DNA of 56,873 nt from Candidatus Cloacimonadota bacterium (GTDB lineage: Bacteria > Muiribacteriota > UBA6191), in assembly GCA_019454875.1 (NCBI GenBank), contig JACFNL010000011.1, positions 1 through 56,873 of the forward strand. The letters run 5' to 3'. This document shows positions 1 through 56,873 of the stretch, piece by piece (position 1 is the first letter of the stretch; the number at the start of each line of letters is the position of its first letter). The notes under the pieces are model-generated. The model saw only the letters and a list, made by a program, of their open reading frames with translations. It was not told where the DNA came from and searched no databases. Position numbers and translations under genes: made by a program.

Positions 1-78
1 TAATGGCTGTTTTGAAGGGATAGAGCATGTTTGGGATCAAACCTGATATGGCCCATTTAATTTAACAGACACTAAGAC

Positions 79-1467
79 TCAAGCCGCGTTTTTTCGAGGT
101 TTTGGCTTGGTATCCGCTTTTTCTGACTCAGGGTGGCCTGTACCAAGATTTAGCACATCAGCCAGAAATCCCAGTTCTGAAAACAGCCTGCTATTCATTT
201 TGTGATTTGGAGTCTGAAGGGTAAATCCGTAGTCTGAACCAGGGTTTTTGCTTCTGAATTCCAGTTGATTCAGTTGATTCAGTCCAAACTCAACCAGGGT
301 ATTGTTAAGATTGGCCTTTTCAATCAGAGAAAACAGACTTTGTTTGGAATAGGAGGTGGATTTTCCTTCTTCGCCCAACATAATCCAGTGGCTGCGATTG
401 CCGTCTGTATCGGCTACACGAAATTGTAACCTGTCCTGTATAGTGATCTGGGAGGGGCTGTCTGGGGTCTGAAGCTCAAGTCTGGCTGAGGTGCCGCCCT
501 TGCCTAATGTGGCATACCCAGAATTTGATTGATTCATACCCACAGAAAAATTTCCGGGCAGGCGAATCAGGCGAAAACCATTGTCTGTGCCACCTTCGGC
601 ACTTTCAAAAACCATCTGCCCAGCATCGTTGTAGCGAGCTACCACAGCTCCGCCAATCTGTTCCGAAAAAGCTTCGTTGTAAAGTTTTAAGATTTCATCA
701 CCACTTAAAAACTCGCGATCACTGATCTCTGGGGTCATAATTTTATGGTCATTGTACTGTCCATCAGAAGACCAGTAGCGCAGGGCAACCCGATTTCCCC
801 CAGATGATACCTGGCGACCATCAGCCAGACGGTTTTCAGAGGTGGCAAAAGCCTTTTCCCCTCCGCTGCCATTGACTTTAAGGCGGGAACTACCAAAAAA
901 GCGGGCAAATTCTTCGTTGCCTTCCAGTGAGATTTCCGATGTGTCTCCTGTTTCAGAAGTATTTAGAAATACCCTGCCGTCTTCACTGGAGGCCGTGATA
1001 TCTACCCGGCGGGTTGCTCGTTGTGATGCAATGGCGGAATTGATCTGATCGGCTATCTGGCTGGCTGAATAACTTCCAGGTCTAAAGGATACCTTAACTG
1101 GTTCAGAATGTGCGGACAGGCGCGATGATAATACATCATGGGAGTTGGTATCCGAGATGGTAAAGGACATTTCATTTTTAAACTCATAAACTGGTGTGGT
1201 GGCAATTCCACGGGCAATAGCTGGATTTAATGGTTCTACGACCGGTGCAGACTGCAATAGATTCCGAAAGAACAAATCACTAGGGTTTAAGGTAGGCGGG
1301 TTTACCGTCTGTACATTTAATGAAACGACAGAATCTGTTTCCTCGATATGTGCCTGTTCAGCACCTAAAACTGCAGCAAAGGCATTGGTTTCAACAGGAT
1401 TTTTTTTGGATAATTCTGTCAGGCTGTTTTTTACAATCAGAGGCTGAATCAGTTGATCGATTTGCAT
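79..1467 (-). CDS. Flagellin-IN-motif-like repeat protein, putative flagellar-regulon member
   Basis: A 462-residue protein with no signal peptide and no obvious membrane segment. I see three tandem copies of one pattern, at about residues 100-182, 226-302 and 346-418. Each has a beta strand, a short helix (QIADQINSAI, ILKLYNEAF, LFSLIEKANL) and a paired strand with a Gly-rich turn (VFLNTSETG, MVFESAEGG, LEFRSKNPG). This resembles the IN motif of flagellins and hook-associated proteins. Residues 1-95 look like a disordered leader and the C-terminus is basic. The start follows a GGAGCAAGGAT ribosome site. A sigma-28-type promoter lies just upstream, so expression with late flagellar genes is inferred. 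No other flagellar gene is nearby and no family name can be given. Confidence 0.6.
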   Translation of the reverse strand: MQIDQLIQPLIVKNSLTELSKKNPVETNAFAAVLGAEQAHIEETDSVVSLNVQTVNPPTLNPSDLFFRNLLQSAPVVEPLNPAIARGIATTPVYEFKNEMSFTISDTNSHDVLSSRLSAHSEPVKVSFRPGSYSASQIADQINSAIASQRATRRVDITASSEDGRVFLNTSETGDTSEISLEGNEEFARFFGSSRLKVNGSGGEKAFATSENRLADGRQVSSGGNRVALRYWSSDGQYNDHKIMTPEISDREFLSGDEILKLYNEAFSEQIGGAVVARYNDAGQMVFESAEGGTDNGFRLIRLPGNFSVGMNQSNSGYATLGKGGTSARLELQTPDSPSQITIQDRLQFRVADTDGNRSHWIMLGEEGKSTSYSKQSLFSLIEKANLNNTLVEFGLNQLNQLEFRSKNPGSDYGFTLQTPNHKMNSRLFSELGFLADVLNLGTGHPESEKADTKPKPRKNAA

Positions 1468-1513
1468 ATCCTTGCTCCGTTAGTCACTATGATACAAACT
1501 CGTACCATAATAA

Positions 1514-1541
1514 TTATCGGCAAACATAAACAAACCAATTA
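1514..1541 (-). promoter_or_regulatory. Sigma-28 (FliA)-type promoter
   Basis: On the minus strand the -10 box GCCGATAA (1514-1521) matches the sigma-28 consensus exactly. It is preceded at 16 nt by TAAT (1538-1541), one mismatch from TAAA. The predicted start of transcription is about 40 nt ahead of the ATG at 1467. The usual spacing is 15 nt, so the -35 part is weaker than the -10. Confidence 0.55.
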
Positions 1542-1575
1542 AACATTCCGATACAAAAAGGCTCCTTCAAAAAAA

Positions 1576-2973
1576 TCAGAACAGGATATCTGAGAACATT
1601 CCAATCAGCTTGTGCAGTCCATTGAGTTTTTCAACTACCAGACCACGGGTGTCCCAGTCCTTTTCAAAAAACTCCCTGTAGGCTAAAGCCAGGGACTCAC
1701 CTTCAAAAAAGACAAAGGTTTCATAATTTGACTGGAAAGCACCACTGGTAAAATTTGTAGAGCCAAGGCCCACAATTTTATCGTCGATAACAATAAGCTT
1801 GCAGTGCATTTCCTGACCATGTTTGATTTTATAGTGGCGAACATCAATGTCGATTCCAGGAAATTTTTCCTGAAGGGCCTGTACTAATGCCACAGCCTTA
1901 TTATTGGGGCCACCCTTCCAGTCAAATCCATACAGATGTGTTCCTGGATCTACTATGATACGAACCTGAACACCCCGTTTTGCTGCTTCGGCAACGGCCT
2001 TTAGGGTTTCGGTATCATTAAACAGAAGCTGCTCAATCAAAATGGATTTTTGGGCTGCTCCAATTTCTTTAACCAGTACTTCCCTTGTGTTTTTCAGATA
2101 AGGTGCGGTCAGGGTAGATTTAGCCCTGGCAAAGTGCCAGTTGTTATCTGAGCGGAGTGCTTGCATATCAGCTAAGGCTCTTTCTTCATTGTAGTGAAGA
2201 ATTGAGGAGTCATCTTTGGCAAAACCAAGATTCCAGGTATTAACAAAAATATGTTCCAGTTCCTTGATCAGAGGGCCAGAGACTTCCACCATAGTATCGT
2301 GATTTGTAGCTACGGTAGTGGCAAAATTCATGCCTCCTACCAGGGCGCGGGTTCCATCCACAACCAGAAGTTTCTGGTGATTGATTTTGACCAGTCCCCC
2401 ATCCGGAATAAATTTGGGATTGGCATGAACTACGGGCAGGCCCATATTGACAGCTTTTAAAACCTTTGGCCTGTAAGGAGGTTTTACATAGTTATCTGCT
2501 TCTTCCTGGACCGTAAATCCTTCTGGTGTGGGGTAAGAATAGACGGTTTCTTCGGCCAGGGTTTCATTATAAAGGGTTTCAAAAATCTGGGTGCGATTAC
2601 CCGCCTCGGCTTTTTTTTCCGAGCGACGAACAGGAGAGAGAATCAGACGGACGACAACGCCCTGCTTATGCTTTTCATCAAGAATTTCAAGCATCTGATC
2701 GGCGATGTCTCCACCAAACAGATACATATCAAAAAGGATCTGTTCCTTGGCATTGCGAATCATTTCCAAAGCACGAGGATAGATTTCCTCCTGTCCAACA
2801 AGAATTCGGGAGACAGAATCAAAAGATTCCTGTCCTACAGGCAACATTCTCTTTTCGAGGTTTTCTTTATAATAGGACTCCTGCTGAAAAAACCACAGAC
2901 CAGGATCGTTCATCCATGGGGTAGACGCAGAAATACCGGAACAGATTGCCAGACTCAATAGAATTTTTTTCAT
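1576..2973 (-). CDS. Secreted phospholipase D / cardiolipin-synthase-like protein
   Basis: A 465-residue protein with an N-terminal signal peptide (MKKILLSLAICSGISAS). It carries two HKD motifs, HQKLLVVD (His199) and HCKLIVID (His390), each followed by a G-x-x-N-F segment (GGMNF, GSTNF). These pair into the single active site of the phospholipase D superfamily, which transfers phosphatidyl groups or hydrolyses phosphodiesters through a phospho-histidine. The signal peptide points to the periplasm or export, unlike membrane-anchored bacterial cardiolipin synthases. A secreted phospholipase or nuclease is therefore also possible. The second ATG (2973) is preferred because AGGA lies 6 nt upstream of it. 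The substrate cannot be told from sequence. Confidence 0.85.
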   Translation of the reverse strand: MKKILLSLAICSGISASTPWMNDPGLWFFQQESYYKENLEKRMLPVGQESFDSVSRILVGQEEIYPRALEMIRNAKEQILFDMYLFGGDIADQMLEILDEKHKQGVVVRLILSPVRRSEKKAEAGNRTQIFETLYNETLAEETVYSYPTPEGFTVQEEADNYVKPPYRPKVLKAVNMGLPVVHANPKFIPDGGLVKINHQKLLVVDGTRALVGGMNFATTVATNHDTMVEVSGPLIKELEHIFVNTWNLGFAKDDSSILHYNEERALADMQALRSDNNWHFARAKSTLTAPYLKNTREVLVKEIGAAQKSILIEQLLFNDTETLKAVAEAAKRGVQVRIIVDPGTHLYGFDWKGGPNNKAVALVQALQEKFPGIDIDVRHYKIKHGQEMHCKLIVIDDKIVGLGSTNFTSGAFQSNYETFVFFEGESLALAYREFFEKDWDTRGLVVEKLNGLHKLIGMFSDILF

Positions 2974-3044
2974 GATCATTCCTCACACCACAAGAGATCC
3001 AGTATAAGAATGGAATCATGATGTGGCAAGTGCCCGCATCCGAT

Positions 3045-3476
3045 CTATTTTTTCAGAAGGTCACGAATTTCCATCAGAAGTTTTTCCTGATTGCTTGGCT
3101 CAACTGGTTTAGGTGGTTCTGGGGTAACCTGGGCGGCTGCAAGTGCTTCTTTCTTTTCGGTAACTTCTTTTAAGGCATTCAAGAGCTTAATCACCATAAA
3201 CATGGCAAAAGCAATGATGGTGAAGTCTACAATAGTCTGTATGAATTTTCCGTAATTCAAAGTTACAGCTGCCACTCCTTCAGAAGCCTCTTTAAGGGTA
3301 AAGACCAGATTTGAGAAGTCCACCCCGCCTAAAACAAGTCCTAGTGGTGGGGTAAGAATATCATTTACCAAAGAGCTGGTGATTTTTCCAAATGCTCCCC
3401 CAACTACAACACCAACAGCCAAATCGATGGCATTACCTTTGACGGCAAACTTCTGAAATTCCTGTAACATTCCCAT
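3045..3476 (-). CDS. mscL: Large-conductance mechanosensitive channel MscL
   Basis: A 143-residue protein, the usual family size. It has the MscL N-terminal amphipathic helix ([20 protein letters not shown]), a Gly/Ala-rich pore helix ([20 protein letters not shown]), the periplasmic loop and a second membrane helix ([20 protein letters not shown]). The C-terminal cytoplasmic helix ends in a short charged stretch. It opens under membrane tension to release solutes during hypo-osmotic shock. The start is the ATG at 3476 with AAGGAG 6 nt upstream. An in-frame ATG at 3500 lies before this ribosome site and is rejected. Its own promoter is visible upstream. Confidence 0.95.
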
Positions 3477-3547
3477 TATAAACTCCTTAATATGAATCAA
3501 CAGGGTATGGGGCTATCACCCGGGATTGCAATTTTTTTGAGGTCGAG

Positions 3548-3576
3548 TTTATACAAGATGTATTGATTGTTGTGAA
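3548..3576 (-). promoter_or_regulatory. Sigma-70-type promoter of mscL
   Basis: On the minus strand, TTCACA (3571-3576), a 17-nt spacer and TATAAA (3548-3553). Each hexamer matches 5 of 6 consensus positions. The inferred leader is about 65 nt and ends at the AAGGAG site of mscL. Confidence 0.5.
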
Positions 3577-3664
3577 ATTTGGTAGTATCTGAGTATGAAA
3601 GCAAAAAATGTACTTGGAACTGAATTGTAACTCTGGAACAGCTTTACTTGCACTCACTTGATCT

Positions 3665-4501
3665 TCAATAGTAGTGAGGCAGGGCTGGCTTCTGGATTTG
3701 CGCAAGCAGCTTCTGAATTCTTTCACTGGTATTAGGATGGGTTCTTAAAATTTCTGGAACCTGAGGCCTTCCCAGAAGTTTTTGCCAGGTGTTACCACTA
3801 AGATGCTCCATTTTTTTCAAGGCAGAAGCCAAGCCTATGGGGTCATTGGAAATCTCGGCCGCCATACGGTCTGCTTCAAATTCCCTGGTACGGGACAGGG
3901 CCAGATTTAAAAGTGTATTACCAGTTGGGGCAAACATTAAAAGCAGTATCCAGAAAAGGGATATTTGTACATCAAAAAGCACCCAGACAGGAAAAAATAG
4001 GATCAATAGGGCCTGTCCAACTGCTCCAAAACCTGAGGTGAGGCTGGTAATGGCATTGGAGATACTCATAATGGTGAGATCCCCATTTTTTAAATGGGCG
4101 AGCTCATGGGCCAGGACACCACGAATTTCTCTTTCGGTTAACATTTGTAACATCCCGTCTGTGATGGCTATGGATGGATTGGAGTTTCCACCAACAGCAA
4201 ATGCATTGATTTGTCTTGATGGAATCCAGTAGAGGGCTGGAATTGAATTCATCCCGGCCCTTTCACAAAGGCCATATAGGATGTGGTAGAGTAAAGGGGC
4301 CTGATAGCGATTTACCAAAACCCCATTGTAGGCTCGCATAATCCAGCGAGGATGGGCCTGAGAAGACCAGGTATAGATGAGGATAAACCCGATCAGAGCA
4401 ATGGTTATTGCTCCGGATCCAAGGATGCCTGTAGCCAAAAGATATAAAATGGCACCCATCAGAGTAATAAGAACTATGGTCTGAATCCGGTTTTCATTCA
4501 T
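3665..4501 (-). CDS. htpX: HtpX-like M48 family membrane metalloprotease
   Basis: A 278-residue protein, close to the usual HtpX length of about 290. It has two N-terminal membrane segments (residues 8-42). The zinc motif HELAH (His132, Glu133, His136) sits inside AHELAHLKNGD, two more hydrophobic segments follow (about 155-200), and the third ligand region is TREFEADRMAAE near residue 212. HtpX degrades damaged inner-membrane proteins alongside FtsH. The start has a strong AAAGGAGG site. It is divergent from a sensor kinase gene 62 bp away, and mscL follows on the same strand. The location next to a VxrA-like kinase and two Hsp20 genes fits an envelope-stress role (inference). Confidence 0.9.
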   Translation of the reverse strand: MNENRIQTIVLITLMGAILYLLATGILGSGAITIALIGFILIYTWSSQAHPRWIMRAYNGVLVNRYQAPLLYHILYGLCERAGMNSIPALYWIPSRQINAFAVGGNSNPSIAITDGMLQMLTEREIRGVLAHELAHLKNGDLTIMSISNAITSLTSGFGAVGQALLILFFPVWVLFDVQISLFWILLLMFAPTGNTLLNLALSRTREFEADRMAAEISNDPIGLASALKKMEHLSGNTWQKLLGRPQVPEILRTHPNTSERIQKLLAQIQKPALPHYY

Positions 4502-4550
4502 GACATCCTCCTTTCAAATCTATGACATGCAAGCTCTGTGCCCAATGCGT

Positions 4551-4556
4551 TATGAT
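4551..4556 (+). promoter_or_regulatory. Putative -10 element for a leaderless kinase transcript
   Basis: TATGAT matches 5 of 6 positions and ends 7 nt before the ATG at 4564, which has no Shine-Dalgarno. I see no good -35 hexamer at 16-18 nt. Support comes mainly from the same arrangement at many other starts in this window. Confidence 0.35.
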
Positions 4557-4563
4557 TCCGATT

Positions 4564-6153
4564 ATGAGACTGGGAATGATATTGTGTGTACTGGCCCTTC
4601 TGGTTTTGGGTGTAAGCTCCTACTTTCAGGAGAGGCACTGGCAACAGGTGGCATTAAGTCCTGCTACTCCTGCTGAGCTAAAACAGGTTCGTCGCGATTT
4701 TCGTTCCAGCAATACCCCATTGGTGCGATTTTCTCTGGCCAACCTGCCCCAGATTTATCTTGATCCAATCCTGGCCAATCCCGAAGGAATAGAACCAAGG
4801 TTTCACATGTTTGAACCCTGGATGATAAAAAAACTTCGTGAAACCCGTGAAAATTGCAGTATGCCTGCTTTGTCGCCTTTTGCCGATGTGACCCTGATCA
4901 AGGCTTTTTACTGGGAAATGTTTTTGTGTGACGAGAAGTTTGTACTCCCATCTAGCTTCTTTCAGACCTCTCCATTTATTCATCCATCGGGACAGTCCTA
5001 TGCCTACCTTGCCTGGGAAACTGGCAGGAAGATGTTTCGCAGCAGAGCCTGGCTGACTGAGCATAGAAATCATCTGCATATTCTGGAGCTTCCGTCCCTA
5101 CGGGATCATGCCGACTGGCATCCGATACAGGGAATACTTGCCAATCTGGATAAGTCGGATATTGAATTGCTGATCGAAGGGGTTTTGGCAGTCTGGAATC
5201 CTAATGTTGTACTGTTTCAGGAGGATTCAGAGTTTCCTTTAAGTTCAAGGAGTTTTTTCAGGTATGAAGCCTATGCCAGAGAACAGTGGGACTGGTATCT
5301 GAATAAATCGGTTTTTAAGACCGGTCCTATTACTGAGGGACTTGAGCCTCTACTGATTGAGGGCAACATGGCCTGGTATCTGGATAAAAGCCGCGTGCAT
5401 AAATTTTCTGGAAACTATCGTTTTGGGGCAATGCTTGGGATTTTATTTCTTGGGCTGGGGTTGACGCTTATGGCTTTGGAGGCCATCCGGCACAGATTAA
5501 AAGAACAGGAAGAAAGACTTTTTGTGTTACAAACCTTAACCCATGAGCTACGAACTCCGGCCACGGCCCTGAAGCTTCATCTGGAAAACATGCGTACAAA
5601 ATATGACAGCCTGCCAGAAGATGCCCAGGCTGATCTTCTCCATCTCCTGGAGGCCAATTCAAGGCTGGCCAGAGTATTGGAGGCCAGTACCCAATATCTG
5701 ACAGCGGATAAGGGTGAAGGACCATTAAGGTTAAATGCCCAAAAAATTGAATCCATGCTGGGATTTGTGGAGGAAGTGATTGCAGACATTGATTCGGGAA
5801 TCCAAATCTCCTCAGATTCCTCAGACTTTGCCGCCGAAGCAGACATTTACTGGCTAGGAATCTGTATTGGCAATCTTTTGGAAAATGCGCTGAGGCATGG
5901 AAAACTCCCTATTCTGGTCAAGGTTTCAAAAATGGAGAATGAGGGTGTGATAGAGGTCTGCGATCAGGGTCAGGTTGATTTAAAAACCTTACAAAATGGG
6001 ATCCGTGCATTTTCCCGTCGTAAGGACAGTGAGGGGCTAGGGCTTGGTCTTTCTCTTGTAGATAAAATTATGGTGGCAATGCGAGGGAAGCTGAAGGTTT
6101 TAGCCCACCCCACCAGATTTTCACTTCATCTTCCCTATTGCAAAAGGAGTTAG
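4564..6153 (+). CDS. VxrA-like (DUF3404-type) sensor histidine kinase
   Basis: A membrane kinase of about 529 residues. It has an N-terminal signal or membrane segment (MRLGMILCVLALLVLG) and a periplasmic sensor of about 260 residues with two cysteines (in ENCSM and LFLCDE). IHPSGQSYAYL follows the second cysteine, as in DUF3404 sensors such as Vibrio VxrA. A second membrane helix (AMLGILFLGLGLTLMALEAI) leads to the HisKA box LTHELRTPATAL (phospho-acceptor His327), the N-box NLLENALRHG and the G-box GLGLGLSLVD. It would phosphorylate the OmpR-type regulator that starts 2 nt after its stop. VxrAB systems control cell-wall homeostasis and secretion in vibrios. The DUF3404 assignment is from memory of the motif. 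The start could instead be 4522, 4552 or 4576. Confidence 0.8.
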   Translation: MRLGMILCVLALLVLGVSSYFQERHWQQVALSPATPAELKQVRRDFRSSNTPLVRFSLANLPQIYLDPILANPEGIEPRFHMFEPWMIKKLRETRENCSMPALSPFADVTLIKAFYWEMFLCDEKFVLPSSFFQTSPFIHPSGQSYAYLAWETGRKMFRSRAWLTEHRNHLHILELPSLRDHADWHPIQGILANLDKSDIELLIEGVLAVWNPNVVLFQEDSEFPLSSRSFFRYEAYAREQWDWYLNKSVFKTGPITEGLEPLLIEGNMAWYLDKSRVHKFSGNYRFGAMLGILFLGLGLTLMALEAIRHRLKEQEERLFVLQTLTHELRTPATALKLHLENMRTKYDSLPEDAQADLLHLLEANSRLARVLEASTQYLTADKGEGPLRLNAQKIESMLGFVEEVIADIDSGIQISSDSSDFAAEADIYWLGICIGNLLENALRHGKLPILVKVSKMENEGVIEVCDQGQVDLKTLQNGIRAFSRRKDSEGLGLGLSLVDKIMVAMRGKLKVLAHPTRFSLHLPYCKRS

Positions 6154-6155
6154 AA

Positions 6156-6845
6156 ATGGAGAGTATTTTACTGGTTGAGGATGATCGGGAAATCCGTGAG
6201 GCCTTAAAGTCTGTGCTTGAGAAGGAAGGATTTTTGTTAATTACTGCCTCTAATCTGGCTGAGGCCAATCAGGAATACAACAAAAAGCCGGATCTGGTGC
6301 TTTTGGACTGGATGCTTCCTGATGGACAGGGCATTGAGTTTTTGCGGGTCATCCGTAATGATCGCCCTGCTCTTCCAGTAATCTTTTTAACGGCCAGAAC
6401 AGAGCTGGTGGATAAGGTGCTTGGATTGGAACTGGGAGCTGATGATTATATAACCAAACCCTTTGAACCCAGAGAACTGATAGCAAGAATCAGGGCCAGG
6501 CTGAGAAGAAGTCAGAGCACAGTTTCTGAGGCATCCAAGGAGAAGTCATCCTCCGAAATTCTTACTCAGGACTGTATCAGCATGAATCTTCTTTCGCTTG
6601 AGGTGACCTATGAAGGCAGGCCTATTGCCCTGACTAGAATGGAGATGAATCTGCTACGACTGTTTATGGAACATCCGGGGCAGGTATTCACCCGTGATGA
6701 GCTTTTGAGCCGTATCTGGGGCATTCGTTATCCTTCGACCCGAACTGTTGACAATCACATTTTGCAGTTAAGACAAAAGTTCAGGCCAGACCTGTTTGAA
6801 ACCATGCATGGGGTGGGATATCGTTTTCGTCCTCGAAAAGTATAA
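6156..6845 (+). CDS. OmpR/PhoB-family response regulator
   Basis: A 229-residue regulator. The receiver (1-120) has the acidic pair EDD (residues 8-10), phospho-acceptor Asp51 in LLDWMLPDG, the switch Thr in FLTART and the conserved Lys in ITKPFEP. The winged-helix DNA-binding domain (about 135-229) shows LTRMEMNLLRLFMEHPGQVFTRDELL and the recognition-helix region STRTVDNHILQLRQK, typical of OmpR/PhoB proteins. It is the cognate partner of the upstream kinase: its AAAGGAG site overlaps the end of that gene and the stop-to-start gap is 2 nt. The upstream in-frame TTG at 6138 lies before the ribosome site and is rejected. Target promoters are unknown. Confidence 0.93.
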   Translation: MESILLVEDDREIREALKSVLEKEGFLLITASNLAEANQEYNKKPDLVLLDWMLPDGQGIEFLRVIRNDRPALPVIFLTARTELVDKVLGLELGADDYITKPFEPRELIARIRARLRRSQSTVSEASKEKSSSEILTQDCISMNLLSLEVTYEGRPIALTRMEMNLLRLFMEHPGQVFTRDELLSRIWGIRYPSTRTVDNHILQLRQKFRPDLFETMHGVGYRFRPRKV

Positions 6846-6862
6846 GTACATGCGTGTATGAT
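6833..6862 (+). promoter_or_regulatory. Putative promoter for a leaderless receiver-kinase gene
   Basis: TCGAAA (6833-6838), an 18-nt spacer and TATGAT (6857-6862), ending exactly 6 nt before the ATG at 6869. That start has no Shine-Dalgarno. The -35 matches 4 of 6 positions and the -10 matches 5 of 6. The gene may therefore be transcribed separately from the VxrAB-like pair. Confidence 0.45.
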
Positions 6863-6868
6863 AGTTCT

Positions 6869-8446
6869 ATGAAACGAACCATACTTTGTATTGATGATGA
6901 GCTGTTTATTAGGGAGAGTGTGGGATTCTGGCTTGAAGACCGGGGCTATCAGGTCATTACAGCTCACAATGGACGGCTCGGGCTCGATTTGTTTATGTCG
7001 CAAAAACCCGATTTGGTACTTCTGGATTTATGTATGCCCGACATGGATGGCTTTGAGTTTCTGGGCAAAATTAAAAAACTCATATCTGACATTCCGGTTA
7101 TTGTGATTTCTGGTACAGGCCGGATCGCGGATGTAGTGGAAGCCCAGAACCGTGGGGCCTGGCAATATATTATGAAGCCAATGCATGACTTTAATATGCT
7201 TGCTCATGCCATGAAACAATGTTTTGAAAAGGTGGATCTGATACAGGAAAACCGCCGCTACAAAGAGCATCTTGAAAAAAAAGTGGAAGAAAGAACGGCT
7301 CAGCTGACCCTTTTAAACAGTCTTAGTGAAGATGTTTTAGGTGAAATCGATTTTGATCAGATCTGTTACAAAATTTCCTTGGCTGCCAAGGAGATGCTTG
7401 GAGCCGAACATGCCCTGATCCTTTATACGGAAAAGGCAGGTTTTGTACATTTTCCAGCTACCGACAAAATGCTGATATCAGAGAAGGTTATTGAACGGCT
7501 TGCCCGTCTGGCCTTAAAAGAGAGCGAGGAAATTGTATTAAGTGATCCTGAACTGGGCTGGGTTCTGATAGCCCCCGTTGTACTGGATTCCAAAAGAATG
7601 GGAGTTTTGGTAATTTCAAGAAAGGAACTGGAGTTTACCCAGGAAGATTCTCAGGTAATCAGCCGACTGGCTTCCATATATCTTTTGGCAGTTCAGAGGA
7701 GATCCCTGGAGTCGAAGGTACAAAGAGAGCAGCAAAATGCTTCTATGGCACTTAAGGTAAAATCCACATTTTTATCTCAGATGAGTCACGAGCTTAGGAC
7801 ACCACTGACTGGTACTATGGGTATGCTTGAGTTGATTCAGAATACTACAACACTGGAGGACTCACATCGTTTTGCTGTCGAAGGCAGTAAATCTGCCCGT
7901 GAGCTTCTGGAGCTAATCAACAGAATTTTACAGTTCTGTAATCTGGCCCAGCAGGAGTTTCAGCCCGAGTTCTGTGGTTTTTCACCATCTGAGCAGATCA
8001 TTCAGGTCTGTCTGGGTTTTATTGAAGACGCGCATCAAAAGGGGCTTAAACTTAGATGGATTATAGATTCGTCCGTACCTGAGCTATTTGTAAACGATCC
8101 TCTGGCCTTAAGACAGATTTTACATTCTCTTGTGGATAACGCGGTCAAATTTTCTGATTCCGGCGAGATTCTGGTCCGTGCCTGGTATCTGCCGGATGAA
8201 AAGATTTTGAAGTTTGTAATCGAAGATCAGGGACCTGGAATTGACCCTGCCAATCAGGATGTGATTTTTGAACACTTTACACAACTGGAAGAAGTGTATA
8301 CCAGGGTTCATGGTGGTGCTGGACTAGGTCTTGCTCTGGTGAAAAGACTAGTTGATCATATTGGGGGCAAGGTATGGGTGGAGTCACAACCAGGAACTGG
8401 ATCCAGATTTTTTGTAGATCTGCCTCAACATCATGAAGTTGTCTGA
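6869..8446 (+). CDS. Soluble receiver-GAF-histidine kinase
   Basis: A 525-residue cytoplasmic kinase with no membrane segment. Order: an N-terminal receiver (1-120, Asp53 in LLDLCMPDMDG, Lys in IMKPMHD); a coiled-coil linker (about 125-150, EKKVEERTAQLTLLN); a GAF-like domain (about 150-285, VEC-poor but with the LGAEHALILYT pattern); HisKA (FLSQMSHELRTPLTG, His307); and an ATPase domain with SLVDNAVKFS, DQGPGIDP and GGAGLGLALVKRLV. The receiver-first layout means the kinase can itself be a phosphorelay target, probably switched by another kinase such as its neighbours. The alternative GTG start at 6854 lacks a ribosome site. The last 14 bp overlap the next kinase gene. Confidence 0.85.
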   Translation: MKRTILCIDDELFIRESVGFWLEDRGYQVITAHNGRLGLDLFMSQKPDLVLLDLCMPDMDGFEFLGKIKKLISDIPVIVISGTGRIADVVEAQNRGAWQYIMKPMHDFNMLAHAMKQCFEKVDLIQENRRYKEHLEKKVEERTAQLTLLNSLSEDVLGEIDFDQICYKISLAAKEMLGAEHALILYTEKAGFVHFPATDKMLISEKVIERLARLALKESEEIVLSDPELGWVLIAPVVLDSKRMGVLVISRKELEFTQEDSQVISRLASIYLLAVQRRSLESKVQREQQNASMALKVKSTFLSQMSHELRTPLTGTMGMLELIQNTTTLEDSHRFAVEGSKSARELLELINRILQFCNLAQQEFQPEFCGFSPSEQIIQVCLGFIEDAHQKGLKLRWIIDSSVPELFVNDPLALRQILHSLVDNAVKFSDSGEILVRAWYLPDEKILKFVIEDQGPGIDPANQDVIFEHFTQLEEVYTRVHGGAGLGLALVKRLVDHIGGKVWVESQPGTGSRFFVDLPQHHEVV

Positions 8447-10352
8447 CTATCTTGAGTCAAGAAGGTTGCCTAAAAGTTTTGCTCTGATATCTGTACTGTC
8501 TTCTGGAATTCTGGGAATCTGCCTGTTCATTTTTATATATCTGGAGCGTGTTCAGTCTGTGGAGGCAGAGCTTCTGCACTTAGCCACTTATGTTGCCGAG
8601 GAGTGTCAGAATGCGGTAAGGACTCTTAGGCCGGCGGAATGCCAGAAACGAATGGATAGTCTTTTTTTTCGTGACTCTTTGGCCATGGGGGTTGTATATG
8701 ATGCCACTCGGCAACCCTTTGCAAGCTACATCAACCGCCAGGCAGCATTTCGGCTCGAAGTTCCCCGTTTTCCGGCAGAAGGACATTTTCTTAAGGGTAA
8801 TGGCAAAACTCATGTCCTGTATCCCCTGATTTTTGGTGGGGATTATTTGGGTGTAGTTTATTTTCAGGAAAACACAGCTGTCATATTGGATGATCTTTTT
8901 AACAAGGCACTTTTTATTCTTTTGGGGGTATTGCTTATTGGATTGATGGGATATGTTGTGGGAGTATGGCTTTCCAGACTCTGGCTTTTCCCGGTAGCCA
9001 GAATTCTTCAGGATGCAGAAGGAATGGTTTCCGGCGAAATTGATATCCGCAACTGGAGTCTGCCTGAACCGTCCCCTCGGGTGACAAAACTGGAGCTGGC
9101 CCTCATAAAAATTATTGATTTAGCCAGACACAGGTTTATGCGGCACATGAATGAACTGGAGAGGGCTGAGGGTATCATTCAGGTTCTGGAATCAGAAAAT
9201 CGCGAAAGAAAACGGACTGAAACCGAGTTGTGGGCCACACAACAGTACCTCTATAACCTGGTGAATAAGATCCCATCCCTGATAGCTGCCGTAGATGCGG
9301 ATTTGCGTGTCAGACTGTGGAACAGGGAGGCCGAAAACGCAACAGGGGTCACGGTACACAATGCCATGGGAAAACCCTTAAGAGATGTATTAAAACAGTT
9401 CCAGGCCTATTACAAAGATGTGAGGGAGTCTATGGACACTTCGCAGCCAGTGTTAAGGGATCGATCCCTTTGTATTGTGGATGGGGTTATTGGAGCTGTC
9501 ATCAAGATTGATGATGTTACGGAGAGGGTACAGTTTTATGAGATGATGACCCGCTCGGAAAAAATGATATCAGTAGGGGCTTTGGCAGCGGGCATGGCCC
9601 ATGAAATCAATAACCCTCTGGCAGGAATTCTTCAGTCTTCCCAGGTGCTCAGAGACAGGCTTTCGGATGGTCTGGAGGCCAACGAGGAGGTGGCCAGGGA
9701 GTTAAATATTGATTTGCAGTCTGTATTGAGTTACGCCAGGAAGCGACAGGTGTTTCAGCTTCTGGATGCAATCCAGGAGGCGGGAAAAAGAGCATCTCAA
9801 ATCATTCGCAGGATGCTGGGTTTCAGCCGTACAAGCAACAGTAGGTATACCAGGGTAAATTTGATCCACTTAGTCGAAGAAACCTTAAAAATTGCAGAAA
9901 ATGATATCAATTTAAAAAAGCGTTTTCGCTCTGATAACCTGATCATTGAAAAAAACTTTGCGGATCATCTGCCTGAGATTGACTGTGATTTTACCCAGAT
10001 TCAGCAGGTTTTACTAAATCTTGTAAAAAACTCTGTGGAATCTATGGCAGAGCAGAAAGAACCCAGGCTGATTCTTGATCTCAAAACCCAGAATCAATCC
10101 GTAGTATTGGCTGTGGAAGATAATGGTCATGGAATGACCGAAGATGTTGTCCGTCGGGTGTTTGAGCCATTTTTTACCACAAAAAATCCTGGAGAAGGTA
10201 CGGGCCTGGGTCTGCCTGTATCATATTTTATTATCAAGGAGGGCCACGGAGGAGAGATTTCTGTGCGTTCTGTTCCTAACCACTGGACCCGTTTTGAAAT
10301 TTTGTTGCCCATTCAACAAAAAGCCCCCCGGTTGAATGCAACCGGAGGGTGA
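8433..10352 (+). CDS. PAS-containing NtrB-like membrane sensor histidine kinase
   Basis: A 639-residue kinase. It has a first membrane helix at about 17-37 and a periplasmic loop with two Cys (ECQNAV, AECQKR). A second helix at about 157-182 is followed by a HAMP-like stretch, a coiled coil (about 235-270) and a PAS fold (about 275-370, NKIPSLIAAVDADLRVRLWN). The HisKA box AAGMAHEINNPLAG (His390) is of the NtrB/AtoS type that usually signals to sigma-54 activators. The ATPase domain ends with FFTTKNPGEGTGLGL. No sigma-54 activator lies in this window, so the partner is unlinked or is the receiver-kinase just upstream (inference). It overlaps the upstream gene by 14 bp, indicating translational coupling. 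Confidence 0.87.
   Translation: MKLSDYLESRRLPKSFALISVLSSGILGICLFIFIYLERVQSVEAELLHLATYVAEECQNAVRTLRPAECQKRMDSLFFRDSLAMGVVYDATRQPFASYINRQAAFRLEVPRFPAEGHFLKGNGKTHVLYPLIFGGDYLGVVYFQENTAVILDDLFNKALFILLGVLLIGLMGYVVGVWLSRLWLFPVARILQDAEGMVSGEIDIRNWSLPEPSPRVTKLELALIKIIDLARHRFMRHMNELERAEGIIQVLESENRERKRTETELWATQQYLYNLVNKIPSLIAAVDADLRVRLWNREAENATGVTVHNAMGKPLRDVLKQFQAYYKDVRESMDTSQPVLRDRSLCIVDGVIGAVIKIDDVTERVQFYEMMTRSEKMISVGALAAGMAHEINNPLAGILQSSQVLRDRLSDGLEANEEVARELNIDLQSVLSYARKRQVFQLLDAIQEAGKRASQIIRRMLGFSRTSNSRYTRVNLIHLVEETLKIAENDINLKKRFRSDNLIIEKNFADHLPEIDCDFTQIQQVLLNLVKNSVESMAEQKEPRLILDLKTQNQSVVLAVEDNGHGMTEDVVRRVFEPFFTTKNPGEGTGLGLPVSYFIIKEGHGGEISVRSVPNHWTRFEILLPIQQKAPRLNATGG
10317..10349 (-). terminator. 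Rho-independent terminator after the Hsp20 genes
   Basis: An 11-bp stem with one mismatch (CCCCCCGGTTG 10324-10334 pairing with CAACCGGAGGG 10339-10349) around the loop AATG. Read on the minus strand it is followed by CTTTTTG. It lies inside the 3' end of the plus-strand kinase gene. Confidence 0.75.
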
Positions 10353-10360
10353 TTTCCTGT

Positions 10361-10804
10361 TCAGCCATTGGTAATGCTGATGCGTTTTGCCAGGCTGTTC
10401 TGTTCCAGTTTAGGCAGGGTAATCTGAAGTACCCCATCCTTGTAAACAGCCTCTACCCTGTTTGCATCAACCTCGGAAGAAAGAGATACAGCCCGTTTAA
10501 AAGAACCAAAACTTCTTTCAATTCTATGCCAGGTGCCTTCCTTTTCCTCGGTTTCCTTTTTCCTCTCGCCCTTGAGTATCAGAGTTTGATTTTCAAGTTG
10601 AATCTCAAGGTTTTCCTGAGGAATTCCAGGGACCTCTGCTGTTACAACAAAGGAGCTTTCAGTCTCGGTTACATTAAGAGAAGGTAACTGCGATGCCTTT
10701 GCTGGTGTTTCTCCAAGGAAGTTATCAAATAAGCTGTGCAGCTGTTTTTGAAGTTCAGCCATTGGATTATAAACAATTTCATACGAAGAGTTTTTGCGGT
10801 TCAT
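10361..10804 (-). CDS. Hsp20-family small heat shock protein
   Basis: A 147-residue small heat shock protein. A 45-residue N-terminal arm precedes an alpha-crystallin domain (about 48-140) with FVVTAEVPGIPQENLEI, LILKGERK, the FKRAVSLSSEVD strand and the GVLQITLPK signature. A C-terminal I-x-I anchor motif (RISITNG) ends it. These proteins hold unfolding proteins in large oligomers until DnaK/ClpB refold them. The start has AAAGGAGGG upstream. It is the second gene of a tandem pair with another Hsp20, 26 bp apart. The two are divergent enough to be ancient paralogues that may co-assemble (inference). Confidence 0.93.
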   Translation of the reverse strand: MNRKNSSYEIVYNPMAELQKQLHSLFDNFLGETPAKASQLPSLNVTETESSFVVTAEVPGIPQENLEIQLENQTLILKGERKKETEEKEGTWHRIERSFGSFKRAVSLSSEVDANRVEAVYKDGVLQITLPKLEQNSLAKRISITNG

Positions 10805-10830
10805 GATGCCCTCCTTTCCTTAAAGCATGA

Positions 10831-11196
10831 TCAGTTTGCCTGTTTAATAGAAATTCGTTTGCTTGTCTGAGCCTGTTTTGGCAGAGTGATCTTTAAGACT
10901 CCATCTTTTAAGGATGCCTCAATGGCATCAGAATTGATGTTCTGATAGATTTCAAAAACCCGTTTAAAATTCCTGGGTCTGAACTCTGCATGACTTCTTC
11001 TGACACCTTCGGGTAACTCCAGACTGGAGGTACCGTGAATACTTAATGTGTCGTTTTCCAGTTGAATATCCACATTTTCGAGTTTTACACCAGGCATTTC
11101 CATAAGAATCATCAGCTCTTTTTCTGTCTCAAAGATATCTGTGGCTGGTAACACTACGGGTAACTTGCTGGTATTAGTAATTTTTGTTTCTTCCAT
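10831..11196 (-). CDS. Hsp20-family small heat shock protein
   Basis: A 121-residue small heat shock protein, shorter than its neighbour. A 20-residue arm is followed by the alpha-crystallin domain (about 20-115) with LMILMEMPGVKLENVDIQ, the FRPRNFKRVFEIYQN strand, GVLKITLPK and a C-terminal I-x-I motif (KRISIKQAN). The ATG at 11196 has a near-perfect AAAGGAGGC site. The longer open frame that begins at 11334 would run through that site and through the terminator of the next gene, so it is rejected. It is first in the pair and probably carries the promoter, but I could not assign a convincing heat-shock sigma-factor site. Confidence 0.93.
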   Translation of the reverse strand: MEETKITNTSKLPVVLPATDIFETEKELMILMEMPGVKLENVDIQLENDTLSIHGTSSLELPEGVRRSHAEFRPRNFKRVFEIYQNINSDAIEASLKDGVLKITLPKQAQTSKRISIKQAN

Positions 11197-11303
11197 GATT
11201 GCCTCCTTTATTCTCCTTCTGCCTACATATATCCAAGAACTGTGCCATTGGAAAGTCTGGGGGTTTTTGATATCAGGTGACACAAAAAAATAATTAACAA
11301 CAG

Positions 11304-11330
11304 AAAAGCCCCGATCGTTTTCATCGGGGC
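11304..11330 (-). terminator. Rho-independent terminator after the endonuclease gene
   Basis: A perfect 8-bp stem, GCCCCGAT (11308-11315) with ATCGGGGC (11323-11330), and a 7-nt loop. On the minus strand it is followed by TTTT. It separates the endonuclease gene from the Hsp20 pair. Confidence 0.75.
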
Positions 11331-11366
11331 TCATGTTTCAGAATGTGATTTATGTTTCAGGGATTG

Positions 11367-12365
11367 TTACAAATCTTGACCATCGGAGCTGAAGATTCCA
11401 GCATTCATACAGGCCTCATCCACAAATGGATTGGAGTTACCCTGTATGGTTTTAATCAGCTGATTTCTTTTACATTCCCATTCATCAACTGGATCGGAAT
11501 TGTCCCAGCTTCGAAGCATCTTCATCATGGATGGTTCAATGGTGACAAAACTTGGATAGGAGTTTTGCAGATAAAAATAGGTCCGGGCCAGCTCACCCCG
11601 AACAGCCTCAGTCGGTTCAGCAACACCGTTGGCAATTTCAAAATCGCATTTGCCAAATTCTCTGGGTTCTCCAGGTACTATGCCGTAGGGAAGATTGGAG
11701 CGGTATCCATTGGCTTCCCCAACACTAGGGTAAAGATTGTGCAAATCGGATTCCATTCTGCGAAACTGTGGGCTAACCTTACTGGCACAGGAACGACCCT
11801 TGTAAGCCTTGGGTTCGTATACCTTGGTACTACATTCAATTTTGCCAGAGCTTAACCGCTCACAGACCCTTACTTCACGATAGGAGGTCACACAGCTGTC
11901 ATGACCTTCGTGCCAGGCAGAAATTTTCTGGCCCAGGTGGGAGGCCGGGAAGGCGTGTTCCCATTCCACACGACGGGCCCTGACACCGCTGCCCTTAGGT
12001 TCATAGCCGCAGGCTTTTAGATCAGGTTCAAGGGTATAGCGTTTGGGCTGCTTTGACCATTCCTCATAAGTTGGGAAGGTAAACCCTTCCATAGAGTCCC
12101 AGTTGTAAAGCAGATGTTTTTCAATGGCTGCCTGCTTTTCAGACTCATAGTCCCGCTTGACTTCAACTTTGTTGTAGGGGCAATTGCAATAAATGGTGGA
12201 CTGATTCTGGGGATAAACATCATCGCGCAGATATTTTTTTGCAGTTTCAAAACTGCTTACCCCTTCGTTTCCTTCAGAGTCGGTTTCTGTATCGGAAGCC
12301 AGACATGTATAAGAGTTCAGCCCAAGAACGAGTAGACATAGTAGTATCTTTAAATGTTTTGCCAT
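11367..12365 (-). CDS. Secreted endonuclease I (EndA/NucM family)
   Basis: A protein of about 332 residues with a signal peptide (MAKHLKILLCLLVLGLNSYTCLAS). The EndA/NucM core is present: VEWEHAFPASHLG holds the catalytic His, and SDLHNLYPSVGEANGYRSN is the second metal-site motif. About ten cysteines, including CNCPY and two pairs in the insert between the motifs, fit disulfide bonding in the periplasm or outside. Members cut single- and double-stranded DNA or RNA non-specifically, for nutrient scavenging or to block DNA uptake. The protein is longer than typical EndA (about 235), with extra N-terminal and central Cys-rich sections. The ATG at 12365 has no good ribosome site; 12383 is an alternative. 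Confidence 0.88.
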   Translation of the reverse strand: MAKHLKILLCLLVLGLNSYTCLASDTETDSEGNEGVSSFETAKKYLRDDVYPQNQSTIYCNCPYNKVEVKRDYESEKQAAIEKHLLYNWDSMEGFTFPTYEEWSKQPKRYTLEPDLKACGYEPKGSGVRARRVEWEHAFPASHLGQKISAWHEGHDSCVTSYREVRVCERLSSGKIECSTKVYEPKAYKGRSCASKVSPQFRRMESDLHNLYPSVGEANGYRSNLPYGIVPGEPREFGKCDFEIANGVAEPTEAVRGELARTYFYLQNSYPSFVTIEPSMMKMLRSWDNSDPVDEWECKRNQLIKTIQGNSNPFVDEACMNAGIFSSDGQDL

Positions 12366-12427
12366 AGTATGAGTAATACGCAAACCATCCAGAAAAGTTG
12401 CATTTTTCCCAGGATTTAAACTTGATC

Positions 12428-12456
12428 TTGACTAAGGCCGGGACTGCATATATCAT
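12428..12456 (+). promoter_or_regulatory. Sigma-70-type promoter of the rpmH operon
   Basis: TTGACT (12428-12433), a 17-nt spacer and TATCAT (12451-12456), with 5 of 6 matches in each hexamer. This is the best classical promoter in the window. It gives a leader of about 33 nt before rpmH, which has an AAAGGA site. Confidence 0.7.
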
Positions 12457-12496
12457 TGCGGTCTTTTTTATTTTGTTTTTCTTGAAAGGAACCGAT

Positions 12497-12634
12497 ATGA
12501 AACGGACATTTCAACCACATAATCGCAGAAGAGCTCGCCGCCACGGTTTCCGCAAACGGATGCAGACACCCGGTGGTCGTGCTGTTATTAAAAGCAGACG
12601 GGCTAAGGGTCGCCATAAGCTGACTCAGGTTTGA
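12497..12634 (+). CDS. rpmH: 50S ribosomal protein L34
   Basis: A 45-residue, very basic protein with the invariant L34 start [18 protein letters not shown] and the core [22 protein letters not shown]. It binds 23S rRNA in the large subunit. The start is the internal ATG at 12497 with AAAGGA upstream; the frame is open further 5' but that part is leader. It is the first gene of the rpmH-rnpA-yidD-yidC-khpB-mnmE operon and has a strong promoter. dnaA, its usual divergent or upstream neighbour, is absent here. Confidence 0.98.
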
Positions 12635-12650
12635 TGAGAACATTGAGCCA

Positions 12651-12983
12651 ATGCGAAGGACGCTGCGCACACAGGAAGAATTCAAAAGAGTTTTTGATGC
12701 AGGCCGCTACATTACAAAGCGGAATGCAGTGTTAAGCGTCCTTGTTCTGAAACAACCTGATCTTAGATATGGAATTTTAGTACGCCGTAAAGTTGGCAAT
12801 GCTGTTTTCAGAAACAAGGTCCGGAGGCAGTTGCGGGAAATTTTCAGAGAAGGCCTTCAGCTTATGGGCTGGCAAGGTCATTTTGTGCTTTCCGTAACTC
12901 GTGATTTTGCTGAGCTGGCCTATGCAGAAAAAAAAAGTTACTTGTGTCAAATCATTCAAAATGCCACTGCCAAACAGGCTTGA
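12651..12983 (+). CDS. rnpA: Ribonuclease P protein component
   Basis: A 110-residue basic protein. It has the start [20 protein letters not shown] and the RNase P signature region [22 protein letters not shown], which binds the RNase P RNA. With that RNA it removes 5' leaders from precursor tRNAs. The length is normal. It follows rpmH by 16 bp. Its last 23 bp overlap yidD in another frame, a common arrangement that couples their translation. Confidence 0.97.
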
Positions 12984-13179
12984 GGCGTTTTTGATTCAAA
13001 AGATTTATCAGCCCCTGTTTTCTCCATTTGTGGGCAGGTCATGTCGTTTTTATCCCTCGTGTTCGAACTACGGTCTTGATTCATTGGGCAAATATGGCTT
13101 CTTCAAGGCCAATCTGAAAATTGTATCGCGCATTTTGCGTTGTAATCCTTTTTGTAAGGGGGGATATGATCCGGCTTAA
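12961..13179 (+). CDS. yidD: Membrane protein insertion efficiency factor YidD
   Basis: A 72-residue protein with the YidD signature: [24 protein letters not shown], with Cys in the R-F-x-P-S-C-S-x-Y pattern (written here in parts: [11 protein letters not shown]), and [16 protein letters not shown] at the end. It assists membrane protein insertion with YidC at the inner membrane. The chosen start is the ATG at 12961 inside rnpA; upstream in-frame starts would extend deep into rnpA. It overlaps yidC by 14 bp. At 72 residues it sits at the short end of the family. Confidence 0.95.
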
Positions 13180-14743
13180 ACACCTGTTGATGATGATTTG
13201 TTTACTGACAAAGGCCTATCAGGCTGGTCAGTGGCAGAAACAGGATGGATTCTGGCTTTATTCTGAAGATAGAATGGTTGTTGGCCTGAATCCTGAAGGG
13301 GATGTGACCCGCCTGGAATTGATTTCACCCCGATACAAGAAGGAAGTTACTCCTGCTGATGTCAGCTATCGTGACCCAGCTGTTTCAGGGATGCAGCTTG
13401 GTAAGCTTCTAGGAATTCGTTTTGGATTTATGGACAAGGATCAGGATCGTTTTGAACTGAAGTCTTCAGAACTTCTTGAGGATGGAGATGGGGTCGTTGT
13501 CAGGCTTCAGGATTTGCAGCCCGAGTCCATGACCCAAGGTCTCATGATTACCAAGACCTGGAAAAATGTAGGAGACTATCGCTTCAGTTTAAGTCTTGAG
13601 CTGAGCAATCCCACCAGCCAGACCATGCCACTTCATCCTTCTTCAAATCCGTCCCGCAATCTTGGTCTGATTATGGGAATGATTGTGCCTGAGGACTACT
13701 GGGCCTATCATGAGGTTGGAAAAGTTGGGGATATGCACACAATCGAAGCCAAACCCGCCCCATCTGTGGCCCCTGTACACGGCTTTGATTTCCTGTCATG
13801 GCGTAACCAGCACTTTGTTCTGGCGGCCAAGTTTAGCGGGGAAACAATGTTTGCCTCCAGAATTCCTGTGAAACGCAGCGAAGTCACTGCTATCCCTCAG
13901 GATCTGATTACCCACCTTTTCCCCATAGGTCAGGAACAGCTCGCTTCTGGGGCCAGTATTACCAGAGAATTTTTGTTTTTCTTTGGTGAGAAACGCGAAG
14001 AAGTAATGGCGGCAACCGAGTTTTCGCCTCTTTTTGACCGCTATGGAAAATATCTGGGTGCTATTCAGAAACTGATGTTTGTGACATTGAACTTCTTTTA
14101 TGGACTGACCAAAGACTGGGGATGGGCCATAATTTTACTGACTTTTCTGGTGAAACTGATTCTTTTGCCTCTTAATATCAAACAGACAGTCTCGATGAGC
14201 AAAATGCAGCAATTGCAGCCAGAGCTTAAAAAGATTCAGGAGAAGTTCGCAGAAGACAGACAAAGGCTTTCCCAGGAAATGATGAACCTTTATCGTACCC
14301 ACCAGATTAACCCACTGGCTGGTTGTCTTCCCATGCTGGCTCAGATGCCGATTTTTCTGGCCCTGTTTTATACAGTGGGGGGCAGTGTAGAAATTTTGGG
14401 CTCTCCATTTTTCTGGATTCCTGACCTGGCAGCGGCCGATCCCTACCTGATTTTGCCTATGATTTTTACATTAAGCTTTGTAGTAACCCAAAGCAAAATG
14501 ACTATGGATCCAAGTCAGAAGGCATTAATTTACATCATGCCAGTTATGCTTTTTGTGATGATGATGCATTTGCCATCCGGTGTGATGTTGTATATTGTTG
14601 GTCAGTCCCTTTTCACAAATGTGGAGCAGTCGATGATTAAGGCCAGGATTCAGACTTCAAACGGTGGCGGGACAGGTTCTTCCAAAGAGATTGAAATTGA
14701 AAAGCCAGTAAAAAATAAGAAAAAGAAAAATAAGGAATCATGA
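13166..14743 (+). CDS. yidC: Membrane protein insertase YidC/Oxa1
   Basis: A 525-residue Gram-negative-type YidC. A short N-terminal hydrophobic segment ([16 protein letters not shown]) leads into a periplasmic beta-domain (about 30-300) and the conserved five-helix insertase core from [20 protein letters not shown] onwards. The core includes the positively charged groove ([16 protein letters not shown]), the cytosolic coiled-coil loop and the [16 protein letters not shown] motif. It inserts proteins into the inner membrane with or without SecYEG. The Lys-rich tail ([13 protein letters not shown]) may contact ribosomes. The start at 13166 has AAGGGGGG upstream. The stop overlaps the start of khpB (ATGA). 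Confidence 0.96.
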
Positions 14744-15378
14744 TGAGAGAAAGAATTCATTCCGCCGAAACCGTGGAAATTGCCAAACAACAGTTGATGG
14801 AACAGATTCGACTCAGGGACTATGAGACCTGTGAATTTGAAGTGGTTCAGGAAGAACGCAAGGGAATTTTGGGGATTGGTTCCCGTGAGGCCCAGGTAAA
14901 GGTAAAGATTGATGCTGATAAGCACAAAAAAGCCATGACCCTGTTAAAAGAAGCCCTTGAAATCATGAATATAAAAGTTGATATCAAGGACAAATTCAAC
15001 AAAAAGAGCAATTCATTGGATATTGAGCTTGAGGGGGAAGAGGCAGATGAACTTTTTGCCACATTAGGCCAGGATCGTGAAGATTTAGAGCAGCTGTTGA
15101 ACCTTATGGTCAATGCCAGAACCGAATCCCGATTCCTTAAAATCCACTTGCAGCAGCCATTAAAGCGCAATCCTGCCAGAGAACAGTTTCTGAAGAATCA
15201 GGCAATCACCTTGGCTCGTCAGGTTGTACAATCCGGACAGTCAATCTCCCTTCCATCCATGAACTCCTATGAGCGAAGTCTGGTTCACAATGCTGTGAAA
15301 GAAGTGGATGGGGTCATGACTCAGTCTGAGGGTACAGGCCCAGATCGTCATGTTGTGATTCATAAAACAGGGAATTGA
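14740..15378 (+). CDS. khpB: RNA-binding protein KhpB/Jag
   Basis: A 212-residue protein with three parts. The Jag-N domain (about 5-65) contains ERKGILGIGSREAQVKVKI. A KH-like middle (about 95-135) follows, and a C-terminal R3H domain (about 165-208) contains NSYERSLVHNAV and SEGTGPDRHVVIH. Jag/KhpB binds many RNAs with KhpA and is linked to cell division and envelope growth. Where a KH domain should have its G-x-x-G loop, this copy reads TLGQDRED with only one Gly, so RNA binding may rest mainly on R3H. It starts by ATGA overlap with yidC and overlaps mnmE by 4 bp. Confidence 0.92.
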   Translation: MMRERIHSAETVEIAKQQLMEQIRLRDYETCEFEVVQEERKGILGIGSREAQVKVKIDADKHKKAMTLLKEALEIMNIKVDIKDKFNKKSNSLDIELEGEEADELFATLGQDREDLEQLLNLMVNARTESRFLKIHLQQPLKRNPAREQFLKNQAITLARQVVQSGQSISLPSMNSYERSLVHNAVKEVDGVMTQSEGTGPDRHVVIHKTGN

Positions 15379-16736
15379 GAACTGTGGCCTTGCGCCAGGA
15401 TGATTTGATTTATGCTCTGGCCACCGGAACAGGGGGGGCCGTTGCAATTATTCGTCTTAGTGGAAGTTCTTGCTGGGATACCCTTGTACCATTATTAAAG
15501 ACTAAAAAGATGCGCGGACTTCGCCCTCGTCCCCGATACTTTCACTATGTGGGTATCTATGATGGTGACAGTCTGCTTGATGATGTCTGCTGTGTCTTTT
15601 TTCCCCTGGAAAAAAGTTACACAGGGGAGGAAATGGCAGAAATACACTGCCACGGCTCCAGGGCAATTATTCAAAGAATCTGTGAGATTCTTACTCAAAG
15701 GGGGGCCCGTCCAGCAAAACCTGGAGAGTTTACCCGTCGGGCCTTTATTAATGGACGAATGGGTTTAAGCCAGGCAGAGGCCGTTCGTGAACTGATTGAA
15801 TCAGACACTATTGAAGAAGCTTCGGTGGCCATCCGCAAGCTGCAAGGTGAACTGAAACACAGGGTGGAAGAGCTACGGCAGGATCTGATTGATTGTGCTG
15901 CCAGTCTGGAAGCTACTCTGGATTACCCTGAGGAAGACATCGAGCACATGGATCAGGGTGTTCTGATTCAAAGAATTGATAGTCTTAGCTCAAAGATTAG
16001 TGCCATGCGCCACACTTATGATCGCCATAAACTGGCCCGTGAAGGAATATCGGTTGCCATTTTAGGCAAGCCCAATGCAGGCAAATCATCTCTTCTGAAC
16101 TCACTCTTAAAAGAAGAACGGGCGATTGTGACAGACATTGAAGGTACAACAAGGGATCATATTGAAGAATCCTTCCAATACAAGGGTATCAAGTTTCGCC
16201 TGATTGATACTGCCGGGATTCGTGAGTCCCATGATGTGGTCGAAAAAATTGGAATTGAACGATCCTTGAGGTTTGAGAAAGAGGCAGATCTGGTATTGTA
16301 TCTTTATGATGGTTTAATCAAGGTGGATTTGCGCTCAGAGAGTCACAACGCCTTTCATCTCTTGAACAAATCGGATCTTGGGGTACATGAAGATAACCGC
16401 ATACTCCTTGAAAAAGCGGGAGTATTTTCCATTTCGGCAATGCGCCACAGTGGGCTTGAAAAACTTTTAAATGCCATGCAGAGTTTTGGCAGAAACCTGA
16501 TTACCCAGACAGATTCCGAAGTTCCGGTGATTACCTCAGAAAGACATGCTCATTGCCTGGATTCGGCCTATTTGTGCCTAAACTCATTTAAAGACAGCCT
16601 GATAAGGGGCATTCCTATGGACATTGCCTTAGTGGAGTTGTATGAGGCCAGGGACCACTTAGGGCAGATTACGGGAATGGTTTTTACAGCGGATATCATA
16701 GACCGTATTTTTGAAAAATTCTGTATAGGCAAATAG
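15375..16736 (+). CDS. mnmE: tRNA modification GTPase MnmE
   Basis: A 453-residue protein, normal family length. The N-terminal folate-binding domain carries DLIYALATGTGGAVAIIRLSG and the GEFTRRAFINGRM motif. A helical domain surrounds the G domain, which has GKPNAGKSS (G1), EGTTRD (G2), DTAGI (G3) and LLNKSDLG (G4). The C-terminus FCIGK holds the catalytic Cys region. With MnmG it installs 5-carboxymethylaminomethyl groups on wobble uridines. The start is probably TTG at 15375, overlapping the khpB stop (TTGA); GTG at 15384 is possible. The usual partner mnmG does not follow; an unrelated lipoprotein gene does. Confidence 0.96.
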   Translation: MRTVALRQDDLIYALATGTGGAVAIIRLSGSSCWDTLVPLLKTKKMRGLRPRPRYFHYVGIYDGDSLLDDVCCVFFPLEKSYTGEEMAEIHCHGSRAIIQRICEILTQRGARPAKPGEFTRRAFINGRMGLSQAEAVRELIESDTIEEASVAIRKLQGELKHRVEELRQDLIDCAASLEATLDYPEEDIEHMDQGVLIQRIDSLSSKISAMRHTYDRHKLAREGISVAILGKPNAGKSSLLNSLLKEERAIVTDIEGTTRDHIEESFQYKGIKFRLIDTAGIRESHDVVEKIGIERSLRFEKEADLVLYLYDGLIKVDLRSESHNAFHLLNKSDLGVHEDNRILLEKAGVFSISAMRHSGLEKLLNAMQSFGRNLITQTDSEVPVITSERHAHCLDSAYLCLNSFKDSLIRGIPMDIALVELYEARDHLGQITGMVFTADIIDRIFEKFCIGK

Positions 16737-16783
16737 GGTGACAAAAAGCTAAATATTTGTTTGTTTTTGTCGATATTTGCCAC

Positions 16784-17455
16784 ATGAAAAAGCTAATTCT
16801 GACTGTATCGTTGATGGCCGTAATGCTGAGTGGGTGTGACTTCAAGGGTGAAAACCCTGATATTGTAGTGGGCAATGGTCTTAGGCTGACCACAACCCGG
16901 CCCTATAACTCAGGATTTGATAAGCTGGTTTTGAAAAACTCCTATGATGGAACGGTGGAACTTCAGAAAAGCTCGGAGTTTACAGTTAAAGCTGATGCAA
17001 ATATTCTTGAGCATGTAAAATCAAGTGTTTCCAATGGCACTCTGACTGTCAATAATGCCAAGGAGCTTCTGCCAACCAATGATATTGAGGTTACAGTAAG
17101 AACGGGACAGTTAAAGGAAATATCCTTAAATTTTGCTTCCGAAATTCGGGTTCTTTCCATTTCAGGGGATTCATTGTCAGTGAATCTTGCCGATGCAGCC
17201 AAACTCACCCTGAGTGGGCAGGTAAATCAGTTGACTGTAGTTTCAAGTGGTAGCAGTAATCTCGATGCTACAGGACTTACAGCTCAAAAGGTAAGTCTGA
17301 CACAGACGGGTAAAAGTGTTGCCAAGGTCTATGCAATGACTGAGGTCATAGCCAATCTTCAGGCAGAGTCATATGCAGAAATTTTTGGAAATCCAGGCAC
17401 TGTGGAAAAAAATGTGGCTTCTACGGCGAAGCTGATTCACGAGACTTCCATTTAA
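16784..17455 (+). CDS. DUF2807-like (GIN-domain) lipoprotein
   Basis: A 223-residue lipoprotein with a type II signal peptide ending in the lipobox MLSGC. The mature part is an almost continuous right-handed beta-helix-like repeat (GTVELQKSSEFTVKADAN, KEISLNFASEIRVLSISG, SLSVNLADAAKLTLSG, SNLDATGLTAQKVSLTQTG). The recurrent small residues resemble DUF2807 head/GIN domains, which are exported proteins of unknown function. It begins 47 bp after mnmE, where an A/T-rich inverted repeat (16740-16747 with 16764-16771) could act as a weak terminator. The last 35 bp overlap the convergent gene. Confidence 0.72.
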   Translation: MKKLILTVSLMAVMLSGCDFKGENPDIVVGNGLRLTTTRPYNSGFDKLVLKNSYDGTVELQKSSEFTVKADANILEHVKSSVSNGTLTVNNAKELLPTNDIEVTVRTGQLKEISLNFASEIRVLSISGDSLSVNLADAAKLTLSGQVNQLTVVSSGSSNLDATGLTAQKVSLTQTGKSVAKVYAMTEVIANLQAESYAEIFGNPGTVEKNVASTAKLIHETSI

Positions 17456-17966
17456 CCAGATCATTTAAACGGGAACGCCCATTTGCTATAAATATCTGAC
17501 CAAGGAGGTTCCCTGATGCAAAGTCGCGTTCCAGGCTTTTAGCCTTCTCAAGTGGGCAATAAAATGCCTCCAGACCATATTCAATATCGATCATGTCCGA
17601 AGGATAATATCTGGCCTTACCCCGTAGAAACACACCGGAAGAAAAAGGTTTGAGACTGATTCTGTCAACCTTCCAGGGCTGATCCTTACCGCTAGGTAAC
17701 AGTCGTACAAAAACAGGAGTTCCCTGGGTGATATGGGATAAATCTGTTTCTGCATTTTCCAGAAGTTCCAATGGAAGGCGGTTGATCTCATAGGACAAAG
17801 CCACATAATTGCCGCGAAACAGATCCCGAGGATCAACAGGACGGGTCTGCAAAAGCACCTCAGTACCAGTGAGAACAGGTAAAGCAGCCCAGGCTATCAT
17901 GGCAATAAGACATAGGATCTGAAACGCACCTGCAATAACAATTTTTTTAGGTGAAGGAGTGCTCAT
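17421..17966 (-). CDS. GDYXXLXY-family membrane-anchored protein
   Basis: A 181-residue protein with one N-terminal membrane anchor (IVIAGAFQILCLIAMIAWAALPVLTG). The extracytoplasmic domain carries the family motif as GNYVALSYEI after PVDPRDLFR; the canonical GDY is here GNY. Family members are found with DUF2157 or DUF4401 membrane proteins and have no established function. It starts by a 4-bp overlap with the DUF2157 gene, so the two are translated together and probably form one complex (inference). The 3' end overlaps the lipoprotein gene by 35 bp. Confidence 0.82.
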   Translation of the reverse strand: MSTPSPKKIVIAGAFQILCLIAMIAWAALPVLTGTEVLLQTRPVDPRDLFRGNYVALSYEINRLPLELLENAETDLSHITQGTPVFVRLLPSGKDQPWKVDRISLKPFSSGVFLRGKARYYPSDMIDIEYGLEAFYCPLEKAKSLERDFASGNLLGQIFIANGRSRLNDLVKWKSRESASP

Positions 17967-19285
17967 GAGCGGCTCTCCTGAACTTTTTCCCAGAAAACAG
18001 CACTGTAATACAAAGCCAGTGCAGCCACAAAAAAGAGGATCGAAGAGGTAATATAATCTCCAATCAGACTGAGGTAGCGACAGAAGCCCAGGGCTAGCAG
18101 AATGCCGATTCCACTTTGAAACCAGTACACCTCACCTTGCTGCACCCCTGCCCGAATCAGCCGGATTCCAGTGATAAACAGTAAAAGGTTGATGCAGATA
18201 ATAAGGATTACGGACATATCACTTTCTGAGAACCAGTTAAAATGTACCAAAAGAGTGGAGAGGGCAATTAACAGATTTACCCCAAGTGACAGGCAGGAAA
18301 GACGAATGGAAGTGATTCGCTCTTGAACAAAGTAGTCATTCAGATTTGGAAGCTGAGGCAGGATAATACAGACAAACTGAATGGAAAAATGTACACACCA
18401 TAAAATCAGGTAGGGAAGAATTGGTCTGTTTTCATTGTTCAGGTTGGCATACATCACATCGTAGAAGGATAGAAGCAGTAACAGGAAAAAAACCAGGGGC
18501 ATACATTTTTTTAGAAGGTTTTGACCCTGATCCATGGAACCTTTGGCAGAACTTAATAACAAGGACACAGAAAACAGGGAAAAAGCAGAACAGAAAAGTG
18601 TCTGAAAATACCAGCCAAATCCAGGAAAGTGTGGGTAAATCAGAGCCTGGGAAAAATTGGCAACCCAAAGAATCAGACCGATGTACCAGGATAAAACCAG
18701 CTGGTATGGATAAGTGGGCCAGGATCTCACCAGATACAGAAGAAGTGCCTGAAAGGGAAGGTAAAACAGACAATAATGCATTGGGTGCTTCAGTTCCAGA
18801 ATCAGGGTGCCGTTTACAAGCCAGCTCAAAAAAAGCACAAATGCCATTTTAGGGTATATATACACCATGGGAGCAATGCCTAAGGCCCATAGTAGAACAC
18901 CATTGGGAAAATGACTGCTGAGATGAAAGATCTGGGCAGTAAGCCAGATTCCAATACCAAAAATAAAACAGCTCAAAAATGCCAGAGTTTCGGCTGTCTG
19001 CTGTTTGCCTTTTTGCTCGAACCAGTAAACCAGGCCAAGGTTTACACAAAGTGCACCAAGTACTGTACAGAACTGTACCATCTGCCCCAGGCTTTGCCAG
19101 TTGGCAGACAATAATAAAAACAGGGAAAAGCCCATAAAAACAACGGCAATAGAAAACAGAATCTGGGTTGCCGAATAGGATTTTTCAGGATAAAGGTCAA
19201 GAATACCTTGCCTTGTTGCAGAATCAATCAGTCCCTGGGTTACCCAGTGCTGACTTTCATTTCTCAGTTGCCGAGAAAAACGCAT
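17963..19285 (-). CDS. DUF2157-domain polytopic membrane protein
   Basis: A protein of about 440 residues. The cytoplasmic N-terminal DUF2157 domain (1-45) contains WVTQGLIDSATRQGILDLYP. About 12 membrane helices follow (for example QILFSIAVVFMGFSLFLLLSA and ILLALGFCRYLSLIGDYI). Function is unknown for the family. Its partner is the overlapping GDYXXLXY gene, a pairing seen widely in bacteria. The ATG at 19285 is preferred over an in-frame TTG at 19297. Very hydrophobic with short loops, it looks more like a scaffold or transport-type protein than an enzyme. Confidence 0.82.
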   Translation of the reverse strand: MRFSRQLRNESQHWVTQGLIDSATRQGILDLYPEKSYSATQILFSIAVVFMGFSLFLLLSANWQSLGQMVQFCTVLGALCVNLGLVYWFEQKGKQQTAETLAFLSCFIFGIGIWLTAQIFHLSSHFPNGVLLWALGIAPMVYIYPKMAFVLFLSWLVNGTLILELKHPMHYCLFYLPFQALLLYLVRSWPTYPYQLVLSWYIGLILWVANFSQALIYPHFPGFGWYFQTLFCSAFSLFSVSLLLSSAKGSMDQGQNLLKKCMPLVFFLLLLLSFYDVMYANLNNENRPILPYLILWCVHFSIQFVCIILPQLPNLNDYFVQERITSIRLSCLSLGVNLLIALSTLLVHFNWFSESDMSVILIICINLLLFITGIRLIRAGVQQGEVYWFQSGIGILLALGFCRYLSLIGDYITSSILFFVAALALYYSAVFWEKVQESRS

Positions 19286-19323
19286 ATTCAGATCCAACCA
19301 TACTTATGAAGTTTAAGCAACAC

Positions 19324-20025
19324 TTAAAAACCCATTCCCATGCCAAAACGGACTCCATCAAAGTCTAGAGACTTTGTGCCAGTCGGGGTTCTGGAAGGAA
19401 AGACAAATTCTTCGGAGAAATGCCATCCAATACGGGCTGTTAGGGCTGTTTTTGTAAGTGGCATTTTATCCATAATTTTCATTCCGAGGCTTAAGGATCC
19501 AAATATATGATCCTGTTCTTTTAAGATCTCACCACGGTTTTTGTAATAATTTTGCATCGACACATTGGCTTTGAAGTCCCGAAAACCTAAAGAAGATGAG
19601 AAAAACAGCTTTTTGTTGAGGTAATATTTCCACTCCAGTTCCAGTTTGTTGATCGTCAGGGACTGACTCGAATGGGGGCTTTTTAAATTATTTGTGACCT
19701 GCGATGCTTTAACATGCAAAACCTGGTTTTCAAACATGGGTCTGGTCCAGACAATGCCTGGTCCAAAAGAGGTTTCAAAACCAGGAAGCCTTTCGATTTC
19801 TGGAAACAGGCTGAGTTTTTCACGAATGGGGTTCTGGGGCTTTGAAGATACATCGGATAAAATCCTGATGGATGAGTCTGAACCAGGCATCAATGGCCTT
19901 TGTGTCATTACTCCTGGGATTTCATTGGCCGTATAAAATCTTTGATTTTCAAAGCCTCTTTGCCTGGCACCAAGCGATATTGGAAAAAGGCATACAATCA
20001 GGATTGGGATCAGAGACTTCACCAA
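19324..20025 (-). CDS. Putative outer-membrane protein of unknown family
   Basis: A protein of about 233 residues with a signal peptide (LIPILIVCLFPISLGA). The C-terminal half alternates polar and hydrophobic residues in strands (LELEWKYYLNKKLFFSSSLGF, IFGSLSLGMKIMD, ALTARIGWHF), and the last residue is Phe (VRFGMGMGF), as in beta-barrel outer-membrane proteins. The N-terminal 90 residues look unstructured. The start is non-ATG: TTG at 20025 or GTG at 20022. It lies 10 bp after the DUF309 gene on the same strand, so the two may be co-transcribed. I do not recognise the family. Confidence 0.6.
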   Translation of the reverse strand: MVKSLIPILIVCLFPISLGARQRGFENQRFYTANEIPGVMTQRPLMPGSDSSIRILSDVSSKPQNPIREKLSLFPEIERLPGFETSFGPGIVWTRPMFENQVLHVKASQVTNNLKSPHSSQSLTINKLELEWKYYLNKKLFFSSSLGFRDFKANVSMQNYYKNRGEILKEQDHIFGSLSLGMKIMDKMPLTKTALTARIGWHFSEEFVFPSRTPTGTKSLDFDGVRFGMGMGF

Positions 20026-20035
20026 CCAGTTATCG

Positions 20036-20383
20036 TCATAGTCTGGGGTCTAAATTACCCGATTGTAATGGGGGAGGAAGGATTCCTTCGGGCTCAGAGG
20101 CTGTAAGTACTTCCCAGGCCGAAATCCAGAGAGGATTGTCAGAATAATCATCCTTACACTGTAAAAGTCGGGTACGGGCCAAATCGTGTAGCCTGCGGGC
20201 TGGGGCACTGCGGTTTTTCTGGCGATGGACTCCCACCCCAGCCAGAAGAATCATGGCTTGCAAAAGCATTTTTTCAGCTCCGGTAGTTTTGAGCCAAAGA
20301 GTCTCCCAATCCTCATGGGCGCAAAAATAGTTCTGTTCGGCGAAATGTAGAAGTCCCTGATCAAGATAGTCGATTTGGAGCAT
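20036..20383 (-). CDS. DUF309-domain protein
   Basis: A 115-residue all-helical protein with the DUF309 core motif AHEDWETLWLKT and the second-helix pattern MLLQAMILLAGVGVHRQK. DUF309 proteins are small soluble helical proteins of unknown function with a conserved His-Glu-Trp-Glu cluster. The start at 20383 is supported by a -10 element exactly 6 nt upstream; the longest frame (from 20422) is AT-rich leader. It is divergent from bioY, with about 24 bp between starts, and followed closely by the putative outer-membrane gene. Confidence 0.8.
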   Translation of the reverse strand: MLQIDYLDQGLLHFAEQNYFCAHEDWETLWLKTTGAEKMLLQAMILLAGVGVHRQKNRSAPARRLHDLARTRLLQCKDDYSDNPLWISAWEVLTASEPEGILPPPLQSGNLDPRL

Positions 20384-20389
20384 GGTATC

Positions 20390-20418
20390 ATTAGACTGGA
20401 TTTTTATATGAATGTAAA
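20390..20418 (-). promoter_or_regulatory. Promoter for a leaderless DUF309 transcript
   Basis: On the minus strand, TTTACA (20413-20418), a 17-nt spacer and TCTAAT (20390-20395), each 5 of 6 matches. The -10 ends 6 nt before the ATG at 20383, so transcription should start at or next to the A of the start codon. No Shine-Dalgarno is present. Confidence 0.55.
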
Positions 20419-20965
20419 TCATGAATCAGTAATGTATACGCAATATAGAATGCGTTTGTACATGCGTTCCGCCCTGTTTACAGCCCTGATCAGTGTTAGT
20501 GCCTTTGTGGTTTTGCCAATCGGCATGGTGCCTTTGACAATGCAATCCCTGATGGTACAGTTTGCGGCACTGTTGTTGCCCGCACCCTATGGGGTGATTT
20601 CCATTCTTCTGTATCTTTTTGTTGGTGCTCTTGGATTTCCGGTTTTTAGTCAGGGCAGGGGTGGGCTTGCCCACTTTGTAGGCCCAACCGGTGGGTATTT
20701 GCTGGGTTTTTTAGTGGCCAACGGGTTTTTACAGTTAAAAAGATCGATTTTTATCCGTTCAAGAACCATGCTGTTTACGGGGCTGTTTTTGCATACTGTT
20801 ATACTTCTGGCTTTGGGCCATGTGCATATGGTTGCAGTGGCCAGTGTAGGGTCTTTGAAAGCAGAAATGATTAGCATGGGCTTAATACTACCTTCAATTA
20901 TAAAAATTGTTATAGGAACCCTGGTTCTGGATTGGTTGATAATCAAAAGGAGATTCCGGTCTTGA
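20408..20965 (+). CDS. bioY: Biotin transporter S component BioY
   Basis: A protein of about 185 residues with six membrane helices. The BioY signature is clear: LPIGMVPLTMQSLMVQFAALL, the LFVGALGFPVFSQGRGGLAHF loop (in two parts, LFVGALGFPVF and SQGRGGLAHF) and GPTGGYLLGFLVAN. BioY binds biotin in the membrane and works alone or with an ECF energising module (BioMN), which is not encoded here. The start is uncertain: 20408, 20432, 20450 and 20462 are all in frame and none has a good ribosome site. The stop overlaps the TTG start of the next gene. No biotin-operon repressor site was recognised. Confidence 0.9.
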   Translation: MNVNHESVMYTQYRMRLYMRSALFTALISVSAFVVLPIGMVPLTMQSLMVQFAALLLPAPYGVISILLYLFVGALGFPVFSQGRGGLAHFVGPTGGYLLGFLVANGFLQLKRSIFIRSRTMLFTGLFLHTVILLALGHVHMVAVASVGSLKAEMISMGLILPSIIKIVIGTLVLDWLIIKRRFRS

Positions 20966-23862
20966 AAAAGCGACTACTACTTCTTGCTCCTTTGTGGATT
21001 CTATTTTTTGTTTTATGGTTAAGTCCATTCTGGAGACTGTTTCTGATAGGATATTTTTACGAAACCATAGGCAATGTTTCCGGAGCCAGTCTGTTTTATA
21101 TGGACTCAACTATGGTCAAACCGGCCATTCTGTTTCCTCATCAGGCTTATTTACCTCATGAGAGAATAATAAATATTGCGGAGCAGGCAAAGTTTTCTGA
21201 TCTTCCCGATGTGGTGAACGCATTGGTTGAGCTTGCCAAGATACAGGATAAAGATGGGGCAACATACCAGAATGCGGCTTTGCAGCTTTTAGTGGCCTAT
21301 TCCGAGCGGCAGATTGAGAAAGATGGGGAAAGGGTATTTTTTAACTTTGTCAAATCATTGCAGGACAAGAATACTAACTCGTCCATACCCTATTATCTTT
21401 TGGGAAAATATTTTTTGCGAATGGAGAGAAGGATTCAGGCCCAGGAACAGTTCCGCGAGGCATTAAATCGAATCCCTTTTTTATCTGATGCGGCATTGCT
21501 TCTGGCTAAAGCTGCCTATGAAGAAAAAAATTATACCCGTGTCATTCAGGTTTTAGAGACCCACAAAACCTCATTGCCAGATTCCTTTGACTTTTATTCG
21601 ATGCTTGGTTTGTCCAACTATTTTCTGGGCCATTTAGCCGATGCAGCCAAACCTTTGGAGGAGGCCTTAAAAATCCGGCCAGCTTCTCTGGATGAGGCCA
21701 GGGCCTTGGGGCTTCTGGGGGCAAAACTGGGGTTTGATGACTATGCCAGGCATCTTCGAGATGTCATACAAAAAAGCCCAGAGGACAGAGCTTTGGTAAT
21801 TGAATACAGCCGTTATCTTTTGCGCTCCAGACAATATGCGGCAATGGTTGAGTTTTTTTTGCAGGAGAAGCTGTCTGATGCGGAAAATGTGTTTGTTTAT
21901 GCCCAGGCCCTGTTTCATCTAGGGCGTGTGGAAGATCTGGAAAATCTTGCAGATAAACACGAAGAACTGGCATTAAATCCGCATATGCTCTACTTCCGTG
22001 GGATGTTAAGTTATAAAAACGGCAAGCAGGATGAGGGTGTTATGCTTCTTGAGGACTGGCTGGAAACCTCACCAGACGATCAAGAAATGCGCAGAAATGC
22101 CTATCAGGTGCTGGCTCTATTTGCCAAAAGCAAGGGTAGTTTTGAGGAGGAGAGGCGTTGGCTAACCCAGCATTTCAGGCTCGATCCATCCCGTACTGAT
22201 TTGATGGTTGAAGTTTCCCGGACCTATGATGCACAGGGAGATAAAATCAGCAGGATGAGATCCCTTTTGGAGTCCGTAGCCTGGTATCCGGATCAGCCGG
22301 ATTTACTCCTTAGGGCCACCAAACTCCTATATGAATTTAATGCATATTTCAGGCTTATAGAACTTCTGCAACAGTCAAAATTTGCGGTTTCCAATCCTGA
22401 GCTAGGGTTTTTACTGATTCTGGCCTACATTCAGGTAAATGATATATCCCGGGCACAATCCCATCTGCAGAAGCTGGAGAGACAGTTTCCAGATCTGAAA
22501 CTACCTCCCGAAATTTCTGTTTTGAAGGATTCAGCTTTTTTGGCAAGACGCAGTATGGAGAGTTTTGCCAGGCAGAACCAGGTGTTTCGTGAAAATGAGG
22601 CCAAGCTGATGCTACAGATGCAAAACCTTGAGGTGCCTGTTAGCAAAAGTACCCTTCCACCGCCACTTAGTCTGGCACCAACCCTCAGTATTGAAGGCAC
22701 GGTAAATCAGGACTATCGTTATAGGGGACAGGCTCAAACCATGATCCCGGAAGGTGAAAAAGTCCCTCTATGGGAGGTTCCAGTACGAATCAGCGAGAAA
22801 GAGCGGGAGGAAGGTAACTGGTTTCTGGCCCGCTATCAGGGAACCATGCACAAGATTCACTCAAGATACCTAGATATCAAGTTCTGGCCAAGTGACAAGG
22901 GGGCTATGGGCGAGGCCGTGGTTGTAAATGTTGATGAAGACTATGAGACGACTTCTGAAGTGATTGAGCAGTTTAAACGGGGGGATAAGGTACAGATTTT
23001 ATCCAGTCGTTCTGTTGCTCCGGAAAAAACCATTGAACTGGATGAAGACAATCTGATCAGTTTTTTGTCTGTGCCTCTGAAGTCTTTTGTAGTCAGGCGT
23101 TATTCCAGGGTCTACTTTCTGTTTCGCAAGGAGTTTATACAGATTGAAGCGGGGTTGGAGTTTTTGGGCAATTATGCATTTCAGGAGGCTTTTCGTATTC
23201 CATCCGAGGAAAAAATTGTTCTGATGGGGCCTGAAGAAGGAGGGGTCTACCTGTTTGATATGCGACAGGGACAATCAAGACTGATTCATGCAACAGATTT
23301 TGCTACCTTACAGAACAAGAAAATGTCCAGAAATCAAAGGCCATTGGACCGACCCATGTATCGTGGTTCTATGGTCATAGATTTGAATCGTGATGATGTC
23401 CTTGACTATGTCTGTGTATGGCAAAGCCTCACAGATCCGGAAGCTGGGGCCATCCATATTGTTGTTTCCCGTGATGGTGGATATGAAGATCTGATTCTTG
23501 AAACCAGTCTGACGCATATTGAAAACTACCAGAACATGAGTCGAATCAGCCCCTTGCATTTTTTAAGAGATACCAATGAGGATGGGCGGATCGAGTTTTT
23601 CCTGGGCCGTCCCATATATTCAAAAAGGGTGAAGGAAGCTGCGGTTCCGTTTTTTGAGTGGTATGAGATGTCAGGAACTGAAATTCTGGATGTCAGCTCT
23701 CGATTTCCTGATTTTTATATGCAGCAATCCGTGAACCTAAGAGATCTTCTGGAACACAGGGAGATTGAACATGGGGAGAATAGTTATCTGTACCAGGTTT
23801 TTTATGCAAGTTATCAGCTAGCGGTGGATAGACTGGAACAGTTACGACGGGGTGTTCAATGA
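20962..23862 (+). CDS. Membrane-anchored TPR protein with a C-terminal FG-GAP-like region
   Basis: A 966-residue protein. It has one N-terminal membrane anchor (residues 4-24, LLLLAPLWILFFVLWLS). A long array of TPR-like helices runs from about 95 to 540 (PYYLLGKYFLRMERRIQAQEQ, FYSMLGLSNYFLGHLADAAKP, given in parts). A Pro-rich linker follows at about 560-600, then a beta-rich C-terminal half. That half has Ca-binding-type loops DLNRDDVLDY and DTNEDGRIEF, as in FG-GAP/VCBS repeats. The start is TTG with AAAGGAG upstream and overlaps the bioY stop. It is also coupled by 4 bp to the next gene, an exported binding protein, which suggests a periplasmic assembly (inference). Family not recognised. 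Confidence 0.75.
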   Translation: MKKRLLLLAPLWILFFVLWLSPFWRLFLIGYFYETIGNVSGASLFYMDSTMVKPAILFPHQAYLPHERIINIAEQAKFSDLPDVVNALVELAKIQDKDGATYQNAALQLLVAYSERQIEKDGERVFFNFVKSLQDKNTNSSIPYYLLGKYFLRMERRIQAQEQFREALNRIPFLSDAALLLAKAAYEEKNYTRVIQVLETHKTSLPDSFDFYSMLGLSNYFLGHLADAAKPLEEALKIRPASLDEARALGLLGAKLGFDDYARHLRDVIQKSPEDRALVIEYSRYLLRSRQYAAMVEFFLQEKLSDAENVFVYAQALFHLGRVEDLENLADKHEELALNPHMLYFRGMLSYKNGKQDEGVMLLEDWLETSPDDQEMRRNAYQVLALFAKSKGSFEEERRWLTQHFRLDPSRTDLMVEVSRTYDAQGDKISRMRSLLESVAWYPDQPDLLLRATKLLYEFNAYFRLIELLQQSKFAVSNPELGFLLILAYIQVNDISRAQSHLQKLERQFPDLKLPPEISVLKDSAFLARRSMESFARQNQVFRENEAKLMLQMQNLEVPVSKSTLPPPLSLAPTLSIEGTVNQDYRYRGQAQTMIPEGEKVPLWEVPVRISEKEREEGNWFLARYQGTMHKIHSRYLDIKFWPSDKGAMGEAVVVNVDEDYETTSEVIEQFKRGDKVQILSSRSVAPEKTIELDEDNLISFLSVPLKSFVVRRYSRVYFLFRKEFIQIEAGLEFLGNYAFQEAFRIPSEEKIVLMGPEEGGVYLFDMRQGQSRLIHATDFATLQNKKMSRNQRPLDRPMYRGSMVIDLNRDDVLDYVCVWQSLTDPEAGAIHIVVSRDGGYEDLILETSLTHIENYQNMSRISPLHFLRDTNEDGRIEFFLGRPIYSKRVKEAAVPFFEWYEMSGTEILDVSSRFPDFYMQQSVNLRDLLEHREIEHGENSYLYQVFYASYQLAVDRLEQLRRGVQ

Positions 23863-24884
23863 AATTATTGCTTTTGGTTCTGATTTTTTTGTCTGAGCCT
23901 TTTGCAGGACAATATGCCAGGGGTTTTTTAATTTCTGGTCCACGGGAATGTCGAAATCTGGACATTTTTCACCCACGAACTGGAGAACTTCAACAAAAGT
24001 TTCGCATAATAAGTAATCGTAATTATTGCTCCCCAGGCTCTTTGGGGGTCCGGGATCTGGTTTTGCCCCTTAAGGGGGTTTTTACGCATTCCACATCACA
24101 GATCGCCTTTTTTGAAAGATTAGGTGCTATTACCGATGTGGTTGGCACCAATGGGTTTATATGGGTTTCATCCAATCTGATGCAAAGAAGGATTGTTTCC
24201 AATCTGATTCGTGAGACGGCCTCCCCTCTCAAGGAAGGTGAAGTGGAACTGGTTTTTTTATCAGGCAGTTACAAACCGTCTTCGATTCAGTTTAATGAGT
24301 ATCTTGAGCCACATCCATTGGGTTATGCGGAGTGGATTCGGGTAGTTGGTCTATTAACCCAAAGGCAGGCACTGGCGGATTTCTTTTTTGAGGCCCAGAA
24401 ACTGAGATACCTTAAAATCAGGTCTTTGGTTTCGGATTTAAAATACCGTCCTCTGGTGCTTTTGAACTCCGTGTATGATGGGAAGTGGCCCGTTCCGGGC
24501 GGTGATACATGGTGGGGCCAGTTTATTGAGGATGCTGGGGCCAATTATGTGTTTTCGCATTTGCAGGGTGTTAGTATTGGCCTGCCGGTTTCTGAGGTTT
24601 TGTTAAAAGCTTCTCAAGCCGATGTCTGGTTGAATCCAGGTGCCTTTTCCTGTCAGGAGCTTGAGAAAAAAATTCCTGGATCCCAGAAGATTAAAGCCTG
24701 GCAAAGAGGGGAAGTTTATGCCAGACCTTCGGCTTCTGGTGGGGGAGATGACTGGTATGAATCCGGTCTTGCCAACCCGGATAAGGCATTACATGAACTT
24801 ATCAGTATTTTGCATCCCGATCGCCTGGAGCAAAAATACAATCGCTGGTTTCTGCCTCTATCTTCCGATGATAAAGGGGATTAA
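23859..24884 (+). CDS. ABC-type substrate-binding protein (metal chelate/cobalamin class)
   Basis: A 341-residue exported protein with a signal peptide (LLLLVLIFLSEPFAGQYA). The helical-backbone binding-protein fold (PF01497-like) is suggested by STSQIAFFERLGAITDVVG, the central YAEWIRVVGLLTQRQALADFFF spine helix (in parts), GGDTWWGQFIEDAGANYVF and VLLKASQADVWLNPG. Such proteins carry haem, siderophores or vitamin B12 to an ABC transporter. No permease or ATPase gene is adjacent, so it is an orphan within the operon bioY-TPR-this gene. Cobalamin or iron chelate is the likeliest ligand. The 3' end overlaps the convergent permease by 4 bp. Confidence 0.8.
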   Translation: MKLLLLVLIFLSEPFAGQYARGFLISGPRECRNLDIFHPRTGELQQKFRIISNRNYCSPGSLGVRDLVLPLKGVFTHSTSQIAFFERLGAITDVVGTNGFIWVSSNLMQRRIVSNLIRETASPLKEGEVELVFLSGSYKPSSIQFNEYLEPHPLGYAEWIRVVGLLTQRQALADFFFEAQKLRYLKIRSLVSDLKYRPLVLLNSVYDGKWPVPGGDTWWGQFIEDAGANYVFSHLQGVSIGLPVSEVLLKASQADVWLNPGAFSCQELEKKIPGSQKIKAWQRGEVYARPSASGGGDDWYESGLANPDKALHELISILHPDRLEQKYNRWFLPLSSDDKGD

Positions 24885-26158
24885 GATAAGAGAACAAAAC
24901 AGCTTAAGAGGCTCATTACAAACATCATAGGATGTATGTCCCCGATTTTTCCGGCCAGAATTTTTAAGGCTGTGTGGCTGATAAAACCAATTACAATTCC
25001 GTGAGTTATGGAATATGTCATAGGAATAATCAGGATCGCAAGATAGGCAGGGATTGCTTCTTCAAAATCCTCAAAATCCACATCCCGTATGTCTTTTATC
25101 ATCCAAAGTCCAATCAGTAACAGAGCGGGGGCAGTAGCAAACCTCGGTATGGCCTGGGCCAAGGGGGCAAAAAACAAAAAAGGTAAAAAACAGAGTCCAC
25201 AGACTATAGCAGTTAATCCTGTTTTGCCTCCAGCTCTGACCCCGGAACTGCTTTCAATATAAACCGTGGCAGCACTAGTACCAAAAAGCCCGGACAGGCA
25301 GGTGGCTATTGCATCAACAAATAAAGCTGGCTGTATACGCAAAGGCTGTCCATCCTCATCAATAAGCCGGGCATTTTGAGACATGCCTAAAAAGGAGGCT
25401 ATGGAATCGAGCATATCAGTCATGACCATGGTAAATATTGGCCCAACCATACCCAATTTACAGGCAGTCACCACATCAAGTCGTAAAAACACGGTGTCAA
25501 AATTAGGCATGGATATCACTGCCTGTGGTAACACATTCAGGCCCATATACCAGCCTAGACCAGTAGTAAAGAGTATTCCAAGGATCAGGCTGGCACTGTT
25601 ACCATACATTGTTAGCCACACAGTTACAAAAAAGCCAGCCCAAAAGACCATTACGGTGGTGTTGATTCCTGCAAACCCAAGTAGAGTCTGAGAGTTTGAA
25701 ATCACTACACCGGCTTCTTTTAACCCGATCAATGCTATAAACAACCCAATTCCACAACCAATTGCGATTCTTAAATTCAAGGGAATTGCCGTGGCAAAGG
25801 TCTGTCTGACATTGAGGATTGTCAGTACAAGAAAAATCACTCCCGATACAAAAGTAGCCCCAAGAGCGGTTTGCCAGCTGACTCCATAACCCAGAACAAG
25901 GCTATAGGTAAAAAAGGCATTTAATCCCATGCCGGGAGCTAATGCAAAAGGAAGGTTTGCCAGTAGACCCATAAGAATGGAGGCAATGGCTGAAACCAGG
26001 ATGGTAGCCGTAAGCACACCCTGAGAATCCATCCCAGCCTGAGATAAAATCATGGGATTCACCAGAAGAATGTAACTCATGGTCAAAAAGGTGGTGATTC
26101 CGGCGTAAATCTCGGTACGCAAACCCTTAGCAGTTCCGTCGAGTCCAAAATATGCCAT
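24881..26158 (-). CDS. AzgA-type purine (NCS2) permease
   Basis: A 425-residue transporter with about 12-14 membrane helices. AzgA/PbuG-type signatures are visible: MAYFGLDGTAKGLRTEIYAG (start), LLANLPFALAPGMGLNAFF, GTSAATVYIESSSGVRAGGKTG (in two parts, GTSAATVYIESSSG and VRAGGKTGL) and the NCS2 central half-helix region. These proteins import adenine, guanine or hypoxanthine by proton symport. The second ATG (26158) is chosen because GGGAG lies 5 nt upstream of it. A -10-like TATACT is at 26182-26187 (minus). I looked for a purine riboswitch in the 115 bp upstream and saw none. Confidence 0.9.
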   Translation of the reverse strand: MAYFGLDGTAKGLRTEIYAGITTFLTMSYILLVNPMILSQAGMDSQGVLTATILVSAIASILMGLLANLPFALAPGMGLNAFFTYSLVLGYGVSWQTALGATFVSGVIFLVLTILNVRQTFATAIPLNLRIAIGCGIGLFIALIGLKEAGVVISNSQTLLGFAGINTTVMVFWAGFFVTVWLTMYGNSASLILGILFTTGLGWYMGLNVLPQAVISMPNFDTVFLRLDVVTACKLGMVGPIFTMVMTDMLDSIASFLGMSQNARLIDEDGQPLRIQPALFVDAIATCLSGLFGTSAATVYIESSSGVRAGGKTGLTAIVCGLCFLPFLFFAPLAQAIPRFATAPALLLIGLWMIKDIRDVDFEDFEEAIPAYLAILIIPMTYSITHGIVIGFISHTALKILAGKIGDIHPMMFVMSLLSCFVLLS

Positions 26159-26272
26159 TACTGCTCCCATGATAGGGGCCGAGTATACTAGGGCAAGATA
26201 GGTTCAGCAGGTTTTTCCACCAAAGGAAGCTACAAAAATCAGCAAATCGGGATAGTTTTGTTAGGTGAGGCT

Positions 26273-27343
26273 TTAATTCCCTAAATCTTTTAGGTCTTCG
26301 CGGTTAGCGAGCATGGAGAAGCGATGAATCCAGCGCAATAGAAGCCTATCCTGGTTGGAGCGGATTCGTAAGTATGCGGCAATCTCAGACAGGGCTATTT
26401 TGTTACCTTGCAAGGCTCGCTTATGGATTTCCTTGTACTCCTGAGAACCAAACAGCTCGTCCCGTTTCAGCTTTTGTTTGTGGATATCGGAATCTATCCC
26501 ACATTCATGATTACTGTATTCTTCAAAGTAGGCTTGAGCCCTGTCCCGGTTTTGCGGGGTCAGGAATCCAGACTCAAGAATCAGGGCGGCATCCAGGCAG
26601 TGGCATCCTTTATGGGTTTCACAAACCTTTAACAGATCTGTGACAGCCTCGGCTGGAGTAAACTCCTGATCGGCATAATCAAGTTCTCTTAGAGCGACTA
26701 AAACTATGCCATCTGGATCATTGTGTTTTTTGGCCTTATGTATAAATTCAAGGGTCTTTCCGGTAATTTCAGCAAATTCTACTGGATCCGACTTTGTATA
26801 CAGCCAGGAGTTAGAAACCCGCCCGTAGCGGGAGCAGGCAATTATGAAGTCGGCATTGCAGGCGAGTTCGTATTCGGACAATGCTCTATCCAGATCCTGG
26901 TCTACTCCTTTGCCAAATTCGTAGGCAATACCAAGCCAGTAATGGGCAGTCAGCTCTCCCAACAGTACAGACATTTCAAGATATTTTAAAGCTTCTTTGG
27001 GATCGCCATTCACAGAAGTCTCATACATCAGAATGTGGGCCATGTATAGTGCGGATAGACCGTGTTGTTTCTCAGAAGCCCGTTTAAAGTGTTCCATTGC
27101 TTTAGGGATATCCTGTTGTACACCCTTACCTTCATAATAGGTGACACCAAGAAGGTATTCTGAAAGAGTGGAATCTTCTGGCCCAAGGTCCTTGATTTCT
27201 AACTCCTGGGGTGATTCCTCAAAAGATTGGCCTACAATGTCCTCGTCGGAGGGGGGTCTTTCCAGGAGAAGAGCAATACCAGACAGGATCATTACCATTG
27301 AAATGACCAATAGTAGTATGGGTTTCATCGGAGTTTGGTTCAT
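26273..27343 (-). CDS. Sel1-repeat exported or membrane-anchored protein
   Basis: A 356-residue protein with an N-terminal membrane segment (ILLLVISMVMILSGIALLL). Sel1-like repeats span about residues 60-170: LGVTYYEGKGVQQDIPKAME, LSALYMAHILMYETS and YWLGIAYEFGKGVDQDLDRA. The C-terminal half is helical with six cysteines (CETHKGCHC among them). Sel1 repeats mediate protein-protein contacts, often in envelope signalling or host interaction. Its ATG overlaps the stop of the large acyltransferase/ligase fusion (ATGA), so it is the last gene of that operon. A scaffolding role for lipid repair is only a guess. Confidence 0.78.
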   Translation of the reverse strand: MNQTPMKPILLLVISMVMILSGIALLLERPPSDEDIVGQSFEESPQELEIKDLGPEDSTLSEYLLGVTYYEGKGVQQDIPKAMEHFKRASEKQHGLSALYMAHILMYETSVNGDPKEALKYLEMSVLLGELTAHYWLGIAYEFGKGVDQDLDRALSEYELACNADFIIACSRYGRVSNSWLYTKSDPVEFAEITGKTLEFIHKAKKHNDPDGIVLVALRELDYADQEFTPAEAVTDLLKVCETHKGCHCLDAALILESGFLTPQNRDRAQAYFEEYSNHECGIDSDIHKQKLKRDELFGSQEYKEIHKRALQGNKIALSEIAAYLRIRSNQDRLLLRWIHRFSMLANREDLKDLGN

Positions 27344-30300
27344 GAGCCAGATAGAAGGGTTTTTAAGCTGCGATAGTCTGTTTTGCCTGTACCCAGCAGG
27401 GGGATTTTTTCCACTACCCTTATCTGGTTGATTCTGCCTAATGCACTAAAACCCTTGGAGCGAAGATTGGAATTTACCACTTCCAAATCTTCCGGCTTCA
27501 AACAGAATAGAGCAATGATTGGTCTTTCTCCATCCACTTCCAGAGCTTCTACGGCAAAGGATGGGCCGTCCTCGGTGGCGGGAAAAAACTCCAGCAGGGC
27601 ATCTTCCATGGCAGGGAGGCTAATCATCTCCCCGGCAATTTTTACAAATCGCTTTAACCTTCCAGCTAATACCAATGCTCCATCAGGATTCAGAAACCCC
27701 AAATCCCCTGTATTGTAATAGGATTTATTGTTGATGGTAACAAAGGGATTTTTGGAGGCATCCAGATACCCGGAAAACACACTGTCCCCCAAGACCAGAA
27801 TGAGGCCTCGTTCACCCTGGGCCAGAGGTGTCAGATTTTCGGTATCGACAATCAGAAGCTCTGTTGTTCTAAGAGGGTAGCCCACACCGGCTCTTGGTTT
27901 GTCTTCACGATTCACGGTGATGATAGGCGAACACTCGGTTATACCATATCCTTCCAGCAGTCGAGCCCCATTCTTTAGGTTATCCACCAAAATAAACAGA
28001 TCATCATCTGCTTTTTCGGCTCCGGCCAGCAAGTACCTCAGAGATTTTCCCTGGCCGGGAAGAATGGCTTTTAATATGCCCCTTAAAAAGGATGGGGTTC
28101 CACACATAAGTGATATCTGCCATTTTTCGACCCCAGAGGCCAGGCGGCGGGAGTCAGTTGGATTAGGATAATAGGCACAGCGGATTCCCGTGATAACAGG
28201 CAATATGGAGGTTACCGTAAAGCCAAATGAGTGAAATGGCGGCAAAAATCCGTAGAAGACATCGGAATCCTGGACCTTAAGAGTTTCAAGGGCATGCACT
28301 ATGTTTTTCAGGACATTAAAATGCGAAAGGGGAACCCCTTTAGGCACACTTTCCGAGCCGCTGGTAAACAGAATCACGGCCGGATCCTCAGGTTTGATTA
28401 AATCAAGGTTTAACTCCCTCATCAGCGAAGATGCAGACTTTTTTGCATCCCAGACAGCCTTGAGCTTTACCACAAGATTGATGCGTTCTGAACGCAAGTC
28501 CTCCAGATAGATCAAAAGAGGCTCGATGCAGCCAAGGTCAATATCCCCGGCCCGATCCAGAAACCTTCTGGAAGTCAGAACTGTTTGTACCTCCGAGACA
28601 TTTTTTACAGCCTCCAGATTTTTTGGTCCCAGGGTCCAGTTGATCATCACCGGAACTTTGCCGGACAGAAGGGTAGCAAAAATGAGAACATCAGCACCGG
28701 CAGAGGCAGGCATCAATAAGCCAATTCTGTTTCCGGGCAATTCACGAATTACGGAGGCTAAAGCCAGGGCCCCAATTTTTAGTCTTTGGTAACTTAAGAC
28801 TCCAGAAATTTCATCACCAATTGCTGGGGAGTTTGTGTAGCGATCACAGGCATTTAAAAAACATTCCTGTACAGTGTTACCAGTGGCAGGCTGTACGGAT
28901 TTTCTGGGAGACAACCATTCTTTTGGTGTGCTTACAGTGGGGCTACTATCTGATTTAACCTTTCCTTGAGCCAGCTTTACTAGTGAATACACAGAGGTAA
29001 TTTCTGTTACCTCCACATCAGACTGATGAAACTGCTCATCTAAAAAGCCCAGAAACTCGGCCCGATCTAAAGAATCCAGTCCTAAATCTTCAGCCAGACT
29101 CATTTCCAGATCAATCTCATTGATATCACGGTTTGTTCTTCTGGAAACCTCCTTAAAGACGATAGACTTTACCGTTTCATCAATAGGCTCATCGGAGATT
29201 GTGACTGTCTTTTTTTCTGCAATCTGAGGCAGGGAATTTGCGAAAAAGTAACGAGAAACCAGGGTTAGGGGTTCTTCTCCCCTATGATTCAGTTTTTGGT
29301 TCATCCAGGCATTTAAGCTCTGTTTGTCCGAGGACACCGGGAAGTCAGATCCAGGGAGAGTAAACTCCACAAGAACCTTGCGCCGAGGAGTAAAAAAAAT
29401 AAGGTTCTTTAATAGGTCCAGAATACATTGTTTAAGCACTGAAACCATATCGGGAGTATTTCCAGCAGTCAGGGCGGTTGAAAAGCGGCTACCCCACAAC
29501 CCTGTACTTGTCACCAGTACCACAGGAAGTTTGGGATTTCGTTTCAAAAGTGCATGAAGCCCAGATGCGCCTCGTAAATCTTCCAATCCGGAGCGCATCA
29601 GTCTGCCAGCTGGATAAAATAAAAAGGACTCATGGTTTTTGATATCAGAAACACAGATATCCAGAGCCTTTTCAATTCTTCTTAATTTAAAAGATCCTGC
29701 TCCATCATCAGTATCCGGGACAGCCAGAGCCTTTGTGACCTTCATTAAAAAATTCAATCCAGGCATTTCATAAAATTTTTCCAGTACAAAGGGCCTGGGG
29801 CGGTAGGTGGCAAACAGTTCAGTCATTATGATTAAAGGATCCACTTCCGCAGGATGATTGGGCAGGAAGACAAAACCCTGATTTTTGGGAAGCGTATCAA
29901 GACCTCGCACCTCTACCTTGTAGCGCAGCCGCACCAGAAAGCGAAACATGGGGGTAATTATTTTGCCAAACAGTGGCCGGGGATCCCCATATTGTAAAAG
30001 TAGAAACAAAAGATTCATCTGCACAATCATGGCAATGGCGAAAATCAGTAGAAACTGGGTTTGTGGGGTAACAAGCTCATGGTAAAGACAAAACCCACTT
30101 GCCCCGCTTAAAAGAAAACAAAAGAAAGCAACTCCCGCACTTTGCAAGGCAGCTCCTGTGCTTTCCTGTCCAATTTCTGAGGCTCTTTGTAAAAATTCAG
30201 CATCTACAATATTGGTGACCACACCAAAGCAGATTCCAATCAGGGTCATAATGATGACAGCGATAAAATAATAAGCTGAATTGGCATTCACGGCAGCGGT

Positions 30301-31236
30301 ACGGGCAGCTTCCAGTGCTTCGCCACTTAAAGAAGCATCAATTTGAGCCAGAGGCAAAAGAGAAAAAATCAGCGGATAAAACAGGATTAAAAACATCATC
30401 AGGCCAAAACAGATCAGATTGGCCTCATAGCGGATTCTGACAAGTTTAGGCGCAATTGCATTTCCAAGGATGCATCCAAGTGCGGAGTAGATGGCAATCA
30501 TACTTGCCATAACTGCAGAAGCAATCCCTTTTACATCCAGATGAGCGGTCACAGACAGGGCAAGAACCTGGGCTACTCCCCAGACCAGGGGAGAGGCGAT
30601 CAAATAGGGAAGGAGTCTTGCAAGCAAGGTGAATGAGTCTTTGGAAAGAGTGTTACGGCAGCTTTGAAAATCGTGTAACTGTTCTTTTGGAAAGCGAATT
30701 AACAGAGAAAAAAGTGCGGCAAGAACAAAGATGGCAATTGATAAAAAGATCCCGTTTGTGACCTCGGTTTCCCCAAATTTAACCCCTATAGGACTTCCAA
30801 TCAGCATCCCCAGTAAAAAAACAATGCTCATAGCCCCATTTACAGTAAATGGAGAGCGACCTGATCTTTCTGATTCCAGAACGACACAGGACATTTTTCC
30901 TGCGCTGAAAACACCCATTATCAGGCCGGTTAAAAACAGATAAAGCCAGCTCCAGTGGCCTTTTCCAGTGATGAATGACAGCCCATAAACTATGGCACAG
31001 GAGGCACTGGTTAAAAACATCAGTCGGCTTTTTTTAGTTGCCGATGCCATAGGCCCGGAAACAATGTAGACCAGAACTGGCCCAATGGTGATCAAGGCCC
31101 CTGCCAATTGCAGAATCCAGACCTTATCCTGAATCGTATAAATGCTTCCAGCCAGCACCCCAACCCAGAAAAATTTAGAGTATCCCAGTGCAAATCCGGT
31201 TAGAGCAGTTGCCAAAAGCAGGGCAATAAAAGGCAT
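27340..31236 (-). CDS. LplT-PlsC-ACP-acyl-ACP synthetase fusion (Aas-like)
   Basis: A 1298-residue, four-module protein. Residues 1-410 form an MFS transporter (12 helices) of the LplT lysophospholipid flippase type. A PlsC acyltransferase covers about 440-650, with the H-x4-D motif in FLPNHPAEVDPLI (His about 459) and FLFYPAGRL. An acyl-carrier domain covers about 680-760, with the phosphopantetheine Ser722 in DLGLDSLDRAE. The rest (about 775-1298) is an AMP-forming acyl ligase with ILFTSGSESVPKGVPLSH and YNTGDLGFL. In E. coli LplT flips lysophosphatidylethanolamine and Aas re-acylates it using ACP. Here transporter, acyltransferase, carrier and ligase lie on one chain. The gene is in an operon with a CPBP protease and a TetR regulator. 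Confidence 0.88.
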   Translation of the reverse strand: MPFIALLLATALTGFALGYSKFFWVGVLAGSIYTIQDKVWILQLAGALITIGPVLVYIVSGPMASATKKSRLMFLTSASCAIVYGLSFITGKGHWSWLYLFLTGLIMGVFSAGKMSCVVLESERSGRSPFTVNGAMSIVFLLGMLIGSPIGVKFGETEVTNGIFLSIAIFVLAALFSLLIRFPKEQLHDFQSCRNTLSKDSFTLLARLLPYLIASPLVWGVAQVLALSVTAHLDVKGIASAVMASMIAIYSALGCILGNAIAPKLVRIRYEANLICFGLMMFLILFYPLIFSLLPLAQIDASLSGEALEAARTAAVNANSAYYFIAVIIMTLIGICFGVVTNIVDAEFLQRASEIGQESTGAALQSAGVAFFCFLLSGASGFCLYHELVTPQTQFLLIFAIAMIVQMNLLFLLLQYGDPRPLFGKIITPMFRFLVRLRYKVEVRGLDTLPKNQGFVFLPNHPAEVDPLIIMTELFATYRPRPFVLEKFYEMPGLNFLMKVTKALAVPDTDDGAGSFKLRRIEKALDICVSDIKNHESFLFYPAGRLMRSGLEDLRGASGLHALLKRNPKLPVVLVTSTGLWGSRFSTALTAGNTPDMVSVLKQCILDLLKNLIFFTPRRKVLVEFTLPGSDFPVSSDKQSLNAWMNQKLNHRGEEPLTLVSRYFFANSLPQIAEKKTVTISDEPIDETVKSIVFKEVSRRTNRDINEIDLEMSLAEDLGLDSLDRAEFLGFLDEQFHQSDVEVTEITSVYSLVKLAQGKVKSDSSPTVSTPKEWLSPRKSVQPATGNTVQECFLNACDRYTNSPAIGDEISGVLSYQRLKIGALALASVIRELPGNRIGLLMPASAGADVLIFATLLSGKVPVMINWTLGPKNLEAVKNVSEVQTVLTSRRFLDRAGDIDLGCIEPLLIYLEDLRSERINLVVKLKAVWDAKKSASSLMRELNLDLIKPEDPAVILFTSGSESVPKGVPLSHFNVLKNIVHALETLKVQDSDVFYGFLPPFHSFGFTVTSILPVITGIRCAYYPNPTDSRRLASGVEKWQISLMCGTPSFLRGILKAILPGQGKSLRYLLAGAEKADDDLFILVDNLKNGARLLEGYGITECSPIITVNREDKPRAGVGYPLRTTELLIVDTENLTPLAQGERGLILVLGDSVFSGYLDASKNPFVTINNKSYYNTGDLGFLNPDGALVLAGRLKRFVKIAGEMISLPAMEDALLEFFPATEDGPSFAVEALEVDGERPIIALFCLKPEDLEVVNSNLRSKGFSALGRINQIRVVEKIPLLGTGKTDYRSLKTLLSGS

Positions 31237-31248
31237 AAGGTCTCCTTA

Positions 31249-31935
31249 TCAACCAAATAGAAGCAGCCAGCCACCAAGCCCCAGAATCACCAGATCACAA
31301 AGGCAGTGAGACACAAATAAGGTGAAGATATCGGCTCCTCCTTGTCTTAGTCTTGTCCAAGCATATCCGGCAACAGCGGTACCGAGGGTAAACAGACCAG
31401 ACCAGAATAAATCAAAGTAACATATAAGAACAATAAAATGATGGGATGCAAACAAGAAGGCCAGCACCAGGGCTTTGTCACGGCCATCCTTAAAGTGGGG
31501 ACCCAGGTTGCCAAGCAGACCCCGAAAGTACCATTCTTCCAAAAAAGCATTGATAAAAGACAGAAACAGAATCACCAGTATAAAGTGGGGCAGAATTCCC
31601 AGACGGATCAGTTTTTCCCGGATTGCTTCCGTATTGAGCAGGGAAAGTCCATCCATTGATAAAAACAATAAAGGCACAATACAAAGTATTAGACCGTGGC
31701 TCAATCCCCGCGTCAGTCCTTTCCAGCTTGGCCGCATTTCTTTGCGAAATCGGAGGGCCAAAAAAGGCAGGAAAAACATCGAGCCCTTATAGATTAGATA
31801 GGTCATTTGAGGCAGAATCTCCAGGGCAAAACCAAACAGGCAGCACAGAGTAGGTAAAAGCCCCAGAATCCAGAATGTATTTTCCCTGGGGGCAATCTGA
31901 TAAAGAAACCAGTCCATAAGTCTTTGGCGGGTCAT
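31249..31935 (-). CDS. CPBP-family intramembrane glutamic endopeptidase
   Basis: A 228-residue protein with about seven membrane helices. It carries the CPBP (CAAX protease/bacteriocin-processing) motifs: EEWYFR (E-E-x-x-x-R) in FLEEWYFRGLLG, FASHHFIV (F-x-x-x-H) and a final SHCLCD (H-x-x-x-D). The glutamate pair and histidines form the active site inside the membrane. Bacterial members process lipopeptides or act in immunity and protein maturation; the substrate here is unknown. It lies 12 bp before the LplT/Aas-like fusion and overlaps the TetR gene by 4 bp. Confidence 0.87.
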   Translation of the reverse strand: MTRQRLMDWFLYQIAPRENTFWILGLLPTLCCLFGFALEILPQMTYLIYKGSMFFLPFLALRFRKEMRPSWKGLTRGLSHGLILCIVPLLFLSMDGLSLLNTEAIREKLIRLGILPHFILVILFLSFINAFLEEWYFRGLLGNLGPHFKDGRDKALVLAFLFASHHFIVLICYFDLFWSGLFTLGTAVAGYAWTRLRQGGADIFTLFVSHCLCDLVILGLGGWLLLFG

Positions 31936-32519
31936 AGTTCCTCCAGCATTTTAAAGGCCAATTGCATCTGTCTGGCCGAAACATCGGGGTCAAGGCTTTC
32001 TGGTAGTTCTGCGAGCTGTAGATTACCAAGCCCAACGCCCCAATGCAAAAGTGCCAGGGCCTTGTCTCGGGAAACCAGGGTGTCCTTGTTCATTTCTTTA
32101 AGAGTATCTGAGACCAGGTTGCTGAGCCAATCAAGCCAGGATGCATAAACTTCCCTGACCTCAGCCCTCAGCTCTTCAGGCAATGGTTCAGCATTCAGGC
32201 GCGTTAGCATCAGAAAGTTCTGACTTTCCTGGCTTTTTCTGCCTACAAAAACACCGACGATTTTTTTTAATGTCTCGAGCGCACTCGAAGAAGTCAGATG
32301 CATCTCTTCCCACTCTCCAAGCTGCTTTTCTTTTGCCAGAATAAGACAGCTTAAGACAATTTCTTCTTTGGAGGGGAAACAGCGATATAAAATGGTTTCC
32401 CGAGTCTGAGCCGCATCAGCCAGTTTTCTGGTTGTCAGACCAGCGTACCCATGAAATGCCAGAAGTTTTGCTGCCTCCTGCAATATTATTGGTTTTCTTT
32501 CTTCAATAGATAGACGCAT
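31932..32519 (-). CDS. TetR-family transcriptional regulator
   Basis: A 195-residue regulator with a TetR helix-turn-helix at about residues 10-55 (AAKLLAFHGYAGLTTRKLAD, AAQTRETILYRCFPSKEEIV). The all-helical C-terminal ligand and dimer domain has no recognised subfamily. As first gene of a TetR-CPBP-LplT/Aas-Sel1 operon it probably senses a fatty acyl or lysophospholipid signal and represses its own operon (inference). The promoter is recognisable, with its -10 exactly 6 nt upstream of the ATG, so the mRNA may be leaderless. It is divergent from the RDD gene. Confidence 0.88.
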   Translation of the reverse strand: MRLSIEERKPIILQEAAKLLAFHGYAGLTTRKLADAAQTRETILYRCFPSKEEIVLSCLILAKEKQLGEWEEMHLTSSSALETLKKIVGVFVGRKSQESQNFLMLTRLNAEPLPEELRAEVREVYASWLDWLSNLVSDTLKEMNKDTLVSRDKALALLHWGVGLGNLQLAELPESLDPDVSARQMQLAFKMLEEL

Positions 32520-32525
32520 TCCCAG

Positions 32526-32554
32526 ATGTTAGCACTTGCTCACAATCGCGTCAA
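32526..32554 (-). promoter_or_regulatory. Promoter of the TetR-CPBP-acyltransferase operon
   Basis: On the minus strand, TTGACG (32549-32554), a 17-nt spacer and TAACAT (32526-32531), ending 6 nt before the TetR ATG. The spacer holds AGCA-CT-TGCT (32531-32540), a short inverted repeat that could be half of an operator. The site covers the first possible ATG (32526) of the divergent RDD gene, which argues against that start. Confidence 0.5.
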
Positions 32555-32606
32555 TCTCTTATCCATTTTGAGGTTTGGTGCGATAGGATATGTGGACTCA
32601 AATTTT

Positions 32607-33968
32607 ATGTTTAAACTGGAAGCCCCCCATACCGACCATATCATGTATCAGTTTCTGCTTGAACTCGGCAGATTAAAAGCCCCATCCCAGGAGGATTCGC
32701 GGTATTTTCTTGGTTTGATGCAGTATTTGGCCCTCAACAAAACTGATCTTGCGGCCATCAAGACAAGGGTGAAAAACGAGCTTCCCTCCGAGAGAGAGGA
32801 TAAAGAGGTAGATCTTCAGAAGTTTTTTGATCTGGCCTCCACCTATCTCATGGAAAACTTCACAAAGGTTGAGGTCCGGATCTGTCTGACAGGCATGATG
32901 AATGCCATGAAATGTCATTCCAGATTTTCGGCCCAGGATATGAATTTACTGCCAGTGTTTACCAGGCCAAACCCGGTTGAGTCTGAAATTTCCTCTTCAG
33001 AAACCCTTGATGATCTGTTTGAGGGAGTTGTTACTGAGGATGATCTTGATGATGTCGAAGCATTTGAGCCATTGATTGATCTGGATACTGTACCTCTTGC
33101 AGAACCATCGATGTCGGAAGTAAACCAATACATAAACGAGTCTGATCCTGATCCTGATCCTGATTCTGAAGATGAAGTGCATCATGCTGAGTTATCAGAT
33201 TCTGAACCGTCAAATCAGGAAATCTCAGAGGAATCCGGGTCAGAAGAAGCATTGACCACATTTTTTCCACAATCCACTGAGCAGGGTAAAGCTGGACTGA
33301 TGCAAAGTGTAGAAAGGCTTTCATTTAATCTCTTAGGCCGGATTCAGCCTTACCTGCAATCACCGGCACTACAAAAATGGCTTCAGGGAACTCCGCCCCA
33401 GACGGCAGTAAAACCAACCCTTCAGGTAGTGGAAGTGTCCCCGATAAACTGGCAGGTGCGCTGGGTGGCCGGGGTTTTGGATGCCCTGATCTTTTTTGTG
33501 ATCTTTTTATGTTTTTTGCCTTTGAACTATTTGTGTGGGTTTTTGTTGCCACCAGAGATTTCCGGTTTTGTAATCTGGTTTTTTAATCTTGGCATGAATC
33601 TGATTCTGATTTCCTTTGTGGTTCATATGGAGAATTCAGAGTGGCAGGGGACTCCTGGAAAAATACTTATGGGTATTGGGGTTCGCAATCTGGACGGAAG
33701 CAGGGTTGGTAGTAAACAGATTCTGAAGCGAAACCTGATTAAAATGATTGGCATGGTAGTATCTGTTCCTGCAGGTCTTGTTGCTTTATTCTTACCCTCA
33801 ATCGCTGGATTATTGAGTCTGGCAGGTGCCTTATGTTCCCTTGTGGTTCTATTTGGGTTTTTCCTGGCTTTTAAGCCAGAACGGCTGGCTCTTCACGATA
33901 AACTGAGCCAGACTAAAATTGTTCCTTTGGGATTTGTCCCTCATGGTTCCTCAGATGCGGCTTTGTGA
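32607..33968 (+). CDS. RDD-family membrane protein with an acidic linker
   Basis: A protein of about 453 residues in three parts. The N-terminal soluble helical domain (1-115, FLLELGRLKAPSQEDSRYFL and VEVRICLTGMMNAMKCHSR) is unfamiliar. An acidic, Ser/Asp/Glu-rich linker (about 125-225) includes a DPDPDPDSEDE repeat. The RDD domain (about 280-445) has VRWVAGVLDALIFFVIF and GKILMGIGVRNLDG with the family Arg and Asp residues in the helices. RDD proteins are membrane proteins, some implicated in ion exchange. I prefer the ATG at 32607, because 32526 lies in the -10 box of the divergent operon. The 3' end overlaps the convergent gene by 28 bp. Confidence 0.75.
   Translation: MFKLEAPHTDHIMYQFLLELGRLKAPSQEDSRYFLGLMQYLALNKTDLAAIKTRVKNELPSEREDKEVDLQKFFDLASTYLMENFTKVEVRICLTGMMNAMKCHSRFSAQDMNLLPVFTRPNPVESEISSSETLDDLFEGVVTEDDLDDVEAFEPLIDLDTVPLAEPSMSEVNQYINESDPDPDPDSEDEVHHAELSDSEPSNQEISEESGSEEALTTFFPQSTEQGKAGLMQSVERLSFNLLGRIQPYLQSPALQKWLQGTPPQTAVKPTLQVVEVSPINWQVRWVAGVLDALIFFVIFLCFLPLNYLCGFLLPPEISGFVIWFFNLGMNLILISFVVHMENSEWQGTPGKILMGIGVRNLDGSRVGSKQILKRNLIKMIGMVVSVPAGLVALFLPSIAGLLSLAGALCSLVVLFGFFLAFKPERLALHDKLSQTKIVPLGFVPHGSSDAAL
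33141..33164 (+). repeat. Hexanucleotide tandem repeat in the RDD gene
   Basis: Four units of (T/C)CTGAT in tandem, coding Ser/Pro-Asp repeats in the acidic linker of the RDD protein. Gain or loss of units would keep the reading frame and change only linker length. Confidence 0.7.
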
Positions 33969-34879
33969 GCGGTCTCAAACTTCATTTTGGCCTCAGGTTT
34001 CAAATTAAAATGTATCTCATGATCCCCAAGGTAAAAATTGGTAATATGTTTCACAGGCACGGAAAATTCAGGGCTTGCCAGAACCCTGACTTCTCCACTT
34101 GGCTCCAGTGTGGCCAGGATTTCGGGCATTGATTCACTAACATATACTGTACCGGCGACCCCGATATATTCTGTAAAATCGCTTAGACTCTCTTTGTAAT
34201 TGCCTAACAGGTAGTGCGATCGTGCTCGCATTTGCAGCAAATTAAAGTCCGTTTTATTTTTTAGTACAGAGTCTGCAAGCAGTATGCAGTCATTATATTG
34301 ATGGTTAAGAAATTTTAGGCCAATCAATGTCTCCAAAATGATTTCTGAGCTGATGGGGTCAGTGGAGAGCTTATGTGCTTTTTTGGCGGCCTGTACGGCC
34401 TCATTCAGACTGAGATTTTCCAGATGTTTCAGCATGATAGACCAGTGATTTTCTGCAGTGTCCAATGTGCTCGATGTTGTGACTGATGTTGTGCTTTTTT
34501 GTGAATCCTGAGGCACAATCTCGCCTAGTACGATATCTACGGACGGATCAGTAATTTCCTGTAAAGCTTTGGTATGACCAAGTTCGGAAGCCTTTGTGAA
34601 CCACATTTTTGCTTTTTCGGGATCTGGGGTGGTTCCAAGGCCCAGTTTATACATTTTTCCCAGCTCATACATGGCAGGTGCATGGTTTTGTCTGGCTGCC
34701 AACAACAACCACCGTCCCGATTGTCTATAATTTTTGTCAGCATGAAATCGGGATGCAATTATCATCTGGGCTTTCAGATTTCCGGATGTACCGAGTTCCA
34801 AAAGCTCTTCCGGAATGTCTGAGGCCACCGCAAAAAATCGCAGAAGAAAAAAACAGACAATCTGGATCATACGATCCAT
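33941..34879 (-). CDS. Exported Sel1/TPR protein
   Basis: A 312-residue protein with a signal peptide (MIQIVCFFLLRFFAVASD). Sel1 repeats run at about residues 25-105 (LKAQMIIASRFHADKNYRQ, APAMYELGKMYKLGLGTTPD and PEKAKMWFTKASELGHTKAL). A Ser/Thr-rich linker and a TPR-like section at about 145-235 follow. A C-terminal small beta domain (TVYVSESMPEILATLEPSG to HEIHFNLKPEA) resembles a PEGA-type fold. It is the last gene of a three-gene minus-strand cluster of unknown function. The 3' end overlaps the RDD gene by 28 bp. Confidence 0.7.
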   Translation of the reverse strand: MDRMIQIVCFFLLRFFAVASDIPEELLELGTSGNLKAQMIIASRFHADKNYRQSGRWLLLAARQNHAPAMYELGKMYKLGLGTTPDPEKAKMWFTKASELGHTKALQEITDPSVDIVLGEIVPQDSQKSTTSVTTSSTLDTAENHWSIMLKHLENLSLNEAVQAAKKAHKLSTDPISSEIILETLIGLKFLNHQYNDCILLADSVLKNKTDFNLLQMRARSHYLLGNYKESLSDFTEYIGVAGTVYVSESMPEILATLEPSGEVRVLASPEFSVPVKHITNFYLGDHEIHFNLKPEAKMKFETAHKAASEEP

Positions 34880-34903
34880 CTTAACATAGATCAGGAGCGG
34901 GCT

Positions 34904-35398
34904 CTAAAGCAGAATCCCATTCAAAGAAAAAAGAATAAACATTCCCCAGAATAAGGTACTGTTCTCACCTGTGTAAATGAGGTCCCTGATTTTAGGCTGT
35001 TTGGATATTCCCAATACCATCAGAAGCAGAGATATGGAAAAAAACATCATGGCTGTATAGTTTATGGTCAGATACTTCTTTTCATTGATGGTTACAAACA
35101 AGGAATTGCCATTTCTTTGAATAGTATCTCCAGACCTGATGTAAAAACCCACATTTTTATGTACATGTATCTGTCTTCCGGTTTCAAGTTCTAAAATAGT
35201 ATGAATATTGTTCTTTCCTTCATACCAAACCTTACTGGCCTTTCCTTCAAAGGCTTTTCCATCAAAACACCGGTCTAGGTCTGTACTTATAAACAAAAGA
35301 TTAAATAGACCCAGAATCAGGCCATAGAAAAAAAATGTGGTGGAGCGGGTGAAGTTTTGAAATAGATACTCTGAGCCGGAGGATCGTAAAAACAGCAC
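34904..35398 (-). CDS. Small membrane protein of unknown function
   Basis: A 164-residue protein with a first membrane helix at about 20-40 (TTFFFYGLILGLFNLLFIS). A beta-rich extracytoplasmic segment follows (about 42-110: ASKVWYEGKNNIHTILELE, NSLFVTINEKKYLTINY). Two helices at the end (AMMFFSISLLLMVLGIS, LFWGMFILFSLNGILL) complete it. The start is GTG at 35398 with GAGG about 12 nt upstream; the nearby ATG is out of frame. It is 12 bp after the upstream gene and 24 bp before the Sel1 gene, so probably co-transcribed. No family recognised. Confidence 0.6.
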   Translation of the reverse strand: MLFLRSSGSEYLFQNFTRSTTFFFYGLILGLFNLLFISTDLDRCFDGKAFEGKASKVWYEGKNNIHTILELETGRQIHVHKNVGFYIRSGDTIQRNGNSLFVTINEKKYLTINYTAMMFFSISLLLMVLGISKQPKIRDLIYTGENSTLFWGMFILFSLNGILL

Positions 35399-35410
35399 AG
35401 TTCATTGACC

Positions 35411-35881
35411 TCAGTTCGAACCGTCCGGCTGACGCCGCATTCTTTCTACGGCTTCCAGGGTGGAAAAGAAGTGGAAATTTCCCTGCAAAATATCCTTGCA
35501 ATGGAATTTGAGAATTCCGGTGAGAAGCTCAAGATTTTTATCCAGTTGCGGGCCAGACAGTTCTGCTGTGGGACCAAGATCGGCCAGATCCATTTCCGGG
35601 GCCCGGAGTTCCACAATATCCTCAATACTGAAGTAAGTCAGTGGGGCCTCATCATCTTCAGGGTCTTCCTGAACCATGCGGCCATTCTGCAGCTGATGTA
35701 AAAATATATAGGCCGTGTTTTCCATCCGGTCAAACATCAGCTCAACCCCAGTTTTAGGAGATAACCAGACCAGTTGAATCTCCGTTTCATCAGATTCAAT
35801 CTTAGGGGCCTTAAACCCATAATCGTGAATCAGAAAATCAAAGTGCCGGGAGCATTTTTCTAGTAATAGTTCTTTGCGCAT
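35411..35881 (-). CDS. Conserved-looking cytoplasmic protein of unknown function
   Basis: A 156-residue protein, soluble and acidic, with mixed alpha/beta character (FDFLIHDYGFKAPKIES, EIQLVWLSPKTGVELMFDR, TAYIFLHQLQNGRM). It looks like a type VI-immunity or SMI1-style small domain in layout, but I cannot assign it. The ATG at 35881 has TATGAT ending 6 nt upstream and is preferred. An in-frame GTG at 35926 would add 15 plausible residues and cannot be excluded. It is first in a minus-strand cluster and divergent from the radical SAM gene. Confidence 0.6.
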   Translation of the reverse strand: MRKELLLEKCSRHFDFLIHDYGFKAPKIESDETEIQLVWLSPKTGVELMFDRMENTAYIFLHQLQNGRMVQEDPEDDEAPLTYFSIEDIVELRAPEMDLADLGPTAELSGPQLDKNLELLTGILKFHCKDILQGNFHFFSTLEAVERMRRQPDGSN

Positions 35882-35887
35882 TGAAGC

Positions 35888-35893
35888 ATCATA
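35888..35893 (-). promoter_or_regulatory. Putative -10 element for a leaderless transcript
   Basis: TATGAT on the minus strand (5 of 6 matches) ends exactly 6 nt before the ATG at 35881. The -35 region is poor (TATACG at 17 nt, 3 of 6). Confidence 0.35.
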
Positions 35894-35928
35894 CACATTA
35901 CGAACAAAATCGTATAGACTTGTCACCC

Positions 35929-37620
35929 ATGAAACATTGCTTACTTTTTTCCTTTAACGCCAGAGCCACCCAAAGAAATCTGGCTATCTACTGCCTTGAG
36001 GCGGTTGGCAAAAATACTCTACCGGATTGGCAGTTTGACACCCTGGAACTTTCTTCAAACTCCGTATTTGAAGAGAGCCTTTATCGTGTTCATCAGAAGG
36101 TTCAGAAAATTCTGGCGATTTCCTGTTATATCTGGAATATAGAAATTACCCGTTCTTTGATTAAGGCCATCAAAAAAATTCATCCAGACCTGATTGTTCT
36201 GTTAGGTGGTCATGAGGTGAGCCATGATCCTCAAAGTTATCTAAAAGAGGGGATAGCGGATTATGTAATCTCAGGTGAGGGAGAATTGTCCTTTGCCCAA
36301 TGGCTTTTGGTTATGGATTCCGGGGCTGATCCTTCACAACTTCTGAAGGTGCCAGGACTTAGTTTTAAACATCCTGAGCGAGGAATTGTAAGAAATCCAG
36401 CTGGCAAGGATATAGAACCTCTGGATCAGTTACCAAGCCCCTACCATACAAACTCCGGGGCCCTGGCCGGTAATTTTACATATTATGAAAGCTCAAGGGG
36501 CTGTGTTTACAAGTGTCACTTCTGTTTGTCTGCACTGGACCGAGGGTCGCGATTTTTTTCGATGCCCAGAGTTTTTGAGGATTTACAGAAGATTCTTGAT
36601 CAACCAGGCATAAAACAGATCAAGTTTGTGGACAGAACCTTTAACTTAAACTACAAGCGGACCAATTTGATTTGGGAGTGGCTCATTAAAAACGGTACAG
36701 GACGCAATTTCCATTTTGAGATTGCGGCAGAATTGTTTCATGAGTCTTCGCTGGAGCTTTTAAAAAAGGTGCCGGAAGGCATGTTTCAGTTTGAGGTGGG
36801 TGTTCAGAGTATTCATAAGGAAGTTTTGGATACCAATGGACGCAGATGCCGACTGGATAGACTGGAAGAATCACTGGATTTTCTTTTAAAGAATACCAGG
36901 GTTCATGTACATTTGGATCTGATTGTAGGACTAGGTGGTGAGTCTCCTTCCATGTTTCAGGAATCCTTTGACTGGGTTTTTAAAAAGCTGCCGCATCATC
37001 TGCAGATTGAAACATTAAAACTGTTGAAGGGCTCAATTTCACGGCAAAAGACCGAGGAACATGGTTATGTTTTTCTGGATGAACCCCCATATTCTCTACT
37101 GCACTCCAAACTCTTCACTTATGAGGAAGTTCGCCGTATTGATGAGGTGTCTGCCTTACTGGAACTTTATTTTAATCGTGAGGCATTAAGGCCAGTTGTG
37201 ATTGAAGCAATCCACCTTTGTAACAGCCCCTGGCAGTTTTTTTTGAAGTTTCGCGATTTTTTTGTGGAAAAGCACCCCACATTCAGCGGGCTTCATCTCA
37301 GGCGGGCTTACACAATTCTGGCAGAATTTTTGCAAACGGAGCTTTCAGAGCATGCCAGTGATCTTTTAGGCAGACTGACCCTGGACTGTCTCTCGTCTCT
37401 GAAGTGTGGACAGGGGCTTCCCTTTCATAAACCCTCACGAACCCTCAGCCGCCATGAAACGAAAAATCTGGGTTTAAACAGTTTGTCCGGGTTTGTTGAG
37501 GAATTCCCATCAGAGACAGAATTTAGGGGAATTAAATCAAGGTATTGGATTGTAAATAGACATGGAGAAGAAATTACACCATTTGACCCAGGCTCAGGAG
37601 TAGCATATGCCAACATATGA
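35929..37620 (+). CDS. B12-binding-domain radical SAM protein (DUF4080-type)
   Basis: A 563-residue protein. The N-terminal B12-binding-like Rossmann domain (about 1-160) contains DLIVLLGGHEVSHDP and DYVISGEGELSF; the usual D-x-H-x-x-G His is not obvious, so cobalamin may not be bound. The radical SAM core has RGCVYKCHFCLSA, the Cx3Cx2C cluster motif (Cys about 197, 201, 204), then KFVDRTFNLN and MFQFEVGVQSIHKEVLDT. The C-terminal 200 residues match the DUF4080 style. The chemistry is unknown for this group. It is followed, with a 14-bp overlap, by an FmdB-like zinc-ribbon gene. A TTG at 35881 is an unlikely alternative start. Confidence 0.85.
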   Translation: MKHCLLFSFNARATQRNLAIYCLEAVGKNTLPDWQFDTLELSSNSVFEESLYRVHQKVQKILAISCYIWNIEITRSLIKAIKKIHPDLIVLLGGHEVSHDPQSYLKEGIADYVISGEGELSFAQWLLVMDSGADPSQLLKVPGLSFKHPERGIVRNPAGKDIEPLDQLPSPYHTNSGALAGNFTYYESSRGCVYKCHFCLSALDRGSRFFSMPRVFEDLQKILDQPGIKQIKFVDRTFNLNYKRTNLIWEWLIKNGTGRNFHFEIAAELFHESSLELLKKVPEGMFQFEVGVQSIHKEVLDTNGRRCRLDRLEESLDFLLKNTRVHVHLDLIVGLGGESPSMFQESFDWVFKKLPHHLQIETLKLLKGSISRQKTEEHGYVFLDEPPYSLLHSKLFTYEEVRRIDEVSALLELYFNREALRPVVIEAIHLCNSPWQFFLKFRDFFVEKHPTFSGLHLRRAYTILAEFLQTELSEHASDLLGRLTLDCLSSLKCGQGLPFHKPSRTLSRHETKNLGLNSLSGFVEEFPSETEFRGIKSRYWIVNRHGEEITPFDPGSGVAYANI

Positions 37621-37939
37621 ATATAAGCATATACAGACATTTATAAAACCATGTATTACTGAAGTTGTAGAGGTATTTCATAGCATGAATGCCTCGGATC
37701 TGACCCATTGCCCTTATTGTGGATTCCCGGTAAGTAAACAGATCAGCAAGCTCAATAAAATAAAAAGCGAAAGAGACACGCTCTCGGACAAAAATATCTC
37801 CAGCAAGGGCTTTACCAAATATGTCAAAGCCGGGGATGGAAAATATGAAAAGGTGGCAGGATCGGATGATGCTCCAAAAACCCTGGACAGAAGCGTGATG
37901 CAGGCCAATATGAAGGCTTCCGGTATGGATGAAGAATGA
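37607..37939 (+). CDS. FmdB-family zinc-ribbon protein, one Cys pair missing
   Basis: A 110-residue protein with the FmdB start MPTYEYKHI, the following beta-hairpin and SMNASDLTHCPYCGFPV. The second metal knuckle (CPYC) is intact. Where relatives have a first C-x-x-C right after the YEY motif, this copy reads HIQTFIKPC with a single Cys and one His, so zinc binding may be altered. The C-terminal 60 residues are charged and disordered. AGGAG lies upstream. It overlaps both neighbours (14 bp with the radical SAM gene, 4 bp with the DUF3299 gene), a tightly coupled operon. Confidence 0.8.
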   Translation: MPTYEYKHIQTFIKPCITEVVEVFHSMNASDLTHCPYCGFPVSKQISKLNKIKSERDTLSDKNISSKGFTKYVKAGDGKYEKVAGSDDAPKTLDRSVMQANMKASGMDEE

Positions 37940-38616
37940 TACGCATTTTTTGTCTGATTTTGAGTTTTTGGTTTTTGGGATGCCTTGAAGAAAAGCCTCA
38001 ATCCGAGGTTTTGATTCCACAGGGTCAGCCGCTTAGGAAATCAGAAAACCCAATGGACAGAATTTCTGAAGAGTGGAAGCTAACCAAGGAGAGGGGGCTT
38101 CTGGAAACGGAGTCGGCACCGGAATGGCCATTAGTCACCGATCCTGTGAAACAGGCCCAGATCCGAAAATCTTTAGGGACAAAAATTAAAGGCAGCAGAT
38201 TAGATGAGGTATTGCCCATCTCGTTTACTGAATTAAGTGCATTTATTGTTGATCCTGAATTTTTGAGCAATCAGGAAAAACTGAGCCAGGGGATCCCGGA
38301 TGAAATTAAATCATTGAATGGGAGAAAAGTTTCTATTGAGGGTTTTATTATTCCGGTTGATTTTATAAATCAGACTACACCTGAGTTTATTCTGGTAGTA
38401 GATCCTATGGTCTGCTGTTTTGGACAGATTCCACAGATTCATGAATGGTTGCAGGTTGACAGTAAAAAAAATCCTGTGCATCTGGCATTGGTAGATATTC
38501 CAGTTTTAGTGACCGGGACATTAAGCGTGAATCCAAAATGGGATGGACAGATTCTGACAGGTCTATACGATCTTGTGGCAGACAGCACAACTCTGCCTGA
38601 GGACTTAAAAGATTAA
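37936..38616 (+). CDS. DUF3299-domain lipoprotein
   Basis: A 226-residue lipoprotein with signal FCLILSFWFLGC and lipidated Cys16. After a 60-residue linker comes a DUF3299 domain (about 85-220): LNGRKVSIEGFIIPVDF, FILVVDPMVCCFGQIPQIHEW and PVLVTGTLSVNPKWDGQIL. The vicinal Cys pair in VCCFG is typical and may bind metal. DUF3299 proteins are envelope proteins of unknown function. It is translationally coupled (ATGA) to the FmdB-like gene, giving a radical SAM, zinc-ribbon, lipoprotein set. This is reminiscent of metal or cofactor handling (inference). Confidence 0.83.
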   Translation: MIRIFCLILSFWFLGCLEEKPQSEVLIPQGQPLRKSENPMDRISEEWKLTKERGLLETESAPEWPLVTDPVKQAQIRKSLGTKIKGSRLDEVLPISFTELSAFIVDPEFLSNQEKLSQGIPDEIKSLNGRKVSIEGFIIPVDFINQTTPEFILVVDPMVCCFGQIPQIHEWLQVDSKKNPVHLALVDIPVLVTGTLSVNPKWDGQILTGLYDLVADSTTLPEDLKD

Positions 38617-38688
38617 GTTCTTAACTGGAATCGACTGTTCAATTTTGATGGGCAGGTATAGAATGATTGCGATCCATGGAGGTGAAAT

Positions 38689-39156
38689 ATGGAACTACAG
38701 ATTGGAATTAACTCAGAAGACCGAAAGGCAATTGCACAGGGACTTTCCAGGTTACTGGCAGACTCCTATGCTTTGTACATCAAGACTCATAATTTTCACT
38801 GGAATGTGACTGGACCCATGTTTATGACACTACACCAGATGTTTGAAACTCATTATACAGAGTTGGCTCTGGCCGTGGATTTGATTGCTGAGAGAATTCG
38901 CTCCCTTGGGGAAATTGCCCCCGGCTCCTGGTCAAATTTTGGAAAACTGACTGTAATTAAGGAAGAAAACGGAGTGCCAGAAGCTACGGAAATGGTAAAG
39001 CAGTTAACTAGAGATCATGAACTGGTTGCAGCTACTGCCCGCTCAATTTTTGCCGTGGTTGAAAAAGCATCCGATGAAGCAACGGCTGATCTTTTGACCC
39101 AAAGAATCCAGCTGCATGAAAAAACAGCCTGGATGTTAAGATCCTTAGTACAATAA
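38689..39156 (+). CDS. dps: Dps-family DNA-binding ferritin-like protein
   Basis: A 155-residue Dps with the ferroxidase-centre motifs ALYIKTHNFHWNVTGPMFMT (His and Trp), HQMFETHYTELALAVDLIAE with the Asp/Glu ligands, and RIRSLGEIAPGS. It forms dodecamers that oxidise iron with peroxide and protect DNA. The N-terminal tail is short and not Lys-rich, so direct DNA binding may be weak. It has a strong GGAGGTG site 7 nt upstream and a strong terminator downstream, so it is a single-gene unit. A TAGAAT -10-like box lies at about 38660 with no clear -35. Confidence 0.94.
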   Translation: MELQIGINSEDRKAIAQGLSRLLADSYALYIKTHNFHWNVTGPMFMTLHQMFETHYTELALAVDLIAERIRSLGEIAPGSWSNFGKLTVIKEENGVPEATEMVKQLTRDHELVAATARSIFAVVEKASDEATADLLTQRIQLHEKTAWMLRSLVQ

Positions 39157-39168
39157 AGTTAAGTAGCC

Positions 39169-39206
39169 GGGCCAGTCACACATCCTGTGTCTGGCCCTAT
39201 TTTTTT
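39169..39206 (+). terminator. Rho-independent terminator after dps
   Basis: The outer stem GGGCCAG (39169-39175) pairs with CTGGCCC (39191-39197). An inner stem ACACA/TGTGT is closed by loop TCC, and TATTTTTTT follows. The stop codon of the convergent HugZ-like gene lies at its foot. Confidence 0.85.
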
Positions 39207-39673
39207 ATGTGCTCTACAATTTGCAAGGGATATCCCTGAAGTACAAAGGCTTTGCCAAACCCCAGAATGAGACGGCCAGAGACGGGTTTTAGGGCAAACA
39301 GAAAAAAGCCGGGCAGGGAGCGCAGCATATTCATTGTAGAACCAAGTTTTGCCTGCATCTGATCCAGCACATCGTTATAGTTATTATGTGTTGATTCTAT
39401 TAACGAGACACTGCACTTAAGCTGAATGCGCTTTAACGCAAAGGGATCGGGGCCATTGGGGTCATATATCAGAACTGAACAGGACGGGCTTCTCTTGAGG
39501 TGGGCAGTGTGGGGAGACAGTGTCGAGGCAAAGACCATCAGTCCAAGCTCAGGGTGAGATATAAAGGGCAGAAGGCTGGCATTTGGTTCCTGATTTTCGT
39601 CATTGATGCTCAGGCTTAAAGTGGGAATGTTTTGCAATAAGTTTTCTATTTCCTTGTGAGAATTTGCTTCCAT
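39197..39673 (-). CDS. HugZ-like pyridoxamine-phosphate-oxidase-fold protein
   Basis: A 158-residue protein of the split-barrel FMN-binding fold: LSLSINDENQEPNASLLPFI, LMVFASTLSPHTAHLKRSPS and VLIYDPNGPDPFALKRIQLK. The ending FALKPVSGRLILGFGKAFVL carries the R-L-x-x-G-F-G-x-A motif of HugZ/HutZ haem-utilisation proteins. Known members bind or degrade haem. It is shorter than HugZ (about 250), lacking the C-terminal extension that holds the haem-ligand His in that group. Haem use is therefore uncertain. It sits convergent to dps, another iron protein. The start has a weak TAAGAT (39680-39685, minus) 6 nt upstream. Confidence 0.78.
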   Translation of the reverse strand: MEANSHKEIENLLQNIPTLSLSINDENQEPNASLLPFISHPELGLMVFASTLSPHTAHLKRSPSCSVLIYDPNGPDPFALKRIQLKCSVSLIESTHNNYNDVLDQMQAKLGSTMNMLRSLPGFFLFALKPVSGRLILGFGKAFVLQGYPLQIVEHIKK

Positions 39674-39707
39674 AGGCTAATCTTAACACGAATTCAGGAG
39701 GCAGGAA

Positions 39708-40325
39708 ATGAAGAGTTCAGTGACAAGGGATCGCATTCTAAGATATCTATATCTAGGACTTCAGGTGCAGGAGCTACTCTGGTATTTTGGACCCTGCCGT
39801 GAGCTGACTGATAGTGTGTATCAGGGAAAAGTAAGGCTGCAAAAAGAAGTGGAAAGACCACTTTGGCAGGGGGAGAGGGGAGACCGGTTAACAGCAGTTG
39901 CCTGGCAGGATCTATCCTTGACATTGATTCCCCAGGAAGAGGTACAGGTTCGTGATCTCTGTCTTTCACTAGCCTCAGAACAGACAAGAAGGGCAATAGA
40001 AGAGGAACAGACCCTAATTTATAAATCGATCATCCTGGTGGAAACAGATGCGATCAACCAGGTCCATGAAGTTGTCAGAAGATCCCATATGATGGATCAT
40101 GCTATTCGCCTTTTGTATCGGGGGCATCCCAGATTTTATCTGGAAACCCTAAAGTTTTATCTAGTCACCCACCAGGAGCTGTCTGAGGAACTGACAGAGT
40201 TTTTAAGGGCCTGTGGGATCTCGCCAGTCATCATTGATTTAAATTCAATTCCTGCAAATTTTGTGGGTTCAAGACAGGAGCTGGCCCGTTTGCCCGATCC
40301 AAAACGCAGTGCAGGCATTGAATAA
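39708..40325 (+). CDS. Cytoplasmic protein of unknown function
   Basis: A 205-residue soluble, mostly helical protein with a strong AGGAGGCAGGAA ribosome site. Visible features: an N-terminal helix pair (ILRYLYLGLQVQELLWYFGP), a hydrophilic middle and a Rossmann-like beta segment (YKSIILVETDAINQVHEVVR). A helical stretch (FYLETLKFYLVTHQELSEEL) and a strand (GISPVIIDLNSIPANF) follow. I do not recognise the family. The last 95 bp overlap the 3' end of the convergent hybrid kinase gene; both frames stay open there, so two proteins share this DNA on opposite strands. Confidence 0.65.
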   Translation: MKSSVTRDRILRYLYLGLQVQELLWYFGPCRELTDSVYQGKVRLQKEVERPLWQGERGDRLTAVAWQDLSLTLIPQEEVQVRDLCLSLASEQTRRAIEEEQTLIYKSIILVETDAINQVHEVVRRSHMMDHAIRLLYRGHPRFYLETLKFYLVTHQELSEELTEFLRACGISPVIIDLNSIPANFVGSRQELARLPDPKRSAGIE

Positions 40326-41946
40326 GCTCATGATGTAAAAATGGTTTTAAGAGAATCTGGGATTCAGGATAAACTTTGAGGATTTCCTGATGTTCAGATG
40401 GGGAACAGGTGCTCAATAGAACCCTTGGCAGAGCCTTCCCCAGGGGGCTTTGGCAGATTTGTTCCATGAGTTCCAGAGGACTTAACGGGGCCAGGGCCAG
40501 ATCTAATACTAATACATCCGGGTTTTGGTGATGGATCATGGCCAGAGTCTGTTCAAGATTTGTGGCCTCCAGAATTTGAACGGGGTATTTATGCAGACTC
40601 TGGTACAAAAACTCCATATTGGCAAGGTTGGACTCCGCCAGAAGAATTTTGGCTTCCGGGAGGGTGAAGGAGTTGGGCGGGGTCTTGTCTGGTACGGCTT
40701 TTGCCCCACAAATCACAACTTGAGGAAGCTCCAGGGTGAAGGTGCTGCCTACCCCCGGTGAGGATACGGCCCGAATTTTTCCACCCATAAGACGGATTAG
40801 TTTTTTAGTGATGGATAATCCCAGGCCAGTCCCGCCGTACTGATGCCCGATATAGGCAGATTGCTGCTCAAACGGCTCAAAAATACGGTCTAAATCCTGC
40901 TGGGGAATTCCGATACCAGTATCTAGTACACTGACCTGCAAGTTTCCCTTTTCAGGTTCTGTTTCAGAAAATGTAACTTCAATAATTACATATCCAGAAT
41001 GGGTAAACTTAATAGCGTTTCCTACGAGATTAAAAAGAATCTGCCTCAGTCTGGCCGGCTCAAGCATAAGAGTTTGTGGCACATTGGTTCCGATTTTTAA
41101 CTCAAGACTTAAATTTCTTTGTTTTGCCTTGTGAAAAAAGGAGCAATGAATTCTTTGAAAAAACTCGGCCAGATCCAATGGTTCCAGCATCAGTTTCAAA
41201 CGACCATTATCAATTTTTTCCAGATCAAGAAGGTCATTAACAATAGTCAAAAGGGTTTGTCCACTGTCTCCAATGGATTTTAGATACTCCTTATGCCTTG
41301 TAGATTCAAGCTCCATACCTAAAAGCTCGCAAAAACCAAGAATTACATTTAATGGGGTACGGATCTCATGGCTGACCTCACTCAGAATGGAGGCCTTGGC
41401 CCGATCGGCTTCTTCTGCCTGTTTTAATGCCTTTCCCAGCAGTTGATCGGCCATATGTTTTTTGGTGTTGTCGAGGATAAAGGCAATGATGTAATCAATG
41501 TGCCCAGCTCCACTTCGGGCACTGGTGATGACCACACTGGAAGGTAGAATACTCCCGTCCCGTTTCAGATACCGCTTTTCCAGGCGATAGCTGGTTCTTA
41601 AGCCGTTTAAAAACTCAAGGTAGGCCTGCTGGGTAGTGCTTACATCCTCAGGGTAAGTGATTTCTGCCCAGGTTTTATGGAGGAGTTCTTCCTTATTGTA
41701 TCCCAGCATGTCTGCGAAGGACTGAGAATAATAAAGAATCTGTTTGGAAGGTGTGCTGATAACCACCCCGATATTTCCAAGATTCAATAAATCAAGAATG
41801 GAGCCATCCTTGAGATATTTGAATTCGCTGGATATGACGGGAGCCTTGCGGGTTCGGTACAGACAAATACTTCCCCAAACCAGAATGATAAACCAGGGAA
41901 TCCAGGTTGTATTCAAAAGAAAATCTAAAATGGTCACCTCAGCCAC
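40231..41946 (-). CDS. PAS hybrid sensor histidine kinase with receiver
   Basis: A 571-residue kinase. Order: one N-terminal membrane helix (IPWFIILVWGSICLY, about 15-30), a PAS domain (about 48-165, SKQILYYSQSFADMLGYNKE) and HisKA (ILSEVSHEIRTPLNVILG, His193). The ATPase domain has NLVGNAIKFT, DTGIGIPQQD and GGTGLGLSITKKL. A C-terminal receiver (about 435-555) keeps phospho-acceptor Asp482 in VLVLDLALAP and Lys in LLKPF. The receiver acidic pocket is reduced (LLAES instead of two acidic residues). Output would need a separate phosphotransfer protein, not seen nearby. The start is GTG at 41946 with no clear ribosome site. Confidence 0.87.
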   Translation of the reverse strand: MAEVTILDFLLNTTWIPWFIILVWGSICLYRTRKAPVISSEFKYLKDGSILDLLNLGNIGVVISTPSKQILYYSQSFADMLGYNKEELLHKTWAEITYPEDVSTTQQAYLEFLNGLRTSYRLEKRYLKRDGSILPSSVVITSARSGAGHIDYIIAFILDNTKKHMADQLLGKALKQAEEADRAKASILSEVSHEIRTPLNVILGFCELLGMELESTRHKEYLKSIGDSGQTLLTIVNDLLDLEKIDNGRLKLMLEPLDLAEFFQRIHCSFFHKAKQRNLSLELKIGTNVPQTLMLEPARLRQILFNLVGNAIKFTHSGYVIIEVTFSETEPEKGNLQVSVLDTGIGIPQQDLDRIFEPFEQQSAYIGHQYGGTGLGLSITKKLIRLMGGKIRAVSSPGVGSTFTLELPQVVICGAKAVPDKTPPNSFTLPEAKILLAESNLANMEFLYQSLHKYPVQILEATNLEQTLAMIHHQNPDVLVLDLALAPLSPLELMEQICQSPLGKALPRVLLSTCSPSEHQEILKVYPESQILLKPFLHHELIQCLHCVLDRANGPAPVLNPQNLQELNLNQ

Positions 41947-41974
41947 AAATTGGTAGTTTAATACTATATGACAC

Positions 41975-41987
41975 TTGAAGACTTCAA
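41975..41987. promoter_or_regulatory. Short palindrome upstream of the hybrid kinase
   Basis: TTGAAG-A-CTTCAA is a perfect 6+6 inverted repeat with a one-base centre. It lies 28 bp upstream of the kinase start and next to a possible -10 (TATAGT on the minus strand). It could be a regulator site. Confidence 0.3.
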
Positions 41988-42020
41988 ATTTGCCTCAAGT
42001 ATAGCATAAAACGGACTGAA

Positions 42021-43940
42021 CTAGTTGTCTTTTGTAATGTCGGGACGGAATTTAAAAGCTTTGAAAAAACTAAAGTCCCAGGTTGATTTTAAGTTGGGGA
42101 GAATTGTAAAGGCACTAAACAGAGTACTGCCCCGTTTAATTGTTTCCTGAATCATCTTCTTCTCACTCCCATCAAAGAGGATCCGGTAGGAGTTTCTTTC
42201 CACTAAAAGTCCTAGATATTCCTGTTTTGAGGAATCCAGAATCTCAGGGTATAACTTGCCAGCAGTTTCACTTAAAAACAGATCCAGGGCGATTTCTTTA
42301 GTAAGCAGGGGGGCATTAATGGCTAATAGGTGATGTCCATACTCCTTGCCCTCTATCTTTATAAGTTCACCTACGGCTTGAATGGCTGGGCCAGTTATCA
42401 CGGTACACCGCTTTGGTTCAGGGGGCAGATCAAACTGGTAGTGAAGGCGGATATCCCTAAAGTGAGTTTTGTCTTTGTTAACAAAACGAACAGGTTCAAA
42501 GGAAAATTTTTTAAGAAAGGTAAGCGGATCAAATAAGCCCCTAGGATGAACAAAAACCCGAATGCGCTGATCTTTATTACTTCTGGTGAACATCCAGGAG
42601 CCTTTGGTCTGTGCAGGAAGGCGAATATGGGAACCGGTGAATGTTCCTAAAAACTGGGTTGTGGGCTCCAAAACCTCGGCAGAAACAGTATCCAATGAGT
42701 TCTGATGATATTCTGAAGGGTCAGCGAAGGTATCCTCCTCCAAATCCACTAGCAGGTTATAATCGGCTGTAAAATTGTTAAGGTGCAGCTGATATGAGGA
42801 GTCCAGACCACCATCAATGAAGTTTGCTTCGACCAGATCCGATGCAGGTTCCAAAAAAGTCAGATTAAAGGGACGATTGATATAGGTGTTATTGCCAAAA
42901 CTTTGTTCGGTGGACACAATATGGATCTGTCGCTGAAGTGATTTTAGCCCGGCAATCGCAACTTTTAGCTCTGAAGAATCCAGCCAGTTAAAGTTTCTGG
43001 CAAGCAGGTAGTCCAGGCGGGAGTCCTGATGGTTTCCCATTTCTACAAACAGAACGGTTTTTTGATTCTGATTCAAATACCGTAAGCGAACCTTCATGGC
43101 ACCCCTCTCAAACAAAAAGGGGCTGCCTGGAGGTGAAGTAACCGGGATTAATCCGGGAATTGCTGCGCTTGAGTTCCAGAATTGAATCACTTCTGTTTCA
43201 GTCAGTGGTTCCAAAAATCCAATCAGGTAGATAATTCCGTCTTTATCAGGCATTCTCCAGGCAGCAATTGCATTGGAGTGAAACTCGGAGAGCAAATCTT
43301 CCTGCACCAGCTCAAGTACCCCGGTTTCCAGTTTCATTTTTAATCCAAAAGAGGCGTTGTAGTAGTTTGAGGATTCCACAAACCAGCTTTGACCATAGTC
43401 TGGCAGACTGAAGGACACTTTCAGCTTGGGGGTTTTTCCCGGTATAAGTCTTAAATCTGGGATTTTTGCCTTTGGATCGGGGGTGTTTTTGTCCTTTGAA
43501 TCTATGTATGAGTATCCTACAAGCTGGTAAAAGGCGTTGCCGTAGCTGAATACTTGCACATGATAGATCAGCTCCTGTTTTTGAATGAAGCCGCGAAAAC
43601 CATACTCAATAACTCTTCTGTCATTTTTGGTATTCTCATCAAAATAGAGAATATCGGGGTTTTCAACGGGAAGTTCTTCCATGAGGGCTGAAACATAGGT
43701 ATTTAAGTCCAGTCCCGGATAGGCTTCAATGATTAACAGGCTTACAAAATCTCCTGAGGATGCCACCGTGCCAGCTGAGGCCTCGCTGTGCAATGAGGCG
43801 AGCTCCTTCTGACTTAGAAATCTCTGGGAAGACTTTAGCTCCAGTTCAAAGGCAAGGGCCTCATCTCTTAGAATCCGCTTTGTGTCGGAATGAAGAATTT
43901 GGGTGATAGCAAAAATAATTATGAATAGTTGTCTTACCAT
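42021..43940 (-). CDS. Large exported protein of unknown function
   Basis: A 639-residue protein with a signal peptide (MVRQLFIIIFAITQILHS). The mature chain is beta-rich and has no membrane segments. Recurrent strand patterns include LLIIEAYPGLDLNTYVSAL, LIYHVQVFSYGNAFYQLVGY, LKVSFSLPDYGQSWFVES and MKVRLRYLNQNQKTVLFVE. The central section contains a stretch reminiscent of lipoprotein carrier or binding folds, but I cannot name it. Only one Cys (KRCTV). A good promoter lies 8 nt upstream of the ATG (TTGAAA-17-TCTAAT), so the transcript may have almost no leader. It is divergent from a TPR gene. Confidence 0.68.
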   Translation of the reverse strand: MVRQLFIIIFAITQILHSDTKRILRDEALAFELELKSSQRFLSQKELASLHSEASAGTVASSGDFVSLLIIEAYPGLDLNTYVSALMEELPVENPDILYFDENTKNDRRVIEYGFRGFIQKQELIYHVQVFSYGNAFYQLVGYSYIDSKDKNTPDPKAKIPDLRLIPGKTPKLKVSFSLPDYGQSWFVESSNYYNASFGLKMKLETGVLELVQEDLLSEFHSNAIAAWRMPDKDGIIYLIGFLEPLTETEVIQFWNSSAAIPGLIPVTSPPGSPFLFERGAMKVRLRYLNQNQKTVLFVEMGNHQDSRLDYLLARNFNWLDSSELKVAIAGLKSLQRQIHIVSTEQSFGNNTYINRPFNLTFLEPASDLVEANFIDGGLDSSYQLHLNNFTADYNLLVDLEEDTFADPSEYHQNSLDTVSAEVLEPTTQFLGTFTGSHIRLPAQTKGSWMFTRSNKDQRIRVFVHPRGLFDPLTFLKKFSFEPVRFVNKDKTHFRDIRLHYQFDLPPEPKRCTVITGPAIQAVGELIKIEGKEYGHHLLAINAPLLTKEIALDLFLSETAGKLYPEILDSSKQEYLGLLVERNSYRILFDGSEKKMIQETIKRGSTLFSAFTILPNLKSTWDFSFFKAFKFRPDITKDN

Positions 43941-43948
43941 AAACGCTT

Positions 43949-43977
43949 ATTAGAACCTAAAGAACCAGAGATTTCAA
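43949..43977 (-). promoter_or_regulatory. Promoter of the 639-residue exported protein
   Basis: On the minus strand, TTGAAA (43972-43977), 17 nt and TCTAAT (43949-43954), each 5 of 6 matches. The -10 ends 8 nt before the ATG at 43940, leaving a leader of zero to a few bases. Confidence 0.6.
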
Positions 43978-43989
43978 CTGATCCGCCTG

Positions 43990-44018
43990 TTTCCCCGAGC
44001 CTAAATTTGGGCTATAAT
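43990..44018 (+). promoter_or_regulatory. Promoter for a leaderless TPR-protein transcript
   Basis: A perfect -10 TATAAT (44013-44018) ends 6 nt before the ATG at 44025. At 17 nt upstream is a weak -35 (TTTCCC, 3 of 6). There is no Shine-Dalgarno, so the mRNA should begin at or beside the start codon. Confidence 0.55.
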
Positions 44019-44024
44019 ATAAAT

Positions 44025-44762
44025 ATGAGCGAAGAAAGACAGGTTCGGGAAAAAAAACTCAAAAAGGCGCGCTGGTATAACGATCGCAATCGTATCTACA
44101 AGGCCTGTCTTATCTATCTCGATTTGTTACGGCAGGATCCCAACAATCAGGCAGCACTTGAAGATCTGGCCCAGATATATATGGATCGGGGGGATTCTCT
44201 CTTGGCAGCAATCTGTTATGGATGGCTTCTATCCCAGGAACCATCCCGTCAGGATCTGGTTTTGAAAGAGGCTCAATGTCATTTTCAGGCCGGGTATAAC
44301 TTTTTGTCTTTAAAGGCATTGAGCAGAGTCAGTGATTGGGACAGCAATTATGAAGAAGAGGCCCTGATGGCCAAATCCCAGATTCATGTTGCACTTGGTA
44401 ATGAGCTTGAATCAATTCATCTCTTAAATCAGCTCATAGAAAAGTATCCTAACGCTCTTTATTATATGATTCTGGCGGAACTTCTGGAACAGCATGAGTT
44501 GTACCACTGTGCTATGGAGGCCTGCCGCCGTGGCTTAAAGCGCGAACCCTATCAGGATGAGCTTTTGAGTCTGAAGGCCCGCTTGCACCTGTATCTAGGT
44601 GAATATGCCAACAGTCGTAAAATTTATCTGAAAATGATCAAGAACCATATGTATCTGGAAGATGCCAGACTTGATCTGGAAGACTTTCTGGCCGAGAAGG
44701 GCAATGTCCCCGATGTCATGGCCTTATTAAGGTTTTTTGATGAGATGCCACAGGAAGATTGA
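44025..44762 (+). CDS. Cytoplasmic tetratricopeptide-repeat protein
   Basis: A 245-residue protein made almost wholly of TPR units: YKACLIYLDLLRQDPNNQAA, LEDLAQIYMDRGDSLLAAIC, MAKSQIHVALGNELESIHLL, MILAELLEQHELYHCAMEA and LKARLHLYLGEYANSRKIYL. A basic N-terminus (VREKKLKKARWYNDRNRI) precedes them. No signal peptide or membrane segment from this start. It is likely a protein-interaction scaffold; partners are unknown. The frame is open back to 43929, but the perfect TATAAT 6 nt before 44025 and the poor codon content upstream favour 44025. Confidence 0.78.
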   Translation: MSEERQVREKKLKKARWYNDRNRIYKACLIYLDLLRQDPNNQAALEDLAQIYMDRGDSLLAAICYGWLLSQEPSRQDLVLKEAQCHFQAGYNFLSLKALSRVSDWDSNYEEEALMAKSQIHVALGNELESIHLLNQLIEKYPNALYYMILAELLEQHELYHCAMEACRRGLKREPYQDELLSLKARLHLYLGEYANSRKIYLKMIKNHMYLEDARLDLEDFLAEKGNVPDVMALLRFFDEMPQED

Positions 44763-44904
44763 ACAATTTTACTGAAACTATTGAAAAGATTGGTTCCTGA
44801 GGTCTTAAACTCCCTGTCCTGTTGTTAGCTCTGTGTAAATTTTCTCACTTGTTTTCTCCGATGGGTTGGCCTGTATCACACATTTCCAGCCTCAGGAGGT
44901 TTCT

Positions 44905-45084
44905 ATGGACGATAAGATAGAGAGGGAAGCAGGGCCGAAGCACCCAGCAGTCCAAAAATTCTGTGATGACTTTTTTAATTCCAAGGAGCCATTGATGGAA
45001 GTTATGCTTCGTCTCAGTGAGCGGGAATACATCCGCATGTCCAATCTTGATTTTGATGGCAAAAATTATGTTCTGGTGAACTAG
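44905..45084 (+). CDS. Small acidic protein of unknown function
   Basis: A 59-residue protein, MDDKIEREAGPKHPAVQKF to the end FDGKNYVLVN, mostly one or two helices (VQKFCDDFFNSKEPLMEVML). It has a strong AGGAGG site 6 nt before the ATG at 44905. A monocistronic unit: the 142 bp upstream hold no gene and a terminator-like stem follows. A weak sigma-28-like pair (TAAA at 44836, TCCGATGG at 44857) lies upstream but matches poorly. The size and charge would suit an adaptor or regulator; no family recognised. Confidence 0.6.
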   Translation: MDDKIEREAGPKHPAVQKFCDDFFNSKEPLMEVMLRLSEREYIRMSNLDFDGKNYVLVN

Positions 45085-45092
45085 GAAATAAA

Positions 45093-45116
45093 AATGGGCC
45101 CAAAACCGGGCCCATT
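45093..45116. terminator. Bidirectional terminator between two small genes
   Basis: A perfect 9-bp stem, AATGGGCCC (45093-45101) with GGGCCCATT (45108-45116), and the loop AAAACC. On the minus strand it is followed by TTTATTT; on the plus strand the downstream run is poor. It serves at least the minus-strand small gene. Confidence 0.7.
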
Positions 45117-45137
45117 AGTTCTTTCTGGATTTTGATA

Positions 45138-45410
45138 TTATTCAGCTAACAGAACAATTGCTTTTTCAGGTTGAATGTTGGCCTGAGTATGAACACTACG
45201 AACTGGAACCATCAGCATCACTTCCTGAATCAGAGAAGATGCCACCATCGCCGTTTTTCTATCCACAGGGGACAAAACACTAACAGTCTTGCTTATTGCC
45301 TTGTCTGAAATTGAAAACTCAGGACTCATCTTGAGTTCAACCTCAATATTTGCGTTTTGAAAAATGACTCCGGCTTCTGTATTCAGGTTTTGTTTCATTA
45401 CAAGTTTCAT
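45138..45410 (-). CDS. Small protein of unknown function behind a sigma-28-type promoter
   Basis: A 90-residue protein without signal peptide or Cys, predicted beta-rich: AGVIFQNANIEVELKMSPEF, KTVSVLSPVDRKTAMVASS and VMLMVPVRSVHTQAN. I do not recognise the family. A GGGAG ribosome site lies 6 nt upstream of the ATG, and a well-matched sigma-28-type promoter lies upstream. It should be expressed with late flagellar/chemotaxis genes (inference), though nothing in the sequence resembles flagellin, FlgM or CheW. It ends before a strong terminator and is therefore monocistronic. Confidence 0.62.
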   Translation of the reverse strand: MKLVMKQNLNTEAGVIFQNANIEVELKMSPEFSISDKAISKTVSVLSPVDRKTAMVASSLIQEVMLMVPVRSVHTQANIQPEKAIVLLAE

Positions 45411-45431
45411 TGTTTCTCCCTTCCACAGAAA

Positions 45432-45459
45432 TTATCGGCAGTAAACTTGTCAATCTTTA
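45432..45459 (-). promoter_or_regulatory. Sigma-28 (FliA)-type promoter
   Basis: On the minus strand, TAAA (45456-45459), 16 nt and GCCGATAA (45432-45439): both elements match the sigma-28 consensus, with a spacer one base longer than usual. The -35 lies inside the 3' end of the upstream gene. The inferred leader is about 15-20 nt. Confidence 0.65.
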
Positions 45460-46433
45460 GCTGAATTTGTTTGTTCTGGTTGTTCTACGACCAAACTGTC
45501 TACTTTCAGGATATCTTCAAGATCACTCACATGTTTATGGTCGCACACTCCATGATTACAGAATAAATGGCGGCGGGCAGCCATGTAGGTCTGTAAAAGT
45601 GATTGTGGGCCCTCAAGGGCCTTATTGGGGCCATAACCATAATAAAACCCAATCACCTTATCAAACCAGGATTTATGTTCCCGATACAGACTGGTCTGTA
45701 AAAGTCGATGTCTTTGCCAAAGCTCCAGTAACAGATCACGAATTCTTAAAAAGCTCTTCTGATTCATTTCTGCCTGTAGCATGTAGTCCAGAAAATGAAG
45801 CCCTTCCAGCTCATTAAAGACAAGATACATTGCTTTGGGGTTGGCCGGGTACAGTCCCCTTCGGCCCGGTAAATTTTTCTGGACATGGATACGATTCAAT
45901 CCAAACACCTGCTCGGAGATGTTGGTAAACGACAGGCTTTGGTCTCTTTGAGCCAATGGCAGGCAACGGTAAAAAAACAGGGACAGGACTTTGGGTTCAT
46001 GAAAGTGTTCCTGCAGGAATTCAAACATCAGACGGCTTGCTGGAAGGCTTGTTGGGTTCCAGGCATTCATTAAAAGCATCAGGGCGATCAGGTTATAGGG
46101 TTCAGATCCTGCCTTTTCGTACCAGCCGCGCATGATCTTCATGCGGTTTAAATCAGACTCTTCATCAAAATAGTGTTCCAAAACCGGATAGAAGCTATAG
46201 GGGTCCTGACGGTATATGGATTCCAGGTGTCGTCTGTAGCCTCTGTCCTGAACAGCAGGCCGAATTTGACGAGCCGAGATTTCTGTCATTTTTTGGGTTG
46301 CAAAAGCAGTTGTCCCGGACAGCAAAAAATATATTAAGATCAATCCTTTCACTATCAGGGTTTTCGACAAAGTTCTCACAATTTTATTCACATTTTGATG
46401 AATTTTGTTAATAACTTGCGGTTTTGCATTCAC
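45450..46433 (-). CDS. Exported helical protein of unknown function
   Basis: A protein of up to 327 residues. The signal-type hydrophobic segment (LIVKGLILIYFLLSGTTAFA) is at about residues 26-46. This is far from the first possible start (GTG at 46433), so a later start such as the GTG codons at residues 15 or 19 would give a more normal signal peptide. The mature part is helical, with repeat-like patterns (LIALMLLMNAWNPTSLPASRL, given in parts; FLRIRDLLLELWQRHRLLQ). A C-terminal CNHGVCDHKH cluster could bind metal. No family recognised. It is divergent from a membrane/TPR gene. Confidence 0.6.
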   Translation of the reverse strand: MNAKPQVINKIHQNVNKIVRTLSKTLIVKGLILIYFLLSGTTAFATQKMTEISARQIRPAVQDRGYRRHLESIYRQDPYSFYPVLEHYFDEESDLNRMKIMRGWYEKAGSEPYNLIALMLLMNAWNPTSLPASRLMFEFLQEHFHEPKVLSLFFYRCLPLAQRDQSLSFTNISEQVFGLNRIHVQKNLPGRRGLYPANPKAMYLVFNELEGLHFLDYMLQAEMNQKSFLRIRDLLLELWQRHRLLQTSLYREHKSWFDKVIGFYYGYGPNKALEGPQSLLQTYMAARRHLFCNHGVCDHKHVSDLEDILKVDSLVVEQPEQTNSAKD

Positions 46434-46447
46434 AGTTTGCTTGGGGT

Positions 46448-46453
46448 TATACT
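46448..46453 (+). promoter_or_regulatory. Putative -10 element for a leaderless transcript
   Basis: TATACT (5 of 6 matches) ends exactly 6 nt before the ATG at 46460. TTGCAT lies 18 nt further upstream (46424-46429) as a weak -35. No Shine-Dalgarno. Confidence 0.45.
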
Positions 46454-46459
46454 TGGAAA

Positions 46460-47542
46460 ATGCTTAACGAAGGACCACATTCCAGTCCCCAGGACTTTTT
46501 CAAGACGGTTCTGGTGCACTTTTTGCTGGTCTTATTGTACTCCCTCTTGTACCAGGGAGCGTTTTTACTTCTATATCCACCTACTTGTCTGTTTTTTATT
46601 GGTTTGTCTCTTGTGCTATCCTCATTGCATAGACGGGCTCACAGGCTGATTCGGGCCAATTATGTCAAGGAATGGTTCCTGGTTCAGATCTGGTTACAGC
46701 CACTATTATTTATGGGTGTACTGGTAGCCGTGTCATTATGTGCCATGTCATTGGCAGAAGCCTCTGGTCATGCCGGGGTTTTCAGGCAGATCTTCCAATT
46801 GCCTGTGGATGTGTTTACCAGTTTTCTCTATATATTTTTTCTGATGATTTTTAGTAGTGGAACTTATCTGTTTGCTGAGAGTTTCTGCGCCTATCTGATG
46901 CATTTAAAGCCGGCTCATTTAGGGGGAAGATCAAGAGTAGTGGCCCGTCTCACTCTGATTTCCTTCATATTGCTGGCTATTTTGGGATTGTGGTTCATTT
47001 TTGCTCATAGAACCAGCAATCTTGCCTACATCAAGGCCATGGTATACGAAAATTTTCAGAAACCCAGAGAGGCTTTGCAAAGTTATGGTCTGGTTCCACA
47101 GTCAGAACAAAGGTTGTACCAGAGTGCCAGATTCAGGATGGCCCGTCTGGAACTTCTCAGATTTCGCGATTACAAAAATGCACTGAAACATTTTGCGGAA
47201 GTAGTTGCCATCACGGATTCCCCTCTAAGAGATGAGGCCATTTTGCAAAGTATGTTTTGTGTCTACAATCTTGAGGGAAATTCCGAGGAGCTTATCCAAT
47301 ATTTTGACATGCTCTGGGATTTAGGCTCCCACCTTAGAGATGAGGCCGGATTTTTACTGGCCCAGAAGCTGATTCTGGAAAGCCGGTTTTTAGAAGCCGA
47401 ATCCATATACTTAAGACTGGCAGGTTTGCCATTCTGGAATTTTACCATTCAATCCTGGTTGAACTCGGAACGACGAAGGTTTTCGCCAACAGTATTCAGG
47501 GCGAAGCAGGAACTGGAAAACCTGAGGGTTACACGACTTTAA
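46460..47542 (+). CDS. Membrane protein with C-terminal TPR-like domain
   Basis: A 360-residue protein. The N-terminal half has about five membrane helices (VHFLLVLLYSLLYQGAFLLLY in part, CLFFIGLSLVLSSL, LFMGVLVAVSLCAMSL, FTSFLYIFFLMIFSSGTYLF, LISFILLAILGLWFIFA). The second half (about 195-350) is a soluble helical-repeat domain (FRMARLELLRFRDYKNALKH, AILQSMFCVYNLEGNSEELI, FLLAQKLILESRFLEAESIY). It is probably a membrane-tethered scaffold of unknown partners. The start at 46460 is favoured by the TATACT box 6 nt upstream over the longer frame from 46424. The 3' end overlaps the glycosyltransferase gene by 14 bp. Confidence 0.7.
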   Translation: MLNEGPHSSPQDFFKTVLVHFLLVLLYSLLYQGAFLLLYPPTCLFFIGLSLVLSSLHRRAHRLIRANYVKEWFLVQIWLQPLLFMGVLVAVSLCAMSLAEASGHAGVFRQIFQLPVDVFTSFLYIFFLMIFSSGTYLFAESFCAYLMHLKPAHLGGRSRVVARLTLISFILLAILGLWFIFAHRTSNLAYIKAMVYENFQKPREALQSYGLVPQSEQRLYQSARFRMARLELLRFRDYKNALKHFAEVVAITDSPLRDEAILQSMFCVYNLEGNSEELIQYFDMLWDLGSHLRDEAGFLLAQKLILESRFLEAESIYLRLAGLPFWNFTIQSWLNSERRRFSPTVFRAKQELENLRVTRL

Positions 47543-48515
47543 GAAAGTCATTGATTAAGAAGCGGTAATAGGTTCCCATCTGCTGGCGTTTTTCAGTGCG
47601 TTTTATGTGTTCACTGGAATCAACCAACCAGTCAAAACCAGTCATTAATCCATATTGGGTACTGATTTTGACAAGATGTTTTACATAGGGACGATACATC
47701 AGATCCAGAAGGCTTTGGGGTAGAACATAATAATAAAGGCACAGATCTACAAATGAGCCTGTAAAAAGCTTCAGTCCATGAAAATGGTAATACACAACAG
47801 GCACTGGTTTTGTGGATAAATCTGTGACCATTAATACCTTGTCACTCAAGCTGATTTTTGTGTCCCTGCTGTTCCAGGGAGCCATGCCTTCTCCTGGATG
47901 GTTGGGAATAAATGCCAAAACCTGACATTCTGTTTCAATATAATCCAGATATTTCTGGTCCCCAAAACGCATGGGTTCAACCCGGCTGTAACACCATTCA
48001 GCACATTTTTCTTTCCACCAGTAAAGGGCCCTTTTGCCAGGTTCTGTGGTATCAAAACCGTTAAACTGCACACAATAAATGCCACTTTGTTCTGATTGAT
48101 CATAGTCTTTATGATAGCGGTGCCTGGATAACATGAGGGGTTTGTCCAAAGGCCACAGATCTAAAATTTCAGAAGGATTTGAGAAAAAATATGTGTCAGA
48201 ATCAAGATATATGACTCTTTGAAACAAACCTTTTTTTATCACAAAATCCAGTAAAAAGGGAGTGCAGGTCCAGCAGAATTCCCCAGTGCTTCTTTCTTTT
48301 TGAATCTGTGTTAGCTGAGGGTCTAAAAATTCGTCCAGGGAAATTAAAACCACGGAATCAAGATCCAGCTGCCTAAGGATTTCCCAGGTTTTTGTATCCA
48401 TACATAAAACATAAACAGGATAAGAACATCCTGTGGCCCTCAGGGATTGAATCAAGGCAATACCCCGTATCAGGTAGAGTGAGTTAAAGAGGGTACAGAA
48501 TGCATATTCTGCCAT
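47529..48515 (-). CDS. DxD-motif glycosyltransferase (GT8-like)
   Basis: A 328-residue cytoplasmic enzyme with a GT-A fold start (AFCTLFNSLYLIRGIALIQSL in part, YPVYVLCMDTKTWEIL). The nucleotide-sugar/metal DxD motif VIYLDSDTYFF has Asp105 and Asp107. A later HFHGLK matches the H-x-x-G metal-ligand region of GT8 enzymes. It should transfer a hexose from a nucleotide sugar to glycan or protein; the acceptor is unknown. No other surface-polysaccharide gene is near. Its start lies inside the ankyrin gene (46-bp overlap, different frame), with GGAAAG upstream, so the two are coupled. Confidence 0.82.
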   Translation of the reverse strand: MAEYAFCTLFNSLYLIRGIALIQSLRATGCSYPVYVLCMDTKTWEILRQLDLDSVVLISLDEFLDPQLTQIQKERSTGEFCWTCTPFLLDFVIKKGLFQRVIYLDSDTYFFSNPSEILDLWPLDKPLMLSRHRYHKDYDQSEQSGIYCVQFNGFDTTEPGKRALYWWKEKCAEWCYSRVEPMRFGDQKYLDYIETECQVLAFIPNHPGEGMAPWNSRDTKISLSDKVLMVTDLSTKPVPVVYYHFHGLKLFTGSFVDLCLYYYVLPQSLLDLMYRPYVKHLVKISTQYGLMTGFDWLVDSSEHIKRTEKRQQMGTYYRFLINDFLKVV

Positions 48516-49249
48516 AGTTCTTTCCAATCGGGGCCATCAGGGGCCAGTTCCAGAGCCAGTTTGGCATTCAGATCCTTTTTGTACGGGTTTAGTCCCTCGC
48601 AAATCAAAAACCTAAAGGCCTCTAAGTTGCTTTTCAAACAGGCTTTATGCAAGGCACTGTGATCACAAAAGGTTGTAGAATTCAGAGGATGCCCCTTTTT
48701 GATCAAAAGAAGTGCCAGCTCAAAGTTGTTGTCTTCAATAGCAAGGCAAAACGGATTTTCTAACTCGTCTTCCACATTGGCAGGATCCAGTGTCTCACAC
48801 TGTTTTATATGCTCAGGTATGTCTCTGTTCAAGGGCATTTTGTGGTCTTCGAGGTAGGATTTATGTCTTAGACAGTGACGGTAGCCCAGGATCATGCCTG
48901 TATGTTGTGCATGTTCAAAAAGGGATAAAGTACCCTCGTAGACAAGGATGGGATTATGCTGTTTAAGGCCAGCTGCACAAAGGGCCAGGGCAAAGTCGGA
49001 ACAGTGCACCCATAAATGATTATCATTTAGAGTCCTTAAGGTCTGATAAATACAATCTATCCTTTGGGCGGCACTTTTGTCTCGAATGCTATTGTTCCAG
49101 GCATGACGACCCCAGGCAGCGGCCATGCGCCCCTCCTTTTTAGAAGCGGCGGATTGCATGGCCTCCATACAGAAGGCAACCGCTTGCCTTGGAGGCTTAA
49201 AATAAAGTGATTTAATCTCGTCCAGTTCAAGAATACCTTGCCAAGTCAT
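48470..49249 (-). CDS. Ankyrin-repeat protein
   Basis: A 259-residue soluble protein. The N-terminal 150 residues are helical (AVAFCMEAMQSAASKKEGRM, FALALCAAGLKQHNPIL). The C-terminal part (about 165-250) has ankyrin repeats: NPFCLAIEDNNFELALLLIK, KGHPLNSTTFCDHSALHKAC and LKSNLEAFRFLICEGLNPYK. Ankyrin repeats bind proteins. The start at 49249 is supported by TACAAT 8 nt upstream, back-to-back with the promoter of the divergent gene. The 3' end overlaps the glycosyltransferase gene, so the pair may act together (inference). Confidence 0.78.
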   Translation of the reverse strand: MTWQGILELDEIKSLYFKPPRQAVAFCMEAMQSAASKKEGRMAAAWGRHAWNNSIRDKSAAQRIDCIYQTLRTLNDNHLWVHCSDFALALCAAGLKQHNPILVYEGTLSLFEHAQHTGMILGYRHCLRHKSYLEDHKMPLNRDIPEHIKQCETLDPANVEDELENPFCLAIEDNNFELALLLIKKGHPLNSTTFCDHSALHKACLKSNLEAFRFLICEGLNPYKKDLNAKLALELAPDGPDWKELWQNMHSVPSLTHST

Positions 49250-49267
49250 AGGCAAAAATTGTATCAA
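49238..49267 (+). promoter_or_regulatory. Overlapping divergent promoters
   Basis: Plus strand: TTGCCA (49238-49243), 18 nt and TATCAA (49262-49267), ending 6 nt before the ATG at 49274. Minus strand: TACAAT (49258-49263), ending 8 nt before the ATG at 49249. The two -10 boxes share two bases, so the promoters should exclude each other. Confidence 0.45.
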
Positions 49268-49273
49268 ACTTTT

Positions 49274-49756
49274 ATGCTTCGTGTGGACACAGATCGGTTT
49301 ATTTTCTGGGATGAACATCAGTTTGTCCTCCTGGATCGATTGGCTGCCAACCGTTATCACTTAAGATATTTCACCAGTTTGCTTGGTCTGTTAAGACATC
49401 TGATTGAGGTCAAGGCAGGGGACAGATCCCTAAGGTTAAAACTTAATGAGGCCTGTGAGCTTTTGGGGATGAGAAGAAAGGCAAAGGCCGTGGATCTGCC
49501 TGAATCTTTACAGATTATTGAACTGGGTGGAAAACCCCCGGAGTATGGAATTGAAGAAAGGGTTGAGGGTAGAAAGACCCCCCTTCGCTGGGATCTTACC
49601 TTAAATGAGGCTGAAATGGAGCCATATCTGTTTGAATTGGCTGTAAAGTCTTATGCCGGGGCATCCTTTGAACAGTTTTTACGCACTCTGCAAAAGTTTA
49701 AACCCAAGGCCAGAAGGCCAAAACGGGTGGGAGTTAAAACTAATCCCTTTCACTAA
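49274..49756 (+). CDS. Cytoplasmic basic protein of unknown function
   Basis: A 160-residue protein. Visible: an N-terminal beta start (MLRVDTDRFIFWDEHQFVLL), a helical middle (LLGLLRHLIEVKAGDRSLRL, LNEACELLGMRRKAKAVDL), a strand pair (LRWDLTLNEAEMEPYLFELA) and a Lys/Arg-rich tail (FKPKARRPKRVGVKT). The tail could bind nucleic acid. No family recognised. The start has no ribosome site but a promoter with TATCAA 6 nt upstream. The last 17 bp overlap the convergent Crp/Fnr regulator gene. Confidence 0.6.
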   Translation: MLRVDTDRFIFWDEHQFVLLDRLAANRYHLRYFTSLLGLLRHLIEVKAGDRSLRLKLNEACELLGMRRKAKAVDLPESLQIIELGGKPPEYGIEERVEGRKTPLRWDLTLNEAEMEPYLFELAVKSYAGASFEQFLRTLQKFKPKARRPKRVGVKTNPFH

Positions 49757-50390
49757 GGGCGACTTTAAGAAGGGTTTCCCGGTCAATAATTTTGATTTTT
49801 CTCCCAATCTGGGAGATCAGGGATTCTTTTTCAAAGCGAGCCAAAGTACGGATTACCGTTGGTTCCGTGGTTCCACAATATTCGGCAATCTGCATCCGTG
49901 TAAATTTGTGGTCTTCAACAATGGAGGTGAGGTATATCAGGCCTTCAGCAATTCGGGAGGCTACTGGTTTTTCGGCCAGGGTACACAATCTGTCCTCCTG
50001 GTGTTTTAACTCACGGGCCAGGGTTTTTAATACACTGCGGCAGAGGGCAAAATCGTTTTGCATCAGGGTAAACAGATGGTCTTTTCTCAGTTTTCTGACT
50101 TTACAGATCTCCATGGCAGTTGCCGTAGCATGATATGGTTCTTCGGCCATGATGGAACGGTGTCCAAAATATTGATTTGGTCCAAAGAGGCGCAATAATA
50201 CCTCATTGCCATTGGCGCATATGGCAGTCAGGCCAATCAGACCTGTTTCAATGGCAAAGATTCCTTCAGGGTTTTGTCCTGCCTCATACAGGTGGGAACC
50301 ACGGGAAATTTCGATACGGGTAGATTTGATTTCCAGATCCTGAAGCGATTGATTTGAAATTTCCGGCCACACTTGTTTCCAAAAAGTCAT
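49740..50390 (-). CDS. Crp/Fnr-family transcriptional regulator
   Basis: A 216-residue regulator. The cyclic-nucleotide-binding-type beta barrel (about 10-125) contains HLYEAGQNPEGIFAIETGLI, GNEVLLRLFGPNQYFGHRSI and the dimer helix (about 118-145). The winged helix-turn-helix (about 165-210) contains FTRMQIAEYCGTTEPTVIRT. No N-terminal Cys cluster of oxygen-sensing FNR is present. The barrel motif GHRSIM replaces the cAMP-binding G-E-x-x-L of CRP, so the ligand is unclear. It is divergent from a hybrid kinase gene, 35 bp apart, and has its own promoter with a -10 box 7 nt upstream. Confidence 0.9.
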   Translation of the reverse strand: MTFWKQVWPEISNQSLQDLEIKSTRIEISRGSHLYEAGQNPEGIFAIETGLIGLTAICANGNEVLLRLFGPNQYFGHRSIMAEEPYHATATAMEICKVRKLRKDHLFTLMQNDFALCRSVLKTLARELKHQEDRLCTLAEKPVASRIAEGLIYLTSIVEDHKFTRMQIAEYCGTTEPTVIRTLARFEKESLISQIGRKIKIIDRETLLKVALSERD

Positions 50391-50402
50391 ATACTATATA
50401 CT
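50373..50402 (+). promoter_or_regulatory. Candidate promoter of the PAS hybrid kinase
   Basis: TTGTTT (50373-50378), 18 nt and TATACT (50397-50402), giving a leader of about 16-18 nt before the ATG at 50426. The -35 lies inside the divergent Crp/Fnr gene and overlaps its promoter region. Confidence 0.35.
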
Positions 50403-50426
50403 AGTAAAATTTGACTAGGTTGTAAA
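50398..50426 (-). promoter_or_regulatory. Promoter of the Crp/Fnr regulator
   Basis: On the minus strand, TTTACA (50421-50426), 17 nt and TAGTAT (50398-50403), ending 7 nt before the ATG at 50390. It faces and overlaps the candidate promoter of the hybrid kinase, so the pair may be co-regulated. Confidence 0.45.
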
Positions 50427-52018
50427 TGGAAATGAACAATATTAAAAATCAAGACATTGCTAATCGTGCCATTCAGTATCGAAAGATTTTGGATGAACAT
50501 TGTCCGGTGTCGATTACTGATCCTTCTGGGAAAATCCTGGATGCCAATCCCCGCTTATGTGAGGTGTCTGGTTATTCAGTCAGTGAGCTGATTGGGCAAA
50601 ACCATCGCATCATAAAATCGGATCAGCATTCCAGGGATTTTTACCGGGAAATGTGGCGTACAATTTCTTCTGGATCTGTCTGGACAGGTGAGATATGCAA
50701 TCGCAGAAAGGATGGATCTCTTTATTGGGTTTCCTCCACCATTATGCCAGTATTCGACGAATCCCAGACCATTGTGGCATATATGGCCGTTCGTACAGAT
50801 ATTACCCTGATTAAACAGCAGGCTCAAAGGCTGATCAAACTACAGGAGTTCACCCAAAGGGCCTTGGAGCGGGAAATTCATATGCTGGCCCTGGTCAGCC
50901 ATGAACTACGAACCCCGATCAGTGGGATTTTGGGAATTACTGATCTTTTATTGCATGGTGAGGATCTATCCAGGGAAGTTCGCGAGGCTTTAGCCATTAT
51001 GCAGCAGTCTGGTGAGGGTCTTTTAGGTGTCGTAAATGATCTGTTGAACTATTCCAGGTTAAGGAATCACAGAATTCCGATTCTTAGTTCCCTGTTTTTC
51101 CCTTATTCTGTATTTGATCCGGTGTTTGACTGTTATGAACAGATGGCCGCCTGCAAAAGTCTTGGTTTTTACACCAATCTTGAGGTGGATAAAAATCTGA
51201 GTCTCACAGGAGATGTGGGATTAATCCGTCAGATACTGGGAAATCTTTTAAACAATGCCATTCGTTATACCAGTTCAGGACATATCCATACTTCAGTAAC
51301 CACAATACCTATGGACAGCTTTTATCGGCTTGATGTTGTTGTTTCGGACACAGGCTGCGGAATGTCCGAGGAGACTTTGAGCAGGATCCAGGAATCCTTT
51401 ACTCAATCCCTGGATTATGCCCGTCGCCGTTACGGTGGCCTTGGTCTTGGTCTGACAATCTGCAGAGAGCTTGCCATCCAAATGGGGGGACATCTTGAAA
51501 TCGAGTCCGAGGTGGACAAAGGTACTAGGGTCAAGGTCTCATTTTACTGTTATCCCTCTCACAGTATGGATAAACAAAATAAAATGGACTGGGTTGGATT
51601 TTCCAAAAAACGAGTTCTTCTGATAGAACCCGTTTTAGAATCACGAAAACGGATTATGCCAGTTTTAGGAACCCTTGGCTGTTCTATTGATCTGGCCTCA
51701 TCCGAGGCAGAGGCTCTGGCTCGTTATAAGGCAATGCCCTTTGATTTAATCTTGATTCATATGGAGGCCCTAGGCGAAGGCTCGGCTGTTTTTACCCAAA
51801 AACTGCGTGAGCTGGAAGATTCACTGTGTGCTAAAACAGTGATGGTAGGCCTTGGAAAAAAGATAGAAGAATGTTGTTCACGACTAGGCAATGGACGGGA
51901 CCTTGATCTTTGTCTGGAACTTCCCCTAAGAAAGAAGACACTTCTGGAAGCCATTGCCGTGCTGTTTGACATAGATCAGCAAAAGCATGCTTTTCCGTCT
52001 GATTTTTGTCCGACATAA
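50426..52018 (+). CDS. PAS-histidine kinase with a degenerate receiver
   Basis: A 530-residue cytoplasmic kinase. The PAS domain (about 18-130) has ITDPSGKILDANPRLCEVSG and the PAC tail EICNRRKDGSLYWV. HisKA has ALVSHELRTPISGILG (His159). The ATPase domain has NLLNNAIRYT, DTGCGMSEE and GGLGLGLTICREL. The C-terminal receiver (about 390-515) is inactive by sequence: the phospho-acceptor position reads LILIHMEAL (His445 instead of Asp), the acidic pair is LLIEPV, and the usual Lys-Pro is LPLRKK. It may be a protein-interaction module instead. No membrane segment. It is divergent from the Crp/Fnr gene. Confidence 0.86.
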   Translation: MEMNNIKNQDIANRAIQYRKILDEHCPVSITDPSGKILDANPRLCEVSGYSVSELIGQNHRIIKSDQHSRDFYREMWRTISSGSVWTGEICNRRKDGSLYWVSSTIMPVFDESQTIVAYMAVRTDITLIKQQAQRLIKLQEFTQRALEREIHMLALVSHELRTPISGILGITDLLLHGEDLSREVREALAIMQQSGEGLLGVVNDLLNYSRLRNHRIPILSSLFFPYSVFDPVFDCYEQMAACKSLGFYTNLEVDKNLSLTGDVGLIRQILGNLLNNAIRYTSSGHIHTSVTTIPMDSFYRLDVVVSDTGCGMSEETLSRIQESFTQSLDYARRRYGGLGLGLTICRELAIQMGGHLEIESEVDKGTRVKVSFYCYPSHSMDKQNKMDWVGFSKKRVLLIEPVLESRKRIMPVLGTLGCSIDLASSEAEALARYKAMPFDLILIHMEALGEGSAVFTQKLRELEDSLCAKTVMVGLGKKIEECCSRLGNGRDLDLCLELPLRKKTLLEAIAVLFDIDQQKHAFPSDFCPT

Positions 52019-52099
52019 AAAACCCGGGGATCCAAAATCTGCAATTCTGATCTAGCATGCCGCTTCCTGTATCCCGTTTTGGTTTGAGCAGGAACTTTT

Positions 52100-55021
52100 A
52101 TGCGTAAACTTGGGTTTTTGGAAGCGTTTCTGATTGTATTGATCCTTGGGGTTTTGCTCTGGGTTCTGTTTCCATCTGCCTCGGAAATTCGACGGCTTCG
52201 GGGTCTTCAGCCTGAAGAAATATTAACCGAGCCTACTGAAACAGCAGTAGACAGGATACAGATTCTTGAAATACTGAAACAAAATCAGGTTTCGGGTCCG
52301 GAACTTGCATTTGCCTATCTAAGAAGACAAAAAGATGAGGAGATGGAAATTGCTGTCTCAGAATACTTTGGTCGCCTTGGGGATTTGGACAGGCAGCTTC
52401 TGTGGCTTTTGAGGGCAGAGGAAAGCCATTCGGATCCTCGGCGCAGAGAACAGATTTTGCGCCTGTATCTACAGATGGGCCAGATTTCAAAAGCCAGAGA
52501 ATTTCTTAAAGAGAGTTTTGAGAAAAATTCTGATCCCCTGTATCTGGAGCGGCTCTCCGATCTAGGCGACTCCCGTCCATTAACGGCCTACATGAACTCT
52601 CGCAGACAAAATCTTGATTTGAATGACAGGATTAGATTGTTCGCCCTGTTTTCGGAGTTGCAGGATTATGAGTCGGCATTAAAAAGTCTAAGCCCAAGAA
52701 TTGAGGGGCTCTGGATACATCAGGGTATTGTGGATACCTGTCTTCAGGTTTTGCAAAAAGACCATAGCTGGTTTTTGGCAATGTACCCGGTACTGGCTCA
52801 TGCCTATCTGTATCGTGCTGATGTACGAATTCTTGAGGTTATGAGAGAGAATCTGAATCTTTTGACAGGGGTCGAGCATCAGCAATGGGGTACAGAGATT
52901 GTACTGATGATGGGAGATCCCTCGTTTACCACACAGTTCATAAAAAATATTGCGGATACGGGGAATACAGAATTTTTTGTCAGGACAGGGGAGACAATTC
53001 AGAAGGAACTTTTGAGAGAGATATTGACTGAGGAAAATACCGCTGCATTTCCTGAGGTATTTACTAGTGAAGCGGCCCCGGCTCTGGATTGGCCATTGCA
53101 GCTATCACCCCGTTTTATTCGGGCTGGTTGTGTCACTCGCCCCTCTTTTTGCTTTAATGAGGACAGAAATTCCATTTTGATGGCTTCTGATTGGGAGGCC
53201 TTATACACCCCACTTCTGGAATCCATGGATCCAGAAAAAAAGGCCATGCGGATTCTCTCCTCGGACAGTTCCACCGTGGTTACAGAAGAGCTTTATCTCA
53301 TCTGGAATCGTTTAGGAGTTACAGGAAAATCAATCCCGCACCTGATAGAACTTTGGCAAAGATCCGGTTCTACCAGGTTATGGTCTGAAATTCTTGATGG
53401 AAGTTTAAGTCTTGGGGATTTTAAGACAGTGCTGTTTTTGCTTGCTTCACAGAAAAACCAGGAACTTGTGAATGAATGGGTCTTAAGTTCTGAAGCCTTT
53501 AAGTCTGATCCGGCTTTTTCTAGCTGGCTGAATCTGGCTTACAAGGGAGAAATTCAGGATTGGTATATGCCCCTGGCCTCAGATTATGGTTCCAGAAAGT
53601 TGTGGAATCAGGCTTCCAAAATGTGGGAACTGGTAGCAGAGCTTGATAAAAATCACAAAAACTCCAGGGAACTTCTGGCCCACTGGAATCGTTATCATTC
53701 TCAGCTTGAAAATGCATCCCGTTATGCTAAAGAAGCTGTAGATCTGGGAAGTACAGATCCATTGCTTCTTTTGATAGTGGCCAATGATCTTGGAGCTAAA
53801 GGCAATGCAGGTGAAGCCTCAATGTATTACACCTCGGCCTGTGATCTGTTTTTGCCAAAAGCAGTGGATGAACTGGTACTGGCCTTTGAATCCTGCCACA
53901 AGGCATTAAACTATCAGAAATCTTCTCTTTTAGTGGAGAGGCTGGTTTTAGCCGAACCCCAAAACCCCTATTGGGTGACTGTCTGGTACGAACAGCTTAG
54001 ACTGAACAGGGACTGGGATAACCTTTTAAAGATTGGCAGTGCCAAGGATCTGAAAATTTTAACTGATAAAGAGCTGGATTTCTGGAAGGAAATTGCCCCT
54101 GAACTCAAGGACCGGGAGTTTCAGAACCGGATTCTTGCTGAGGTTGAATTGAGGGTCTCAAAACAGTCGGTTGTGATGGCTCAGAATCCTGAATGGGTGA
54201 TCGAGGAGATTCAGGAAAAAGAATCCTTGCAGGAGACTTTGCTTTTGCCCAGCAAAGATCTGGAACTGGAAGTAGAGGAAATTAAACGATCTGCCCTGGT
54301 TGAGATTGCTTTGAGACGGGAAAAGGAAATTGTGGTTCGTGAGTTTAAGGTCAGTCAGGCAGTATCAGATTTCAATGTAGGGATTGCAGCCAGGCAGCAT
54401 CAGAGTCGGGAAGAGATTGTCTATACTGTTGAGAATCATGAATGGGAAGATTTTCGCATAGCTTATGGCAGGGATAGTCGAGCTTTTTCTATAGGCAGGG
54501 ATCTGAAGTTTTTATATATGGAAAACCCGCTTAGAGGATACCTGATAGGCAATCAGGAAGACTTGAGAATTAAGGAAGTGGCTATTGAGTTTTCCAGAAA
54601 AATAAGGGAGACACTCGAAGCCGAGTTAAAAGTCAGCCGTACCCGGCTTGAGGGCAGAATGGGTTCTGTTGAAAAAGCCAATCTGGTTGAACTTGGGGTC
54701 AGGCACCTTGAGAAGTCCGGGTTTTTTCAGGAAATCCGTGTGATTCATAGAAATCAGTCCGAGTTTTTTCCTAATCGGACAGCTCTTGGTTTTAGGGATC
54801 AGGACAGGATCGAGTTTCTTTTAGGTAAGAAGATTGTGAATCGTTATGGCAATCTGGAGTTTGGTGCTGGGGTTTCTTTGGATGGAAGTAAAACATCTCC
54901 GGTTTTGCGAACGGAGTTTGAATCTGTTAGAGGGTTAGGCATATACTACGAATCGTCCTGGGACCCATGGATTAGAAAGGTTGTTTCTGACTACGGAGTT
55001 CATTGGCGGCAAAACTTCTGA
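52100..55021 (+). CDS. Large TPR-like protein with a possible C-terminal beta-barrel
   Basis: A 973-residue protein. An N-terminal signal or anchor helix (FLEAFLIVLILGVLLWVLFP) is followed by about 600 residues of helical repeats (ILRLYLQMGQISKAREFLKE, YESALKSLSPRIEGLW). The last 230 residues alternate polar and hydrophobic positions in strand pairs (FRIAYGRDSRAFSIGRDLKF, RLEGRMGSVEKANLVELGVR, RIEFLLGKKIVNRYGNLEFG) and end in Phe (GVHWRQNF), as outer-membrane barrels do. This layout resembles BcsC or PelB, exporters of exopolysaccharide. No synthase genes are nearby, so the analogy is only architectural. CAGGAAC lies 7 nt before the ATG. Confidence 0.7.
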   Translation: MRKLGFLEAFLIVLILGVLLWVLFPSASEIRRLRGLQPEEILTEPTETAVDRIQILEILKQNQVSGPELAFAYLRRQKDEEMEIAVSEYFGRLGDLDRQLLWLLRAEESHSDPRRREQILRLYLQMGQISKAREFLKESFEKNSDPLYLERLSDLGDSRPLTAYMNSRRQNLDLNDRIRLFALFSELQDYESALKSLSPRIEGLWIHQGIVDTCLQVLQKDHSWFLAMYPVLAHAYLYRADVRILEVMRENLNLLTGVEHQQWGTEIVLMMGDPSFTTQFIKNIADTGNTEFFVRTGETIQKELLREILTEENTAAFPEVFTSEAAPALDWPLQLSPRFIRAGCVTRPSFCFNEDRNSILMASDWEALYTPLLESMDPEKKAMRILSSDSSTVVTEELYLIWNRLGVTGKSIPHLIELWQRSGSTRLWSEILDGSLSLGDFKTVLFLLASQKNQELVNEWVLSSEAFKSDPAFSSWLNLAYKGEIQDWYMPLASDYGSRKLWNQASKMWELVAELDKNHKNSRELLAHWNRYHSQLENASRYAKEAVDLGSTDPLLLLIVANDLGAKGNAGEASMYYTSACDLFLPKAVDELVLAFESCHKALNYQKSSLLVERLVLAEPQNPYWVTVWYEQLRLNRDWDNLLKIGSAKDLKILTDKELDFWKEIAPELKDREFQNRILAEVELRVSKQSVVMAQNPEWVIEEIQEKESLQETLLLPSKDLELEVEEIKRSALVEIALRREKEIVVREFKVSQAVSDFNVGIAARQHQSREEIVYTVENHEWEDFRIAYGRDSRAFSIGRDLKFLYMENPLRGYLIGNQEDLRIKEVAIEFSRKIRETLEAELKVSRTRLEGRMGSVEKANLVELGVRHLEKSGFFQEIRVIHRNQSEFFPNRTALGFRDQDRIEFLLGKKIVNRYGNLEFGAGVSLDGSKTSPVLRTEFESVRGLGIYYESSWDPWIRKVVSDYGVHWRQNF

Positions 55022-55031
55022 AAGGTGTTTT

Positions 55032-56873
55032 ATGAAGCAGTGGATTTATCTGTTATTTTGGCTGTTGCCCCTGTTGAATTCTTTGGAGGCAAGCAGAAAT
55101 CCGCGTCTGGACTCAATCCGTCAGAAGGCTCAAAAACTTGATTTACAGTTAAATATGCGGGCAATTGAGGCCCGTTGCAGGGAGAAGCAGATGTGTGTTC
55201 GACAGATTCCAATGCGAGATTTTTTCCGCAATCCTGAAATAGCTTCATTTTCCATTTCACCGGATGGACAAACCCTGGCATTTTTAAAACCATGGAATCA
55301 GAGGCTGAATGTGTTTGTGATCCCCTTATCCGAGGTGACGGATGCCAGAAAATCCGTAAAATGGCAGCAGGAGGCAAAACAAATCACCTTTTTGAAGGAC
55401 AGGGATCTCTCAGGATTTTTCTTCAAGGGCAATGAAACTATTGTTTATGTTCGAGATTTTGGCGGGGATGAGAACTTTCATCTGTTTTCTGTAAATCTAA
55501 AAACAAAAGAGGAAAAGGATCTCACTCCTTTTGAAGGGGTCAAGGCTTCCATAATTGATGACTTAAAAGATCATCCGGATTCATTGATTGTTGGGCTTAA
55601 TAAGGAAAATCCTCAGGTTTTTGATGCATACCGTTTGAATATCCGTACAGGGGAACTGGTTCTGGCAGCCAAAAACCCTGGCAATATCACGAGTTGGGAA
55701 ACGGATCATAACGGGATTATCCGTATGGCCAATGTGACAGACGGGGTTAATTCAACCCTATTGTATCGCGAAACAGAAAGCCAAGAGTTTTCCCCAATTA
55801 TGACCACGAACTTCAAAGAAGGTGTGTCTCCCCTGTTTTTTGACTTTGACAATAAAACCTTTTACGCATCCAGCAATATCGGCAGGGATAAAAGCGTCAT
55901 AGTCCGTTACAATCCGGTCTCAAAACAGGAAGAAGAAGTAATTTTTTCTCACCCTGAGGTTGATGTTCATTCTTTGAGCTGGTCAAGAAAATACAAAAAA
56001 CTGATCGCTGTTCAATACACCAGGGATAAAAGAGAAAGAGAGTTTCTGGATGCAGGCTGGGCCTCCATGTATGAGAGACTCAAATCGGAGTTTCCTGGTC
56101 TTGAGGTAGGAGTTACCGATCTGGACGAGGCTGAGGACAAGTTTTTGATCCGTACCTGGTCGGATCGCTCTTTGGGTGCATGGTGGTATTATGAGGCCAG
56201 TTCCTCTCTGTTTGTACTTCTGGCCCAGGCAAGTCCCTGGATTCGTGAAGAAGAAATGGCCCCTATGACTCCAATCAGTTATGAGGCCAGAGATGGACTC
56301 AGGATTCCGGGATATTTAACCCTGCCTTTGAAGGCGGAGTTAAAAAACCTGCCTGTTGTTGTTCTGGTGCATGGTGGCCCCTGGGCCAGAGATAGCTGGG
56401 GCTACAGACCAGAAGTTCAGTTTTTTGCCAATCGTGGATATGCGGTATTGCAGATGAATTTTCGTGGTTCCACCGGATATGGTCGCTCTTTCTGGGAAAA
56501 ATCCTTTAAGCAATGGGGTAAAACCATGCAGGATGATATAACCGATGGGGTGAACTGGCTGATTTCCCAAGGGATTGCTGACAAAAAACGGGTGGCAATT
56601 TATGGGGCCAGTTATGGAGGTTATGCTGTATTGGCTGGTCTGGCTTTTACTCCTGACTTGTATGCCTGTGGGGTTGATTATGTGGGAGTCTCCAATATAT
56701 TTACCCTTTTGGAAACCATTCCACCCTACTGGAAGCCAATGCTTGAAATGATGTATGAGATGGTGGGACATCCAGAAAAAGAAGCAGATCTCTTAAAGGC
56801 AGCATCTCCGGTGTTTCATGTGGATAAAATCAAGGCTCCCTTATTTATTGCTCAAGGGGCTCGTGATCCCAGG
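55032..56873 (+). CDS. S9-family serine peptidase, truncated by the window end
   Basis: A 614-residue partial protein with a signal peptide (WIYLLFWLLPLLNSLEA). A beta-propeller (about 60-390) has FSISPDGQTLAFLKPW and KYKKLIAVQYTRDKRER. The alpha/beta-hydrolase catalytic domain (from about 405) has LVHGGPWARDSWG, FRGSTGYGRSFW, the nucleophile in YGASYGGYA (Ser527) and the acid in QGARDPR (Asp612). The catalytic His lies beyond the window edge. Acylaminoacyl/dipeptidyl peptidases of this family cut short peptides in the periplasm or outside. It starts 10 bp after the TPR gene with AAAGGTG upstream, so the two are probably one operon. Confidence 0.9.
   Translation, partial: MKQWIYLLFWLLPLLNSLEASRNPRLDSIRQKAQKLDLQLNMRAIEARCREKQMCVRQIPMRDFFRNPEIASFSISPDGQTLAFLKPWNQRLNVFVIPLSEVTDARKSVKWQQEAKQITFLKDRDLSGFFFKGNETIVYVRDFGGDENFHLFSVNLKTKEEKDLTPFEGVKASIIDDLKDHPDSLIVGLNKENPQVFDAYRLNIRTGELVLAAKNPGNITSWETDHNGIIRMANVTDGVNSTLLYRETESQEFSPIMTTNFKEGVSPLFFDFDNKTFYASSNIGRDKSVIVRYNPVSKQEEEVIFSHPEVDVHSLSWSRKYKKLIAVQYTRDKREREFLDAGWASMYERLKSEFPGLEVGVTDLDEAEDKFLIRTWSDRSLGAWWYYEASSSLFVLLAQASPWIREEEMAPMTPISYEARDGLRIPGYLTLPLKAELKNLPVVVLVHGGPWARDSWGYRPEVQFFANRGYAVLQMNFRGSTGYGRSFWEKSFKQWGKTMQDDITDGVNWLISQGIADKKRVAIYGASYGGYAVLAGLAFTPDLYACGVDYVGVSNIFTLLETIPPYWKPMLEMMYEMVGHPEKEADLLKAASPVFHVDKIKAPLFIAQGARDPR

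Follow-up and report, generated by a model that had tools for sequence, protein, structure and literature searches.

We found that the window, the whole stretch of 56,873 nucleotides of DNA that was analysed, almost certainly carries, judging from homology and domain content, a stand-alone flagellin outer-domain protein without a filament core. The 462-aa protein is encoded by an intact open reading frame (ORF). We read it as a flagellin-derived protein that would be transcribed by FliA, exported through the flagellum and docked on the filament, and we give this whole chain a probability of about 0.4. The features concerned are as follows:

79–1467, minus strand: ORF of the predicted coreless flagellin outer-domain protein (homology and absence of Flagellin_N and Flagellin_C)
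1216–1467, minus strand: N-terminal tail, residues 1–84, polar and poorly conserved (AlphaFold pLDDT 24–29)
880–1197, minus strand: repeat 1, about residues 91–196, Flagellin_IN-like (alignment, hhalign, AlphaFold)
514–852, minus strand: repeat 2, about residues 206–318, Flagellin_IN-like (alignment, hhalign, AlphaFold)
148–495, minus strand: repeat 3, about residues 325–440, Flagellin_IN-like (alignment, hhalign, AlphaFold)
1514–1541, minus strand: promoter-like element TAAT-N16-GCCGATAA of FliA/sigma-28 type, with 46 bp between its end and the ATG, kept in the orthologue of the sister species

In sequence comparisons, residues 84–447 of the window protein align with residues 355–731 of a flagellin on contig C175 (E 9.7e-29), and residues 92–414 with residues 354–685 of a flagellin on contig C189 (E 6.3e-28); the flagellins on contig C56 match more weakly. 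In the flagellins of this genome, which are 830–880 aa long, the aligned part is the central region of outer domains. Within its own genome the protein has seven matches, namely itself, a second stand-alone gene on contig C93 and five flagellins, and it has five in G003, the sister species and the only other genome of the genus examined. The long frames among these matches (674–908 aa) are flagellins with Flagellin_N, and Flagellin_C is also present in three of the four that were scanned whole. The homology spans all three repeats; in a 13-row alignment, GxGG linkers are common to the rows, as is GRLxFxS as the closing motif. The initial annotation had tied the protein to the flagellum by its layout and promoter, a link that the homology to the genome's own flagellins now bears out; every genome with a homologue carries flagellins, and no homologue was found in a non-flagellated species.

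Pfam finds neither the Flagellin_N (PF00669) core helices, which are present in the related flagellins, nor those of Flagellin_C (PF00700) in the window protein. The homology of the outer region combined with the missing core domains argues for a coreless, stand-alone protein that, by its domain make-up, cannot polymerise by itself or build the filament core. Since the filament-building parts are absent, its probable place of action is at the flagellum or close to it, not as a filament builder. Searches of Pfam, NCBIfam and PDB sequences with the window protein gave no match above noise; a weak match to a BON domain (E 0.06) was discarded.

Three repeats of one layout are discernible in the 13-row alignment. 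Compared with each other by hhalign, the repeats do match, with scores of 82, 87 and 92% (P 1e-5 to 7e-7). In profile–profile comparison with the Flagellin_IN stretches of the phylum, they scored 89, 93 and 87%. Reversed and 30 column-shuffled controls per comparison reached at most 7.6%, and shuffled profiles against the Flagellin_IN stretches at most 1.1%. The repeat reading depends on the flagellin rows, because profiles built from the four stand-alone rows alone give only 1–62%, and 23–62% against the Flagellin_IN stretches. The Pfam Flagellin_IN model (PF07196) gives no match over its curated cut-off, and a model built from the phylum's Flagellin_IN stretches yields one weak match per repeat, 13.8 bits in total. 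Thus, of the triple Flagellin_IN layout claimed initially, the three repeats and their profile–profile likeness to Flagellin_IN hold, while membership by the Pfam model does not; the window domains are also longer than the motif found in FliD and flagellins.

AlphaFold models from a two-sequence input were weak (pLDDT 42 for the whole protein and 65 for domain 1) but agree in secondary structure, showing a threefold succession of strands, a single helix and further strands. In a Foldseek search with domain 1, five of the top six matches were FliD D2–D3 and cap complexes, all non-significant at E 0.4 or worse. With models this weak and matches below significance, assigning a fold from them was dropped.

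These matches, together with the Flagellin_IN motifs that FliD contains, would suit a cap-, hook- or junction-associated protein, for example a FliD-like plug of Flagellin_IN-type domains. We consider this improbable, as Pfam finds neither FliD_N (PF02465) nor FliD_C (PF07195) in the window protein, its sequence homology is to flagellins and not to FliD, and an ordinary FliD is encoded on contig C190. Membership of the FliD family itself was ruled out on the same grounds.

Upstream of the gene, GCCGATAA lies at 1514–1521 on the minus strand, 46 bp before the ATG, with TAAT 16 bases further upstream. The window contains three copies of the motif, where 0.8 would be expected. The element scores 11 of 12 against TAAA-N16-GCCGATAA, with a spacing of 16, and the G003 orthologue has one at the same distance that scores 10 of 12. 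A chance origin, though possible, is unlikely, because only 8 of 2000 fragments of 150 bp drawn at random from the window score at least 11 and because the element is conserved in the orthologue. The sigma-28-type promoter proposed earlier is thereby supported, and we regard control of the gene by FliA as likely on these sequence grounds. At 1500–1555, TATCGG ... CCGATA forms a partial inverted repeat that overlaps the element, so that a weaker FliA-like site can also be read on the plus strand, in antisense orientation to a phospholipase D-like gene at 1576–2979.

As the initial annotation stated, the gene lies outside any flagellar cluster: Pfam finds no flagellar gene among 30 other ORFs of the window, a set that includes part of the small ORFs. 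A DNA polymerase III alpha-like ORF lies downstream of the orthologue in G003, the only genome in which this neighbour can be read because the window starts at the first base of its contig. Flagellar genes are present elsewhere in the genome, including those for FliA (contig C94), FlhA (C49) and FliD.

Exact TAAA-N15/16-GCCGATA sites are not enriched genome-wide, with five sites against eight for the backward control. The five precede fliD, a gene for a YjfB_motility protein, a gene for a 90-aa protein in the window, a flagellin (481 bp before its start) and one gene without a flagellar link here. Despite the total, the genes behind these sites fit FliA. The YjfB_motility protein (61 aa, Pfam E 6e-7) is encoded on the minus strand of L053, 9 bp past a perfect FliA-type site. 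Among the paralogues and relatives of the window gene, the stand-alone gene on C93 lacks a good box in the roughly 400 bp around its start in this genome, its G003 orthologue has the box GCCGATAG (9 of 12), and no good box lies near the starts of the C56 flagellins.

The 90-aa protein, which has no Pfam family, is encoded at 45141–45410 on the minus strand, with a perfect TAAA-N16-GCCGATAA upstream at 45432–45459 on the same strand. Each of the family's four genomes retains both protein and site (site scores 12, 12, 10 and 10 of 12), and the gene is probably a second FliA-regulated gene of the window.

The second stand-alone gene (contig C93, L009:1201–3000, minus strand) encodes 570 aa and is 49% identical to the window protein over 390 residues; it adds a linker rich in proline and glycine and, at the C-terminus, a conserved tail. 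Both stand-alone genes have intact orthologues in G003. The window protein and its orthologue are 75% identical, with dN 0.18 and a dS of about 2.5 that is near saturation, giving a ratio of 0.07; for the C93 pair dS is saturated. Only these two genomes, both incomplete assemblies, carry stand-alone copies. None was found in the sister genus, where a sister-flagellin outer region used as the query gave only long flagellin frames, or in 36 other genomes of the phylum, of which only G020 gave a match, and this was a flagellin.

A tree built from 23 outer regions places the four stand-alone proteins in one clade (100/99), joined next by C175 (99/98) and C189 (94/93), whose exact placement is uncertain because both are long branches. 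Given the homology and the direction of loss suggested by this tree, we infer that the window gene goes back to a flagellin whose core helices were lost at both the N- and the C-terminus. The flagellin on C175 (L012:382–2922, plus strand) has Flagellin_N and the outer domains, ends before the Flagellin_C region is complete, and has no continuation of that region in any of the three frames of its strand; core-domain loss thus occurred more than once in the lineage. Such repeated loss might suggest that the window gene is a functionless, decaying flagellin relic, perhaps an assembly artefact. This is highly improbable, since both genomes have the ORF intact and next to the same gene, dN/dS is low, the promoter is conserved and both paralogues are kept, and a pseudogene was rejected on this evidence.

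The gene would probably be transcribed by FliA alongside the late flagellar genes, as the promoter suggests. The protein would probably leave the cell through the flagellar export channel by means of its unstructured N-terminal tail, residues 1–84, which may serve as an export signal. None of the four stand-alone proteins contains cysteine or a hydrophobic stretch of the Sec-signal or transmembrane type. The protein might instead be a cytoplasmic decoy, tuning flagellin supply by binding a chaperone, a modifying enzyme or another protein that has flagellin outer domains as its target. The lack of a recognisable export signal would agree with this, as would co-regulation with late flagellar genes. 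However, flagellar export signals are hard to recognise from sequence anyway, an exported filament protein would be expected to lack cysteine, as this one does, and no partner chaperone or modifying enzyme was identified; we find a decoy role hard to credit.

Outside the cell, the coreless protein would most likely bind the assembled filament of giant flagellins at its outer domains, using the outer-domain contacts that flagellins form among themselves, and once bound it would alter the filament surface. In known flagellins, outer domains form dimers or tetramers that give the filament a sheath or a screw-like surface (PMC8931119), which offers a plausible attachment route for a coreless copy. 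We propose docking tentatively. Alternatively, the protein could be exported by the flagellum and then be soluble or remain at the cell surface, its outer-domain fold binding particles or neighbours. A precedent with the same type of promoter is given by the Fed proteins of Campylobacter, which depend on sigma-28 and are secreted along with the flagellum (PMC5223770), and the missing core domains would suit such a role. This rather unlikely alternative also relies on a presumed export, and a role on the filament is the simpler one for a protein homologous to the surface of the flagellins in its own genome.

Campylobacter FlaC is a secreted, unusual flagellin, and in domain make-up the window protein differs from it by retaining the outer domains alone. 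The likeness between the two is that of a flagellin-derived protein outside motility use (PMC4863622). Giant or outer-domain-rich FliC flagellins (PMC6248924, PMC8931119) share with the window protein a three-domain outer region, homologous here to flagellins of its own genome, whereas the window protein lacks Flagellin_N and Flagellin_C. Fed proteins resemble it, by description, in the proposed sigma-28 control, in not being filament subunits and in lying outside flagellar clusters, but no origin from flagellin outer domains has been described for them. The Leptospira sheath proteins FcpA and FcpB (PMC7065911, PMC5953323) are separate filament-coating proteins, as we propose for the window protein; they coat periplasmic flagella, however, and the likeness is one of description. 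Titles and abstracts on accessory filament proteins and giant flagellins, mostly from outside subscription journals, mention no stand-alone outer-domain protein.

Flagellin outer domains are normally part of the filament-building subunit. If our reading is true, a conserved gene for outer domains alone, driven by a late flagellar promoter, would uncouple the filament surface from the filament core. A further and more doubtful possibility is a two-part filament in this lineage, in which a flagellin core is combined with separately encoded, docking outer-domain proteins that could be exchanged or varied in amount while the core stays the same. With the window protein, the ability of outer domains to work in trans can be tested directly, and the lineage lets core-domain loss be followed from complete flagellins, through the C175 flagellin without Flagellin_C, to stand-alone proteins without either core domain.
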